In this document: positions 1-58,860 of the stretch, one piece after another
Layout: each line of letters begins with the position of its first letter
How positions within the stretch are numbered: position 1 is the stretch's first letter
From: Magnetovibrio sp.
Lineage (GTDB): Bacteria > Pseudomonadota > Alphaproteobacteria > Rhodospirillales_A > JABHCV01
Length of the DNA stretch: 58,860 nt
Reading direction: 5' to 3'
Assembly (NCBI GenBank): GCA_002717285.1
Contig: PBDF01000012.1
Span: forward strand, 25,996 to 84,855
The notes under the pieces: model-generated
What the model was told of the DNA's origin: nothing
The model's database searches: none
Seen by the model: only the letters and a program-made list of their open reading frames with translations
Made by a program: the position numbers and the translations under genes

Positions 1-1222
1 TTACGCCTCCTGGCAATCGGATGGCAAGACCTGGACCGGGAAATGGATGACGGCCAACAAAGTTATTAGGGAGACCAAGTTCTCGACCAAGATTGCGAAC
101 TTCATCCTTGAAAAGTTCGCGTAAGGGCTCAATAAGTTGCATATTCATACGTTCTGGAAGGCCTCCCACATTATGGTGCGACTTAATAGTTACAGATGGG
201 CCACCAGTAAAAGAGACCGACTCAATAACATCCGGGTAAAGGGTGCCTTGTGCTAAGAAAGTTGCACCACCAATATTTTTGGCTTCTTCCTCGAACACAT
301 CAATAAATGTAGCGCCTATGATCTTGCGTTTAGTTTCTGGATCTGCTTCACCTTCCAGTTTATCTAAAAATATTTCTGAGGCATCACGATGGATTAATGG
401 TATTTTGTAGTGGTTATTAAACATGGAGACTACTTCTTGCGCCTCGCCTTTACGCATAAAACCTGTATCCACAAAGACGCATTGCAATCGATCGCCAATG
501 GCCTCGTGTAGCAGCACGGCTACAACTGATGAGTCAATACCGCCAGATAGTCCACAAATGACCTTGCCGTTGCCTACTTTCGTACGAATTTTATCAATTT
601 GCTGTTTTTTGAATCCCGCCATGGTCCAATCACCAACACAACCACATATTTTGTGGGTGAAGTTCTTAAGCAACCTAGCTCCTTGTGGAGTGTGGACCAC
701 TTCTGGGTGATACATGAGCCCGTAAAAGTGACGTTCATCATCAGCAATAGTGGCGAATGGTGCATTTTTTGACGAGGCAACGGTTCTAAAACCTGGCGGT
801 GGAGTTTCAATTCGATCGCCGTGGCTCATCCATACTTCTTCTCTGGATCCAACAGCCCAAACGTCACGGAAAAGTTCGCAATCACCAGTTATATTTAAAA
901 AAGCACGTCCAAATTCCCTTTGGGCACTTGAGACAATCTCGCCGCCTAAAGCTTCGGCCATGGCCATTTGACCGTAGCAGATCCCAAGTATTGGTAGGCC
1001 CATATTGAATAAGCCTTCGGGCGCGCGCGGTGTATCTTTATCGTTGATAGAATCTGGTCCACCTGAGAGGATAACGCCCTTAGGGTCAAAAGAGCTAATT
1101 GTCTCGGTCGTAATTGAATTGAAGGGGTGAATTTCTGAATATACACCAGACTCGCGAACCCGTCGTGCAATCAACTGAGTCACCTGGGAACCGAAATCAA
1201 TAATTAGGATGCGCTCAGACAT
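1..1222 (-). CDS. guaA: GMP synthase (glutamine-hydrolysing), 3' end cut by window
   Basis: Converts XMP to GMP in the cytosol, using ammonia released from glutamine. I translated it from the ATG at 1222; 407 codons are present with no stop, so about 110 C-terminal residues lie outside. The class I amidotransferase domain shows the nucleophile in LGICYG (Cys82) and the YHPEV pair (His173, Glu175). The ATP-pyrophosphatase domain shows the PP-loop SGGIDSSV near 227-234 and the family signature [11 protein letters not shown] just before the window edge. It lies downstream of guaB on the same strand with one gene between, so the two last steps of GMP synthesis are neighbours. Identification is certain; only the C-terminal dimerisation part is unseen. 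Confidence 0.97.
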
Positions 1223-1409
1223 ATTTACATGGATCTCGCTTTTTACGAATCATTAGCAGAATATAGCCAGATAACATTTTTACTAATAGAGACAAATTAA
1301 GTCTAGTTTGTATTAATTCGGACAGATAGTTGAAGTTTTAAACCCGTCTCTAGTCAATATAGTTCAATATATTTAAAAGTTAATCAGGGCCTACTGATAT
1401 TAATCAACT

Positions 1410-4237
<2,828 letters not shown>

Positions 4238-4365
4238 CTAATTAAAAATTGTTTTTTGTGTTTTATATAAATATTGATCTAAATGTCTGCACAAAAGAAT
4301 TGAAATCGAAAATTAAAGTGAATTGAAAACTATAATACAGAAGAAGCTGATGATTCCAAGCATTG

Positions 4366-5109
4366 TTAATCTAAATTATTGGGGCCCTTAAATCCACGAG
4401 CAACAACGTATATCTCTGAAGATTCGGTACGGCTTGCCGAAGGCTTGGAGTGTTTTACAGTCTTGAATTTTTGTTTCATACTATTAAGCATTTCGTCTTC
4501 TGTACCTCCTTGTAATACTTTGGCTACAAAGGTGCCATTTGGTGCTAGAACCTCATAGGCAAAAAATAGAGCTGCTTCGCATAGACCCATTATTCTGAGA
4601 TGGTCTGTTGTAGCGTGCCCACATGAGGCTGAAGCCATATCACTTAAGATTACGTCTGCCCTACCACATAGGGCTTCTTTTAAAAGGTTTATGGCAAGAT
4701 CATCTAAAAAATCGTGACGTATGACAATAGCACCATTGATAGGCTCCATCTCATTGATATCAACAGCAATAATTTTACTCTCTTTATTTACTTCAGCGTT
4801 CGTTCGCTCAACCACTACTTTTGTCCAACCGCCAGGTGCTGCCCCTAAATCAACAATTTTCGTTCCTGGCTTTAAAAAATGAAATTTGTCATCTAATTCA
4901 AGTAATTTAAAAGCAGATCGGGATGGATAACCTTTCTTTTTGGCTTCAATTACGTATGGGTCGTTTAATTGGCGTTGAAGCCAAAGGGTTGAAGATAACT
5001 TGCGTCCCTTTGCTGTTTTGACTTTTGTATGCATGTTTCGCCCAGTAAGACTGCTCTTACCATGAGTTAACTTTTTTTTCTTTTTCTTACTTTTAACTTT
5101 TTTGTTCAT
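4366..5109 (-). CDS. rlmE: 23S rRNA (uridine-2'-O) methyltransferase RlmE (FtsJ)
   Basis: Methylates the 2'-O of U2552 in the 23S A-loop during late 50S assembly. The SAM motif DLGAAPGGW lies at 87-95. The catalytic K-D-K-E tetrad can be read as Lys68 (SAFKLLE), Asp157 (LSDMAS), Lys197 (VAKVLQGG) and Glu232. A very basic N-terminal tail (11 Lys in the first 18 residues) precedes the family core and probably helps RNA binding. Its ATG shares one base with the ppx stop (TAATG), so the two are probably co-translated. Confidence 0.95.
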   Translation of the reverse strand: MNKKVKSKKKKKKLTHGKSSLTGRNMHTKVKTAKGRKLSSTLWLQRQLNDPYVIEAKKKGYPSRSAFKLLELDDKFHFLKPGTKIVDLGAAPGGWTKVVVERTNAEVNKESKIIAVDINEMEPINGAIVIRHDFLDDLAINLLKEALCGRADVILSDMASASCGHATTDHLRIMGLCEAALFFAYEVLAPNGTFVAKVLQGGTEDEMLNSMKQKFKTVKHSKPSASRTESSEIYVVARGFKGPNNLD

Positions 5110-6083
5110 TAGGTGGTCTTTTTAAAATTTATATTTTTTGTAAGTTCTTTTAAGAGACCTTCACGTATGCCTCTGTCAGCTATCCGTATAGCAGGCATCG
5201 GCCATCTTCGGCAAATAGCTTCCAAGATGGCACAACCCATTACGACCAAACCAGCCCGCTCTTCCCCAATGCAGGGATTTTTTGACCTCTGAGCATAATT
5301 CATCCCTAAAATCTTGGAGCTAATGTCGCTAATTTCTCCTACTTGCAAGTCTAGTCCATCAACTTTTGAGCGATCATATTTGGGTAAGTTTAAATAAATG
5401 CTACCCAAAGTGGTCATTGTGCCTGACGTTCCAAGCATTTGCATTTTATTTGAATTGAGATATTGAGAAATGCCGTATTTAAGGTCAAACGGTTCAAGTT
5501 TTTGATCAACTTGGGCTATGATCTTTTCATATAGCCCCACTTCAAAAAAATAGTTTGCATATTGTTCTGATAGTGTAACCACACCAATTGGTAAGGATAG
5601 CATGGCTAAAACACTTGCTTCTTCAGTATTTGTTTTTTTTGCTAGAATTATCTCTGTACTACCACCACCTATGTCAAAAACGATAGTTTGAGATAAATTT
5701 TTATCGATCAACGGTGCACAACCATCCAGTGTGAGTTGAGCTTCTTGTTCAGGACTTATGATTTCTAATTTAATTCCGGTTTCATTAAGCACTTTCTGAA
5801 AGAAATTCTGTGTGTTGCACGCCAGACGGCAGGCTTCGGTTGCAACAGCGCGAGTTTCAATTACATTTTTAGCTTTAATTTTATTTTTGCAAATTTTTAG
5901 TGCCTCTATGGTTCTCGCAATTGCATTATCATTTAAGTTGAATCCTTTTTTAAGTCCCTCGCCAAGACGCACAATCTGTGAAAATGAGTCAATTACGTGA
6001 AAAGTATTGTTGCGCGGCACAGCAATAAGCAGACGACAATTATTACTGCCTAGATCAATAGCTGCAAAGTTGTTCACGCTCAT
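5109..6083 (-). CDS. ppx: Ppx/GppA-family exopolyphosphatase
   Basis: Hydrolase of polyphosphate and/or pppGpp with the actin/hsp70-type ATPase fold. Phosphate-binding loops are visible as DLGSNNCRLLI (10-20) and DIGGGSTE (137-144), with the acidic catalytic region IISPEQEAQL (108-117). At 324 residues it has only the two ribonuclease-H-like domains and lacks the C-terminal HD-like domain of the longer E. coli enzymes, as is usual in alphaproteobacteria. Sequence alone does not separate exopolyphosphatase from guanosine pentaphosphatase. It is the first gene of the run leading to guaA. Confidence 0.9.
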   Translation of the reverse strand: MSVNNFAAIDLGSNNCRLLIAVPRNNTFHVIDSFSQIVRLGEGLKKGFNLNDNAIARTIEALKICKNKIKAKNVIETRAVATEACRLACNTQNFFQKVLNETGIKLEIISPEQEAQLTLDGCAPLIDKNLSQTIVFDIGGGSTEIILAKKTNTEEASVLAMLSLPIGVVTLSEQYANYFFEVGLYEKIIAQVDQKLEPFDLKYGISQYLNSNKMQMLGTSGTMTTLGSIYLNLPKYDRSKVDGLDLQVGEISDISSKILGMNYAQRSKNPCIGEERAGLVVMGCAILEAICRRWPMPAIRIADRGIREGLLKELTKNINFKKTT

Positions 6084-6459
6084 TTGGAAATATTCTGTAT
6101 ATTTTTATTACCTAACTATTATACTCTCAAATCTTTCCATCAACAGTTACCATAGTTGTTAATTTATATATTTTGAGTATTTCTGTCTGATGTGGTGACA
6201 ACTGTAGCGTATGACTTTAAGTCTGTTTAATTTTTTAAAATTAATAGTGTCCCAGAACAGACAAACAACCATTTTGTTTCAAAAAATCATTGCAATTATC
6301 TACGTTTTTTTGTGTGAAAGGCTCGTTCTTTGATTTTTTGTATGAAACTATGCTAGTCTAATCTCTATATTACTAAATAATCAAAGATTAGGTAAGGTTC
6401 ACTTACCAGGTAGTTAAAAATTAGGCTTCCCAATGCACGGTAGCCGGTGGCGAGGAATA
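6084..6459. other. Divergent intergenic region, ppx | ABC importer
   Basis: AT-rich spacer of 376 bases between the divergent ppx and ABC-importer genes; both promoters should lie here. I see no convincing operator or RNA fold. A GAGGAA ribosome binding site at 6452-6457 belongs to the ATPase gene. Confidence 0.5.
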
Positions 6460-7560
6460 ATGTCAAAGGCGCAAGAACCGTTAGTTAGGTTCATCGAAGT
6501 TCAAAAAAGTTACGACGGCGAAATACTTGTTGTAAAAAATCTAAACCTAGATGTTACAAGAGGGGAGTTCCTGACTATGCTTGGGCCATCAGGCTCAGGC
6601 AAAACCACTTGCCTAATGATGTTAGCTGGTTTCGAACCCGCAACACACGGCGAAATCACCCTTGAGGGCAACCCCATAAATAATGTGGCACCACATAAAC
6701 GTGGTATTGGCATGGTATTTCAGAACTATGCCTTGTTTCCACACATGACAGTTTTTGAAAATTTGGCGTTCCCACTAAAGGTACGAAATATGGGGAGGTC
6801 AACCATAGAGTCAAAGGTAAGGCGTGCGTTGGACATGGTTCAACTTTATGACTTCGCCCAACGTAGGCCTGCTCAGCTCTCTGGGGGTCAGCAACAACGT
6901 GTCGCTGTTGCTCGGGCCTTGGTCTTTGAGCCTCAATTAGTTTTGATGGATGAACCTCTGGGAGCTTTAGATAAACAATTGCGCGAACAAATGCAGTATG
7001 AAATTAAACATATACACGAAAGCCTTGGGGTAACAATTGTTTATGTAACTCATGACCAGTCTGAAGCTTTGACGATGTCAAATCGCATTGCAGTATTTAA
7101 TGATGGAATCATTCAACAGCTTGCAACGCCAGATGTATTATACGAAAAGCCAGAAAATGCATTTTGCGCTCAATTTATTGGTGAAAACAACAAACTTATG
7201 GGAACTGTTAAGGATAAAAAGGGAAGTACTTGTGTAGTTGATATTCCTGGTAGTGGCATTATACACGCTTTGGACGTAAATGCTGGTGAGATAGGAGGTG
7301 CCACCTCTTTGTCACTTAGACCGGAAAGAGTTGAGATAGACCCCTCTGAAGGGAAGTATCCAAATGTTTTTGAGTGTAAAGTCAAAGAACTTGTATACCT
7401 CGGCGATCACATTCGAACACGTGTTAGCGTATGTGGGCATGATGATTTTATTGTCAAAGTCCCAAACGTTTCCAACCATGCCTCATTGACCGAGGGCCAT
7501 CTAGTTAGAGTTGGATGGAGAACTGATGATTGCCGGGCGCTTGACGTTTACCATGGGTAA
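6460..7560 (+). CDS. Polyamine-type ABC transporter, ATP-binding protein
   Basis: ATPase of a spermidine/putrescine-type importer (PotA-like), 366 residues from this start. Walker A GPSGSGKTT (42-50), signature LSGGQQQR (140-147), Walker B LVLMDEP (160-166) and H-loop His198 are intact. The C-terminal third is a TOBE domain typical of PotA/FbpC ATPases. I chose the ATG at 6460 because GAGGAA sits 2 bases upstream and the homologous region begins there; an in-frame ATG at 6433 would add nine unconserved residues. The cassette order is ATPase, binding protein, permease, permease. The substrate is inferred from family only; other cationic or carboxylated compounds are possible. Confidence 0.9.
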   Translation: MSKAQEPLVRFIEVQKSYDGEILVVKNLNLDVTRGEFLTMLGPSGSGKTTCLMMLAGFEPATHGEITLEGNPINNVAPHKRGIGMVFQNYALFPHMTVFENLAFPLKVRNMGRSTIESKVRRALDMVQLYDFAQRRPAQLSGGQQQRVAVARALVFEPQLVLMDEPLGALDKQLREQMQYEIKHIHESLGVTIVYVTHDQSEALTMSNRIAVFNDGIIQQLATPDVLYEKPENAFCAQFIGENNKLMGTVKDKKGSTCVVDIPGSGIIHALDVNAGEIGGATSLSLRPERVEIDPSEGKYPNVFECKVKELVYLGDHIRTRVSVCGHDDFIVKVPNVSNHASLTEGHLVRVGWRTDDCRALDVYHG

Positions 7561-7682
7561 TTATTGTAAAGATTAGAAAAAAAACTATGAGTAAAAATTA
7601 ACAAAAGTTTTGAGACAGTGTTGTATGCACTAAGTGCCAAGTAATTTGGCGATTTTTTTTAACCAAGGAGATAGTAGAAAAG

Positions 7683-8768
7683 ATGATGAAAAAAACAATA
7701 TTTATAACTAGCTTGACTGTGGCAGGACTGTTTCTAGTCAGCACAGCTTTTGCTAAGAACCTCACAATAGTATCTTGGGGTGGTGGTTACACTAAAAGTC
7801 AGGTTGAGGCATATCACAAGCCATGGATGGCAAAGGGTGGTAAAAAGATCAACTCAGAAGATTATAATGGTGGCTTAGCAGAAGTTAAGGCCCAGGTAGA
7901 GTCTGGAAAAGTTGTCTGGGACCTGGTCGATGTTGAGTTATCGGACGCTGTTCGTGGTTGTGATGAAGGTTTGCTTGAGGAAATTGATCTTTCCATGTTG
8001 CCTGATGGGGATGATGGTACCCCAGCAAAGGATGACTTTTTGGAGGGCACGTTGACAGATTGTGGGGTCGGGCAAATTGTTTGGTCTACAATATATGCAT
8101 ACGACAAAACAAAATTTCCAAGTGATCCACCTAAAACAATGGCTGATTTTTTCAATACAAAGAAATTTCCCGGTAAACGTGGCCTACGCAAGGGGCCAAA
8201 ACCTAATCTTGAAATGGCCCTGATGGCAGATGGCGTTGCTCCAGGTGATGTGTACAAGATGCTTACAACAAAAGCTGGAGTTGATCGTGCTTTTGCAAAG
8301 CTTGATAGCATCAAAGAAGATGTTGTTTGGTGGGAAGCTGGTGCACAGCCTCCACAAATGCTAGCTGATGGTGAGGTAGCGCTAACCACCGCTTATAATG
8401 GTCGTATCTTTGGTGCTCAAAACGAAGAAAAGAAACCTTTTGTAATTGTTTGGGATGGCCAGATTTGGGACATAGACTTGTGGGTTATTCCAAAGGGTGC
8501 TCCTAACAAAACTGATGCATTGAAATTTATTGCTTTTTCAACGGACTCAAAGCGTAATGCTGACCAAGCCGCCTACATACCCTATGGCCCAGTCAGAAAA
8601 TCAGCTGTTCCCCTTGTCGGTAAGCATTCAGAGACTGGTATTGACATGAAGCCACATATGCCTACTGCACCAGGTAATACTAAAAATGCACTTCAAAATG
8701 ATTTTGCATTCTGGGCCGATCATCAGGATGAACTAAATGAAAGGTTTAGTGCTTGGTTGGCCAAATAA
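7683..8768 (+). CDS. ABC transporter periplasmic substrate-binding protein (PotD-like)
   Basis: Extracytoplasmic solute receptor of the importer. It has a clear Sec signal peptide (lysines, hydrophobic core to about residue 22, cleavage after AFA) and about 335 mature residues of the spermidine/putrescine binding-protein fold. Aromatic and acidic patches (WWEAG, YNGRIFGA, WDGQIWDIDLW) fit a pocket for a positively charged ligand, but I cannot name the ligand. A good AAGGAG site lies at 7665-7670; the second ATG at 7686 is also possible. A stable stem-loop follows the stop codon. Confidence 0.88.
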   Translation: MMKKTIFITSLTVAGLFLVSTAFAKNLTIVSWGGGYTKSQVEAYHKPWMAKGGKKINSEDYNGGLAEVKAQVESGKVVWDLVDVELSDAVRGCDEGLLEEIDLSMLPDGDDGTPAKDDFLEGTLTDCGVGQIVWSTIYAYDKTKFPSDPPKTMADFFNTKKFPGKRGLRKGPKPNLEMALMADGVAPGDVYKMLTTKAGVDRAFAKLDSIKEDVVWWEAGAQPPQMLADGEVALTTAYNGRIFGAQNEEKKPFVIVWDGQIWDIDLWVIPKGAPNKTDALKFIAFSTDSKRNADQAAYIPYGPVRKSAVPLVGKHSETGIDMKPHMPTAPGNTKNALQNDFAFWADHQDELNERFSAWLAK

Positions 8769-8780
8769 ATAATTTTGTAC

Positions 8781-8812
8781 CGCTGGGAAGAGAAGTTCAG
8801 GTCTTCCCGGCG
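8781..8812 (+). other. Intercistronic stem-loop after binding-protein gene
   Basis: Inverted repeat with 11-base arms (8781-8791 and 8802-8812, one G-U pair) around a 10-base loop. No T-run follows, so it is not a standard terminator. In ABC importer operons such hairpins commonly protect the 3' end of the binding-protein message, giving more receptor than permease. That role is inferred here. Confidence 0.65.
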
Positions 8813-8876
8813 CTACAAATTTCTATTTGTTAAGTTATTTTTTAAAACATAGTTTTCTGTCGGGATTCTAGTGCTA

Positions 8877-10142
8877 ATGGTGTCAGTTTCTGAAACTTCA
8901 GGTGCGGAACAGGTTTTGACAGCTGATGGTGCATCACTGAAGCAACGGCTTAAAAAGACTATGTATCGGCGAAAGATACTCGCTTCGAGTCTTGTTCTAC
9001 CACTCGGCATTTTCATTTTTGTAACTTTTTTGTTTCCTATTTTACTTATGCTTTTTAGAAGTGTTGATAACCCAATTGTTTATGAGGGTTTGCCGAGAGT
9101 TATAGGTGCGCTCGAAAAGTGGGATGGTAAAGACTTGCCACCTGAAGATGCCTATGCAGCTATGGTCGTAGATCTGGCAAATGCCCGTGAAACAAAAAAA
9201 ATTGGACGCATCGCATCTCGTTTGAACTTTGAAACAAGTGGTGTACGTAGTCTATTCACATCAACTGCACGTAAAGCTAAAAAATTAAGCCCACCTTTTA
9301 AAGAGGCGCTTATCAAGCTGAATCCAAAGTGGGGTGGACGTGAAATTTGGGCTACAGTTAAGTTGATTGGTAAACCATTCACTACGGTTCAATATCTGGC
9401 AGCAGTTGACATGCGCTATGACGTTGACGGTAACATTGTTATGAAGAGTGAAGAACGGCAGATTTACCTTTATATTTTTGGAAGAACCCTTTGGATAAGT
9501 TTATTGGTCACAGCGCTTGCACTGCTACTTGGATATCCCGTTGCCTACTTGCTCGCAACCTTGCCACTCAAATATTCAAACATTTTAATGATTGCGGTTT
9601 TACTGCCTTTTTGGACATCACTTCTTGTTCGCACAACATCCTGGATTGTTCTTTTACAAACAAACGGCGTTATAAACGATCTTTTAGTTTGGTCAGGAAT
9701 TATTAGTGAATCAACTAGAATTCAGATGATTTATAATCAAACTGGTACAATTATAGCGATGACGCACATCTTGCTTCCTTTTATGGTATTGCCTTTATAT
9801 TCGGTAATGAAAACAATTCCTCCAAGCTATACGCGTGCTGCCCTCTCCTTAGGTGCCAACAAGTTTACTGCCTTCGTTCGTGTTTATGCACCGCAGACAG
9901 TTCCTGGTATAGGTGCAGGATCTATTTTAGTGTTTATATTATCGGTTGGTTATTATATTACCCCAGCCTTAGTTGGTGGAAGGACTGGCCAATTGATTTC
10001 AAATTTCATTGCCTTCCACATGCAAAAATCCCTCAATTGGGGCCTTGCAGCAGGTCTTGGAGTTATTTTATTGATCGGTGTTTTAATCCTTTATTGGGCT
10101 TATTCAAAGATCGTTGGTGTAGACAACATGAAGTTAGGGTGA
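8877..10142 (+). CDS. ABC transporter permease (PotB-like)
   Basis: First inner-membrane subunit of the importer. A cytoplasmic N-terminus is followed by TM1 (LGIFIFVTFLFPILLMLF). A soluble stretch of roughly 130 residues, presumably periplasmic, comes next, then five more TM segments. The cytoplasmic EAA loop that contacts the ATPase is RAALSLGANKFTAFVRVY. The large insertion after TM1 is longer than in E. coli PotB. The start is uncertain: the ATG at 8877 and a GTG at 8871 are both possible, with only a weak GGGA upstream. It overlaps the next permease gene by a GTGA junction. Confidence 0.87.
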   Translation: MVSVSETSGAEQVLTADGASLKQRLKKTMYRRKILASSLVLPLGIFIFVTFLFPILLMLFRSVDNPIVYEGLPRVIGALEKWDGKDLPPEDAYAAMVVDLANARETKKIGRIASRLNFETSGVRSLFTSTARKAKKLSPPFKEALIKLNPKWGGREIWATVKLIGKPFTTVQYLAAVDMRYDVDGNIVMKSEERQIYLYIFGRTLWISLLVTALALLLGYPVAYLLATLPLKYSNILMIAVLLPFWTSLLVRTTSWIVLLQTNGVINDLLVWSGIISESTRIQMIYNQTGTIIAMTHILLPFMVLPLYSVMKTIPPSYTRAALSLGANKFTAFVRVYAPQTVPGIGAGSILVFILSVGYYITPALVGGRTGQLISNFIAFHMQKSLNWGLAAGLGVILLIGVLILYWAYSKIVGVDNMKLG

Positions 10143-10990
10143 GAGCCTTGTTGCCAAGCTATGCAGGTACACTTGAAAGAATATGGCATTATGCCTTTCG
10201 GGTGATTTGTGGTTTGATTCTTCTTTTTTTAATCATGCCTGTACTTGTTATAATTCCTTTGTCGTTCAATGCTGAGCCATATTTTTCGTTTACTTCCGGG
10301 ATGCTGAGCTTTGAACCAGATGCATATTCCATGCGCTGGTATTCTGATATTATCAATAACAAACAGTGGATACATTCCGCTAAAAACAGTCTTATTATTG
10401 CTTTTTTTGCAACTATCATTGCAACAACTCTTGGCACTATTGCGGCATTAGGGCTGAGCCGTCCTGAAATGCCCTATCGGGGAGCAATTATGGGCTTGCT
10501 GATTTCGCCAATGATTGTACCCTTGATTATTTCAGCTGCTGGAATGTATTTTTTTTACTCTTCTGTCGGGCTCACACAAACTTATGTGGGCATAATTCTT
10601 GCTCATTCTGCGCTTGGTACTCCGTTTGTAGTTATTACTGTAACCGCAACCCTAACCGGGTTTGATCATAACTTAATCAGGGCAGCCAACAACTTAGGAG
10701 CCTCAGGCACTTACACGTTTTTCAAAGTTACTATGCCGCTTATTTTACCAGGTATGATATCTGGCAGTCTATTTGCGTTCATTACGTCATTTGATGAAGT
10801 GGTAGCGGTTCTGTTTTTGTCTGGTTTTGAGCAACGGACGATTCCCCGTCAAATGTGGGCTGGCATTCGCGAGCAGATAAGTCCAACAATCCTCGCAGTT
10901 GCAACTATTCTGGTTCTATTATCTATTGCTCTTCTTGTGACCATTGAGTTATTGAGGCGTCGGAGTGATAGATTGCGTGGAATAACCTGA
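10139..10990 (+). CDS. ABC transporter permease (PotC-like)
   Basis: Second permease of the importer, 283 residues with six predicted TM segments. The EAA loop is RAANNLGASGTYTFFKVTMP followed by LPGMISG. The open frame extends back to 10037 inside the previous gene. The GTG at 10139, which overlaps the upstream TGA stop (GTGA), gives a normal length and is the likelier start. A TTG a few codons on is an alternative. Confidence 0.87.
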   Translation: MRALLPSYAGTLERIWHYAFRVICGLILLFLIMPVLVIIPLSFNAEPYFSFTSGMLSFEPDAYSMRWYSDIINNKQWIHSAKNSLIIAFFATIIATTLGTIAALGLSRPEMPYRGAIMGLLISPMIVPLIISAAGMYFFYSSVGLTQTYVGIILAHSALGTPFVVITVTATLTGFDHNLIRAANNLGASGTYTFFKVTMPLILPGMISGSLFAFITSFDEVVAVLFLSGFEQRTIPRQMWAGIREQISPTILAVATILVLLSIALLVTIELLRRRSDRLRGIT

Positions 10991-11184
10991 ACAAAATATT
11001 TACATTGTAATTTGGCTTTATCAGACCCAAGCACTTTGATTCCAACACAAGACTTTCTAGTAGGTAGTCTATATCAATAATTTGATTTTCAAAAGTTCAT
11101 ATCTTTCTATTAAAACTTCTAATTGATTTTCATAATGTCACTTTAGGGGCTTTTCTGCTAAATAAAAAACTGAGAAAATATAAA

Positions 11185-11547
11185 ATGCTTGGAACCGATT
11201 GTTTGTCTTGGAAAACCTCAAAAATTAAATCAAGTCTCTGGGTGCAAGCACAAGTTAAGTTGTGTGATCTCAATTTTATTCCAATTGTGGTACGACAGAA
11301 GGGAGACCCAGATTCGGGTGCGATTATTCTTAGACTTGATCGAGGTGAAATGGGGTGTTGCATCCTATCGCAGGTGAGAGATTTTGATGGAAATCCTTGT
11401 TGGACGTATTGCTGTGGAGATGGAATTATAAGTTATGATGAGGCTGAGATTTGTATCAAACGCCAAATAAAACGAGATCCTGATTTATGGGTAATTGAAG
11501 TAGAAGACTCAAAAGAGCATTTTAGATTAGATGGCGATATTATCTGA
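11185..11547 (+). CDS. DUF1491 family protein
   Basis: Small soluble protein of 120 residues that I recognise as DUF1491, a family found mainly in alphaproteobacteria. The signatures are KSSLWVQAQVKLC near the start, the central RQKGDPDSGAIILRLDR and the C-terminal DPDLWVIEVED. Function is unknown. It stands alone, with about 190 bases before it and 360 after it. The ATG is preceded only by a weak GAGAAAA. Confidence 0.82.
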   Translation: MLGTDCLSWKTSKIKSSLWVQAQVKLCDLNFIPIVVRQKGDPDSGAIILRLDRGEMGCCILSQVRDFDGNPCWTYCCGDGIISYDEAEICIKRQIKRDPDLWVIEVEDSKEHFRLDGDII

Positions 11548-11908
11548 TTGCTGTTTAAATTTTACTACGACGTGTTTTGTTTTAGGGTAAGTTAAAGTTT
11601 TTGTACAAAAAGTAAGTTTAAATTGGGAATATGTTTTGTAATGGTTTGTTTTACTTTATTTTCCAAGGATTGACATTGTGTTGTTAAGCAGGACTTTTTT
11701 TGTCTTCAGAGTTTCAATAACAAATCACTTAATTTAGAGGTTACGTTGAGACGTTCCTCTAAGTTTTGATCAAGTTTACAGGGCATAATTTAAGATGCAA
11801 TCTCAATTTTTTTTTAGATTTGTCGGGTATATTCATACTGTGGACACTATTAAACTATATGGAAGAAAATAAAGATTTACCTCTTTCAAAAAAACAGGAA
11901 TTAGGGTG
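11548..11908. other. Intergenic region before RND operon, with possible leader peptide
   Basis: About 360 bases of AT-rich DNA. Two things stand out. A perfect 14-base palindrome, TTTTTGTACAAAAA, lies at 11598-11611. A 16-codon frame at 11859-11909 (MEENKDLPLSKKQELG) has a TGA that overlaps the next gene's ATG. The short frame has no good ribosome binding site, so it may be chance. No clear promoter hexamers can be assigned. Confidence 0.35.
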
Positions 11909-12988
11909 ATGAGCAACTCCTTTAAAATTGCAGTTGGGGTGTTTATTGCGGCCTCTATCTGGGTTTCTTCAGGACTCATTTTTGGAGTTGAGGAGAAAAT
12001 TACACCTGCAGCTGGTGAGTCCAGTAGCACTGATGAAGCCTTTCCCAAGGTTAGGACTAAAAACTCTGTTGCCAGAGACCATCAACGGTCAATTGTGCTT
12101 TATGGACGTACTGAGGGTGTGCGCTCAGTTCAAGTTAAGGTGGAAACAGCAGGCCGTATTACTCATGTTCCTAAGCAAAAAGGAAGTTTTATTAAAAAAG
12201 GTGATGTCATAGCCCTCATGGGGATAGGCGATAGACAAGCTCGGTTGAGACAGGCAAAGGCTTTGGTTAACAGATATGCCATTGCATATGAAGCAGCACA
12301 GAAGCTCTCCAAGAAACAGTTTCGTTCGAAGGTACAATTGGCTGAGGCTGTGTCCAATCTTGAAAGTGCTAAAGCAAACTTGCGATCGATTAGAATTGAT
12401 ATCGAACGTACAACTGTACGTGCACCCTTTGATGGTGTTTTAAATGATGTGAAAATTGAAGTAGGTGATTATGTGGCTATTGGAGATGTGAGTGCTACTG
12501 TTGTTGATTTGGACCCAATCTTAATCATTGGACAAGTGACAGAGCAGTTTTCAAGATATTTGAGTATTGGGGACAGAGCCAGAATTACACTAATTGGCGG
12601 TGATGTTTTGGAGGGGATTGTCAGTTATATTTCAAAAGTTGGCTCAACTCAGTCGAGGACATTTCGAATTGAAGTTTCATTGCCTAACCCGGGCAGATTA
12701 ATTCCTGAGGGAGTTACAACAGAATTAAGACTCAATTTGGGCTTGATAAAAGCTCATTTTTTAAGCCCAGCTGCTTTAACGCTCAATGAGCTGGGTGAGT
12801 TGGGAGTAAAGACAGTAAAGTCTGACAAAGTTCAGTTTCATAAGGTCCAAATTATTGATGATACACAGCAAGGGGTCTGGTTGACAGGTTTGCCTGATGA
12901 AGTTGAATTGATTATTGTTGGACAGGAATTCGTTCAATCGAATCAGAAAGTTAGAAGTATAAGTGTTAACGGCAGTAATGCGTTATGA
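11909..12988 (+). CDS. RND efflux periplasmic adaptor (HlyD/AcrA family)
   Basis: Membrane-fusion subunit linking an RND pump to an outer-membrane channel. An N-terminal anchor or signal segment (about 8-27) precedes a lipoyl/barrel-sandwich domain (VQVKVETAGRI...GSFIKKGDVIALM and VRAPFDGVLNDVKIEVGDYV). A short helical hairpin (about 105-150) and a beta-barrel (ITLIGGDVLEGIVSYI) complete it. A GTG at 11906 is an alternative start; AGGA at 11896-11899 favours the ATG at 11909. The stop overlaps the transporter ATG (ATGA). No outer-membrane TolC homologue is adjacent, so the channel must be encoded elsewhere. Confidence 0.9.
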   Translation: MSNSFKIAVGVFIAASIWVSSGLIFGVEEKITPAAGESSSTDEAFPKVRTKNSVARDHQRSIVLYGRTEGVRSVQVKVETAGRITHVPKQKGSFIKKGDVIALMGIGDRQARLRQAKALVNRYAIAYEAAQKLSKKQFRSKVQLAEAVSNLESAKANLRSIRIDIERTTVRAPFDGVLNDVKIEVGDYVAIGDVSATVVDLDPILIIGQVTEQFSRYLSIGDRARITLIGGDVLEGIVSYISKVGSTQSRTFRIEVSLPNPGRLIPEGVTTELRLNLGLIKAHFLSPAALTLNELGELGVKTVKSDKVQFHKVQIIDDTQQGVWLTGLPDEVELIIVGQEFVQSNQKVRSISVNGSNAL

Positions 12989-15900
12989 AACGTCTTATTG
13001 ACAATGCACTAACCCATTCACGAACAGTATTTTCAACACTTGCGTTGCTGCTTGTATCAGGTACCATTGCCTATCTTAATGTGCCCAAAGAGGCAGCTCC
13101 CGACATAAATATTCCTATAATTTATGTGCAAATAAAGCATGAAGGAATTTCACCAGAAGATGCTGAACGTTTGCTGATCCGACCAGTTGAGCAGGAATTA
13201 AGAGGTGTCGAGGGTGTTAAAGAGATGAGAGCAAAAGGCTATGAGGGTGGAGCAAGTATCACACTTGAGTTTGATGCAGGATTTGACTCTGATAATGCCA
13301 TGGATGATGTCATTGAGAAAGTTGAGTTGGCTAAGTCAGACTTACCCCGTGATACTGAAGACCCAACCTTGCATGAGGTCAATTTGAGTCTATTTCCAGT
13401 TATTCTTGTGACCTTGTCGGGAAAAATTCCTGAGCGTGCTTTGTTACGATTAGCTCGTGATCTGAAAGATGGTTTGGAGAGTATCGATACGGTTTTAGAG
13501 GTGAAAATTGCTGGGGATCGTGAGGAGATGCTTGAAGTATTGATTGATCCTGTTCGCATGGAAAGTTACGGATTATCTCCTGAACTTGCTGTTCAATTGG
13601 TAGCTTCATCTAATCTTTTAGTTGCTGCAGGAGCTCAAGATACAGGCCATGGACGTTTTTCCCTAAAAGTTCCAGGCTTGCTGGAAACTACAAAAGATAT
13701 TATGCGCTTACCTATTAAAACTGATGGTGATGCTGTTGTAAGGCTCTCGGATGTTGCTGAAATCCGGCGCTCATTTAAAGATCCACAAAGTTTCGCACGT
13801 ATCAATGGTCGTTCAGCGCTGGTTTTGGAGGTAATAAAGCGCTCTGGAGAAAATATTATTGATACAACTAAAAGCGTTCGGAGGGTTGTTCAATTAGAAA
13901 AAAATAACTGGCCAGAAACACTACAAGGTTCAGTTCATGTTGGCTATGATCAAGATAAGTCAAAGGAAATTCAGGTCATGTTAAGTGATCTGCAAAATAA
14001 TGTAATATCTGCAATTCTATTAGTAATGATTGTGGTAATTTCGACTCTTGGCTTGCGTACAGCAGGCTTGGTTGGAATTGCTATTCCTGGGTCTTTTCTG
14101 ACAGCTATTTTAGTTATATCAGCCTTGGGTCTTACTATTAATACGGTCGTTTTATTTGCTCTAATTTTGGCAGTTGGCATGTTGGTTGATGGCGCCATAG
14201 TGGTAACTGAATTTGCTGATAGAAAAATGGTTGAGGGTGAAAAAAGACACACTGCATACAGTTTGGCGGCAAAACGCATGTCTTGGCCGATAATCACTTC
14301 AACGGCAACAACTCTGGCTGCTTTTCTTCCTCTTTTATTATGGCCTGGTGTAGTTGGTGAATTTATGAAATATCTGCCCTTGACTTTACTAGCAACCTTA
14401 TCTTCCTCGCTGTTAATGGCGCTTATATTTGTGCCCACGTTAGGTGCTTTTATTGGTAAGCCAAGTTTGGCTAAATTTGGCAAATTAAAAGTGTCTTCTC
14501 TTACCAAAGAGAAATTATCTATTGGGACCAGGGTATCACATTGGTATGTGGACACACTAAAGTTAGCTTTGGATCATCCCGGTAAGATTTTATTAGGGGC
14601 TTTCTCACTGCTAATCTTTGTGCAAGTACTATATGCTTCTTTTGGTAAAGGGATAGAGTTTTTTCCAAAAATAGAACCAGACTTTGCAAAGATACAGGTC
14701 CGTGCTCGTGGTAACCTCTCCGTCTTTGAGATGGACCGTTTGATGAGCGAGGTAGAGAAAAGAATACTTCAAATTAATAAAGAAAAAGGTGAATTTAGTG
14801 CCGTGTATTTACGTACTGGAAAGCAAAGAAACACCCAAGAGTCGGAGGATATTATTGGTATTCTTTCTTTGGAATTTGTACCTTGGCAAAATCGTCGCAA
14901 GGCAGATCAAATTCTCGATGAAATAGAACTTAGAACGTCAGATCTTGTTGGAATCATCGTAGATCGACGTAAAGAGGAAAAGGGACCACCTGTTGGAAAA
15001 CCAATTGTTGTTGAGCTCTCTTCTCGTTACCCAGAACGTCTGAGCGCAAGTACTGACAGGGTTGTAGAAGTCATGTCTTCTATGAAGGGCCTGATGAACA
15101 TTGAAGACTCCCGGCCTTTGCCGGGTATAGATTGGGAATTAAGGGTTAATCGTGCTCAAGCTATGAAGTTTGGGGGAAATGTCGATGGTATTGGGCAAGC
15201 TATTCAAATGGCCAGTACAGGTGTCAAGTTAGGAGGCTTTAGACCTGACGATGCGGACGAGCAAATTGATATTTTCGTTCGCTATCCAGTAAACTTTAGG
15301 ACTATTAATCAACTCGATTTAATTCGTATAAATACGGGTAACGGAAACGTTCCTATCAGCAACTTTGTTAATCGTCTTGCTAAGCCAAAAACTGGAACAA
15401 TTAGAAGAACTAATGCTCGACGCGTTATGACTGTCAAAGCAGACGTTATGGATGGTGTATTGGCGTCAGAAATGGTCACACAGCTGAAAAGTCTCATTGA
15501 ACTCGCAGGTATTGACCCGCAAATTAAAGTAACTTTTAGAGGTGAGGATGAGGAAAAAAGACAAGCTGAAGTCTTTCTAGGGAAAGCCTTTTCGGTGGCC
15601 CTATTCATAATGGCTATTATTCTTGTGACCCAATTTAATAGCTATTATTCTGCATTATTGATTTTGACGTCAGTAATCATGTCCACTATTGGCGTTTTTA
15701 TCGGTTTGCTTGTAACAGGACAACCTTTTGGCATTGTAATGAGTGGCATAGGGGTAATTGCTTTGGCAGGGATTGTAGTTAACAATAATATAGTATTGAT
15801 AGATACATATGATCGACTTAAGAAAACTACAAAGAGCGCAAAAGAGGCAATTATTAGAACTGGTTCGCAACGCTTTAGGCCAGTTATATTAACATCTATT

Positions 15901-16146
15901 ACTACTATTCTTGGTCTTTTACCCATGGTAAGTGGTGTAAATATTGATTTCGTAGATCGTCAAATTAGTATTGGGGCTCCTTCAATGCAATGGTGGGCGC
16001 AATTATCCACATCGATTGTCTTTGGACTTGGTTTTGCTACAGTTCTGACTTTAGTTGTTACCCCTTGTGCTTTGATGATTAGGGCCAATTTTTTTGATTG
16101 GCATAATAAAAGACGTGAATCAAGTGGAAGAGATACGCCAAAATAA
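12985..16146 (+). CDS. RND-family efflux transporter (AcrB/MMPL-like)
   Basis: Inner-membrane proton-driven pump, 1053 residues, the usual length. The layout is TM1 at the N-terminus, a large periplasmic loop, TM2-6, a second loop and TM7-12. TM4 carries the charged relay region LAVGMLVDGAIVVTEF, where the second Asp of the usual GxxVDDAI is Gly, a variant common in HAE2-like pumps. The C-terminal half has GIGVIALAGIVVNNNIVLID. The substrate is unknown. It is coupled to the adaptor gene by a 4-base overlap and converges on pssA with a 10-base gap. Confidence 0.92.
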   Translation: MKRLIDNALTHSRTVFSTLALLLVSGTIAYLNVPKEAAPDINIPIIYVQIKHEGISPEDAERLLIRPVEQELRGVEGVKEMRAKGYEGGASITLEFDAGFDSDNAMDDVIEKVELAKSDLPRDTEDPTLHEVNLSLFPVILVTLSGKIPERALLRLARDLKDGLESIDTVLEVKIAGDREEMLEVLIDPVRMESYGLSPELAVQLVASSNLLVAAGAQDTGHGRFSLKVPGLLETTKDIMRLPIKTDGDAVVRLSDVAEIRRSFKDPQSFARINGRSALVLEVIKRSGENIIDTTKSVRRVVQLEKNNWPETLQGSVHVGYDQDKSKEIQVMLSDLQNNVISAILLVMIVVISTLGLRTAGLVGIAIPGSFLTAILVISALGLTINTVVLFALILAVGMLVDGAIVVTEFADRKMVEGEKRHTAYSLAAKRMSWPIITSTATTLAAFLPLLLWPGVVGEFMKYLPLTLLATLSSSLLMALIFVPTLGAFIGKPSLAKFGKLKVSSLTKEKLSIGTRVSHWYVDTLKLALDHPGKILLGAFSLLIFVQVLYASFGKGIEFFPKIEPDFAKIQVRARGNLSVFEMDRLMSEVEKRILQINKEKGEFSAVYLRTGKQRNTQESEDIIGILSLEFVPWQNRRKADQILDEIELRTSDLVGIIVDRRKEEKGPPVGKPIVVELSSRYPERLSASTDRVVEVMSSMKGLMNIEDSRPLPGIDWELRVNRAQAMKFGGNVDGIGQAIQMASTGVKLGGFRPDDADEQIDIFVRYPVNFRTINQLDLIRINTGNGNVPISNFVNRLAKPKTGTIRRTNARRVMTVKADVMDGVLASEMVTQLKSLIELAGIDPQIKVTFRGEDEEKRQAEVFLGKAFSVALFIMAIILVTQFNSYYSALLILTSVIMSTIGVFIGLLVTGQPFGIVMSGIGVIALAGIVVNNNIVLIDTYDRLKKTTKSAKEAIIRTGSQRFRPVILTSITTILGLLPMVSGVNIDFVDRQISIGAPSMQWWAQLSTSIVFGLGFATVLTLVVTPCALMIRANFFDWHNKRRESSGRDTPK

Positions 16147-16156
16147 ATGTCAATTA

Positions 16157-16942
16157 TTATTGTGAGTCATTATGAGTTTTCATTAGAGGAATAGGTTCTT
16201 CTTTTTTGCGTTTGCGATAAGTTCTGATGCTAATGGGTATAGTGATCAGATAAATGATTAGAACTCCTGAAAGTGTCAACCATGGTGCGCTAACAAGAGC
16301 AGCCACAAGTGCGGTTGAAATAATCATAAAAGGTAGCACTTGTTTCGCAGGTACTTTGACTTTTTTGAATGAAAAGGTTGGTATAGAACTTACAACAAGT
16401 GCAGAAACGCTAATTAGATAAAAGGAAATGACAAAAGGGGAACGAAAAAAATTATCCCCAACTATAAAAGAGAGAATCATCGGCATCAATACAAGCCCTG
16501 CTGCGGCTGGGGCTGGCACACCAGCGAAAAAATTACTTGTCCAAACAGGGAGACTATCTACCTCAAGCATTGTGTTAAATCGAGCGAGCCGTAGCGCCAT
16601 AGAAACACTAAAAAGTACCGTTAGCATCCAACCAAAGGGACCAAAATGTTGCATTGCCCAAAGGTAGAGAAGCATTGCTGGTGCTACACCAAAGCTAATG
16701 AAATCAGATAAAGAATCGAGCTCAGCACCAAATTTACTAGCCCCTTTTAAAATGCGTGCAACACGACCATCTAAAGCATCAAGTATTGCTGCAGCAAGAA
16801 TAGCAAGGGCTGCATTTTCCCATTGTTCTTCGAGTCCAAAGCGAATTGCAGACATTCCAGCAGAAATAGCTAAAATGGTTAAAAAATTTGGTATCATTTT
16901 ATTGATGTGCAGCCACTCAGGCCGTTTGTGGCGTACAGCCAT
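16157..16942 (-). CDS. pssA: CDP-diacylglycerol-serine O-phosphatidyltransferase
   Basis: Membrane enzyme that makes phosphatidylserine. It contains the CDP-alcohol phosphatidyltransferase motif DG-x2-AR-x8-G-x3-D-x3-D as DALDGRVARILKGASKFGAE followed by LDSLSD (about 69-95). Several TM helices follow and the tail is basic. The start has a GGGGGG-type purine site just upstream. It lies 14 bases after psd on the same strand, so consecutive steps to phosphatidylethanolamine are encoded together. Its 261 residues are normal for the family. Confidence 0.94.
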   Translation of the reverse strand: MAVRHKRPEWLHINKMIPNFLTILAISAGMSAIRFGLEEQWENAALAILAAAILDALDGRVARILKGASKFGAELDSLSDFISFGVAPAMLLYLWAMQHFGPFGWMLTVLFSVSMALRLARFNTMLEVDSLPVWTSNFFAGVPAPAAAGLVLMPMILSFIVGDNFFRSPFVISFYLISVSALVVSSIPTFSFKKVKVPAKQVLPFMIISTALVAALVSAPWLTLSGVLIIYLITIPISIRTYRKRKKEEPIPLMKTHNDSQ

Positions 16943-16956
16943 TTTAGGTTCCCCCC

Positions 16957-17643
16957 TTAGCGCACTTGGCCATCGTTCAAGGTTTCATTAGCATGTACGT
17001 TGGCAATTGTGGTTTCAGCAGCAACAGTTGTTTGCCCAACGCAAACTGAGGGTTCAACGCCCTCAGGTAAATAAACGTCAACACGGCTACCAAACCGAAT
17101 GAGACCAAATCGTTCACCAGCCTTAACCTTCTGGCCCTCTACAATGTCACATTTAATACGTCTTGCCACCAATCCTGCAATTTGAACAAAGGCTATATCT
17201 TGATTCTCCGGTGTTTTTAGCCGAATGCTCATACGCTCGTTGTATTCACTTGCTTTATCGAGAGAAGCATTAAAAAAACAACCCGGTCTGTACGATATCT
17301 TTGTAATTTCACCATCGGAGGGTACCCGATTGACGTGTACATTGAAGATATTCATGAACACACAAACTCGAAAGCGTTTTTTGTCCCCCATTTCAAGCTC
17401 CATTGGTGGCACAGCGTGATCTATTAATTGTACTACACCATCGGCAGGACTTACTATCAGTCCAGAACGAGTGGAGGTGACCCTATCAGGATCACGAAAA
17501 AAGTAGGCACACCATAGTGTTAGTATTATTCCAATCCAACCTAGGGGTGTTGATATCATAAATAAACCAATAGTGGCTGCTGCAAATAGACTAATAAATG
17601 GCCAACCTGCTGAGTTGATAGGTACCAGAATGATTTTATGCAA
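16957..17643 (-). CDS. psd: Phosphatidylserine decarboxylase (short, PSD-A type)
   Basis: Decarboxylates phosphatidylserine to phosphatidylethanolamine. The proenzyme self-cleaves at a Gly-Ser pair, seen here in IRFGSRVDVYLP, to form the pyruvoyl group. Other marks are SPADGVV and the FMNIFNVHVNRVP segment. The open frame runs back to 17850 inside the LysM gene. The homologous region starts at HKIILVPINSAGWPF, and a TTG at 17643 with AAGGA upstream gives 228 residues, typical of this class. Two hydrophobic segments near the N-terminus anchor it. Confidence 0.92.
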   Translation of the reverse strand: MHKIILVPINSAGWPFISLFAAATIGLFMISTPLGWIGIILTLWCAYFFRDPDRVTSTRSGLIVSPADGVVQLIDHAVPPMELEMGDKKRFRVCVFMNIFNVHVNRVPSDGEITKISYRPGCFFNASLDKASEYNERMSIRLKTPENQDIAFVQIAGLVARRIKCDIVEGQKVKAGERFGLIRFGSRVDVYLPEGVEPSVCVGQTTVAAETTIANVHANETLNDGQVR

Positions 17644-17644
17644 T

Positions 17645-18643
17645 TCAATTTTTTCCTTTGGTTTCTGAGAGTTTAAAAACCTGTCCCGGATAAATAAGGT
17701 CGGGATCCTTAATCTGGTCTTTGTTAGCTTCAAAAATAATTGTGTAATGATTGCCTTTACCGTATCGGGATCTGGCAATTCGCCATAAACTATTTCCCGG
17801 TTGAACGACAATTTTGTTTGCATTTTTAATCTTGCGTGTAGGCTCTGCACGTGAAAACGGAAACGAAATCCGCTGAATTACTTTGCCATCTGTGTCAATT
17901 TGATCGGCTCTAAGTGTATAAAGACCTGGCTCGATAGTTTCGTCTGGGTTCATCTTCCACAATCCATAACCAGCGCCTTTGTCATCACTTGCTCGAGCAT
18001 GACCAATTAATTTATTGTTTACGTAAATTTGAACCATAGCATTCGGATGAGAGGAGCCACTAATAGAAAGGCGTCCGTCATCATCATAATCAACAGAGTC
18101 AACACTTAGTTTGATAGTGCCCCTGCCTCCTGGCTTTTGCAAAACTGTTGAGCTTCCATCTGGATTCAATTTTAAAGCGAGAATGTTCCCATCACCACGT
18201 CTTCCAGCTATGTCCTCACCAGGTTGAGGGACAACTACAACAACGTCTTCAATCGAATATATTGGCGACTCTGACCCAACAAGCATTTTTAGGCGAAGTG
18301 TATGCGAGCCTGGCTTGAGTGGTTCCTCGGGTACCATTACCCAGTCCCCTCGATCATCTGCTCTTGTACGTCCAAAATCCTCATCATTATCGATACTGAT
18401 GACCAAGCTATCAGGCATTGCGCGTCCAGCAATGACTGTATTGCCATTGGGACTTACACGCACAACATCGAATGTTGGCGGTTCTAGTTTTAATGCAGGC
18501 GGTAGTTTAGATTCGGGGCTAAGTGACTCGGAAGTAATTGAAGTTGGAGTTGTCTCGTTGGTTTGCCAAGGTGCAAAATTGAGAACAATAGCTACGACAA
18601 CAAGAACAAGACCAACAATGGCAATGGATAGCAACCGACTCAC
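17645..18643 (-). CDS. Membrane-anchored LysM-domain protein
   Basis: An N-terminal TM helix (LLSIAIVGLVLVVVAIVL) is followed by beta-rich repeats that look Ig- or Big-like (VVRVSPNGNTVIAGRAMPD and VDSVDYDDDGRLSISGSSHP). A C-terminal LysM domain comes last (VVQPGNSLWRIARSRYG...IYPGQVFKL). It is probably periplasmic and peptidoglycan binding. I chose the GTG at 18643 because AGGGAG lies 6 bases upstream; a GTG at 18664 in the same frame has no site. The gene ends 1 base before the psd start codon, so it heads the psd-pssA operon. Confidence 0.82.
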   Translation of the reverse strand: MSRLLSIAIVGLVLVVVAIVLNFAPWQTNETTPTSITSESLSPESKLPPALKLEPPTFDVVRVSPNGNTVIAGRAMPDSLVISIDNDEDFGRTRADDRGDWVMVPEEPLKPGSHTLRLKMLVGSESPIYSIEDVVVVVPQPGEDIAGRRGDGNILALKLNPDGSSTVLQKPGGRGTIKLSVDSVDYDDDGRLSISGSSHPNAMVQIYVNNKLIGHARASDDKGAGYGLWKMNPDETIEPGLYTLRADQIDTDGKVIQRISFPFSRAEPTRKIKNANKIVVQPGNSLWRIARSRYGKGNHYTIIFEANKDQIKDPDLIYPGQVFKLSETKGKN

Positions 18644-19011
18644 AGGACTCTCCCTAAAGGTCACGAATTATTTAAATACTTTAATACGCACCTGATTTGG
18701 AGGCAATAATAGAGCTAGTTAGCCCAGTTCTGCCTTCTTTACTTTTACTTTCTCTTTCTTAAAAAAAATATGTGTCTTTAGATCGCTTATCAATTATAAA
18801 GCGATGGTTTACAAATTCTTTCTATTTTTGAGGCTGTACAACTGTAGATTTTCATCATCACTATTGAGTTTTTATTAGCATTGTAAAACATAATACTATT
18901 TTGTGTTATATATACACTTAAAAATTTATATATTAATGACTTTTAAGATCACCCATTAGGACTTGCTTCATCCACATGTATTTTTTTTAGAGAGATGGTC
19001 ATTTTAAGATT
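18644..19011. other. Divergent intergenic region, LysM gene | LOG gene
   Basis: AT-rich spacer of about 370 bases carrying the promoters of two divergent units. I see no coding potential, hairpin with T-run, or recognisable operator in it. Confidence 0.4.
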
Positions 19012-19596
19012 ATGAGTGAAATAAAATCTTTGTGTGTATTCTGTGGTTCACGTTTAGGTGCGAATCCTGCATTTGAAAGTGCTGCGAGGGATTTAGGCCA
19101 TGCCATTGCAGATAGGGGTATCGATCTTATTTATGGAGCAGGTGACATAGGGTTGATGAGTGTTGTTGCACGCTCTGTGCTTGAACATAATGGTAAAGTT
19201 ACAGGCATCATCCCTGAATTCATTCAGGAGTTTGAGGTTGGTAGTCCGGGTGAGATTGATTTGATTGTTGTTAAAAGCATGCATGAACGAAAAAGCGCCA
19301 TGTTTAAACTCTCTGATGCTTTTGTTGCTCTTCCCGGAGGACTTGGTACACTTGACGAAACCATTGAAATGATTACATGGAAACAACTTCAACAACATAA
19401 GAAGCCAGTAGTTTTGTTCGATGTAGTCAAGTACTGGAAGCCTCTTCAGGACCTGGTGCAGGCCGTAGTTGATGGTGGATTCGGCCATAGTGAGATCAAT
19501 AAACTTTTTAGTGTTGTGGATAACGTTGATAGTGTGTTTGAGGCGCTAAGGAATGCACCAGAGGCGGGTATTGAGGTGCTAACAAGTCATCTTTAG
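19012..19596 (+). CDS. LOG-family nucleotide phosphoribohydrolase (TIGR00730)
   Basis: Rossmann-like protein of 194 residues with the family signature PGGLGTLDE (about 107-115) and the preceding SMHERKSAMF. Members cleave the N-glycosidic bond of cytokinin ribotides or AMP-like nucleotides; many bacterial ones act as general 5'-monophosphate phosphoribohydrolases. The N-terminal VFCGSRLGANP is also typical. The actual substrate here is unknown. It precedes icd by 150 bases that contain an inverted repeat. Confidence 0.9.
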   Translation: MSEIKSLCVFCGSRLGANPAFESAARDLGHAIADRGIDLIYGAGDIGLMSVVARSVLEHNGKVTGIIPEFIQEFEVGSPGEIDLIVVKSMHERKSAMFKLSDAFVALPGGLGTLDETIEMITWKQLQQHKKPVVLFDVVKYWKPLQDLVQAVVDGGFGHSEINKLFSVVDNVDSVFEALRNAPEAGIEVLTSHL

Positions 19597-19629
19597 ATAA
19601 ACTGTTAAATCTTGCAAACTTTTTGGGCG

Positions 19630-19661
19630 TAGCTTATGTTTTTAACAATCATTATAAGCTA
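19630..19661. repeat. Inverted repeat between LOG gene and icd
   Basis: Perfect 8-base arms TAGCTTAT (19630-19637) and ATAAGCTA (19654-19661) separated by 16 bases. No T-tract follows. It could be a weak hairpin at the end of the LOG message or an operator for icd. Confidence 0.4.
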
Positions 19662-19746
19662 TACATCCAAATGAGACCCTTGAATAAAACAGGGTTAAGC
19701 TCCAGAGGTTATCTACATTCAATAGCCAGTACAGAGGAAATAAGCC

Positions 19747-20958
19747 ATGGCTAAGATCAAGGTTGCGAACCCTATCGTCGAACTTGACGGTGATGAGATG
19801 ACACGAATAATTTGGGCCTTCATTAAACAGAAGTTTATTTTACCTTATTTGGAAGTAGATTTAAAATATTACAATTTATCTATTGAAAATCGTGACAAGA
19901 CCAATGACCAAGTCACAATCGATAGCGCTTGTGCCATAAAGAAATATGGTGTGGGCGTCAAGTGCGCCACGATCACTCCCGATGAAGATCGAGTCAAGGA
20001 ATTTGGTTTAAAGAAAATGTGGCGTTCTCCAAACGGCACTATACGCAACATTCTTGGTGGTACAGTTTTCCGACAGCCAATTATTTGCAAAAATGTACCA
20101 CGTCTAGTTCCAGGTTGGACTAAGCCCATTGTCATTGGCCGTCATGCTTTTGGTGATCAATACCGGGCCACAGAAATGGTCGTAGATCGTCCTGGAAAAA
20201 TTATAATGAGTTTTGTTCCTGATGATGGATCAGAATTAATTGAGCATGAAGTTTATAACTTCACCGAGGGTGGTGTTGCGTTGACAATGTATAATTTGGA
20301 TGAGTCAATTCGCAATTTTGCCCGAGCATGTTTTAACTATGGCCTCAATCTTGGTTGGCCTGTCTACCTTTCAACCAAGAATACAATTCTAAAAAATTAC
20401 GACGGACGTTTCAAAGATCTATTTGAAGAAGTATTTTTAAATGAATACAAGGACAAATTCGATAATGAAGATTTAACCTATCAGCACCGTTTGGTTGACG
20501 ATATGGTGGCGTGTGTTATGAAATGGGATGGTGGTTATGTTTGGGCTTGCAAAAATTATGATGGCGACGTCCAATCCGATACGGTTGCCCAAGGTTTTGG
20601 ATCACTTGGTTTAATGACCTCAGTTTTGCTGACCCCTGACGGAGAAACAGTTGAAGCTGAGGCGGCACACGGTACAGTAACTCGTCATTACCGTCAGCAT
20701 CAGAAAGGTAAAGAAACCTCCACCAATCCTATTGCTTCTATCTTTGCTTGGACCAGAGGTATTCACTATCGAGGTAAATTTGACAATACTCAAGATGTAA
20801 TTGATTTTGCCGATAGACTCGAAAAGATTTGTATTGAAACTGTTGAGTCTGGTTATATGACTAAAGACCTTGCCGTGTTGATTGGAGCAGAACATGATTG
20901 GTTGACGACACAACAGTTCCTTGACAAGATTGATGAGAATTTAAGAAAAGTAATGTAG
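19747..20958 (+). CDS. icd: Isocitrate dehydrogenase (NADP+), homodimeric eukaryote-like type
   Basis: TCA-cycle enzyme converting isocitrate to 2-oxoglutarate, 403 residues. The substrate-binding stretch [19 protein letters not shown] and the metal-binding region [20 protein letters not shown] are conserved. The NADP-binding loop [16 protein letters not shown] is also clear. This is the subfamily II form shared by alphaproteobacteria and eukaryotes, not the E. coli type. AGAGGAAA precedes the ATG by 8 bases. Confidence 0.96.
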
Positions 20959-21144
20959 TAATGCTTTTGTTAGACGAAAAATTATTTTTTTATAAAAACT
21001 TAATCTTATAACTGACGGGGCCTAGAGGTTTGGTTGATAAAACTTTTTTTAATTTGAATTCTTCGTAACTCTTTCTTCTTGACGAAGTAGAGCGTATCCC
21101 CTAAAAACCGCTTAAATTTCTTATTTATTTAAGGACTTATTGAC

Positions 21145-21438
21145 ATGGCAAGGCGCTGTGATCTCACCGGCAAGGGTGTTCAATCAGGTAATAATGTGAG
21201 TCATGCGCATAACAAGACGCGCAGACGTTTCTTACCAAACTTACAAAATGTGACAGTCATTAGTGATGTGCTTGGTAAGCAATTGAACATGCGTATTTCT
21301 ACAAAAACACTTCGTACAATTGAGCATAAAGGGGGTCTGGATAAGTTTTTGTTGGGAACAGTCAATAATAAACTATCTGATAAGGCGATTTTCATAAAGC
21401 GCCAAATAAAAAAAGCTAAACAGAGAGAGTTATCCTAG
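21145..21438 (+). CDS. rpmB: 50S ribosomal protein L28
   Basis: Basic 97-residue ribosomal protein. It has the L28 signatures [29 protein letters not shown] near the start and [19 protein letters not shown] in the middle, the long form usual in alphaproteobacteria. AAGGAC lies upstream of the ATG. It converges with cobT with an 11-base gap. Confidence 0.97.
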
Positions 21439-21449
21439 ATAATAGTTCT

Positions 21450-23318
21450 CTATGTAATTAGTTTAGTCTTGCCACTTGTAGCTATAAAGCTGTTATTATT
21501 TTCATCGAACAAGTCGGTTAAGTTTTGCATCATGGTACCGCCAAGTTCCTCTGCGTCAGAAATAGTTACTGCGCGCTTATAATAACGAGTTACGTCATGG
21601 CCAATTCCAATAGCCGTAAGTTCAATATTTGAGCTATTTTCAATCCAATTGATCACATCCCGAAGGTGCTTTTCTAAATAATTTCCCGGGTTTGTAGATA
21701 AAGTGGAGTCATCAACTGGTGCACCGTCAGATATTACCAATAAAATACGACGTTGTTCTGGTCGCCCCATCAGGCGATTGTGCGCCCACAGCAGTGATTC
21801 TCCATCAATGTTTTCTTTTAAAAGGCCCTCACGTAGCATAAGGCCAAGGTTTCGCCTAGCACGTCGCCACGGCATATCAGCATCTTTGTAAATAATGTGA
21901 CGTAAATCGTTTAGTCGTCCCGGTTCTGACGGCTTTCCATTTTCGACCCACTTTTCACGGGCCTGACCCCCTTTCCACGCTCTGGTAGTGAAGCCAAGAA
22001 TTTCTACCTTTACCCCACATCTCTCGAGTGTACGCGCAAGTATATCTGCACTCATGGCGGCAACTGTTATTGGCCTTCCTCGCATTGAACCAGAATTATC
22101 TATTAATAAAGAGACAACGGTATCACGGAAATCTGTATCCCTTTCTTGTTTGAAACTTAGTGGGTGAACTGGGTCAGTAACCACCCGTGACAGCCGTCCA
22201 GCATCTAAAAGACCCTCCTCTTGGTCAAAATCCCACGAGCGTATCTGTTTTGCCATCAAACGACGTTGCAAGCGATTGGCTAAGCGTGAGACTGCTCCTT
22301 GTATTCGTATGAGTTGCTGGTCTAGTTGGGTTCGTAAACGGTTAAGCTCATCAGCCTCACATAAATCTTCTGCTGAAACGACTTCATCTGCATCAGTTGA
22401 ATAAGCAAAGTAATGGTTATTGTTAGGTTTATTATCTAGCCAATTTTCATTTTCTTTTCCTGGACCTGCTGGATCATCCCCATCTATTTGGTCGTTCTCG
22501 TCTGAGTTTGACATTGTATCGAGACCAATATCAGTAATTTCATCCTGGCCTTGTTCTGTTACAGATTGTTGGGACTCGGTTTGCTCATTTTCAAGTTCTT
22601 GCTTCTCTGAAATATTTTCGCCTTGGTCATTATTTTCTTTAGGAACTTCATCAGGTTCGACATCACCCTCGTCGAAGAGATCAAGCTTTTTTATCATTTG
22701 GCTCAAAGAACTAGCGAACTCTTCTTGGTTATGGATTTTCTGCTCCAGCCCGTCTAACTGATGCCCAACATGCTCAACAATATACCCCCCCCAACTCCTC
22801 AAGATAGGTTCTGCAGAGGCTGGGAGTTCTCTACCAGTGAGTTTTTGATGAATCATTAGCCCCATGGCCTCGGCTAAAAATTTAATATCATTTGTTTCTG
22901 AATTTTTTGTTGGATCGGGAGCATTAGCTAAGCACCGGGCCTTCAGCATAGCTGTAATATTTTTTTCAACACCGGGCAATTGTATGCAACCAATTGATTC
23001 AACTCTAACTTGTTCGGCTCGTTCAAAAACTAGTGCTGCATCACTACCTGAAGGCCGTAAACGGCTATGAACAATATTATCATGATAGCGAATTCTTAGG
23101 GCTACTGCGTCGGCAGAGCCGCGTAATTGGTTCACATCATGCTCTGTAATGTTAGTTTCCTTAGGTGCAGGTAACCTAACTGTGGCACCATTAGTTGCGA
23201 CTTGAGCCTCACAGCTGGTGGAGTAGGTAACTTCAACTTCGGGGTTTTGCCCAATCGCCTTTAATGAAGCGATAGTGACTCGCCTCAACTGCTCAGATGG
23301 TGTCTCACTCCAATTCAT
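21450..23318 (-). CDS. cobT: Aerobic cobaltochelatase subunit CobT
   Basis: Chaperone-like subunit of the ATP-dependent CobNST cobaltochelatase, which inserts cobalt into hydrogenobyrinic acid a,c-diamide. The 622 residues show an N-terminal CobT domain, a long acidic linker (about 217-295, rich in Glu/Asp/Asn/Gln) and a C-terminal VWA domain with the MIDAS motif DNSGS at 407-411. It follows cobS with a 3-base gap. The catalytic CobN subunit is not in the window. Confidence 0.95.
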
Positions 23319-23321
23319 GTG

Positions 23322-24326
23322 TTAGAGAACCTTCTTATTTGCTACAGACTCTGACAATTCTTCTCCAAAACACCGTTGATAATATTCGGCTACAATTGGA
23401 CGTTCCATTTCATCACATTTATTTAGAAAGGACAGACGAAATGCTACTTGTAGATCCTTGAAAATTTCCATATTTTCAGCCCAAGTAATAACTGTACGAG
23501 GAGACATTACTGTTGATATATCGCCACTGACGAAACCAGTTCTGGTTAACTTTGCAAGCTCCACCATGGCACTCATTTGTTCACGTCCTTCGATCGTATC
23601 GTATGCCGGTACTTTGGAAACGACGATATCGACTTCATCATTGTGTGGCAAATAATTGAGCGTGGCGACTATATTCCAGCGATCCATCTGACCTTGATTA
23701 ATTTGCTGAGTTCCATGATAAAGCCCAGTAGTATCTCCTAAACCAATTGTGTTAGTTGTTGAAAATAACCTAAAAAAAGGGTGGGGTTTAATGACTTTGT
23801 TTTGATCAAGTAAAGTCATTTTGCCCTCTACTTCAAGTACACGTTGAATTACAAACATCACATCGGGACGACCAGCATCATATTCGTCGAAAACTAGTGC
23901 CGTTGCGTTCTGGAGGGCCCAAGGAAGAATACCTTCACGGAATTCGGTAACTTGTTTACCATCTTTGAGGATAATGGCATCTTTCCCAACTAGATCAATT
24001 CGACTTATGTGGCTGTCTAGATTAACTCGAATACAGGGCCAATTAAGTCGAGCAGCAACTTGTTCAATGTGAGTTGATTTCCCTGTGCCATGGTAGCCTT
24101 GTATCATAACTCGCCGGTTATGAGAAAAACCAGCCAGGATTGCTAGGGTTGTGTCTTGATTAAATTGGTATGTTTGATCAATCTCAGGAACGTGTTCATC
24201 TCCTTTGCTAAAGGCAGCGACTTCAATATCACTGTCAATACCAAAAGTCTCTCGCACAGATAGTGTAACATCTGGTTCATTGGGGGATTTAACTTCTTCT
24301 TTGAGAGTTGGTTCAGTAGCTTTCAT
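23322..24326 (-). CDS. cobS: Aerobic cobaltochelatase subunit CobS
   Basis: AAA+ ATPase subunit of cobaltochelatase, forming a ring with CobT. Walker A is GYHGTGKST (77-85), Walker B is LVFDEYDAG, and sensor region LFSTTNTIG is present. Its 334 residues are normal. It is followed directly by cobT and preceded by a J-domain gene, an arrangement repeated in many alphaproteobacteria. Confidence 0.96.
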
Positions 24327-24365
24327 AATGCGTTTCCAAATATTTGTGTAGATTTTAATTAATCA

Positions 24366-24403
24366 GATAAAGTCGTGTGAATTATGCGTCAACGACTTTT
24401 ATC
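24366..24403. repeat. Imperfect hairpin between J-domain gene and cobS
   Basis: Arms GATAAAGTCGT (24366-24376) and ACGACTTTTATC (24392-24403) pair over 11 bases with one bulged base and a 15-base loop. It covers the stop codon of the J-domain gene. No proper T-run follows on the minus strand, so an mRNA processing or partial termination role is only a guess. Confidence 0.5.
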
Positions 24404-25010
24404 AGGAGGTGAGTTGTTGTGAGGTAAGTCTTGCGTAGGCTATAGATATTTGCTTGAATTTTTCTTCTGCTAACTTGTCTCCGCCATTTGCGTCAGGATG
24501 GTGAAGTTTAACCAATTTTTTATAGCGACGTTTGATTTCGTCAATAGTCACGGGTGGTTTGAGATCAAGAATTGCCATTGCTTCTGCTTTCTGACTATCG
24601 TGCGCATGGCGTTGTTGAGAAGAACTGCTTGTTTCTGAATCGGCGTATTGGCTGAATGCACCGTCGAAGTCATCTATGTCAGGTGTTGAATTCTTGAAGT
24701 TTAGCGTCTTTTCATTACCAGCAAAAGGCCATGATGGTCTATTCCAGGAAGTATCATTCCGAAGATCTTCTTCAACTTGTTTATCGCTCATACCCTCATA
24801 ATAATTCCAGGATTTATTGTAGATACGAATGTGATCCACGCAAAACCAACGGAAGCTGTTAAGTTCTTTACGTGAGCGGGGTGCTTTATGTTTCCCAACA
24901 GCGTCGCAGTTTGGCCATTCGCATAAATTGGCTTTGGGATGTTCATCAGGCACTTTATCAAACATACTTGTAGAGTGAATTGATTTATTTTTTTTTGGTT
25001 TTTGTGTCAT
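24402..25010 (-). CDS. J-domain protein with N-terminal zinc-finger-like segment
   Basis: Co-chaperone-type protein of 202 residues. The N-terminal half has a Cys/His cluster (LCEWPNCDAVGKHKAPRSR and FRWFCVDHIRIYNKSWNYY) probably binding zinc. The C-terminal 65 residues form a J domain with the HPD motif (YKKLVKLHHPDANGG), which stimulates DnaK ATPase. The ATG at 25010 follows a GGAG site by 9 bases, whereas a TTG at 25025 would overlap that site. It sits just upstream of cobS and might serve assembly of the chelatase; that link is inferred from position. Confidence 0.88.
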   Translation of the reverse strand: MTQKPKKNKSIHSTSMFDKVPDEHPKANLCEWPNCDAVGKHKAPRSRKELNSFRWFCVDHIRIYNKSWNYYEGMSDKQVEEDLRNDTSWNRPSWPFAGNEKTLNFKNSTPDIDDFDGAFSQYADSETSSSSQQRHAHDSQKAEAMAILDLKPPVTIDEIKRRYKKLVKLHHPDANGGDKLAEEKFKQISIAYARLTSQQLTS

Positions 25011-25543
25011 TAATAACTTCTCCAAGTGCTTCCATTAACTATGGTGATTAGCGTTCCTTATGGCAAGCTTTGGTGGATCTTATTTGTTCTTTTTAGCCAA
25101 AATAATTTTAGTCGTAAATTCATACAAAAAGCCATTCAATGTTGGAAAAAGCCGTTGGTTATATTTGTTGTACTAAATAACAAAAATCATGGTGTAATAA
25201 AAAGTAACAACAAATTCTGTAACTAAGACTTTTCATAGAACAAACTAAATAAGTTACCTAGGCGATTAATAAAATTTAATTTTCTTAAAGAATATTTTGT
25301 ACTTATTAGCTCATTTCGGTGTGTATTTAAAATTTAGTAAAGTGTAAATTTTATTCCTTGAGAATATTGCATAAAAGTTATCTCTTCGTTTGAACTTTGT
25401 TTTGGGCATCTGGTGTCATTAGAAAACATGTGGTGCTGACATTATGTATTGTTGATAGATTGCCAAAAACTATGTTAAACGGATATTGGATACAATGGGC
25501 TAATTGATACCAATTCTTGTTTGCCTGATAAGGATAGAAGTAA
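25011..25543. other. Divergent intergenic region, J-domain gene | bolA
   Basis: Very AT-rich spacer of 533 bases. It holds a perfect 9-base inverted repeat, TAAAATTTA (25328-25336) and TAAATTTTA (25345-25353), around an 8-base centre, and a similar AAAATTTAATTTT stretch about 60 bases upstream. This could be an operator or just low complexity. A 66-codon frame at 25026-25226 has no site or recognisable sequence, so I do not call it a gene. Confidence 0.4.
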
Positions 25544-25816
25544 ATGCGGGTTGCCGAAATTATTAATCGAAAACTTAGTGAGTCTTTGTCTCCAACAACA
25601 CTAAGTATTGTGGATGATTCTCATAAGCATGCAGGTCATGCAGGAGCTACTCCAGGTGGCGAGAGTCACTTTAGTATTACCATTGTCTCTAAAAACTTTG
25701 AGGGAAAGTCTCGCATTCAGCGCCAACGGATGGTTTATAAAGCTCTCTCGGAAGAAATGGCTGGTCGAATTCATGCATTAGCTTTGCAAACACTTACACC
25801 AAGTGAGTTAAAGTAG
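25544..25816 (+). CDS. bolA: BolA family protein
   Basis: Ninety-residue BolA-like protein, a partner of monothiol glutaredoxins in Fe-S cluster handling and iron signalling. It shows the family fold landmarks IVDDSHKHAGHAG, ESHFSITIVSKNFEGKSRIQRQRMVYKAL and MAGRIHALALQTLTP. The conserved histidines (HKHAGH and the late IHAL) are present. AAGGAT precedes the ATG by about 9 bases. It is divergent from the J-domain/cobS/cobT operon. Confidence 0.94.
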   Translation: MRVAEIINRKLSESLSPTTLSIVDDSHKHAGHAGATPGGESHFSITIVSKNFEGKSRIQRQRMVYKALSEEMAGRIHALALQTLTPSELK

Positions 25817-25904
25817 CTATAAATTAAAAAATAGCTCTCGTACTAAATAAGAACACTAAAGAATCTATGTTTGTTCTTTTATATGTCACATTAGAACGCT
25901 AAAT

Positions 25905-27185
25905 CTATTCAACGTTTTGATCTTTTTCAGCAGGTATGACCCTGACACTAATTATTTGTTGGCGTACTCTCTCAGAAATTTGAAATTTTAGACCATGAAA
26001 CATGAAAATTTGGCCTGGCTCTGGAATGCGTCGTGACTCGTGCATGATTAAGCCAGCAATTGTGGCAGCTTCCTCATCAGGAAGGTGCCAGTTGAATTCT
26101 CGGTTTAGGTCGCGGATGGTTACGCTCCCATTAATAGAATAGCTACCATCAGATTGAAGAATCACCCCTGGAACTGCAACATCATGTTCATCAGATATAT
26201 CCCCCACGATTTCTTCTAAAATATCCTCAAGGGTCACAATACCCATAAAGCTTCCGTATTCATTTACCATCAGAGCAAAATGTTCGCGCCGTTTGCGAAA
26301 CTCTTGTAATTGGTCAAGTAAGGTTGTTTGCTCTGGAATAAACCAAGGCTTGGCAGCCAATGAAATAACGTTGATTTCACCAAGTTTTTTTTCTGAGTTG
26401 TCTTCGCGTGCCTTCACAGCACGCAGAAGTGCCTTGGCGTGTAAAACACCTACAATATTTTCTGGTTGCCCCTGCCACAATGGTATACGTGTGAAGGGGC
26501 TAGCAAGAACTTCATCGACAACTTTTTCTGCAGGTTGATCAGCGTCAATCATGGTTACATCCTTCCGATGAGCCATTATTTCGCCAACCTGTACTTCTGC
26601 TAAATCAAGTACACTTCTTAGCATCGCCCGCTCATCATCAGCTGCCCGGTCTTCATCTGCATGAAGCTCTATAGCGCCTCGGAGTTCTTCAGACGAGGTG
26701 CCAGAACCATCCATTGTTTTATCGCGTTGAAAAAACTTTAGTACACATTGGACTAAAAAATTTATACTTCGAGTTACTGGTGCAAGAACAAGCACTAAAG
26801 CATCCACTATTGGAACGATTTTTAAAGCTACTTGATCAGCATTTTTAATTGCGTATGTCTTGGGCAGTATCTCAGCAAAGATCAACACCAACAATGTTAC
26901 TATTAGCGTTGCGTAAGCAACGCCGGCTTCGCCATAAAGTGCGATCAAGACACTAGTTGCCAAAGCGGTAGCTAAAATATTTACTAGATTATTTCCAAGC
27001 AGAATAGCACCAATCAAACGCTCTTGATGTTCGTTTAATCGATTTATCATTCGTGCTCGATGGTTACCATTTTTTTCAAGTTGGTGCATCAATGGTCGTG
27101 ATGCCGCAGTTAAAGCGGTTTCAGAACCTGAAAAAAAAGCAGACAGCAAAATTAAAACAAAAATTGCACTAAGAGTTATCAACAT
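25905..27185 (-). CDS. CNNM/CorB-type membrane protein with CBS domains
   Basis: Magnesium/cobalt-transport-associated membrane protein of the HlyC/CorB group, 426 residues. The order is a DUF21 membrane domain with four hydrophobic segments (about 1-150), a tandem CBS pair (about 205-330, with the second ending in MGIVTLEDILEEIVGDI) and a C-terminal CorC_HlyC transporter-associated domain. Its role may be Mg2+ efflux, as in characterised CNNM relatives. It is 22 bases after aroB on the same strand. Confidence 0.9.
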   Translation of the reverse strand: MLITLSAIFVLILLSAFFSGSETALTAASRPLMHQLEKNGNHRARMINRLNEHQERLIGAILLGNNLVNILATALATSVLIALYGEAGVAYATLIVTLLVLIFAEILPKTYAIKNADQVALKIVPIVDALVLVLAPVTRSINFLVQCVLKFFQRDKTMDGSGTSSEELRGAIELHADEDRAADDERAMLRSVLDLAEVQVGEIMAHRKDVTMIDADQPAEKVVDEVLASPFTRIPLWQGQPENIVGVLHAKALLRAVKAREDNSEKKLGEINVISLAAKPWFIPEQTTLLDQLQEFRKRREHFALMVNEYGSFMGIVTLEDILEEIVGDISDEHDVAVPGVILQSDGSYSINGSVTIRDLNREFNWHLPDEEAATIAGLIMHESRRIPEPGQIFMFHGLKFQISERVRQQIISVRVIPAEKDQNVE

Positions 27186-27207
27186 AATTTTTCTCTACCA
27201 TTTAAAG

Positions 27208-28350
27208 TTATGCAGCATTCAGGGCATTTGCTAGAAAAGTGTCTAATTTTTTTGGATCAATGTCCCGGAAGATAAAGGATAATCCTATAGCATGCGCAAG
27301 AATAAAAGTCATAGATCCACCTTCGGTCTTTTTGTCCAAAGCCATGTGATTTATTAGTCGTTTTGGTGTCCATTTATCATTGGCAATTCCTGCAAGGCTT
27401 GCTGGTAAACCGATTTTGTTTAAATGCGCGCGAACCCTTTCAACATCGGTCTCATGGCAAAAACCGAGTTGTTGGGAAAGCTCAAAGGCCATCATCATTC
27501 CAATAGAAACAGCCTCTCCGTGCAAAAGCTTGTCACTATAACCTACTTCTGCCTCAAGCGCATGAGCAAATGTATGTCCAAGATTGAGAAGGGCCCTAAT
27601 TCCGCTTTCACGCTCATCTTCGGCGACAATTTTAGCCTTAACGGCGCAGCTTTTTAAAATTGCTTGTGCCTGAAGGTCCTTATTTCCCTTAATAAGTGAC
27701 GATCCATTCACCTCAAGCCAAGAAAAAAATTCTGCATCATTAATTAGACTGTATTTGATGATTTCAGCATATCCAGCCATAAGTTGCCTGTGTGGCAAAC
27801 TATCTAGACAGTTGAGATCAATCAAAACCAGAAGTGGTTGATGAAAGGCCCCTATTAGATTCTTTCCAAAGGTTGAGTTAATTCCCGTTTTACCCCCAAC
27901 CGAGCTGTCGACTTGGGATAGTAGGGTGGTCGGGATTTGTATATAATGGATGCCACGCATGATAATTGCCGCGCAAAATCCGGTAAGGTCTCCAATTACG
28001 CCGCCACCAAGGGCTATAAGTGTAGTTTTTCTGTCCACACCTTTTTCCAAAAGTATTTCAATTAGGTTTTGCAAATGCTCAAAGCTTTTTATCTTTTCTC
28101 CAGGTTTTAAAGTAACCGACGAGAACTTTATCCCGGCATTCTTCAGGGAGTTTTCAAGCTTGGCCAGATACAGCGGGGCAATGTTACTGTCACTAACAAT
28201 TATGACTTTATTGCTGGGGATGAGTGAGCTAATGAGGCTACCTGCCTGTTCCAGAAGTTTTTGACCGACCATGATATCATAGGAGCGCTCGCCAAGTTCA
28301 AGCGTTAGCTGTCTTTTTTTATCGTCTGATAAGATTGAATTATCACTCAT
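27208..28350 (-). CDS. aroB: 3-dehydroquinate synthase
   Basis: Second shikimate-pathway enzyme, NAD+ and metal dependent, cytosolic. The NAD-binding GGGVIGDLTGF, the substrate region SVGGKTGINSTFGKNLIGAFHQP and the metal-ligand helix LNLGHTFAHALE are all conserved. Length 380. Its ATG lies inside the 3' end of aroK (8-base overlap), so the two shikimate genes are translationally coupled. Confidence 0.96.
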   Translation of the reverse strand: MSDNSILSDDKKRQLTLELGERSYDIMVGQKLLEQAGSLISSLIPSNKVIIVSDSNIAPLYLAKLENSLKNAGIKFSSVTLKPGEKIKSFEHLQNLIEILLEKGVDRKTTLIALGGGVIGDLTGFCAAIIMRGIHYIQIPTTLLSQVDSSVGGKTGINSTFGKNLIGAFHQPLLVLIDLNCLDSLPHRQLMAGYAEIIKYSLINDAEFFSWLEVNGSSLIKGNKDLQAQAILKSCAVKAKIVAEDERESGIRALLNLGHTFAHALEAEVGYSDKLLHGEAVSIGMMMAFELSQQLGFCHETDVERVRAHLNKIGLPASLAGIANDKWTPKRLINHMALDKKTEGGSMTFILAHAIGLSFIFRDIDPKKLDTFLANALNAA

Positions 28351-28921
28351 TTTTTTTTATTTCCGTTTGGTTATCAAAATAGATTGCAAGGGCTTCGGCA
28401 ATTGCATTGACGTTGTCTTCAATTGTTGTGTTTTGCGTATCTAAGGTAATATCAGCTTTACCATAAATTGGATAACGTTCGCTCATAAGACCTTTTAAGA
28501 TCGTTGCTGGATCTCCACGCTCAAGAAGTGGGCGACCCTTTCTGCGTGATGTGCGTTCTATTAGCACGTTAAGTTCGGCTTTTAACCAGATAGAAACCCC
28601 ATATTTGTTGATGTTGTCTCTATTTTTTGCATTCATAAATGCTCCGCCTCCAGTAGCGATAACTTTCACCTTTTTTACTAGAAGACGTGATATGACCCGT
28701 TCTTCAAGATCACGAAAAGATTCTTCTCCATAAAGCTCAAAAATATCGGATATTGAACATCCGGCGGCTTTGACTATTTCAAGGTCTGTGTCGGCGAATG
28801 AAAATCCATATTTTGTCGCTAAATCTTTACCAATTCGGCTTTTACCAGCACCCATCAGTCCTATCAGGACTATGGATTTGTTGAAATTGAGGCCTTTTAG
28901 TTTTGCGCCTCTGTCTGCCAT
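28343..28921 (-). CDS. aroK: Shikimate kinase
   Basis: Phosphorylates shikimate at the 3-OH. P-loop GLMGAGKS (17-24), substrate-binding DTDLE, RDLEERVI and the GGGAF motif are present, as is the lid region RKGRPLLERGDP. Its 192 residues are normal. It is the first gene of aroK-aroB-CNNM and diverges from the exported-protein operon at 29121. Confidence 0.95.
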   Translation of the reverse strand: MADRGAKLKGLNFNKSIVLIGLMGAGKSRIGKDLATKYGFSFADTDLEIVKAAGCSISDIFELYGEESFRDLEERVISRLLVKKVKVIATGGGAFMNAKNRDNINKYGVSIWLKAELNVLIERTSRRKGRPLLERGDPATILKGLMSERYPIYGKADITLDTQNTTIEDNVNAIAEALAIYFDNQTEIKKNE

Positions 28922-29120
28922 TGTTAGTATTCCGTTTGTTTTATTGGTGTCATAATGCGTGTTAATTGTATTATTAAAAAGATTTTAAACCTAAATGTTG
29001 CCACAATTAGAAATTAACATAAACTCTATAGACACAAAGATATTTGAATTTTTTAAGTGTTGGAATTTATTATTGTAAAGCTTTGTGACTAAGTTGGGCT
29101 AAGATGGTTACAGGAAAAAA

Positions 29121-29261
29121 ATGAAAAATATATCACGAATCGTTTTCTTTTTGGTTATTGCAATTGTCGTAGGGGGAGCGGTTTTCCTCGCTACCTGGGA
29201 AATTCCAGCTAATTTGAATATTATTGAAGAAGTTCTTCCAAATGACCGTTTTCCACGATAG
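29121..29261 (+). CDS. 46-residue single-TM protein
   Basis: Short gene with AGGA upstream and an N-terminal TM helix (IVFFLVIAIVVGGAVFLATW). A conserved-looking tail reads WEIPANLNIIEEVLPNDRFPR. I believe similar tiny proteins ending in DERFPR occur in other alphaproteobacteria at this position, next to xerD and shikimate genes; this is from memory, not a search. It ends 4 bases before the start of the exported-protein gene, so the two are co-translated. Function unknown; a helper of an envelope protein is plausible. Confidence 0.72.
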   Translation: MKNISRIVFFLVIAIVVGGAVFLATWEIPANLNIIEEVLPNDRFPR

Positions 29262-29265
29262 AGCA

Positions 29266-31164
29266 ATGTCCAACTTAAAGACACTTGGAATTATCACCTT
29301 GTTTGTGTGCATGCCTTTGAATTTGGTGATAGCACAAAGTGGGCCAGTTCGACTAGCACCACCCCAAAAAATTACACAAGAGAAACAAGAAGATATTCCT
29401 CCATCTGAGAAATCACAACAAGTTCCTGTAGGGAGTGTAGTTGATGGTGTTGATAAATCCATTCAGGTTGATGCTTTGCAAACAATTAATCCGGATACAG
29501 CTGGCGTTTTGGATGCAAAAGACGGTGGCTTTGGAATTGGAATGTGGAAGGGCACATCACAGCAATTGCTCTCGAAAATGATTATGCGATTACCAGTAAA
29601 CATTAAATCAAAAGCAATGCGAGATTTGATGCGACGTTTGCTGATGAGTACCGCAATTTTACCGGAAGGAATGGCGGGGGATGGAAGTTACATCGCAAGT
29701 CGGATAAGTCTTCTCTCTAATATGGGTGATATCTCAAGCGTAAATCAGTTACTTGATGCAACGCCCGGACGTTCAAAAATTAGACAGCTAGTTCGATATG
29801 AAGCAGAAGCTCGGTTTTTAGCAAATGATAACGCCCGCGCCTGCTCATTGGCAGCTCAACAAATAAGTACTGAAAGTAGTCCTTTTTGGCAGAAATCTTT
29901 TATTTTTTGTCAAGCCCTTGCTGGTGAGCACGACAAGGCTGCGTTGGGAGTTACGTTGTTGCAGGAAGTTGGAGATGATGATGAGCCTTTCTATTCTCTA
30001 GTTGATGCACTTGCTGGAAACCCTGCAACAATTGAAAGCCTGCCAGATCCAACGCCAATGCATTTGTCTATTGCAAGGGTTGCGAAGGCTCAATTGCCAA
30101 GTGATGTCGTTGCTTCAAGCCGTCCTGGAATACTCAGAACTATTGCTGTAAGTCCTAATGCATCTGTTGAGATACGTCTTGAAGCAGCTGAGCGTGCTGA
30201 AATTGCTGGTGCGCTTGATGTAGACACGCTTCGTCAGCTCTACACAAGTGTTTCATTTAGTGATCAGGAGCTTGCTAACCCCCTCTCTAAAGCGGAAGCT
30301 GAGAGTGGTCCTTTGAGCAGGGCCTTGCTGTACAGGACTTCCTTAATTCAAACTGTTCCCACAGCACAAGCTGAAGCTGCCTCAAAGGCACTCTACTTAG
30401 GGCGAGAGGGGGGACGTTACGCATCCATTGCGCGGGTTTTTTTGCCAGTTTTGAAGCGTATACCCCCATCTGCTGAACTTTCCTGGTTTGCGCCTGAAAT
30501 TATCAGAGCTTTTCTTTCTTGTGGGGAGCAGGTTTCGGCTACACCCTGGTTTTCATTGTTACGTACTAGTGCCCAACACAATCAAGAATCAGCAGAGGCA
30601 CTGGTAGCATTATTACCTGTAGCCCGACTTGCTGGTTATTCGCATACAATTGAATGGAGCTCAAAACACCTCAACAAGTGGTGGGAGCAAGTTAGAAAAG
30701 ATAATGGCGCTAGCAATAAGGCGGCACTATTATATAATTTGCTTGAGGTTTTAGGGGACGATGTCCCACGTAAAGCATGGGACGCATTATTGGACGGACC
30801 ACAACTAATCACTATAGCGATGCCAAATTCTGCATTATGGCATAGCTTAGATGAAGCAACTAAAGTATCAAGTTTGGCTCAAAAAGTTTTGCTGAGAGCT
30901 CCTTTCTCCGATGTTTTACAGACCAGTTCTACTGTTCAAACAGATCAAGATGTAGTTCAAACATCAATTACTGACGATAGACTTGCTCTACCACCTCGTA
31001 TTGGTGAAATCATATTGTTAGCTTTGATTGCGCTTGGCGAGAGTGGGCCTAGTCAGTCCGAACCAATTGTGTTGAGGAAGGTCTTGGATAGCCTAAAAAC
31101 CGTTGGTCTAGAGAGCGAAGTGCGTGCCCTAGCTCTAGAAGCTGCAGTTGCTGCAGGTCTATAA
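29266..31164 (+). CDS. Large exported helical-repeat protein, function unknown
   Basis: 632 residues from the ATG at 29266. I chose this start because it begins a clean signal peptide (MSNLKTLGIITLFVC up to VIAQ), while the longer frame from 29224 overlaps the 46-residue gene. The mature protein is alanine- and leucine-rich with many short amphipathic helices (for instance SLLSNMGDISSVNQLLDATP and ARACSLAAQQISTESS), suggesting TPR- or Sel1-like solenoid repeats. I recognise no catalytic motif. It lies between the 46-residue gene and xerD (3-base gap). Confidence 0.75.
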   Translation: MSNLKTLGIITLFVCMPLNLVIAQSGPVRLAPPQKITQEKQEDIPPSEKSQQVPVGSVVDGVDKSIQVDALQTINPDTAGVLDAKDGGFGIGMWKGTSQQLLSKMIMRLPVNIKSKAMRDLMRRLLMSTAILPEGMAGDGSYIASRISLLSNMGDISSVNQLLDATPGRSKIRQLVRYEAEARFLANDNARACSLAAQQISTESSPFWQKSFIFCQALAGEHDKAALGVTLLQEVGDDDEPFYSLVDALAGNPATIESLPDPTPMHLSIARVAKAQLPSDVVASSRPGILRTIAVSPNASVEIRLEAAERAEIAGALDVDTLRQLYTSVSFSDQELANPLSKAEAESGPLSRALLYRTSLIQTVPTAQAEAASKALYLGREGGRYASIARVFLPVLKRIPPSAELSWFAPEIIRAFLSCGEQVSATPWFSLLRTSAQHNQESAEALVALLPVARLAGYSHTIEWSSKHLNKWWEQVRKDNGASNKAALLYNLLEVLGDDVPRKAWDALLDGPQLITIAMPNSALWHSLDEATKVSSLAQKVLLRAPFSDVLQTSSTVQTDQDVVQTSITDDRLALPPRIGEIILLALIALGESGPSQSEPIVLRKVLDSLKTVGLESEVRALALEAAVAAGL

Positions 31165-31167
31165 CAA

Positions 31168-32094
31168 GTGAATAGGACCAAGTTGTCCAACTACGTTGAG
31201 ACTTTCTTAGAAATGATTGCGGTCGAACGCGGTGCAGCGAAAAATACAATTGAGTCTTACCACCGAGACTTATGCGATTTTGGTGATTTTTGTGCGGATC
31301 GTAACCGTTTGATTGAAAACGCTGACAGCATACTTATTCGATCTTATGTAAAAAAACTCTCAAATGCTGGAATTTCTCCTTCAACCAGCGCAAGACGTCT
31401 GTCTGCGCTCAGACAATTTTTTTGTTTTCTTCATGCTGAGGGGGTTCGAGTTGATAATCCTTCAAGCTCCCTTGATAGTCCAAAACTGAGACGCCCAATA
31501 CCAAAGTTTCTCAACGAAGATGAAGTTGAAGTTTTAATCAAAACGGCAGAAAACAAAAAAGGTAATGATGGTTTGAGGCTGATGGCTTTGCTTGAAATTC
31601 TTTATGCGACTGGGCTAAGGGTCTCGGAGCTTGTTAGCTTGCCGCTCTCTGCTATTAGTAGGGATGGGCGCATTCTTATTGTAAAGGGTAAGGGTGACAA
31701 AGAGCGGATGTTACCACTAAATGAGCCAGCTAGTGAAGCTATCAAGTCGTACAAAACTGTTAGGGATACTTTTGTTCCAAAGAGCAATCAAGGAGTTGAC
31801 CCGGGCTGGTTATTTCCCTCTCGTTCCAAGCAAGGCTACTTGACGCGAGCAAGGTTTGGCCAGCTTATGAAAGAGTTGGCTTTTGATTCTGGTCTTGACC
31901 CCCGCCGAGTCTCTCCTCACGTGCTTCGCCACTCTTTTGCCAGTCATTTACTTGCCCACGGTGCAGATCTTCGTTCACTGCAACAATTACTTGGACATTC
32001 AGATATTGCGACAACTCAAATTTATACTCATGTACTTCAAGAACGGTTACGCCAACTCCTTGATGACGTTCACCCATTGGCAAGGAAAAACTAA
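31168..32094 (+). CDS. xerD: Site-specific tyrosine recombinase XerD
   Basis: Resolves chromosome dimers at dif together with XerC and FtsK. The N-terminal SAM-like core-binding domain (about 5-95) is followed by the catalytic domain. It has all six active-site residues: Arg151, Lys175, His251, Arg254, His277 and Tyr286. The length of 308 and its context beside aroK/aroB and accA point to chromosomal XerD, not a mobile-element integrase. The start is GTG, 3 bases after the upstream stop. Confidence 0.93.
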   Translation: MNRTKLSNYVETFLEMIAVERGAAKNTIESYHRDLCDFGDFCADRNRLIENADSILIRSYVKKLSNAGISPSTSARRLSALRQFFCFLHAEGVRVDNPSSSLDSPKLRRPIPKFLNEDEVEVLIKTAENKKGNDGLRLMALLEILYATGLRVSELVSLPLSAISRDGRILIVKGKGDKERMLPLNEPASEAIKSYKTVRDTFVPKSNQGVDPGWLFPSRSKQGYLTRARFGQLMKELAFDSGLDPRRVSPHVLRHSFASHLLAHGADLRSLQQLLGHSDIATTQIYTHVLQERLRQLLDDVHPLARKN

Positions 32095-32109
32095 CCACAG
32101 ATTGGTTAG
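32086..32109 (-). terminator. Rho-independent terminator of the iclR-type gene
   Basis: On the minus strand a 7-base stem (CTAACCA / TGGTTAG, arms 32103-32109 and 32091-32097) with a 5-base loop is followed at once by TTTTT (32090-32086). It lies 16 bases after the regulator stop and overlaps the xerD stop codon on the other strand. Confidence 0.75.
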
Positions 32110-32124
32110 CTAGCCAGATGATTT

Positions 32125-33021
32125 TTATGAGTTTTTACTTCTTGTTTTTTTTGTTGCGCCTCCAGTAATTAACTGTAGAGCATTATTTAAAGTTGATGCA
32201 TTTTTGGTGCCTGTAGCATGTAGGGGCCTGTTTATATCTAATGGTAGCCTTCCTCCAAACTCTGCAGTTATATCTTTACAAGTTTTTTGTACAAGGCGAC
32301 CTAGGGTGGGAATGCGGGCATTTGTGATCCTCGCTGTTGGACCAGAAATAGAAATTGCTGCTAGTGGCCCACCGTTTTCATTATAGATCACGGAAGCCAC
32401 ACAACGTACACCAATAGATTGCTCTTCATCATCTATTGCATATCCAGAGACTTGTGTTTTTTTTAAGTTCTCTAGAAATTTTGGTGTAAAAACTTGGTTT
32501 TCAGCAGGTGCATCTGGTTCGAGTTGGATGATCATATTTCTGTCATTTTCATTCATACCGGCTAAAATTGCTTTGCCAACGGCTGAGCAATGCAGTGGAA
32601 CTCGCGAGCCGGGGCGCACAGAAGTTCGCATGATTTCATGACTTTCTACCTGAGCAAGATAAACCATTTCGTCTTGATCTTGAGCTGCCAAATTAACCGT
32701 CTCACCAACTTCGTCCATCAAGTGTCGCATAAATGCTTTAGCTAAAGGAACAAAATTACGTGAGCGGGCAAAGGCATTACCCACAACAAAGGACTGAACT
32801 CCGACTGACCAGAGGTTGCTACTACGATTAAAGCGAACAAAACGATTGTTTTCAAGAGTTGTAAGTAAACGGTGGGTAGTTGAAGTTGGTAACTGACAAA
32901 TTTGAGCCAATTCAGTTAAAATCAAGCCGCTATCATTGTTAGAGAGTTTGTTCAATATAGTTAGAGCTCTAGTTAATGACTGTACTTCCGAACTTCTATT
33001 GGGTGACTTCTTTTTATCCAA
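32125..33021 (-). CDS. IclR-family transcriptional regulator
   Basis: 298 residues. An N-terminal winged helix-turn-helix (RALTILNKLSNNDSGLILTELAQICQLPTSTTHRLLTTLE, about 19-58) is followed by the GAF-like IclR effector domain (RPGSRVPLHCSAVGKAILAG and GYAIDDEEQSIGVRCVASVI). Such regulators often respond to small aromatic or carboxylic acids; the ligand here is unknown. The start codon appears to be TTG at 33021. A C-terminal 30-residue basic extension is extra to the family. An IclR-like palindrome lies about 95 bases upstream, so self-regulation is likely. Confidence 0.88.
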   Translation of the reverse strand: MDKKKSPNRSSEVQSLTRALTILNKLSNNDSGLILTELAQICQLPTSTTHRLLTTLENNRFVRFNRSSNLWSVGVQSFVVGNAFARSRNFVPLAKAFMRHLMDEVGETVNLAAQDQDEMVYLAQVESHEIMRTSVRPGSRVPLHCSAVGKAILAGMNENDRNMIIQLEPDAPAENQVFTPKFLENLKKTQVSGYAIDDEEQSIGVRCVASVIYNENGGPLAAISISGPTARITNARIPTLGRLVQKTCKDITAEFGGRLPLDINRPLHATGTKNASTLNNALQLITGGATKKTRSKNS

Positions 33022-33549
33022 TTGATTGAGATCTTTCTTTGGAAAATGTATATTAAAAATATATAAGAAATATATTGTTATGGTATATATTTTTTTTATA
33101 GCTTTACCGTAATGTGGAATATAATTTCCATAACAGGTTTAATTGTGGAAATTTCTTTAAGAATGAAAAGATAAATTTGTCTCGAGGGGAATTAACTGAC
33201 TCAATTAATGCCTAAATGTACATGGAAGAGTTGGTGGGGTTTGCGAGGCTAGGAGTTATGTTGTGCGGTTTTAATCAAACTCTTCTATACAAAATCCTAA
33301 TATATACTTATGAGTAAAATCAAGTGGATAATAATAACTCCACTCAAGATCTTGACACCTAAATCAGTCTCAATGGCTTTTACTGCCTTCTTTACAGACA
33401 CACAAAGTTCCATTTGTGTTACATAGGACAAAGGAATAGCTGAAAAAGGTTTAAATTTTTGCCACAGGTTGACTGAGCTTAGTCAAGCTTTTAAAAACAG
33501 AATAAGTCCGTTATACATTCCTTTGATTGACTTGTGGCTTGCGAGAAAA
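33022..33549. other. Intergenic region, IclR-type gene | accA
   Basis: 528 bases without a supported gene. Besides the palindromes listed separately it holds an inverted repeat AGTGGA (33323-33328) / TCCACT (33339-33344). The part near 33032-33100 is almost pure A/T and rich in TATATT. An open frame reaches back to 33469 in front of accA but is not conserved. Confidence 0.4.
33115..33155. promoter_or_regulatory. Probable IclR-type operator
   Basis: TGGAATATAATTTCCA (33115-33130) is close to the IclR box described in E. coli, TGGAAATNATTTCCA. A second half-site, TGGAAATTTC, follows at 33146-33155. Both lie upstream of the divergent iclR-type gene, a usual place for autoregulation. Confidence 0.5.
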
Positions 33550-34512
33550 ATGCCAATGCATAATTATCTTGACTTTGAAAAACCTATTGCTGACCTTGAA
33601 GGCAAAATCGAAGAGCTTTGTCATCTTTCAAATGATGGTCAAGTAAACATAGAAGAGGAGGTAACTAAGCTTCAAGCTAAAGTTGAAAAACTGTTACGCC
33701 AAACTTATGCAAAACTATCTCCATGGCAGAAAACCCAAATCGCACGACATCCTGATCGACCCCACGCTGTTGATTACATCAAGCTGCTAATTGATGATTT
33801 CACCTACCTTGCTGGGGACCGTACCTTTGCGGAAGATACTGCAATCATTGGCGGACTTGGGCGGTTTCGTGGGTCATCCGTTGTGGTAATTGGCAATGAG
33901 AAAGGTGCTGATACAACAGATCGAGTAGCTCACAATTTTGGTATGGCTAGACCAGAAGGTTATAGAAAGGCTATTCGACTGATGGAATTGGCAGACCGCT
34001 TTCATTTGCCAGTCATAACCTTGATTGATACCCCAGGAGCCTATCCGGGTGTAGACGCCGAAGAACGCGGTCAAGCAGAGGCTATAGCTCGTTCAATTGA
34101 AACTTGCTTTCTAGTCAAGATACCCCTGATAAGTGTTGTTATCGGTGAAGGTGGCTCTGGAGGTGCAATTGCACTTGCTGCAGCAAATAGCGTTACAATG
34201 CTTGAACACTCAGTTTACTCTGTAATTTCACCTGAGGGATGCGCCTCTATTTTATGGCGTGATGGCGAACAATCAAAAGAAGCTGCTGATTCCCTTAAGT
34301 TGACGGCGCAAAATTTGCTTAGCCTAGGTGTTATTGAGAACATAGTTCCTGAACCTCTTGGTGGTGCACATCGTGACCCTGAAGAGACAATCAATGCCGT
34401 TGGGGATGTAATTGAAGAAGATCTGCGGGAATTGGGAAATTTTGATGGTGGTGTTTTAAAAAGTAAACGTCGTGAAAAATTTTTAAAAATTGGATCAAAA
34501 ATTTCTGTTTAG
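33550..34512 (+). CDS. accA: Acetyl-CoA carboxylase carboxyltransferase subunit alpha
   Basis: Carboxyltransferase alpha subunit, which with AccD moves CO2 from biotin to acetyl-CoA in the first step of fatty-acid synthesis. Key segments are [18 protein letters not shown] at the N-terminus, [20 protein letters not shown], and the oxyanion regions [17 protein letters not shown] and [12 protein letters not shown] placed the start at ATG 33550 because the family begins at LDFEKPI; the second ATG at 33556 is also possible. 320 residues. Confidence 0.95.
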
Positions 34513-34515
34513 CCT

Positions 34516-35316
34516 TTATTGTTTTTTCAACTGTTTTTGATAAAAGGCAAAGTGCTCTAGTAGTTTAAGTACGTCTGGGTTTAATTTGTTCCATTCAGTT
34601 TCACCTATGGAATCACTATGCTTAAGGTAACGCAGAAAGCTCTCACATTGTTTTTCTAGTTGTTTCTTGAAGTTAATCATTACCGTTGAGAATTTGTCCA
34701 TTTTTAGATTTTGGTATGCCATTTCCTCATACAACCAGGCCTCGCATTCCATATCTACTAGGCGCATCTTGTTCCATTTACCATTGAGGTATTGAGTGCC
34801 ATGACCAACAAGTTCATGAACCAAAACTGCTGCAAGTTCCTTGATAGGCCATTTTGCGCCATGACGACTTACAATAACCAAAAAGGTATGCCTAGTTTTA
34901 TATTTTTTTTTTTGACTATAATAGAAAGGTGAAAATAGAGCTATCTTCACTGAACTGGTGGTTGGCTCTTTTTTTGGATATCGAGGATCATAAACAATAA
35001 TTACTGGCCCATTCATTTTCAATAGTTCAATCTGTGATTTGCTAAAGGGCGAATTCTTTTCAATAAGTGCCAAGGCTTGTTTGATAACATTTATAGCCCT
35101 TTTAGCAGGAACAATAGTTACATCAAATTTTGTGCTTTCCGGTGGAGTAATTCCAATTAAGGTAATGCCATTAAATTCTGAGATATTCAGAGCCTGAGGA
35201 TCTATTCCATTACCAACAATTATGGTTGCTTGTTCCTTAGTCAAAGTAGTTGTTAGTCCGGGCCAACTACTAAAAAAAAATAATGGAACAATGAAAAAAG
35301 ATAGGATTTTTTTCAA
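34516..35316 (-). CDS. Secreted HExxH protein, putative zinc metallopeptidase
   Basis: 266 residues with an N-terminal signal peptide (KKILSFFIVPLFFFSSWPG). The helix AAVLVHELVGHGTQYL contains HELVGH (167-172), a zinc-peptidase HExxH, and Glu190/Glu192 in DMECEAWLYEE are well placed as third ligand, so a gluzincin-like fold is plausible. I do not recognise the family. The start is TTG at 35316 with AGGA about 12 bases upstream. It lies 56 bases downstream of secA on the same strand, so it may be co-transcribed, and converges on accA with a 3-base gap. Confidence 0.7.
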   Translation of the reverse strand: MKKILSFFIVPLFFFSSWPGLTTTLTKEQATIIVGNGIDPQALNISEFNGITLIGITPPESTKFDVTIVPAKRAINVIKQALALIEKNSPFSKSQIELLKMNGPVIIVYDPRYPKKEPTTSSVKIALFSPFYYSQKKKYKTRHTFLVIVSRHGAKWPIKELAAVLVHELVGHGTQYLNGKWNKMRLVDMECEAWLYEEMAYQNLKMDKFSTVMINFKKQLEKQCESFLRYLKHSDSIGETEWNKLNPDVLKLLEHFAFYQKQLKKQ

Positions 35317-35372
35317 AACACAATGTTCCTAATAAATGACAAGGTTTTTAGTGAAGCAGAAAATATCGACTT

Positions 35373-38084
35373 TTATACTTTGCCACAGCAATGTTTATAT
35401 TTTTTTCCACTACCGCAAGGGCAGGGCGCATTTCTGGGAACTCGGCCCCAAGTAGTATTATCATTTGGATTAATCTCTGAAGAAGCTTGCCGGCTTCTTA
35501 TCGGGGATGCCTGTGATGTAATTTCAGAGTTCTCTGCTTCTTGTCTAAACGCAGGGTCATCACGCGTTTCTATCATCTCAATACTATTTCGACGAGAAAT
35601 GGTATTTTCATCGTTCAATGCTGTCTGCAGTTCAATGTGAGATAATATCTGAGTTAAGCGTTCGCGAAGGGTATTGAGCATTTCTTCGAATAGAGTGAAG
35701 GACTCCCTTTTGTACTCATTTAGTGGATCGCGCTGGCCATAACCACGCAACCCTATGCCTTGACGCAGATTATCTAATGTTAGCAAGTGCTCTTTCCAAA
35801 CCTGATCAAGCATTTGTAACAAAAGGTTTTTTTCTACTGAGCGCATGACATCAGAACCGTAGTTTGCTACTTTTTCTGCTTCAAGTGTTTTTCCAAACTC
35901 TTTTATGCGTTCACAAATTTCAGTATCTGCAATGCCTTCTTCTTTAGCCCACTCTGTAATTGGTAAATCTTTACCGAAAATTCGTAATACTTCCTCGCGT
36001 AAACTTTTTATATCCCACTGCTCCGCATAGGCTTTCTCCGGTATATATCTTGCGACTAAGTCCTCAATTATTTGCTCGCGCATGTCCTTTATTTCTTCTG
36101 AAACATCGTCCGATGCCATCAATTCTTTCCGTTGTTCAAAAATGACCTTACGTTGATCATTCATTACATCATCAAATTTAAGTAGATTTTTGCGGATTTC
36201 AAAGTTTCGTGCCTCAACTTTTTGCTGAGCTTTTTCAAGGGCTTTATTAACCCAGGGATGAACAATTGCTTCGCCTTCCTGTAGCCCAAGTTTTTGTAAC
36301 ATCGTATCTATGCGTTCTGACCCAAAGATACGCATTAGATCGTCTTCGAGAGATAAGAAAAATTTTGATGCGCCTACGTCACCTTGCCGACCAGCACGAC
36401 CGCGCAATTGATTATCAATTCTCCTGCTTTCGTGGCGCTCAGTACCCACTATGTAAAGGCCACCTGCTTCCAGAACTAGTTTTTTACGGTTTTTAATCTC
36501 AGTTGTGATTTGTTTTGCCTTTTCCTTTCCATTTACATTATTGAGTGCATCAGTTACCAACATGTCAGTATTGCCCCCGAGTTGAATGTCAGTGCCCCGA
36601 CCAGCCATGTTGGTAGCAATGGTTACGCTTCCCGGTTCGCCAGCCTTTGCGATGATAGTGGCTTCTTGCTCGTGATGGCGTGCATTCAAGACGCTGTGTT
36701 TGATTTTTTCTTTTTTTAGAAGAGCTGAGAGATGCTCAGATTTTTCAATGCTAACTGTTCCTACGAGGACAGGTTGCTGACGGCTCTTGCATAGTTTGAT
36801 TAATTTTATGATGGCTGCGTCCTTCTCAGCTGCAGAGCGGTAGACTTCGTCATCCATGTCGTCTCGAATGCACTCTACATTTGTGGGAACATCAACTACC
36901 TCCAGATCATAAATTTCAGAAAATTCCCCAGCTTCAGTCATGGCAGTGCCAGTCATGCCGGCAAGTTTCGGATAAAGTCTAAAATAATTTTGAAACGTTA
37001 TGGAAGCCAGAGTTTGATTTTCATTTTGTATTTCCACATTTTCTTTTGCCTCAAGGGCCTGATGTAACCCATCTGAATAACGACGACCTTCCATCATGCG
37101 CCCAGTAAATTCATCTATAATTATAACTTTGTTATCTTTTACAATGTAATCTGTGTCCCGTTCGAATAAAATGTGTGCCCGTAATGCCTGATTTGCATGG
37201 TGTACGAGAGATATGTTCGCCATATCATATAATGATCCCTCGGACAGAAGCCCTTCATCTCGTAACAATTGTTCGATGTTTTCCGTGCCAGCCTCGGTCA
37301 GCGTTACGGCTTTGGCTTTTTCATCCTTTTCGTAGTCTTTTGATGTTAATCTTGGTATAAGTTTGTTGATGGCAATGTATTGGTCAGCTGCATCTTCAGT
37401 AGGGCCAGAAATGATTAGAGGAGTACGCGCTTCATCAATCAGAATAGAATCTACTTCATCTACAATAGCAAAATTAAAAGGGCGTTGGACCATATCCTCC
37501 AATGTGAATTTCATGTTGTCACGAAGGTAGTCAAACCCAAGCTCATTATTGGTAGCATAAGTTACATCACAAGCATAAGCAGCACGACGCTCATCATCAC
37601 TTAGTCCGTGAATGATAAAAGCGCAGGTCAAGCCAAGAAACTCATAAATTTGTGCCATCCACTCAGCATCACGTTGTGCTAAATAATCATTGACAGTCAC
37701 AACATGCGCTCCTTTTTTGCTTAGAGCATTTAAATAAATAGGTAGGGTTGAAGCTAGTGTCTTTCCCTCTCCAGTTTTCATTTCTGCGATCATACCTCGA
37801 TGTAAAACTATGCCGCCAAGCAACTGTACATCGTAGTGGCGCTGTCCAAGGGTGCGTTTGGCAGCCTCACGTACGGTTGCAAATGCGTCAACAAGTATAT
37901 CGTTAGTGCTTTCGCCAGAAATCAGGCGGTCCCTAAGCCAAGAAGTTCGCTTTTGCAGTTCAGAGTCACTTAGGTTCTCTAGCTGTGGTTCAAGCGCATT
38001 AATGGCATCGACGTCTTTTTGTAGTGTCTTTAAAAAGCGTTCGTTAGCAGAACCAAATAATCGCCGTACAATGGCGCTAATCAT
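35373..38084 (-). CDS. secA: Preprotein translocase ATPase SecA
   Basis: Motor of the Sec export pathway, 903 residues. Walker A is in [12 protein letters not shown] (about 102-113), the DEAD-type Walker B is [12 protein letters not shown], and the preprotein cross-linking, helical wing and scaffold regions are all full length. The C-terminus carries the SEC-C zinc motif [14 protein letters not shown] that binds SecB or the membrane. It is divergent from the parvulin gene, an arrangement common in alphaproteobacteria. Confidence 0.97.
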
Positions 38085-38552
38085 TATTACCTCAAGAAAA
38101 ATAAGTTGGGTGAGTTGACCAAATGATCCCTCTTTGACATCAGCAAGTGATAGTGTCCATAAGGTCTTGTGTCAATGCAGTGGATTGAATGTCTTTGACA
38201 TTTATTGAATACAAAGTTTAAAGATGGATTGTTGATAAATCAAGTTACTACTAATTTAGGGTTGTCAAGGAAAAATAGTTTTAATTTATTTGTAAATTTA
38301 ATTTTCTTAAGGCTTTGTAAAGAGAGATACTACTAGTGGATAGAAATTATTATTTCAGTAATAGCATCAAAAAAAGACTCAAAATGGAAGTTTGATGAGT
38401 TTCAGAACTTTTGTGTTTCTATTATACAAAAAAACGTTTTATCTGCTGTTTCAACACTTGTTTCTGACATGGTGATATGGTTTACCCAAACAAAAGTTTG
38501 ATTTAGTTATTTTTTTGTGGGCATTAATTTTTTGAAAGGACTTTCTATAATT
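38085..38552. other. Divergent intergenic region, secA | ppiC-argJ
   Basis: 468 bases carrying the promoters of both units. A small inverted repeat AATGTC-TTT-GACATT occurs at about 38189-38203. I found no coding potential or classic SecM-like leader. Confidence 0.35.
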
Positions 38553-39398
38553 ATGAACTGTGTAAGAGTACATGTTTCGCTTATTATTTTTGTGATTGGA
38601 ATTATTGCACCTCAAATGGTTATAGCTCAAGACGATCCGGTTGTAGCCATTGTAAATAAAGTAAAAATTTTGCGCTCTGAACTTGAGGATGCTCGTATGC
38701 GACTTCCGGATAGATTGAGGAATTTACCTCTCCAATCAGTATATGGAATGCTTGTTAATTCATTAATTAACACCAAATTGGTCGCTGCAGAGGCAAGAAA
38801 AATCAACTTGCATAATGATGAAGGTGTGCGCAAGCGAATTTCTAGAATTAAAGACCAAATTCTGGAGCGTGCTTTTTTAGAGTTATACATTGAAAAGCGT
38901 ATTACTGAGAAAGCTTTGGCAGAACACTATGAAAAGCTGATTGTTGCTAATTCATCAAAGGAAGAAATTAAAGCTCGCCATATCCTTCTGGAAAAAAAGG
39001 CACAAGCCATTGAAATAATTAGGGAAATTGAAAAAGGCGAAGAATTTTCGGAGCTCGCAAAGAAACATTCTACAGGGCCTTCCGCTTCTAAGGGTGGAGA
39101 TTTGGGTTACTTTGCTGAAGGACAAATGGTTCCCGCTTTCTCAAAGGCAGCTTTTGCCTTGAAAAAAGGTGAAATTACGACAGAGCCAGTTCAGACCCAA
39201 TTTGGCTGGCACGTTATCAAACTTGATGACCGTCGTCCTTTACAACCCCTTAAAAGGACTGAAATTGAAGAACAGCTCCGCGCAGCAGTCTCTCAAGAAA
39301 TTGGTACTGCCTATTTGAAAGAGTTACGGCAAACTGCCAATATAAAACAATTTAACCTAGATGGGTCACCACTCATGGTTAAACCAATCGTAAAATAG
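38553..39398 (+). CDS. Periplasmic parvulin-type peptidyl-prolyl isomerase
   Basis: Exported foldase of the SurA/PpiC group, 281 residues. The ATG at 38553 starts a signal peptide (VSLIIFVIGIIAPQMVIAQ), with AAAGGA 12 bases upstream. A helical chaperone-like N domain (about 25-125) is followed by one parvulin domain. That domain has the typical KARHILLE, GPSASKGGDLGYF, MVPAFSKAAFAL and FGWHVIKL segments. It assists folding of exported proteins, fitting its position opposite secA. argJ follows after 8 bases. Confidence 0.92.
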   Translation: MNCVRVHVSLIIFVIGIIAPQMVIAQDDPVVAIVNKVKILRSELEDARMRLPDRLRNLPLQSVYGMLVNSLINTKLVAAEARKINLHNDEGVRKRISRIKDQILERAFLELYIEKRITEKALAEHYEKLIVANSSKEEIKARHILLEKKAQAIEIIREIEKGEEFSELAKKHSTGPSASKGGDLGYFAEGQMVPAFSKAAFALKKGEITTEPVQTQFGWHVIKLDDRRPLQPLKRTEIEEQLRAAVSQEIGTAYLKELRQTANIKQFNLDGSPLMVKPIVK

Positions 39399-39406
39399 AG
39401 TTTGTC

Positions 39407-40621
39407 ATGGTTAATGTGTCTCCCTTAGCACCAAAATGTTTTCCCAAGATGCCGGTCATTCCAGGAGTAAGCTTGGCAGCTGGGGAGACAAAAATTAAAT
39501 ATAAAGGTCGTAATGATTTGATGGTTGCACAGTTTGCTCCCGGAACCAGAGTTGCTGGGGTGTATACTCGCTCATTGACTTCATCCGCCCCGGTCGAATG
39601 GTGCCGTAAGATCTTGAGTAGTGGTCAGGCAGAAGCTCTTGTCGTGAACTCTGGAAATGCTAATGCATTCACTGGTAAGGCAGGTATTGTCTCTGTTGAA
39701 CGGATTGTTGAGGTTGTCGCGTCTTTGATTCCTTGTTCAACGTCAAAAGTGTTTGTGGCGTCGACTGGGGTCATTGGTGAGAGTCTGCCTGATAAGAAAT
39801 TGACGGCGACTTTACCTAAATTGTTCAAAAGATTAGGTGAAAATAATTGGGAAGAAGCTGCTAATTCGATTTTAACAACAGATACTTATCCAAAGGGGGC
39901 GACTCGTACTGCAGATATAGGTGGTACTGAGGTAACAATTAATGGCATTGCTAAAGGTTCTGGTATGATTGCTCCAGATATGGCGACAATGTTGGCTTTT
40001 GTCTTTACTGACGCAAACATTGATCCAAAATCTTTGCAAGCTCTTTTAACAGATGGTGCAAATTTATCATTTAATGCAATTACAGTAGATAGCGATACCT
40101 CAACTAGTGATAGTCTTATGCTCTTTGCGACCGGCAAAGCAGGTAATGATAAAGCGTCACCGCTTGACGATTTTAAGGAAAAGCTAACAGAGGTTCTGAT
40201 TGATCTTGCTTGTCAAGTTGTTAGGGATGGTGAGGGTGCTTCTAAATTTATTGCTGTTACTATTAGCGGTGCTGATGATGATGGTGCAGCTAAACGTATA
40301 GGATTAGCTATTGCAAACTCCCCTTTGGTCAAGACTGCTGTTGCTGGGGAAGACCCAAATTGGGGTAGGATAGTGATGGCTGTAGGTAAGGCTGGTGAAA
40401 AAGCCAACCGTGATAAGTTGGCCATTCGTATTGGAGGAATTGCCATTGCTGAAGGTGGGCAAGTCATCTCAAATTACGATGAAAGTCCAGTAGTTGAACA
40501 CATGAAGGGTACAAACATCGACATATTTGTTGATGTAGGCATTGCTGAAGGTCGGGCTACTGTGTGGACCTGTGATTTAACTCATAGATACATTAGTATC
40601 AATGCTGACTACAGATCTTGA
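39407..40621 (+). CDS. argJ: Bifunctional glutamate N-acetyltransferase / ornithine acetyltransferase
   Basis: Recycles the acetyl group between N-acetylornithine and glutamate in arginine synthesis. The proenzyme self-cleaves before the Thr of the ATMLAF motif (KGSGMIAPDMATMLAF), yielding alpha and beta chains. Other conserved segments are EALVVNSGNANAFTG and the late GEDPNWGRI. 404 residues. Its 3' end overlaps mutT by 20 bases. Confidence 0.96.
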   Translation: MVNVSPLAPKCFPKMPVIPGVSLAAGETKIKYKGRNDLMVAQFAPGTRVAGVYTRSLTSSAPVEWCRKILSSGQAEALVVNSGNANAFTGKAGIVSVERIVEVVASLIPCSTSKVFVASTGVIGESLPDKKLTATLPKLFKRLGENNWEEAANSILTTDTYPKGATRTADIGGTEVTINGIAKGSGMIAPDMATMLAFVFTDANIDPKSLQALLTDGANLSFNAITVDSDTSTSDSLMLFATGKAGNDKASPLDDFKEKLTEVLIDLACQVVRDGEGASKFIAVTISGADDDGAAKRIGLAIANSPLVKTAVAGEDPNWGRIVMAVGKAGEKANRDKLAIRIGGIAIAEGGQVISNYDESPVVEHMKGTNIDIFVDVGIAEGRATVWTCDLTHRYISINADYRS

Positions 40622-41084
40622 TCAGGGCTGTTACGAAGCTGAGGGTAAGAAGCCAGAGGGGCATGTTCCGACGATTCTGGTATCTGCTGTTGCTTTGATT
40701 GATGTGGATGGCAGGGTTTTGCTCTCAAAACGCCCCAAAGAAAAGACTATGGCAGGTCTTTGGGAATTTCCGGGTGGAAAGGTTGAAAAAAATGAGACTC
40801 CAGAAATGGCACTTGTTCGTGAGTTAGCAGAAGATCTTAACATTGATGTTTCTGAGAGTTGTTTATCCCCACTCACATTTGCTTCACATATTTATCAAAA
40901 AAATGAATATATCAATAGATCGTTTCACCTTTTAATGCCTCTATTTGTTTGCCGTGCGTGGAAGGGTGTAGTGACTGCAAATGAGGGGCAGACACTTAAA
41001 TGGCGTTATCCTCTTGACATAAACACCAATGAAATGCCTGTAGCAGATATCCCGTTGGTTGCTTTTTTGAGAGACTGGTTATGA
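40602..41084 (+). CDS. mutT: MutT-type Nudix hydrolase (8-oxo-dGTP diphosphatase)
   Basis: Sanitises oxidised nucleotides; 160 residues. The Nudix box can be read from Gly59 to Ile81 with Glu65, Arg73, Glu74 and Glu77 intact. The last metal-binding Glu is Asp (position 78) and the usual Gly after it is Asn80. The N-terminal 20 residues before the fold come from the overlap with argJ and may not be essential. The start at 40602 has no clear site and probably relies on coupling. Its stop overlaps the next ATG (ATGA). Confidence 0.87.
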   Translation: MLTTDLDQGCYEAEGKKPEGHVPTILVSAVALIDVDGRVLLSKRPKEKTMAGLWEFPGGKVEKNETPEMALVRELAEDLNIDVSESCLSPLTFASHIYQKNEYINRSFHLLMPLFVCRAWKGVVTANEGQTLKWRYPLDINTNEMPVADIPLVAFLRDWL

Positions 41085-41830
41085 ATTATGCTTGTTTAAT
41101 TATTATTGGTAACGAAATTTTATCTGGTAGAACTCAAGATTTGAATTTAGCTTTCTTAGGAAAACGGTTGAATAAATTAGGCATACGCATAGCAGAAGCT
41201 CGTGTTATTTCTGACGATTCCGACGTTATAATCAATACCCTAAATGAATGTAGGTCAAAATATGACTACGTATTTACAACTGGTGGCATTGGCCCCACCC
41301 ACGACGACATAACATCTGCAGCAGTTGCAAATGCCTTTGGTGTTCCGCTAATTCGCGATCCTGAGGCATTGACTCTATTACGCCAACATTATGCAAACCC
41401 AAAAGACCTCAATGAGCAACGTATGAAAATGTGTGAAGTCCCCAAAGGAGCAAAATTAATTGACAATCCCATAAGTAAGGCGCCTGGTTACCAAATTGAA
41501 AACGTATTTGTGCTTGCTGGCGTCCCAAGAATCATGCAAGCCATGTATGAGGCACTAAAGGATCGGCTCGTTCCCGGAGAACCGATGAAGTCAAGGACCA
41601 TTATTGCTTTTATAGGCGAAGGAAAGTTAGCTGAGGGTCTTGGTAATATTCAAATCATTCACTCCCAAACTGAAATTGGTAGTTATCCATTCATTCGAGA
41701 TGGTAGGCTGGGAACAGCCCTAGTTCTACGTAGCACAGATCAAAAAGCCCTTGATGAGGCGACTCAGGCAGTTAATGTTTTGGTCACAAACTTTAAAGTC
41801 GAACATTTTGAGGAAATTAGCGCTGAATAA
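41081..41830 (+). CDS. CinA-type / molybdopterin-binding domain protein
   Basis: 249 residues of the MoaB/MogA-like domain seen at the N-terminus of CinA. Marks are IGNEILSGRTQDLN at the start, TTGGIGPTHDDITSAAVA and FVLAGVPRIMQAM. It lacks the C-terminal nicotinamide-nucleotide amidase domain of full CinA, as in many alphaproteobacteria. Its function in such short forms is not settled; ADP-ribose or molybdopterin binding are suggestions from the family. It overlaps bluB tail to tail by 14 bases. Confidence 0.87.
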   Translation: MNYACLIIIGNEILSGRTQDLNLAFLGKRLNKLGIRIAEARVISDDSDVIINTLNECRSKYDYVFTTGGIGPTHDDITSAAVANAFGVPLIRDPEALTLLRQHYANPKDLNEQRMKMCEVPKGAKLIDNPISKAPGYQIENVFVLAGVPRIMQAMYEALKDRLVPGEPMKSRTIIAFIGEGKLAEGLGNIQIIHSQTEIGSYPFIRDGRLGTALVLRSTDQKALDEATQAVNVLVTNFKVEHFEEISAE

Positions 41831-42485
41831 TAAAGTCTTTGGATGAAATGCGTTGTTGCCAGTTATGTCTTTGCAATTCTGGATCTAAGTGTTCTTCCTC
41901 TGGGTAGCCAATGCAAAGGTAGGCAATCAAAAGCCAATCTTCAGGGACATCAAGAATTGCATTAATGTTCTTTGGTTCCAAAATTGATACCCAACCTAAA
42001 CCCACCCCATGAGCGCGTGCAGTCAACCACATGTTATTGATTGCTCCAACTACCGAATATTCAATAGTTTCTGGCATTGTTTTTTTGCCGAGACCATGAC
42101 CTAATTTTGTTGTTTTATCTGCAAATACTGCCAATTGCTCTGGCGCTTGATCAAGTCCAGATAACTTCAAGGAAGCGTATTTTTTTGCCTGTTCATCTGA
42201 ATAATCGTTAAGTGCGTCAATATTAGCCTTTTTAAAGTTTTCCCTTATGGCCGTCCTCCTTACTAGGTTATCAACCCACACAAAACGCCAGGGTTGACTA
42301 TTACCCACACTAGGGGCGAGGCAAGCATTAGAAATAAGGCCGTCTAGGATTGTTGGCTCAACTGGCCTAGTTAGAAATCTGCGCACATCTCGACGCCAAG
42401 CAAAAAGATTGTCCAAAGTTTGTTGGAAGTTTTCATCAAAATGTGGTTCTGAAATTGGTTTAATAGTTTTTTTGTACTTTTGCAT
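41817..42485 (-). CDS. bluB: 5,6-dimethylbenzimidazole synthase
   Basis: Flavin-destructase that turns FMNH2 and O2 into the lower ligand of vitamin B12. The nitroreductase-like fold shows FAWRRDVRRFL, LAPSVGNSQPWRFV, the BluB-specific LGHGLGKKTMPETIEYSVV and GVGLGWVSILEP. The open frame runs back through the tRNA; the ATG at 42485 gives a normal 223 residues. Together with cobS/cobT it supports aerobic B12 synthesis with native dimethylbenzimidazole. Confidence 0.93.
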   Translation of the reverse strand: MQKYKKTIKPISEPHFDENFQQTLDNLFAWRRDVRRFLTRPVEPTILDGLISNACLAPSVGNSQPWRFVWVDNLVRRTAIRENFKKANIDALNDYSDEQAKKYASLKLSGLDQAPEQLAVFADKTTKLGHGLGKKTMPETIEYSVVGAINNMWLTARAHGVGLGWVSILEPKNINAILDVPEDWLLIAYLCIGYPEEEHLDPELQRHNWQQRISSKDFIIQR

Positions 42486-42553
42486 AATCACACTATTAGC
42501 ATGAATTGATAAACGTGGTATACGGGTAGCTGTTTTTTTATTGTCAATACTGT

Positions 42554-42640
42554 GCGGGCGTGGTGAAATTGGTAAACACAAGAGACTTAAAATCTCTCGG
42601 TCTAACGGCCTTGCCGGTTCAAGTCCGGCCGCCCGCACCA
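42554..42640 (+). tRNA. tRNA-Leu (anticodon UAA)
   Basis: Class II tRNA of 87 bases. The acceptor stem GCGGGCG (42554-42560) pairs with CGCCCGC (42630-42636), then comes discriminator A and an encoded CCA. The anticodon stem AGAGA/TCTCT encloses the loop CTTAAAA, giving anticodon TAA. A long variable arm precedes the T arm CCGG-TTCAAGT-CCGG. It reads UUA codons. Confidence 0.95.
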
Positions 42641-42705
42641 CCTTCCATTCAAAAATTTTAGTAATTCACCTTTACTAAGTATCTACTATGTAGATTTTCC
42701 CTCGC

Positions 42706-42727
42706 CCCAGTTTTTTGCTGGGTTTTT
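42706..42727 (+). terminator. Rho-independent terminator after tRNA-Leu
   Basis: Stem CCCAG (42706-42710) / CTGGG (42718-42722) with a 7-base loop followed by TTTTT. It lies 66 bases after the tRNA and should end its transcript. Confidence 0.7.
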
Positions 42728-42928
42728 AATTTTTGAATTTGAACTAAGTACATTTAGTATTCTCCCAAATTAGAGAGATATCCTGAGCCAAAATTAGTAA
42801 TATTTATTGAAAAATTACATATATCCGACGTGTGTCTTTACGTTTGTTATTTTAAGAAAAATATTAAATGAAACTTATTGTAGTGCTAGTTGCCTAGCTT
42901 TAAAAAACGAATATAGGAGTTTGAGTAA

Positions 42929-43201
42929 ATGAAAGATATTATATTTTCAGTTTTTATTTCGGTCATATTGACTTGCGCCATTACTTTTGGAACAGCTCAA
43001 GCAGGCCTCTGGGAAAAAGCTACTTCTCTACTGGACACAACTGTATCGACAACATCATTTACGATTGAGGCAAAAGGGTGGAACCTACGAGGTTATGAGT
43101 TTGTCACACCAACAGGTGCGCGTTGTGTGACAATGACTGGAACACAAAAGGGTGGTTTGAGTTGTGATTTTTCAAGAAATTGGACAAAGAAGACTGATTA
43201 A
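42929..43201 (+). CDS. Small secreted protein, function unknown
   Basis: Ninety residues with a clear signal peptide (to about AQA at 26) and a strong TAGGAG site. The mature part is about 64 residues, with two cysteines (GARCVTMTGTQKGGLSCDF) that could form a disulfide, and a Thr/Ser-rich stretch. I do not recognise a family. It stands alone between the tRNA-Leu terminator and arsH. Confidence 0.65.
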   Translation: MKDIIFSVFISVILTCAITFGTAQAGLWEKATSLLDTTVSTTSFTIEAKGWNLRGYEFVTPTGARCVTMTGTQKGGLSCDFSRNWTKKTD

Positions 43202-43435
43202 CTGAGTCATCTTGTAGCTTTTTCAGATACCTTTCGGAGAGTTGATCAAAAAACCAAGTTATATTAATGATTCTACCAAAGTAAAAAATAAATATATTGG
43301 TTGCCTGTATAAATTGAGCTTGTTAAAAATCAGATATGACTATCGCATATATTTCAACTTTAGTGAATTTCCGGTATATAAAAATTTTGACTCACAAATT
43401 TATGTTGTTTGTCCTTCTCAGGGAGCATTTCTAGT

Positions 43436-44146
43436 TTGTCTGATACTCCTAACCTTGACAAAACACATTTTCAAGAAATTGATAAGAAACGCTTACTGGA
43501 GCCAGACCGTACTTCACACAAACCGCGTATTTTACTCCTTTACGGCTCACTCAGAAAACGATCATTCAGCAGGTTAATGACTGAGGAATCAGCCCGTATT
43601 CTCGAACTGTTGGGAGCCGAAACCAGAACTTACAGGCCATCTGGGTTGCCTCTGCCAGATGATGCAAAAGCTGACCATCCAAAGGTAGAAGAGCTTCGTG
43701 GTTTAGTCAAATGGTGTGAGGGTATGGTTTGGTGTTCTCCAGAAAGGCACGGTGCCATGACCGGTATCATGAAAACCCAAATTGATTGGATACCTCTTTC
43801 CCTGGGTGGAGTGAGGCCAACTCAAGGAAAAACTTTGGCTGTGATGCAGGTGAGTGGAGGGTCACAGAGTTTTAACGCAGTTAACCAACTTCGTATCTTA
43901 GGACGTTGGATGCGTTTACTTACCATTCCAAATCAGTCCTCCACACCTAAGGCATTTAAAGAATTTGATGATTTGGATCGCATGAAACCCTCATCTTTTT
44001 ATGATCGAATGGTAGATGTCATGGAAGAGTTGGTAAAGTTTACGTTACTAACACGCGATAACAAGGCCTACTTTCTGGAACGTTATAGTGAGCGAAAGGA
44101 GTCTGTTGAAGAGCTTTCAAAGCGGGTTAATCAGAGAAGCATTTAA
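43436..44146 (+). CDS. arsH: ArsH-type NADPH-dependent flavoprotein
   Basis: Flavodoxin-fold oxidoreductase linked to organoarsenical oxidation and redox defence. It shows the FMN loop [35 protein letters not shown] and [21 protein letters not shown]. The best start is TTG at 43436, with AGGGAG 11 bases upstream; the frame also opens at 43409, but that would swallow this site. 236 residues. No arsR, arsC or arsB lies nearby, so it is an isolated arsH. Confidence 0.9.
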
Positions 44147-45474
44147 TCATTTTTAGTACTCTTTTTTGTCGATTCTGAGTTAAGTTCTTTAACAAGTTCT
44201 TCAAAACTTGTTTGAATATCTGCTTTAGTTGCGCTGGATGCCACCTCAATTTCTTCTATTTCAAGAATTGGATTAATCGAGACATTAACAGGTACTGGGG
44301 CCAGGGGCTTGAACTCACCGAGATCCTCTATCGCGGTGGCTTCGCGTTGTTTAGATCGGATAACAGCAAAAATGCTGACCAGTGCAAAAGAAATACCGAG
44401 GGCGAGAAAAAAGCCTTGTGGACCCAACCAAGCCATGTAAAAGGCAGCAAAAGGCGCCCCAATAGCTGCCCCGGAGCCATATGCCATTACAAGTGTGCCA
44501 CCTGCAGCTACCCTTTGGCTTGGTGTGAGATAATCATTAGTGTGAGTAGTACAAAGTGGATAAAGAGGCAAGCTCAGTCCACCAATAATGGCAATTTGTA
44601 GGAAAATCAGCAAACCTGAGGCATCAAAGAGTGAAGCACCTAATGAAGAAACAGCGCCAATAAAACAGGTCGCAATTATGACTTGTCGCCTTCCAAAATT
44701 GTCTGATAAACGTCCAATTGGATATTGCATAAGTCCTCCACCAATGATTAGGCTGCCCATAAAAATTGAAATTTCTTTTGTATTTAGTCCAATCGAAAAT
44801 GCGTATACAGCACCCATTCCCATTATGGCTCCAGCACCAGTACCACTAGCAAATGTTCCCAAAACTCCGAGGGGTGACACTTTGATTAGCTGAATGATAC
44901 TTACTGACTCATTTGTCTCGAAGGGAGGAGCACGGTTTATAGAAATAAGAATAGGTATTACAGCGACACTTATGAGAATTGAAATTAAAATAAATAACTG
45001 AAATCCTTCAGGACTTGCTATGTTTAACATGAATTGACCACCTGCTATACAGCCAAAAGTAATTAACATGTAAAATCCCAATAGTTGTCCACGCGTTTCA
45101 TTTTCAGCTGTGTCATTAAGCCAGCTTTCTGCAACAACGTAGAGGCCAGCATAAGCAATGCCTGTGATAAAACGCAGGGCCCACCAAACCCAAGGTTCAA
45201 CAAAAATATAATGAACAAGAATAGCAGTAGATGCGAGTGATGCTAGTGCTCCAAAAGCTCTTATATGTCCAACACGCTGAACCATTACTGGGACTAACTT
45301 AGCGCCAATAATCATTCCTACGTAATAACCTGACATTACCCAGCCGGTTGCTGAAATGCTAAATCCTTGATACGAAGCATGCAGGCCAAGCAATGAATTT
45401 GACAATCCATTACCAAGCATAATCAAGGCCATTCCAAGAAAAAGAGCCCAACAACTTGCAATGATTCTAATCAT
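44143..45474 (-). CDS. MFS transporter, YcaD-like
   Basis: 443 residues with about twelve TM segments. The segment [25 protein letters not shown] is characteristic of the YcaD group of major facilitators. After residue 385 there is a soluble acidic tail of nearly 60 residues ([32 protein letters not shown]), longer than usual. Substrate unknown. AAGGAG lies upstream of the ATG. It converges on arsH with a 4-base overlap and shares its upstream region with the Fur-box operon. Confidence 0.85.
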
Positions 45475-45601
45475 CGATGACTCCTTGACTGAAATTATTG
45501 ATCTATTGGCTTATGCCCGATGTTTGAGTTTTCTACAATAATGAAATGAAGAAGTTAAAAATCTATTTTTTTTTAGTGCTAAAAATAGTTCTTATTAATG
45601 C

Positions 45602-45643
45602 TTGCTTAAAAAAAATTTTTATATGATAATAATAATCATTCTC
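45602..45643 (+). promoter_or_regulatory. Fur box over a sigma70-like promoter
   Basis: GATAATAATAATCATTCTC at 45625-45643 matches the classic 19-base Fur box at 17 positions. A -10-like GATAAT (45625-45630) lies inside it, 17 bases after a TTGCTT (45602-45607) that could serve as -35. The box ends 24 bases before the regulator gene, so iron-bound Fur should block transcription. The MFS gene starts 150 bases away in the other direction and might also respond. Confidence 0.65.
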
Positions 45644-45667
45644 AATAAAAAATGACGAGATTTTAGA

Positions 45668-46240
45668 ATGATATATACAGCAAACGACATTGGTGAATTT
45701 TCAGTTCTAGGTATTTGTTACAATAATCCTCTTCATTTTGAACAAATTGTATCTGCTGCAAAAAATCTTATGCCTGAACAATGGTCTCCAACAGCAGAAG
45801 TGGTAGACGCTTCTATTGATCGTTGCGTAGATGTGGGTTATTTGAGTTTAAAAGAAAATAACCAATCTTTTTCAAAATTTGTTCAAATAACTGAATTTGG
45901 GAAAAAAAGACTACGTAGCTTAGTTTTGAAAGATCCCGGCGAAGAGATATCGTCAAGATTACCAGCTTGGGAGTTCTTGCAGTTTTGTTTTCTCGATTTT
46001 ATTGATTGTAATGCTGCAAGAACTGTTTTATTTCGTGCTCGATCAAGACTTCAGCAAAGACTATCAAACTTTCGTCAACGTTCTGAAAAATGCCCACATA
46101 CTGGTCGTTTTACCAATCTATGGCTTACGATAGAAACTGATAGACTCGAAAATTCACTTAAGAGCCTCAATCTAATTTGCCAAGAGATTGATGACGAACT
46201 TCAACTCACAAAATACGGGAGTAATCATCTTTATGATTAG
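45668..46240 (+). CDS. PadR-like winged-helix regulator
   Basis: 190 residues. The N-terminal third fits a PadR winged helix (FSVLGICYNNPLHFEQIVSA, then DASIDRCVDVGYLSLKENN and a wing ending ITEFGKKRLRSLV). The C-terminal half has PadR-like amphipathic helices (RLQQRLSNFRQRS and LWLTIETDRLENSLKSLNLI) that could mediate dimerisation. Homology is by pattern, so it is a tentative call. It is the first gene after the Fur box, and the next gene starts 8 bases before its stop. Confidence 0.6.
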   Translation: MIYTANDIGEFSVLGICYNNPLHFEQIVSAAKNLMPEQWSPTAEVVDASIDRCVDVGYLSLKENNQSFSKFVQITEFGKKRLRSLVLKDPGEEISSRLPAWEFLQFCFLDFIDCNAARTVLFRARSRLQQRLSNFRQRSEKCPHTGRFTNLWLTIETDRLENSLKSLNLICQEIDDELQLTKYGSNHLYD

Positions 46241-46442
46241 CCGGTTAGAATGCCCACTCTGTGATACTACTTTCTTGATAGAACAATGGCATTGTAAAAA
46301 AGATATCTCGACTACTATGAATGCTTCTGGCACAAAAAAGCAGTGGGAAAATCCAGACTTGGCCCTCGGTTTTGAACAACCAGATGCGTCTTTAAATATT
46401 TTCCATTCTTTGTTTAAGATCATTGAGTCTAAAAATGTGTGA
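46233..46442 (+). CDS. 69-residue CxxC protein
   Basis: Starts at the ATG inside the end of the regulator gene and ends inside the start of the DUF2325 gene, so it is part of a fully overlapping trio. Near the N-terminus it has ECPLC (Cys7, Cys10) and WHC (Cys20), suggesting a zinc or iron site; the rest is polar. I do not recognise the family. Existence is supported by the overlaps on both sides and the Cys pattern shared with its neighbour. Confidence 0.6.
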   Translation: MISRLECPLCDTTFLIEQWHCKKDISTTMNASGTKKQWENPDLALGFEQPDASLNIFHSLFKIIESKNV

Positions 46443-47631
46443 TCTTTGCGATGCTGATGTATCCACAAGATCATCAACTGTTCGAAAGCGAATATGGGAA
46501 TTATCTAAAGGGTGGCATTGCTCAATTATTGGTACTTGTTTAAAGCTTTCTGATCTTCGTAACCTTGGTCGAAAACTGAAAGTTCAGACTGTAAAAACAT
46601 TGCAGTGCTCTGTGGATTATCAATTACATGGTCTATTTGTAAAAGAGGTTGGTGAGTCTAATATAGCATCAAAACTGATAAACAAACTTTTAGACAAGCG
46701 TCATGCTTCCTCAATACGTAAAGCCCGCTCTATGAGCACAGAGGCTGAGCTCTTTGATTATTGGTTTGACTCATTGAGCAAAGGGGACATACCGGGACCT
46801 TATTGGTCAATTCTTAGTCATCCTTCTTTGACTGTTAAACTGGCTGAAAGAATGTTTGCTGACATTCACATGCTTTCTCATATGGTTGGCGCTTCAAACC
46901 AGGCTGATATAAGAAAACTTCAATTGTTAGAGGAAAATCTCTCAAAAATGGAAGAGAAGGCTGTTCGCAAACAACGCCAACATTTAAAAAACCTAAAAGC
47001 ACGTGATAAAATAGTTACTGAATTACGTTCTGAATTAAAACGAATTCAAGTAAAAAAAATAACAACTACAGAGCAGGAGACCATATTATCTCCAAATCGT
47101 GACCGTATTTACCAACTAAACCATGATATTTTGCAACTTTCTGCAAAAATTAAATCTAAAAATATGATTATACGCCAAAACCAAGACAAGGTCCGCTACT
47201 TAGAGGCATTGGTTGATGAGCTAAAGGATGAAAATACAAGTCTGGAATTGGCTTGCTCCCAGGGGGGGCCGTTTGCAGATGAGATAGAGACATTGAATTT
47301 GAATGGCAAATGCCTTCTTTATGTTGGTGGGAGACAGAAAACTGTATGTAGGCTGCGTAAACTTGTGGAAGATCTTAATGGTAGGTTTATTTATCATGAT
47401 GGTGGAGTAGAAAGATCTATGAAAGAATTAGCGAGTGCTGTGACGCGTGCTGATGCTGTCGTTTTTCCAGTTGACTGTATAAGCCATGGTGCTGCTAATA
47501 AAGTTAAGCGACTCTGCCAACAGAACTTAAAGCCATTTATTACACTTAGAACGTCAGGAATTGGTTCACTTATTACTGGTCTTAAAGATGAAACACTTAA
47601 TTTGCACTTACATCAGAGCACAGCAAACTAA
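46435..47631 (+). CDS. DUF2325 protein with N-terminal CxxC and coiled coil
   Basis: 398 residues from the ATG at 46435. The N-terminus MCDLCDADV has a CxxC, and WHCSIIGTCLKLSDL adds Cys29 and Cys35. A helical region (about 75-160) with HMLSHMVGASNQADIR is followed by a long coiled coil (about 160-275). The C-terminal DUF2325 domain is KCLLYVGGRQKTVCRLRKLV, then YHDGG, DAVVFPVDCISHGA and TLRTSGIGSL, a Rossmann-like unit. The biochemical role of DUF2325 is unknown. It is the last gene of the Fur-box operon. A start at 46423 is possible, but the ATG at 46435 overlaps the upstream stop. Confidence 0.75.
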   Translation: MCDLCDADVSTRSSTVRKRIWELSKGWHCSIIGTCLKLSDLRNLGRKLKVQTVKTLQCSVDYQLHGLFVKEVGESNIASKLINKLLDKRHASSIRKARSMSTEAELFDYWFDSLSKGDIPGPYWSILSHPSLTVKLAERMFADIHMLSHMVGASNQADIRKLQLLEENLSKMEEKAVRKQRQHLKNLKARDKIVTELRSELKRIQVKKITTTEQETILSPNRDRIYQLNHDILQLSAKIKSKNMIIRQNQDKVRYLEALVDELKDENTSLELACSQGGPFADEIETLNLNGKCLLYVGGRQKTVCRLRKLVEDLNGRFIYHDGGVERSMKELASAVTRADAVVFPVDCISHGAANKVKRLCQQNLKPFITLRTSGIGSLITGLKDETLNLHLHQSTAN

Positions 47632-47675
47632 TTCTGAAATAACAAGTCACAACTGATTTTTTCTTATAAAAATTC

Positions 47676-48560
47676 CTATTTGCGCCAAACTGTTACAAAC
47701 CACGGCTGTTTTCGGCGTGGAAGACCTGATGGTCTATAGTAACTTTGAACTTCACTAAAGCCGGCATTAGAAACATATTCTCGCCAGGTTTTTGGATTGA
47801 AGAAGCATCCATAACGGTCGTCGCTATAACCTTCATCATTATTTCCTCGGGGATTTGAACAAAATAAAACGCCAAGTGGTTTAATTGTCTTGAAAAGTTC
47901 GAGCAACACTCGTGGTAATTCACTGCTTGGTACGTGAAACAATGACGCATTAGCGAAAACACCATCATAACAGTTATTTGGCAAATCCAAGTTTAAAAAA
48001 TTTTGATGAAGTATTTCGCAATTACAATTGGATCTTGCCATATCTACGAATTTTTTTGATCCGTCTAGGCCTGTAACTAAATGGCCCGAGTTTTGAAAAA
48101 AAAGTAAATCACGTCCTGGTCCACACCCAAAATCGAGAATTTTGTGAGGCGGGTTGCTTTTAATAGCCCCCAAGAATGATTGGTAATTTTGGCTGACATC
48201 ATGATTTTGTGTATTTTCCCAAAAGTCTTCAGCTAATCGATCATAATGTCCTATAGTCGCTTCAGATATTCCTTGCAGTCTATTATTATTCAGAGTTGAG
48301 AATGTTTTTTTATTTATGACTTCTGTCAGTAATTTTTCTTTACACTCATTTGCTGAAAAAGAATTTCCCAGCGCAGTAATATTTAAATATTCATTTACAA
48401 GTTTGCTGTTCCAGCGTTTGCCCTTGAGGGTAGTGATGCCACTTGAGTTTAAATGACTTGCAATATCTTGGGGAGCAATTAAGCCATCAAGAATGGCTCT
48501 TTCAAATTTGATGATAAGCTGATGAAAGGGAATTTCACTTTTGTTTTGATTTTTTTTCAT
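47676..48560 (-). CDS. SAM-dependent methyltransferase with recombinase-like N-terminus
   Basis: 294 residues. The C-terminal two thirds are a class I methyltransferase: GHYDRLAEDFWENT, motif I ILDFGCGPGRDLLFF, the acidic LDGS, and FANASLFHVPSSELPRVL. The first 95 residues are unusual. DGLIAPQDIASHLNSSGI with TTLKGKRWNSKLVNEYL resembles the DNA-binding segment found in serine recombinases (I-A-x2-L-N-x2-G-I-x-T-x2-G-x2-W). Substrate unknown. The ATG at 48560 is preferred over a TTG at 48581. Confidence 0.75.
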   Translation of the reverse strand: MKKNQNKSEIPFHQLIIKFERAILDGLIAPQDIASHLNSSGITTLKGKRWNSKLVNEYLNITALGNSFSANECKEKLLTEVINKKTFSTLNNNRLQGISEATIGHYDRLAEDFWENTQNHDVSQNYQSFLGAIKSNPPHKILDFGCGPGRDLLFFQNSGHLVTGLDGSKKFVDMARSNCNCEILHQNFLNLDLPNNCYDGVFANASLFHVPSSELPRVLLELFKTIKPLGVLFCSNPRGNNDEGYSDDRYGCFFNPKTWREYVSNAGFSEVQSYYRPSGLPRRKQPWFVTVWRK

Positions 48561-48657
48561 CAATAAAACTCGCAAACACAAACGGTATTATTTTTAAAAT
48601 AAGGCAACCATAATCATAAGCTGCTTAATTGCTGGATAGTCATTTTTCGCAGTTAAA

Positions 48658-50160
48658 TCAAGTTCCACAGAAAGTCTCATGGATTTCCTCATTAGCTTGA
48701 GGTGCGTTCTGAAAATTAACGTTTTTAGGCTGATCATCGAAGGGAGATGATAATATTTTAAGTAAATTTTCAAAAGGTTCCAGGTTCTGCTTAAGTGCAG
48801 CAACAATCACCTCTTCTACCCGATGATTACGTGGAATGTAGGCCGGATTTGAAGTGCGCATTATCCTCTGCCGTTCTGTATCATCTAATACCTCAAGATG
48901 AAGCCTTGCTCGCCATTTCTCCAGCCAATTATCTGCTGCCAAAGGGTCTTTAAATAGGTTGGTAAAAGGTTTATCCAAAGTTTGGTTTTGGAGATTTTTA
49001 GTTGCTGGAATATCAGAGAGACGCCTGAATGTGAGCGAGAAATCAGCTTTATTTACCGCCATACAGTCAAGCAGGTTTTGTATTAGATTAGCGTCACCTT
49101 TTTGATGATTTTTTAAACCAATTTTTGAACCAAAATTAGAGATCCAAGCTCTGTCATATATTTCATAAAAACAGTTTAGCTTTTCTGTAGCAACCTTGAC
49201 CGCAATGTCAGTGTCTTCATTTATAAGGGTTAGTATGCAAGAAGCAAAACATGATAGGTTCCAATGTGCTATAGTTGGCTGTTTTGAATATGCGTATCGT
49301 CCCCAGTGATCAATGGAACTGAAAACCTTATTTGGATGGTAGGCGTCCATGAATGCACATGGGCCATAGTCAATTGTTTCGCCAGAAATAGCCATGTTGT
49401 CAGTATTCATTACACCGTGAATAAATCCGACAGCCATCCATTTGGCTATTAACTCAGCTTGCCGTGAAATTACTCCTTCGAGAAGAGCTATATATGGATT
49501 TGGTGAATCCCAAGCTTCAGGATAATGTCTATCAATTACGTGTTTTGATAGTAGTTTAAGTGCATCTATATCTTGGTTTGAAGAAAAATATTGAAAGGTG
49601 CCTACCCTAATGTGACTACTTGCAGTACGTGTTAAAACAGCACCTGGTAGCATGCTCTCGCGCATTACCATCTCTCCGGTGGTTGCAATGGCGAGTGCAC
49701 GTGTTGTTGGAATAGACAGTGCTGCCATTGCTTCACTCAAAATATATTCTCGAAGAACTGGGCCTATCCAAGCACGTCCATCTCCATTTCGTGAGAAGGG
49801 GGTTCGACCTGCACCTTTGAGATGAATATCGTGACGTTGTCCGTCACGGCTGATGATTTCGCCAAGCAGAATAGCTCGACCATCTCCAAGTTGAGGCACC
49901 CACCCTCCAAATTGGTGGCCAGAATATACCATAGCGAGGGGCTCTGCACCGTTCGGTAATTGATTTCCAACAAGTATATTAGTGCCAGTTGGTGTTTTGA
50001 GTAAGTCTGGATTCAGGCCAAGGTGACTGGCTAATTTTTTATTTACTTTAATTAGATCAGGTTTTTGAACTGGTGTTGGACTCAGACGTGCATAAAAATG
50101 CTCTGGCAACTTTGAATAGGTATTATCGAATTGAAATTGATTGGAACAAGTCAAAACCAC
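48658..50160 (-). CDS. selO: Protein adenylyltransferase SelO (YdiU)
   Basis: Pseudokinase-fold enzyme that attaches AMP to Ser/Thr/Tyr of target proteins and is linked to redox control. About 500 residues, usual for the family. The conserved stretches are FYARLSPTPV, MVYSGHQFGGWVPQLGDGRA, LKGAGRTPFSRNGDGRA and HGVMNTDNMAISGETIDYGP. The C-terminus lacks the penultimate selenocysteine of animal SelO but ends in a single Cys (ETFCGT), as in many bacteria. The start is uncertain: a GTG at 50160 after GAGGGG, or a TTG at 50154. Confidence 0.93.
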   Translation of the reverse strand: MVLTCSNQFQFDNTYSKLPEHFYARLSPTPVQKPDLIKVNKKLASHLGLNPDLLKTPTGTNILVGNQLPNGAEPLAMVYSGHQFGGWVPQLGDGRAILLGEIISRDGQRHDIHLKGAGRTPFSRNGDGRAWIGPVLREYILSEAMAALSIPTTRALAIATTGEMVMRESMLPGAVLTRTASSHIRVGTFQYFSSNQDIDALKLLSKHVIDRHYPEAWDSPNPYIALLEGVISRQAELIAKWMAVGFIHGVMNTDNMAISGETIDYGPCAFMDAYHPNKVFSSIDHWGRYAYSKQPTIAHWNLSCFASCILTLINEDTDIAVKVATEKLNCFYEIYDRAWISNFGSKIGLKNHQKGDANLIQNLLDCMAVNKADFSLTFRRLSDIPATKNLQNQTLDKPFTNLFKDPLAADNWLEKWRARLHLEVLDDTERQRIMRTSNPAYIPRNHRVEEVIVAALKQNLEPFENLLKILSSPFDDQPKNVNFQNAPQANEEIHETFCGT

Positions 50161-50256
50161 GCTAATTAACACCCCTCAAATAATAATCGTATTGTTTATT
50201 TCTGCTCAAATTAGCTATCTTAATAAGAATATCAGTTTGTCCGGTTCTCGCTTTTA

Positions 50257-50580
50257 TTATTGTTTAATTTTGTCTTCACTAGGTAATCCAGCTTGTTTCC
50301 AAGCAGTTACACCACCCACCATGTTATAGGCTACCTGAACCATCTTTGACTGAAGTAGGAACTCCCCAATTTGTCTTGAACGAATTCCGTGAGCGCAAAC
50401 AAACACCAATCGTTTATCTGTTTTAATTGGTATTGCATCAAAATCAAAAGATGACATTGGGTTGTGAATAGCTCCTGGAATAGAAAACGTAGTTAGTTCT
50501 CGTTGCTCTCTTACATCTATGAGAATAGCTAAATCATTATCGAGCCATTCTTTGACTTGTAGTGGTTCAATTTCGAACAT
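50257..50580 (-). CDS. Single-domain rhodanese
   Basis: 107-residue sulfurtransferase-type protein. The active-site loop is CAHGIRS with Cys62, preceded by the typical ILIDVREQREL and IPGAIHNPM, and ending in NMVGGVTAWKQAGLP. Likely cytosolic, moving sulfane sulfur to an unknown acceptor. I start at the ATG at 50580, which has AAGGAC upstream; the longer frame to 50655 is not conserved. Confidence 0.9.
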   Translation of the reverse strand: MFEIEPLQVKEWLDNDLAILIDVREQRELTTFSIPGAIHNPMSSFDFDAIPIKTDKRLVFVCAHGIRSRQIGEFLLQSKMVQVAYNMVGGVTAWKQAGLPSEDKIKQ

Positions 50581-50788
50581 TTTTATGGAGTCCTTTTTAA
50601 ATTTAGAAAACAAACAAGGAACTGCTCTTGATAATTCCTCATTATTAAAAGTCACTACAAAAACTATTTAAGCCAGTAAACAAAAATATTCAAAATCAAT
50701 CTTTACTTGCAATCAATCTAATGTTTGCGTAGTGATCGAAAATCTCTATGTCTGATTTTAGGTTAAGCAACATGTGTGTAATTGGTAA

Positions 50789-51949
50789 TTATGTTTTTTT
50801 TTCTTGTTTTACAGCATCTGGCAGGATAAATGGCTCAGAGTTTTTACCATTAGTTTCAATGTAGAGTGATTGGCTGGGGAAAGCAAACCCGCTCCCTGCT
50901 GTCTCTACTATTTCTTTGATTGCATAGGCAAGACTCTCTTTGACTTTCAGCCACTCACCCCAGTCAGTTGTCTTGGTGTAGCAATAGAGCATTATATCTA
51001 TCGAACTATCTGAAAATTTGTTTACCCTCACAAATAGTATGTTTTCTGGAGGTTTAACAAAGGCATCGTTTTTGGTTATGTAAGACTCAATGCCATCGCG
51101 AATGGATCGTAATTGATCCACCGAGGTGCGATACTCTAGTCCAATTGTCCAATTTATGCGTCGGTGCCTCCTCGATGAGAAATTAGTCACAGCTGTGTCA
51201 GATAATTGTGCATTAGGGACAAAAACAGGTGCACTATCTAAGCGGCGCACAACTGTAGAGCGAAAGCCGATGGTTTCAACAATGCCCTCAACAGTACCCT
51301 CTACTTTAATGAAATCGCCGGTGTTAAAGCGTTTTTCGGCGATAATTAGAATACCTGAAATAAGGTTCTTAAATAGATCTTGTGCACCTAAAGCAACAGC
51401 AACGCCAAACAAACCAAGGCCTGCTAGAATAGGACCAACCTCAATCCCCCAAATTTGTAGAATGGTTGCAGCACCAACAAAAATGAATGCTGCCTTTATA
51501 GCTTTAACAAGCCATTGAATCATGGCTTGGGTAAACACCTTTTCCAGGTTATTGAGGAACTTACTTAAAGGATCAATGATCCTAAAAAGAGCCCAGAAAA
51601 TAGTAAAGGTGATTAGAGATCTTACAAAGTAGTCGCCTAGATTAGCGAGTGTCGTTGGTAATTTAAGATACTCAATTACAAAAAAGGAACCCATAACAAT
51701 TGGAATAAAACGAATTGGATGTTCAAGCACTTCTATTGCTTGATCATCAAAATCACTCCCAGTCCGTCTGGCTAAGCGTTTTAAGAATGATAAAACAAAG
51801 TGAGTAAATAGGCGTCTTAAAATGAGAAACGTAATAAAAATAGCAAAAGCTATGACCAGACGGCCTATATCTATGCCCAAAAAGCCAGTCTTCCATACAT
51901 CAAGAGTTAGTTGCCAAAAGCTCTGAAGTGTTACTATCAAGTATTCCAA
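50789..51949 (-). CDS. MscS-family mechanosensitive channel
   Basis: 386 residues with about five N-terminal TM helices. The pore-lining helix and beta domain are clear: GPILAGLGLFGVAVALGAQDLFKNLISGILIIAEKRF, then GTVEGIVETIGFRSTVVRRLD and VFVPNAQLSDTAVTNFS. It protects the cell during osmotic downshock. The start codon appears to be TTG at 51949. No partner gene is close. Confidence 0.9.
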   Translation of the reverse strand: MEYLIVTLQSFWQLTLDVWKTGFLGIDIGRLVIAFAIFITFLILRRLFTHFVLSFLKRLARRTGSDFDDQAIEVLEHPIRFIPIVMGSFFVIEYLKLPTTLANLGDYFVRSLITFTIFWALFRIIDPLSKFLNNLEKVFTQAMIQWLVKAIKAAFIFVGAATILQIWGIEVGPILAGLGLFGVAVALGAQDLFKNLISGILIIAEKRFNTGDFIKVEGTVEGIVETIGFRSTVVRRLDSAPVFVPNAQLSDTAVTNFSSRRHRRINWTIGLEYRTSVDQLRSIRDGIESYITKNDAFVKPPENILFVRVNKFSDSSIDIMLYCYTKTTDWGEWLKVKESLAYAIKEIVETAGSGFAFPSQSLYIETNGKNSEPFILPDAVKQEKKT

Positions 51950-52049
51950 ATTATAAATCCCATTTTTTGGTTTTTTTACCCAGCTTGAAGTTTTACGTTA
52001 TAATATTTTGATACAGACAAAAAATAAAATTGAGTGTTATCGCCATTTT

Positions 52050-52298
52050 TTAATGCTGTGGCGCAGCTACAATGAATGCCTCAATGGTATCATCTCCCAG
52101 TGCCTTGTGGGCTTCCAAGCGATGAATGCCCCTAACTAATACGTACCGACCTTTCCCTCGGCGCACCTTTATTGGAAGTTCTTGAGAGTCGTCCATTATT
52201 TTTTCTGCTACTAATTCAACCTTTGAGGTGTCAAGTTCCTTGCGTAGGCCTATTGGTACATAAATTTCTTTAATGTTTATAACAACAGCTTTAAGCAA
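52050..52298 (-). CDS. ParB/Srx-like miniprotein
   Basis: 82 residues that make up only a ParB N-terminal-type fold: INIKEIYVPIGLRKELDTSKV, LPIKVRRGKGRYVLVRGIHRLEAHKALG. The GIHRLEAHK box corresponds to the nucleotide-binding GxRRxxA region of ParB and sulfiredoxin-like proteins. There is no helix-turn-helix or parA nearby, so it is not a partition protein. The start is TTG, with GGGAG 7 bases upstream. Function unknown. Confidence 0.72.
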   Translation of the reverse strand: MLKAVVINIKEIYVPIGLRKELDTSKVELVAEKIMDDSQELPIKVRRGKGRYVLVRGIHRLEAHKALGDDTIEAFIVAAPQH

Positions 52299-52993
52299 CT
52301 TAATGCTCCCTTTTTCGAATTATATTTATCCGTTTATTTATCTCTTATTGGAGATTGACCTTTAAACTCTCAGTTTGAACTTTAAAAAAAAATATTAACG
52401 ATAGTTTCTCGTCCGTAATCCTTAACTTTTTAACGCAACGAATAACGTCCTTAAATACATTTTTAGGATATATGTATTTATTAATAATTCGAAAAACTTG
52501 TGTTTATTGTTAGTCTGCTTAAGTTTTATTTGTAATTTGACTAAATATTAGTAAGGAAAGATAGCACAAGCTTGTTGTCGTCAAGTGCAAAGATATTGGC
52601 GGTAACTACTCGAAACTTTGTATGTTTTTTATACATTAGTGTTTTTTCCCTCAGTATTAGGTCCAAGTTTGGTAAAAGAGCTTGAGACACTTAATTAAAT
52701 ATAACCCAAATATAAAAATTCTTGTGTTCTATAGTAGTTATATAAACTATCATTATATGCTGGTTCATTAACTAGAAAAAAATAATATTACAGTCCCTTT
52801 TTAACGGTTCTACAAGATCATTCTTACAATGATTCGTCCTCTTGCAGAATTAATTGCCAAGACTTAACATTGTTTTTCAGTTTTTTTGATGATTACGTAA
52901 CATGAATAATAAAATTTCTGCTTTTCTCATAGAGTTTTTCCAAATTGGCTTTGTTATAGGGTTCAACTCTGGCCAGAGTGAGGATGAAAGTAT
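52299..52993. other. Long intergenic region before FbpC-type gene
   Basis: 695 bases, very AT-rich, between divergent genes. I found no open frame worth calling, no Fur-box-like sequence and no strong hairpin. A long leader or an RNA gene cannot be excluded by eye. Confidence 0.4.
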
Positions 52994-54049
52994 ATGAAAG
53001 GACTTCATGTTGTTGGCTTGAGCCACTCATATGGAAATAATTCGGTTTTAAACAATGTCTCCATCATGATCCCAGCTGGTGAGTTAGTGTGTCTGTTAGG
53101 CCCTTCAGGATGTGGTAAAACGACACTTTTACGACTAGCTGCGGGTTTGGAGGAAGTACAACAGGGAACGATTACCATAGATGATATTACTGTAGCTGGT
53201 CCAAAATTGCACGTTAATCCAGAACGACGCCAGGTAGGCTTTATGTTCCAGGATTACGCTCTCTTCCCGCATTTAAGTATTTTAGACAATATCACTTATG
53301 GCCTCTCAGGAATGGCCGCAGAAGAAGTTAGACTGCGTGCATTGGATTTGCTGGATCAGGTTGACATGAGTTCTTATAAGGATACTTACCCACATATTCT
53401 ATCTGGTGGACAACAGCAACGCATTGCCTTAGCTAGAGCCCTAGCGCCAAAGCCAAAACTGCTACTACTGGATGAGCCTTTCTCGGGACTGGACGCTAAT
53501 TTGCGGCAGACGATACGTGAAGAAACTTTGACAGTCCTTAAACGAAGCGGCGTTGCCACCTTAATGGTCACCCATGACCCTGAGGAGGCAATGTTTATGG
53601 CAGATCGAATAAAAATTATCGGTTCTAATGGTTGCATTCTTCAAGCTGGACGCCCGCATGATATATATTATCATCCCAGTCATGAATTCGTCGCTAAGAT
53701 GTTTGGAAAGATGAATAGGTTTGAGGGGTTAGTTGAAAATGGTTTGGTGCAAACACCGCTAGGACCAGTTAAGACTAAACTTGAAAATGGCCTAGCTGTA
53801 CAAGTTTTGGTTCGCCCTGAAGGTGTGATATTACAGAATGGAAATAGCTCGTTACCAAGGGTAGAAGTCACCTCAAGTCACTTACTCGGACATGATAGTA
53901 TAGTTCGGGCTCGATTAGACAATGGTAAGGGGGGTGAAGTTTACGTTCGAGTTCACCACACATTTGAGGTTGAGTTTAAAGAAAATTTATCTGCTAAAAT
54001 AGATCCTGAATATGCCTTTGTATATGCTATTGATGAACTTCAGAGATAA
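52994..54049 (+). CDS. FbpC-like (iron-type) ABC transporter ATP-binding protein
   Basis: 351 residues. Walker A GPSGCGKTT (about 36-44), signature LSGGQQQRIALARAL, Walker B LLLLDEP and the H-loop VTHDPEEAM are intact. The C-terminal regulatory (TOBE-like) part follows. Best match by pattern is FbpC-type ATPases that drive ferric-ion importers. No binding protein or permease lies beside it. Instead a hemerythrin gene follows after 20 bases with a strong ribosome binding site, so the two form an operon. The ATPase may serve permeases encoded elsewhere. Confidence 0.83.
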   Translation: MKGLHVVGLSHSYGNNSVLNNVSIMIPAGELVCLLGPSGCGKTTLLRLAAGLEEVQQGTITIDDITVAGPKLHVNPERRQVGFMFQDYALFPHLSILDNITYGLSGMAAEEVRLRALDLLDQVDMSSYKDTYPHILSGGQQQRIALARALAPKPKLLLLDEPFSGLDANLRQTIREETLTVLKRSGVATLMVTHDPEEAMFMADRIKIIGSNGCILQAGRPHDIYYHPSHEFVAKMFGKMNRFEGLVENGLVQTPLGPVKTKLENGLAVQVLVRPEGVILQNGNSSLPRVEVTSSHLLGHDSIVRARLDNGKGGEVYVRVHHTFEVEFKENLSAKIDPEYAFVYAIDELQR

Positions 54050-54069
54050 AGAAGGAGGTGCATAGTTGA

Positions 54070-54471
54070 ATGATGGAGCTAACTGAAACTTTCGTATTGG
54101 AGTGCGAGGAGTTAGATAAGGATCACAAGCGCCTTGTTGAAATGGTAAACGATATTATTGAAAATATCGACAAAGGTAATACTAAAAATTGTAGTAAGAT
54201 GGTTCATGACTTTGTAACTTTTTCCAAAAAGCATTTTTACCGAGAAGAGCAGTTCTTGGAAAAAAATGGGTACCCAGAAGTAGCCAAGCACCATAAACAT
54301 CACCAAACACTCATTGCTAAAATGGAACATATTCAGGAATTTTCTACAACAGTCGAAACTAATGAAATGTCTCGCATAAGCCTAAAGAGAGAGTTAATAT
54401 ATTTGCTTATGGATGATCTTATTACTACTGACATGGATTTTAAGAGCCACATAAATCAAGCACATACTTAA
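54070..54471 (+). CDS. Hemerythrin-like protein with altered ligand set
   Basis: 133-residue four-helix protein. Expected di-iron ligands are His19 (LDKDHKRL), His55 and Glu59 (HFYREEQF), His74 and His78 (HHKHH) and Asp121. The usual His of the H-x4-D motif is Asp116 (MDDLITTD). It could bind iron with a more acidic site or serve as iron/oxygen sensor. AAGGAGGTG (54052-54060), a full Shine-Dalgarno match, precedes the ATG. It is coupled to the FbpC-type gene. Confidence 0.82.
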   Translation: MMELTETFVLECEELDKDHKRLVEMVNDIIENIDKGNTKNCSKMVHDFVTFSKKHFYREEQFLEKNGYPEVAKHHKHHQTLIAKMEHIQEFSTTVETNEMSRISLKRELIYLLMDDLITTDMDFKSHINQAHT

Positions 54472-55005
54472 GTGATTTCACGCAGCCTTTTAAGAATTTA
54501 ACAAGACCGTACAATTCGTTAAATCTGTGAAGTTGTTGCTACGTTATTGTTTAGATAGCGTTTGAGGTCTACCAGCGTGAAATCCGTATTGTATCTGAAG
54601 GTGGCCACCCATCATATGTAGTTGAAAGTTTCGCCTATGAACACAAACGCAAAAACCAGCAAACGCTGAAGCATGAACTTATTTTCAGCCTCATGATTGA
54701 GTAATACTAGAACAAAATCTGGACACCCCTCTGTCGCCCTCTATGAGTAGCCAAGTGAAGACTGCTACTGTGTTGTCTTAATTACACTTTAAATTATCCA
54801 GCCTGTACTTTAGAGCACAATAAGGATACCCACAAAAAGAAATATTTTTTCTAGAAAAACGGCTTCTTTTTTAAAACGGGTGTGAGGTAATTATAGACGC
54901 TAGATAGACGGTGATGATGCTTTCTTCGCGAATACCGTAAAAGGTAAGAAAAAGTTGTTTTACTAGAGAATATCGATCACGTGATTATATAAGTCTGCAG
55001 GCTGT
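54472..55005. pseudogene. Intergenic region with a probable gene remnant
   Basis: 534 bases without an intact gene. A frame from 54555 to 54704 (plus strand) opens right after a stop codon, has no start codon, and reads FEVYQREIRIVSEGGHPSYV then a Lys/His-rich tail ending FSLMIE. Its base use looks more protein-like than the surroundings, so it may be the end of a decayed gene. I cannot name its parent. Confidence 0.35.
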
Positions 55006-55443
55006 TTATCCGTCCGTAGAGGGAAACCATGTGAGTGATGAGTGGTGTAGCGAAATAAGAATGCGTCCGTCACGTTTATGATAGATAAACGTATAGTCGG
55101 CACATGTTATGTCGCCATTCCCATCCATAAAAAAGTACTGCCCCATGTCGCGATAGCAAAGCCCATCTGGATTTGGAAGTGGACCGACTGCGCTTTGAAA
55201 ATCGACTTGTTTCCAACCACAATTGAGAAAACCTTTATCGTCTGGATAGTTAGGATCACCGCCTACAAAGTATGCGCGTACGCTCACACGATCGCACCGG
55301 ATGATCTTAGATAAGGTTGGCTTGAAAAGAAGTGGCTGATTAGGCACCCCAAAATCATACAGATCTAAAAGCTGGTCCACGTTTTGTTCGGTAACGTGTT
55401 TTGCCCAAGTGCACTGTGCTGCATTGACTTCAACATTAGTCAT
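55006..55443 (-). CDS. NTF2/SnoaL-like domain protein
   Basis: About 145 residues that look like the DUF4440 / CaMKII-association type of NTF2 fold. The marks are TWAKHVTEQNVDQLLDLYD at the N-terminus and ADYTFIYHKRDGRILISLHHSSLTW at the C-terminus, the HHSS being typical. The middle (GGDPNYPDDKGFLNCGWKQV) is not as expected. Function unknown. The ATG at 55443 is preferred over a TTG at 55482, without a good site for either. Confidence 0.62.
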   Translation of the reverse strand: MTNVEVNAAQCTWAKHVTEQNVDQLLDLYDFGVPNQPLLFKPTLSKIIRCDRVSVRAYFVGGDPNYPDDKGFLNCGWKQVDFQSAVGPLPNPDGLCYRDMGQYFFMDGNGDITCADYTFIYHKRDGRILISLHHSSLTWFPSTDG

Positions 55444-55661
55444 AGACTCGAATAAAAGCTCGGAAATATTATTTCTCCACAAATTTTTTTTTAGTAGTTA
55501 TTAAAGGGTTCAATAGTTGTATTACATGGTGTTCTATACATGTGTGGTTTCTTGATGTTATTACTTGGAAGAAGAACTCTTGCAACTGTGATATTTTAGT
55601 CAAGCAGATCAACGAAAACAACAAATTTAAAATACAGAGTCATTGATATAAATACCAAGTT

Positions 55662-56426
55662 CTATTCAAGCTTTGTTGTAAAACTTGTGTCATATTTCAT
55701 GTCAAGATCGAGCCAGTGAACTTTTTGGTGTTTTATTTCTTGTGGAGAACTGTTGGGGTGGGCAACGCAAAGGGCACATAGGTGATCATCTGAAGGCATA
55801 AACAGGGCGAAGTTCCAGCTACTACTGTTATGAAGTAAGCATTCTTTGGAAAAAGAAATTTTAAGAGAATCAAGATTAAAGGCAAAAGTATCCAATGGTA
55901 TGCTTAACCCTTTACCAGTAGCTTTCAAATAAGACTCCTTGAGGGTCCATAGTGAAAAGAATACTTTGCGTTGCTCAGTTGGTGGGCTAGCTTTAAAATA
56001 ATTATATTCCTCATTTGAAAATTTTTTCTTTGCAATCTCATTAATAATGTTAGGACGAGATGGCCATTCCAAATCAACACCAACATTATTTTTTTTTGTT
56101 AGTGCGCAAGCTACCATGCCATTAGTGTGGGATATGTTAAAACGTATATTTTCATGATTCATTTTTTTGTGTATTTCCGGCCTGCCATGTTCACCGATTT
56201 TGAAAAGCCAATCTGCAGGTGCCACATTAGAAAAACATGAAAGCATAATACGACACAAAATATGAGCTGCCTGATATTCTAGTTTTTTTTGGTTCTGGGT
56301 GATTTGGTTAAGACGGGCTAATTCAACAGGACCAAGTATATGGGAAAATTTATCAATTTTTTTTTGGTCATTCTCTGTTACTGAAAGAGTCCAAACATGA
56401 ACATCTTTTGGGTCTAGGGTGCTCAT
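55662..56426 (-). CDS. Sfp-type 4'-phosphopantetheinyl transferase
   Basis: Transfers the phosphopantetheine arm of CoA to a carrier protein. 254 residues, a pseudo-dimer of two similar halves. The magnesium-binding VGVDLEWPS and the W-x2-KES motif FSLWTLKESYLKATGKGLS are conserved, as is NISHTNGM. No carrier protein, NRPS or PKS lies in the window, so the client is unknown. AAAGGAG precedes the ATG. It follows the DMT transporter gene by 23 bases. Confidence 0.9.
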   Translation of the reverse strand: MSTLDPKDVHVWTLSVTENDQKKIDKFSHILGPVELARLNQITQNQKKLEYQAAHILCRIMLSCFSNVAPADWLFKIGEHGRPEIHKKMNHENIRFNISHTNGMVACALTKKNNVGVDLEWPSRPNIINEIAKKKFSNEEYNYFKASPPTEQRKVFFSLWTLKESYLKATGKGLSIPLDTFAFNLDSLKISFSKECLLHNSSSWNFALFMPSDDHLCALCVAHPNSSPQEIKHQKVHWLDLDMKYDTSFTTKLE

Positions 56427-56449
56427 AGTCTTCTCCTTTCATTAGCGTT

Positions 56450-57367
56450 TCAAGTACGCTTATCCTTAACAGTATTTTTTAGTATAGGAAGTATTTCGGC
56501 ACCAATAACAGAAGCTAGTATGATGCCGCAGCCCAATAAACTCATGAAGCTGAGTCGTTCTTCTAAAAATAAAGCAGCAGCAAGTGCTGCAAAAGGCATT
56601 TCCAACACAAGTATTAGTGCAGCGTCGGCTGGATGAGTATAGCGCTGGCCAACAACTTGAAGTGTAAACGCAATGCCAACAGATATCGCTCCCGCAAACA
56701 AGATTTCAGGCCAGAATGTTAAAATTACATCTATACTAGGGGTTTCATATATTAGTGTGCAGACCATACTGAGCAAAGCTCCCGCGCTAAATTGCACGCA
56801 GGCTAAAGTCAGCGGGCGTCCACTACTTGCAGCGATCACTCCAACTAAAATTACATGTAAAGCCCAGAAAAAAGAACTTAGGATCACCCATAAGTCGCCT
56901 GAGGCTATTTCACTTAATGTACCGCCATTTAGTAGAAATAGCCCACAAATACAGCCACATGATGATGGCCAGACAGACCAATGCGGTTGCTTGCGAAATA
57001 TAATAAGTGCCAGACCTGGCACAATCACAACGTAAAGACCAGTCAGAAAACCAGCGTTTGTTACAGTTGTTAGGTTAATTCCTTTCTGCTGCAGAACCAG
57101 AGCTACAAAAAGAATAGCTCCAATGCAAAAAAAGATAATATAAATTTTGAAATTTATTGGATCATAGGACTTGGTTTTCTCGTATAACGCAAATGGAAGC
57201 ACTACTAATGCTCCTAGCCCAAACCGTAATGCAGTAAAAGTGAATAACCCTAGTTGACTCTCATTAATAAAAACTAATTTTTGGACAACAAAAGTTGTAC
57301 CCCAGATAATTGCAGCTATGAGTAGAACAAAATTAGCCTGACTTCTTGTCAAAGTGGCAACTCCCAT
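56450..57367 (-). CDS. EamA/DMT-family transporter
   Basis: About 305 residues with ten TM helices in two EamA repeats (LLIAAIIWGTTFVVQKLVF and SGDLWVILSSFFWALHVILV each start a repeat). The family exports amino acids, nucleotides or related metabolites; the substrate is unknown. ATG 57367 is chosen over a TTG at 57394, both without clear sites. It is followed by the phosphopantetheinyl transferase in the same direction. Confidence 0.85.
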   Translation of the reverse strand: MGVATLTRSQANFVLLIAAIIWGTTFVVQKLVFINESQLGLFTFTALRFGLGALVVLPFALYEKTKSYDPINFKIYIIFFCIGAILFVALVLQQKGINLTTVTNAGFLTGLYVVIVPGLALIIFRKQPHWSVWPSSCGCICGLFLLNGGTLSEIASGDLWVILSSFFWALHVILVGVIAASSGRPLTLACVQFSAGALLSMVCTLIYETPSIDVILTFWPEILFAGAISVGIAFTLQVVGQRYTHPADAALILVLEMPFAALAAALFLEERLSFMSLLGCGIILASVIGAEILPILKNTVKDKRT

Positions 57368-57654
57368 TAATTTTTGATATACAGGTGATATCAAACTTTT
57401 TGTGTTTTTAGACCCTCAACACAAATATCTCAAAAATTTAATGACTCAATTTAACTTTTCTTGATTTTGTAAAAATAGAAAATTTTAATAATGCCATATT
57501 CAACAAGCATTAATTTTAAATTACAGCAATAAATATAAAAAATGTTTTTAAACAAAGTCGGTTTTTCAAGTTTTAGAATTGCTCCCTTTATAGGCCTGCT
57601 TTTTTTAATTATTGGTATTAAGAACTGATAATATTTTATAACTGAGGGTATTTG

Positions 57655-57867
57655 ATGTTTAATAAAGAAACTAAAGAAGTAAAAACGGGTGATCAATTTG
57701 TTGAGCTGAGTAAAATATTAAATGCAGTCTGGAAAGTATGGGCTTAATTAATAATCCACATTTACCACCACACGTCAGGATAAAAAAGAATCGGTGAAGA
57801 CAGGATTCTTCTCACCTCTGTTTCTGCATTATTGGATAAGTCAATTTTTAGACCAAATACAAATTAG
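57655..57867 (+). pseudogene. Small conserved-type gene with two compensating frameshifts
   Basis: A GAGGG site and ATG at 57655 start MFNKETKEVKTGDQFVELSK and run to VWKV. The frame then stops at 57745. The continuation, INNPHLPPHVRIKKN, is in a second frame (57738-57794). The end, RILLTSVSALLDKSIFRP, is back in the first frame (from 57793), closing with TAG at 57867. The joined 70 residues resemble a small family I recall from alphaproteobacteria (GD-x-F, VW-x-V, PPH-x-R, SVSAL, FRP). The two shifts cancel out; a poly-A run at 57782-57787 is a likely site of the second. Confidence 0.6.
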
Positions 57868-58192
57868 TATATTAAGTCTAAATTAGTCCCACCATAAAAG
57901 AAGAAAAATAACTCCCATTGAGATAATATAGCACTTTTAGATCGCCTATTATCGAGATCTACTATGGTTTTTTGAAAAAATTGATTACTGGAGGGGTTCA
58001 AAGCTTTGTTTTTATAATTGCCGGAAAATGTGATTTGTTGATCTTTTTTTCAACTTGTGTAAATCCAAAAACTAAAGCTATAGTTTGCTTTTCTTTTCCT
58101 GAACAGTGCAAGGTGGTTTATGGTTCTTTTTAGCAAGAAAAGACAAAAAATTATTTTATGTCTATTGATTAATACAACGGAAAAATAGACCG
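57868..58192. other. Intergenic region before GST gene end
   Basis: 325 bases of AT-rich DNA with no open frame, hairpin or operator that I can support. Confidence 0.4.
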
Positions 58193-58858
58193 TTATATAA
58201 TATTACCATCGGCATAATCAGAAGGATAAGTTTTTTTTGTCCATTCAGCTACTTTTGGATGTGTCTTAACATTTAAGAAATTTCTTTTTAGATATGGAAA
58301 TGGCTCGATTAGTGTTGTGGGGATATAGTCAATCATTCCTGATGTTAGCCATCCTAATAATCTCCATATAGCTATATCTGCGATTGTAATTTTTTTGCTG
58401 ACAAACCACGTTTCATTTTCTTTCTCTAGTAATTCTTCCAGGTAGCTAATTTTTTTAATGAGCAATCCACAAGCTAATTTTTTACGCATTGATCTCTTGT
58501 TTTCCTCATTTCTTTCTCTCAAAGATGGGCCAAGTAAAACATTTATATCTGTAGCCATGTCAATGATTTGGTCAATTAATGCAGCATTTATTGCGTTTTT
58601 GAGAGGGTATAGGCCACTTAATTTTCCACAAAATCTTGATATGCCCGCTGTTTGGTTTATGCTCGTTCCATCGACATTCAGGCAAGGTATTTGTCTGAAG
58701 GGGATGATTGTTCCATCATCAAGTTTGCCTGTTTTTCGAGATCGCAGAAACTCATCACGGGTAATTCTAACATCTTGGAATTCTATGCCTCCTATGAAAA
58801 GTGCTAATCTTCCGACCTCAGCCCTCCAAAAAGGTGTGTCTAAATAAATAAATTTAAT
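58193..58858 (-). CDS. Glutathione S-transferase-like protein, 5' end cut by window
   Basis: The open frame continues upstream of the internal ATG at 58558 to the window edge without a stop, so the gene starts outside. The visible 221 residues show the thioredoxin-like domain (LDTPFWRAEVGRLALFIGGI and PFRQIPCLNVDGTSINQTAG, the Ile-Pro pair being the cis-Pro site). The helical C-terminal domain follows (WFVSKKITIADIAIWRLLGW, with the usual D of the N-capping box). It resembles sigma-class type GSTs. The substrate is unknown. Confidence 0.82.
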   Translation of the reverse strand: MKFIYLDTPFWRAEVGRLALFIGGIEFQDVRITRDEFLRSRKTGKLDDGTIIPFRQIPCLNVDGTSINQTAGISRFCGKLSGLYPLKNAINAALIDQIIDMATDINVLLGPSLRERNEENKRSMRKKLACGLLIKKISYLEELLEKENETWFVSKKITIADIAIWRLLGWLTSGMIDYIPTTLIEPFPYLKRNFLNVKTHPKVAEWTKKTYPSDYADGNII

Positions 58859-58860
58859 TT

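Follow-up and report, generated by a model that had tools for sequence, protein, structure and literature searches.

Among described DUF2325 systems, the closest to the locus studied here is cj1384c of Campylobacter jejuni, which belongs to the pair cj1383c-cj1384c beside katA and whose product carries a DUF2325 domain (PMC9426514). It is a Fur-repressed gene (PMC4491227, PMC9426514), which is up-regulated in a fur mutant, has a Fur repression motif upstream and is strongly changed under iron limitation (PMC4491227, PMC3815106, PMC9426514). Moreover, bactericidal violet-blue light induced the gene 352-fold, with a mutant more sensitive at the highest dose only (PMC9426514). Another DUF2325 protein is named as a possible encapsulin cargo in anammox bacteria (PMC6934571). 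Concerning regulation, the Fur protein of Magnetospirillum binds promoters that have a conserved 19-bp palindromic motif in common. A literature search on DUF2325/PF10087 returned nothing on the long form of the protein or on the iron/molybdenum split described below, although an earlier description elsewhere is possible, most subscription journals lying outside the coverage of that search. A preliminary description of the present locus, based on its letters, had presented it as one iron- or heme-linked sensing or repair module not described as such, which needs qualification, a Fur-repressed DUF2325 gene having already been published with cj1384c.

The window, a stretch of 58,860 nucleotides from Magnetovibrio sp., contains three consecutive genes on the plus strand: gene 1 (45668-46240; 190 aa), for an AphA-like/PadR-type winged-helix regulator; gene 2 (46233-46442; 69 aa), for a miniprotein with a CPLC motif; and gene 3 (46435-47631; 398 aa), for a long protein ending in DUF2325. 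The start of gene 2 overlaps gene 1 by 8 bases (ATGATTAG, 46233-46240, plus strand) and genes 2 and 3 overlap by another 8 (ATGTGTGA, 46435-46442, plus strand), as read from the sequence, so that the coordinates directly confirm the overlaps reported earlier; the cysteines are also where they had been placed, in ECPLC of gene 2 and in MCDLC and C29-x5-C35 of gene 3. The second overlap is identical in the loci of three relatives (L001, L002, L003), where the first one is ATGA, of 4 bases. With C. jejuni the trio would have in common a DUF2325 gene under Fur control. Cj1384, however, has 104 aa and lies beside katA, whereas gene 3 codes for 398 aa, among them a helical N-terminal part and a probable coiled coil, and is accompanied by an AphA-like gene and a miniprotein gene.

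Upstream of the trio, a Fur-box-like palindrome, GATAATAATAATCATTCTC (45625-45643, plus strand), matches 17 of the 19 positions of the Fur 19-mer, a consensus that PMC545781 gives identically with one N. It is the sole site of the window reaching at least 15/19, and in 200 simulated sequences with the dinucleotide make-up of the window the expectation was 0.03 sites of at least 16 and 0.0 sites of 17; when only the 192-bp intergenic region was simulated, 17/19 was attained once in 20000 trials. The box noticed at first sight is thus real and above chance. In the nearest relative, L001, an 18/19 Fur site ends 32 bases before the AphA-like gene, and the corresponding genome (G001) has a FUR match at 128 bits. 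The promoter that the box was said to overlap did not withstand closer inspection: the candidate TTGCTT-N17-GATAAT (45602-45630, plus strand; chosen by eye, with its -10 element inside the Fur box) is weak, matching 8 of 12 positions and falling under the scan threshold, and the scan gave 3 promoter-like sites versus a mean of 1.6 in shuffles, not above chance. The other palindrome dealt with below, the ModE-type CGNTATAT-N8-ATATANCG, is absent upstream in the window (best score 9/16).

The AT-rich intergenic region with the Fur box is common to the trio and a divergent MFS transporter gene (44143-45474, minus strand). In L001, a 441-aa gene occupies the position equivalent to that of the MFS gene; given this placement and the common intergenic region, the MFS gene may share the control of the trio. 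Two genes upstream of the trio, and tail to tail with the MFS gene, the window contains ArsH (43409-44146; TIGR02690, 394 bits for a cut-off of 292). Downstream of the trio there are a methyltransferase gene (47676-48581) and SelO, the former with a weak recombinase-like helix-turn-helix in its N-terminal part (HTH_62, E 0.04, under the cut-off).

Gene 3 is the core of the operon. As anticipated, its product ends in DUF2325 (PF10087, residues 293-384, 78.4 bits for a gathering cut-off of 33.6), and a search recovered 2165 proteins at E<=1e-3. In the AlphaFold2 model (pLDDT 88.2, but a pTM of 0.48) the N-terminal region is helical, residues 134-274 form long helices and residues 290-398 an alpha/beta domain. 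The helical N-terminal region (residues 17-155; 46483-46899, plus strand) carries the invariant C29, C35, H65, H145 and H149; the long helices (46834-47256, plus strand) probably form a coiled coil, and PDB sequence matches are mostly coiled-coil proteins; the DUF2325 domain itself (47311-47586, plus strand), with a receiver/Rossmann-like fold in the model, carries the invariant H321, H351 and C361. All these residues, together with G33 and T34, are invariant in 98 of 98 aligned rows. The structural neighbours, of receiver and nucleoside deoxyribosyltransferase type, concern mainly the alpha/beta domain and cover for the most part residues 286-398, with middling Z values (best Z 10.0, rmsd 2.8, 96 residues aligned), and a fold search with the whole model returned nothing at E<=0.001 and no informative match for the N-terminal region. 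Such a set of invariant cysteines and histidines would suit a metal site, although their role can be structural or catalytic instead.

Relatives were collected by scanning one genome per species, which gave 388 relatives, the best 80 of which were kept (L001-L080), so that the set leans to the kin of the window. A further search covered 150 genomes from the order to which L001's genome belongs; 38 of them had a match, and 30 loci were obtained, while pattern matches in viral contigs included no relative. In a first pass with regions anchored on the operon start, a Fur site of at least 14/19 was present in 36 of 104 loci, duplicates included, compared with 18 among 679 upstream regions serving as controls. 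The loci lacking such a site are in many cases of the Rhizobiales type, and among these a different palindrome was found, CGTTATAT-N8-ATATAACG, which fits the Escherichia coli ModE consensus, ATCGNTATATA-N6-TATATANCGAT, as quoted in PMC545781; in L050, one of the loci concerned among L016-L080, this ModE-like palindrome is complete (16/16, upstream of 2488). A tree of 97 de-duplicated long DUF2325 proteins was then built by a quick method, the root not being inferred, after removal of L007 (too little upstream sequence), of the same-genome copies L112, L113, L118, L124 and L132, and of eight further duplicates. One branch with an SH-aLRT support of 100 parts 48 rows including the window (branch I) from 49 others (branch II, to which L050 belongs).

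The two kinds of box follow this division. A Fur box of at least 14/19 precedes 32 of the 48 branch I genes (31 of 47 without the window) and none of the 49 in branch II, whereas a ModE-like box of at least 13/16 is found in 0/48 and 37/49, respectively; 16 rows of branch I and 12 of branch II have neither. Among the control genes, taken from those loci of L001-L080 that are rows of the tree, the Fur box occurs in 11/257 in branch I and 3/391 in branch II, and the ModE-like box in 1/257 and 20/391. Since the rows are related, Fisher values overstate these contrasts and should not be read as if every row were an independent event. A slight advantage is also given to rows with an AphA-like gene by taking the better of two upstream regions, and in L042 the AphA-like start was shifted 144 bases inwards. 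The expectation that Fur sites would lie upstream of the DUF2325 genes of relatives is therefore sustained in the branch of the window. Regarding iron control itself, sequence comparison supports it well through the conserved box in branch I and some iron-linked neighbours, with the 16 boxless rows on the opposite side.

As the Fur threshold was adopted after a first look at the loci, and the ModE-like threshold after the palindrome had been found in much the same loci, new genomes offer a fairer test. The ModE-like box occurs in all four new full-length rows of branch II (L152, L162, L165, L184), whereas among the 16 new full-length rows of branch I (L141, L142, L144, L147, L166-L176, L186) a Fur site of at least 14 is present in four (L141, L142, L144, L171) and a ModE-like one of at least 13 in none; these rows were selected by reading the output, omitting copies of genomes already used (L145, L153, L164, L183, L185, L204) and partial, split or short genes (L143, L146, L148-L151, L154, L158, L177, L178, L181, L187-L190). 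The molybdenum half of the pattern is thus confirmed and the iron half only in part. Of the twelve branch I rows that miss the Fur site, ten stem from a search within the order of the Bradyrhizobium genome G452, where 10 of 11 loci (L166-L176) lack the box; this order mostly uses iron regulators other than Fur. In five of those eleven loci an Irr/RirA-like motif, TTTAGAA-N3-TTCTAAA, scores at least 11/14, always with a spacer of 3, whereas 43 of 1389 background windows reach that score when every spacer from 0 to 4 is allowed; the comparison being post hoc, and the background a mixture of coding and intergenic DNA, this is only a lead. One genome, G725, has both kinds of locus, L144 with a Fur-like site (14/19) and L162 with a ModE-like site (14/16), besides L206 and L207; the placement of L162 in branch II is narrow (383.1 versus 367.9 bits). 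Outside the long family, boxes were also seen at short DUF2325 genes or gene fragments, ModE-like in L190 (16/16) and Fur-like in L151 (17/19).

Candidate regulators were looked for in these genomes. All 12 branch I genomes searched have a FUR-family match, which exceeds 100 bits in nine of them and does not rise above 77 bits in G005, G006 and G012. Regarding ModE, all 13 branch II genomes gave a match at E<=1.8e-22, and 4 of 11 from branch I gave one at a similar level, the curated cut-off of the model being passed by only 1 of these 24 genomes; short frames suggest that the ModE proteins involved are single-domain. Single-domain ModE proteins are known (PMC545781). The molybdate regulon governed by ModE is in this regard the closest parallel for branch II, whose boxes fit the E. 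coli consensus and would be bound by ModE, whereas the branch of the window has Fur boxes instead, presumably bound by Fur.

The neighbouring genes were surveyed in hand-picked samples. Near 30 loci of branch I, 99 of 123 listed proteins, with families taken from the 25 commonest, include imelysin (6), AphA_like (6), redoxin (5), cytochrome c (5), di-haem oxidoreductase (4) and FUR (4), the four FUR genes being convergent neighbours in L018, L019, L031 and L041. Near 49 loci of branch II, 116 of 203 listed proteins contain aldehyde dehydrogenase as the commonest family (10), followed by SBP_bac_11 (5), DUF2478 (5), periplasmic binding proteins (5), TOBE (3), MoeA (2) and the heavy-metal-chelation family DUF364 (2). 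These counts make the metal-linked families a minority of the neighbours in both branches. Neighbours of about 480 aa had raised the suspicion of catalase, but the single example examined, in L045, proved to be an aldehyde dehydrogenase. In several branch I relatives, imelysin or di-haem oxidoreductase genes follow the DUF2325 gene, as in iron-linked loci, whereas neither lies beside the trio of the window. A role in metal starvation best explains why the protein falls into two branches, each preceded by a repressor site that belongs to a different scarce metal and flanked in part by genes concerned with the metal in question.

A different reading is that the locus belongs to peroxide or redox defence, with the DUF2325 cysteines acting on oxidants and Fur control merely linking it to the iron and oxidative stress regulon. 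The redoxin genes, 5 among the 99 proteins sampled around branch I loci, would fit, as would the binding of Magnetospirillum Fur to the katG and sodB promoters and the association of cj1384c with katA and its response to violet-blue light (PMC9426514), tempered there by the dose at which the mutant is sensitive. Nevertheless, redox defence does not explain branch II, with its molybdate-type box and partly molybdate-type adjoining genes, and the N-terminal MCxxC pair of the DUF2325 protein, found in 26 of 48 rows of branch I, occurs in none of the 49 of branch II, so that it is not needed family-wide (in that table L007, L062, L111, L112, L118, L120 and L121 bear the label II by default only, each of them duplicating a branch I locus or being closest to one). 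We regard this reading as unlikely, and metal starvation as the better account.

The first gene had been taken for a PadR-like DNA-binding protein, an assignment that both sequence and model uphold. It matches AphA_like (PF14557) by a narrow pass (28.8 bits for a gathering cut-off of 27), and a profile of 15 rows matches PDB 2rkh, a putative AphA-like factor, at 1.1e-11. The model (pLDDT 88.4) has a winged-helix fold with C-terminal helices and resembles the PadR-family structure 8ioi (query TM-score 0.70-0.71) and Rv0047c, 8jxk (0.61-0.67); scores are lower for PadR 5x11 (about 0.40) and for 2rkh (0.39, rmsd near 18), which may reflect a different placement of the two halves relative to each other. 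Its association with DUF2325 is restricted to branch I, where 10 of the 48 rows have an AphA-like gene close to that of the DUF2325 protein, with 0 of 49 in branch II. The contiguous order of AphA-like gene, small ORF and DUF2325 gene occurs in eight branch I rows (the window, L001, L002, L003, L030, L042, L060 and L128), all eight with a Fur box of at least 14/19; of the two remaining loci, L131 lacks such a small ORF between the genes and L029 has another gene there, and both are without a box of that score. Conservation of the trio in relatives is accordingly true of these eight rows, always together with the box, and not of the others. Because the trio rows sit in separate parts of branch I, the arrangement is either old and often lost, or gained more than once.

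These data bear on the possibility that the locus is mainly a regulatory module, whose output would be the AphA-like protein and whose metal- or ligand-sensing partner would be the DUF2325 protein. The PadR-like fold, the overlapping starts and stops, and the ten rows with both genes contiguous or near agree with it, but no AphA-like gene was seen in the other 38 rows of branch I or in any of the 49 in branch II (about 1.5 to 8 kb per side, some stretches ending at contig ends), which suggests that DUF2325 seems to work without one. Conversely, a class-wide sample gave 58 AphA_like matches, the best 30 of which, examined over stretches of about 3.5 kb, have neither a long DUF2325 neighbour nor a Fur box of at least 14. 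A PadR/AphA core of the system was rejected, since most branch I rows show no such gene in the examined stretch, and the module as mainly regulatory appears quite improbable to us. The notion of a chance AT-rich palindrome before an ordinary operon without iron control, to which the G+C content of the window (39.8%), the AT-rich intergenic region and the promoter scan lend some colour, can be practically dismissed in view of the simulated expectation for a 17/19 site, of the excess of boxes over controls in branch I, and of boxes at loci with a high G+C content, for instance L006 (0.66) and L010 (0.62).

The miniprotein is the least conserved part of the trio. No Pfam family exceeds its cut-off in gene 2, which also fails the zinc-ribbon model (Zn_ribbon_5, 12.7 versus 29.3 bits) and has one CxxC only; just two database proteins match it. 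It looks nonetheless like a genuine gene from its substitutions: the versions of the window and of L001 are both 69 codons long, with 46% protein identity, a dN of 0.42 and a dS of 1.38, and 24, 21 and 34 changes at the three codon positions. Small ORFs of about 60 codons occupy the same place in L002, L003, L030, L042, L060 and L128 without a CxxC pair, which makes the pair local to the close relatives of the window. The idea of a CxxC miniprotein as part of a conserved module, whether as zinc or as redox partner, was for this reason abandoned as a family trait, and the gene appears poorly conserved from these comparisons. After the DUF2325 gene, a number of relatives (L002:2535-3062, L003:9188-9709, L004:9217-9672, L005:9223-9750, L006:9209-9673, L011:9200-9727 and L075:9181-9717) encode a separate protein of 150-180 aa with an invariant DIRCxxC motif, mostly in the form DIRCPxC, in several loci before imelysin. 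The protein of L004 has no Pfam match, and a relationship between the DIRCxxC proteins and the miniprotein was not accepted (17 columns, probability 18.7%).

Altogether, we consider it somewhat probable that iron-loaded Fur represses the trio as an operon for iron starvation, in which the long DUF2325 protein acts as a metal-starvation metallo-adaptor of a family with iron and molybdenum branches. When iron falls, Fur would leave the box over the start region, and on derepression the three overlapping genes, probably coupled in translation, would be made together. The core product would be the long DUF2325 protein, whose helical N-terminal region presents the invariant Cys/His set, whose long coiled coil may drive oligomerisation, and whose receiver-like domain has its own invariant His and Cys residues. 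Most likely, such a protein would bind a transition metal or its cofactor and serve in delivery, sparing or sensing during starvation, while the AphA-like protein may tune the operon or a partner promoter and the miniprotein may be a fast-evolving accessory. It is the presence of the same protein in a second branch, behind ModE sites, that extends this picture from iron to metal starvation as a family trait with two branches.

For the family at large, we tentatively propose, with rather less conviction, that the long DUF2325 proteins could make up a class of metalloproteins for metal starvation that has not been described so far, divided into an iron branch (Fur boxes and partly an extra N-terminal MCxxC) and a molybdenum branch (ModE boxes), where one scaffold would have diverged in metal specificity along with its regulator and would deliver the scarce metal, spare it or sense it. 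In that case a domain without a known function would gain a testable role, and the two branches, each tied to its own metal, would provide a built-in comparison on a common scaffold; a genome with both copies, like G725, would allow the branches to be separated within one strain. In marine settings iron is often limiting, and an unknown member would thereby join the starvation response of marine alphaproteobacteria.
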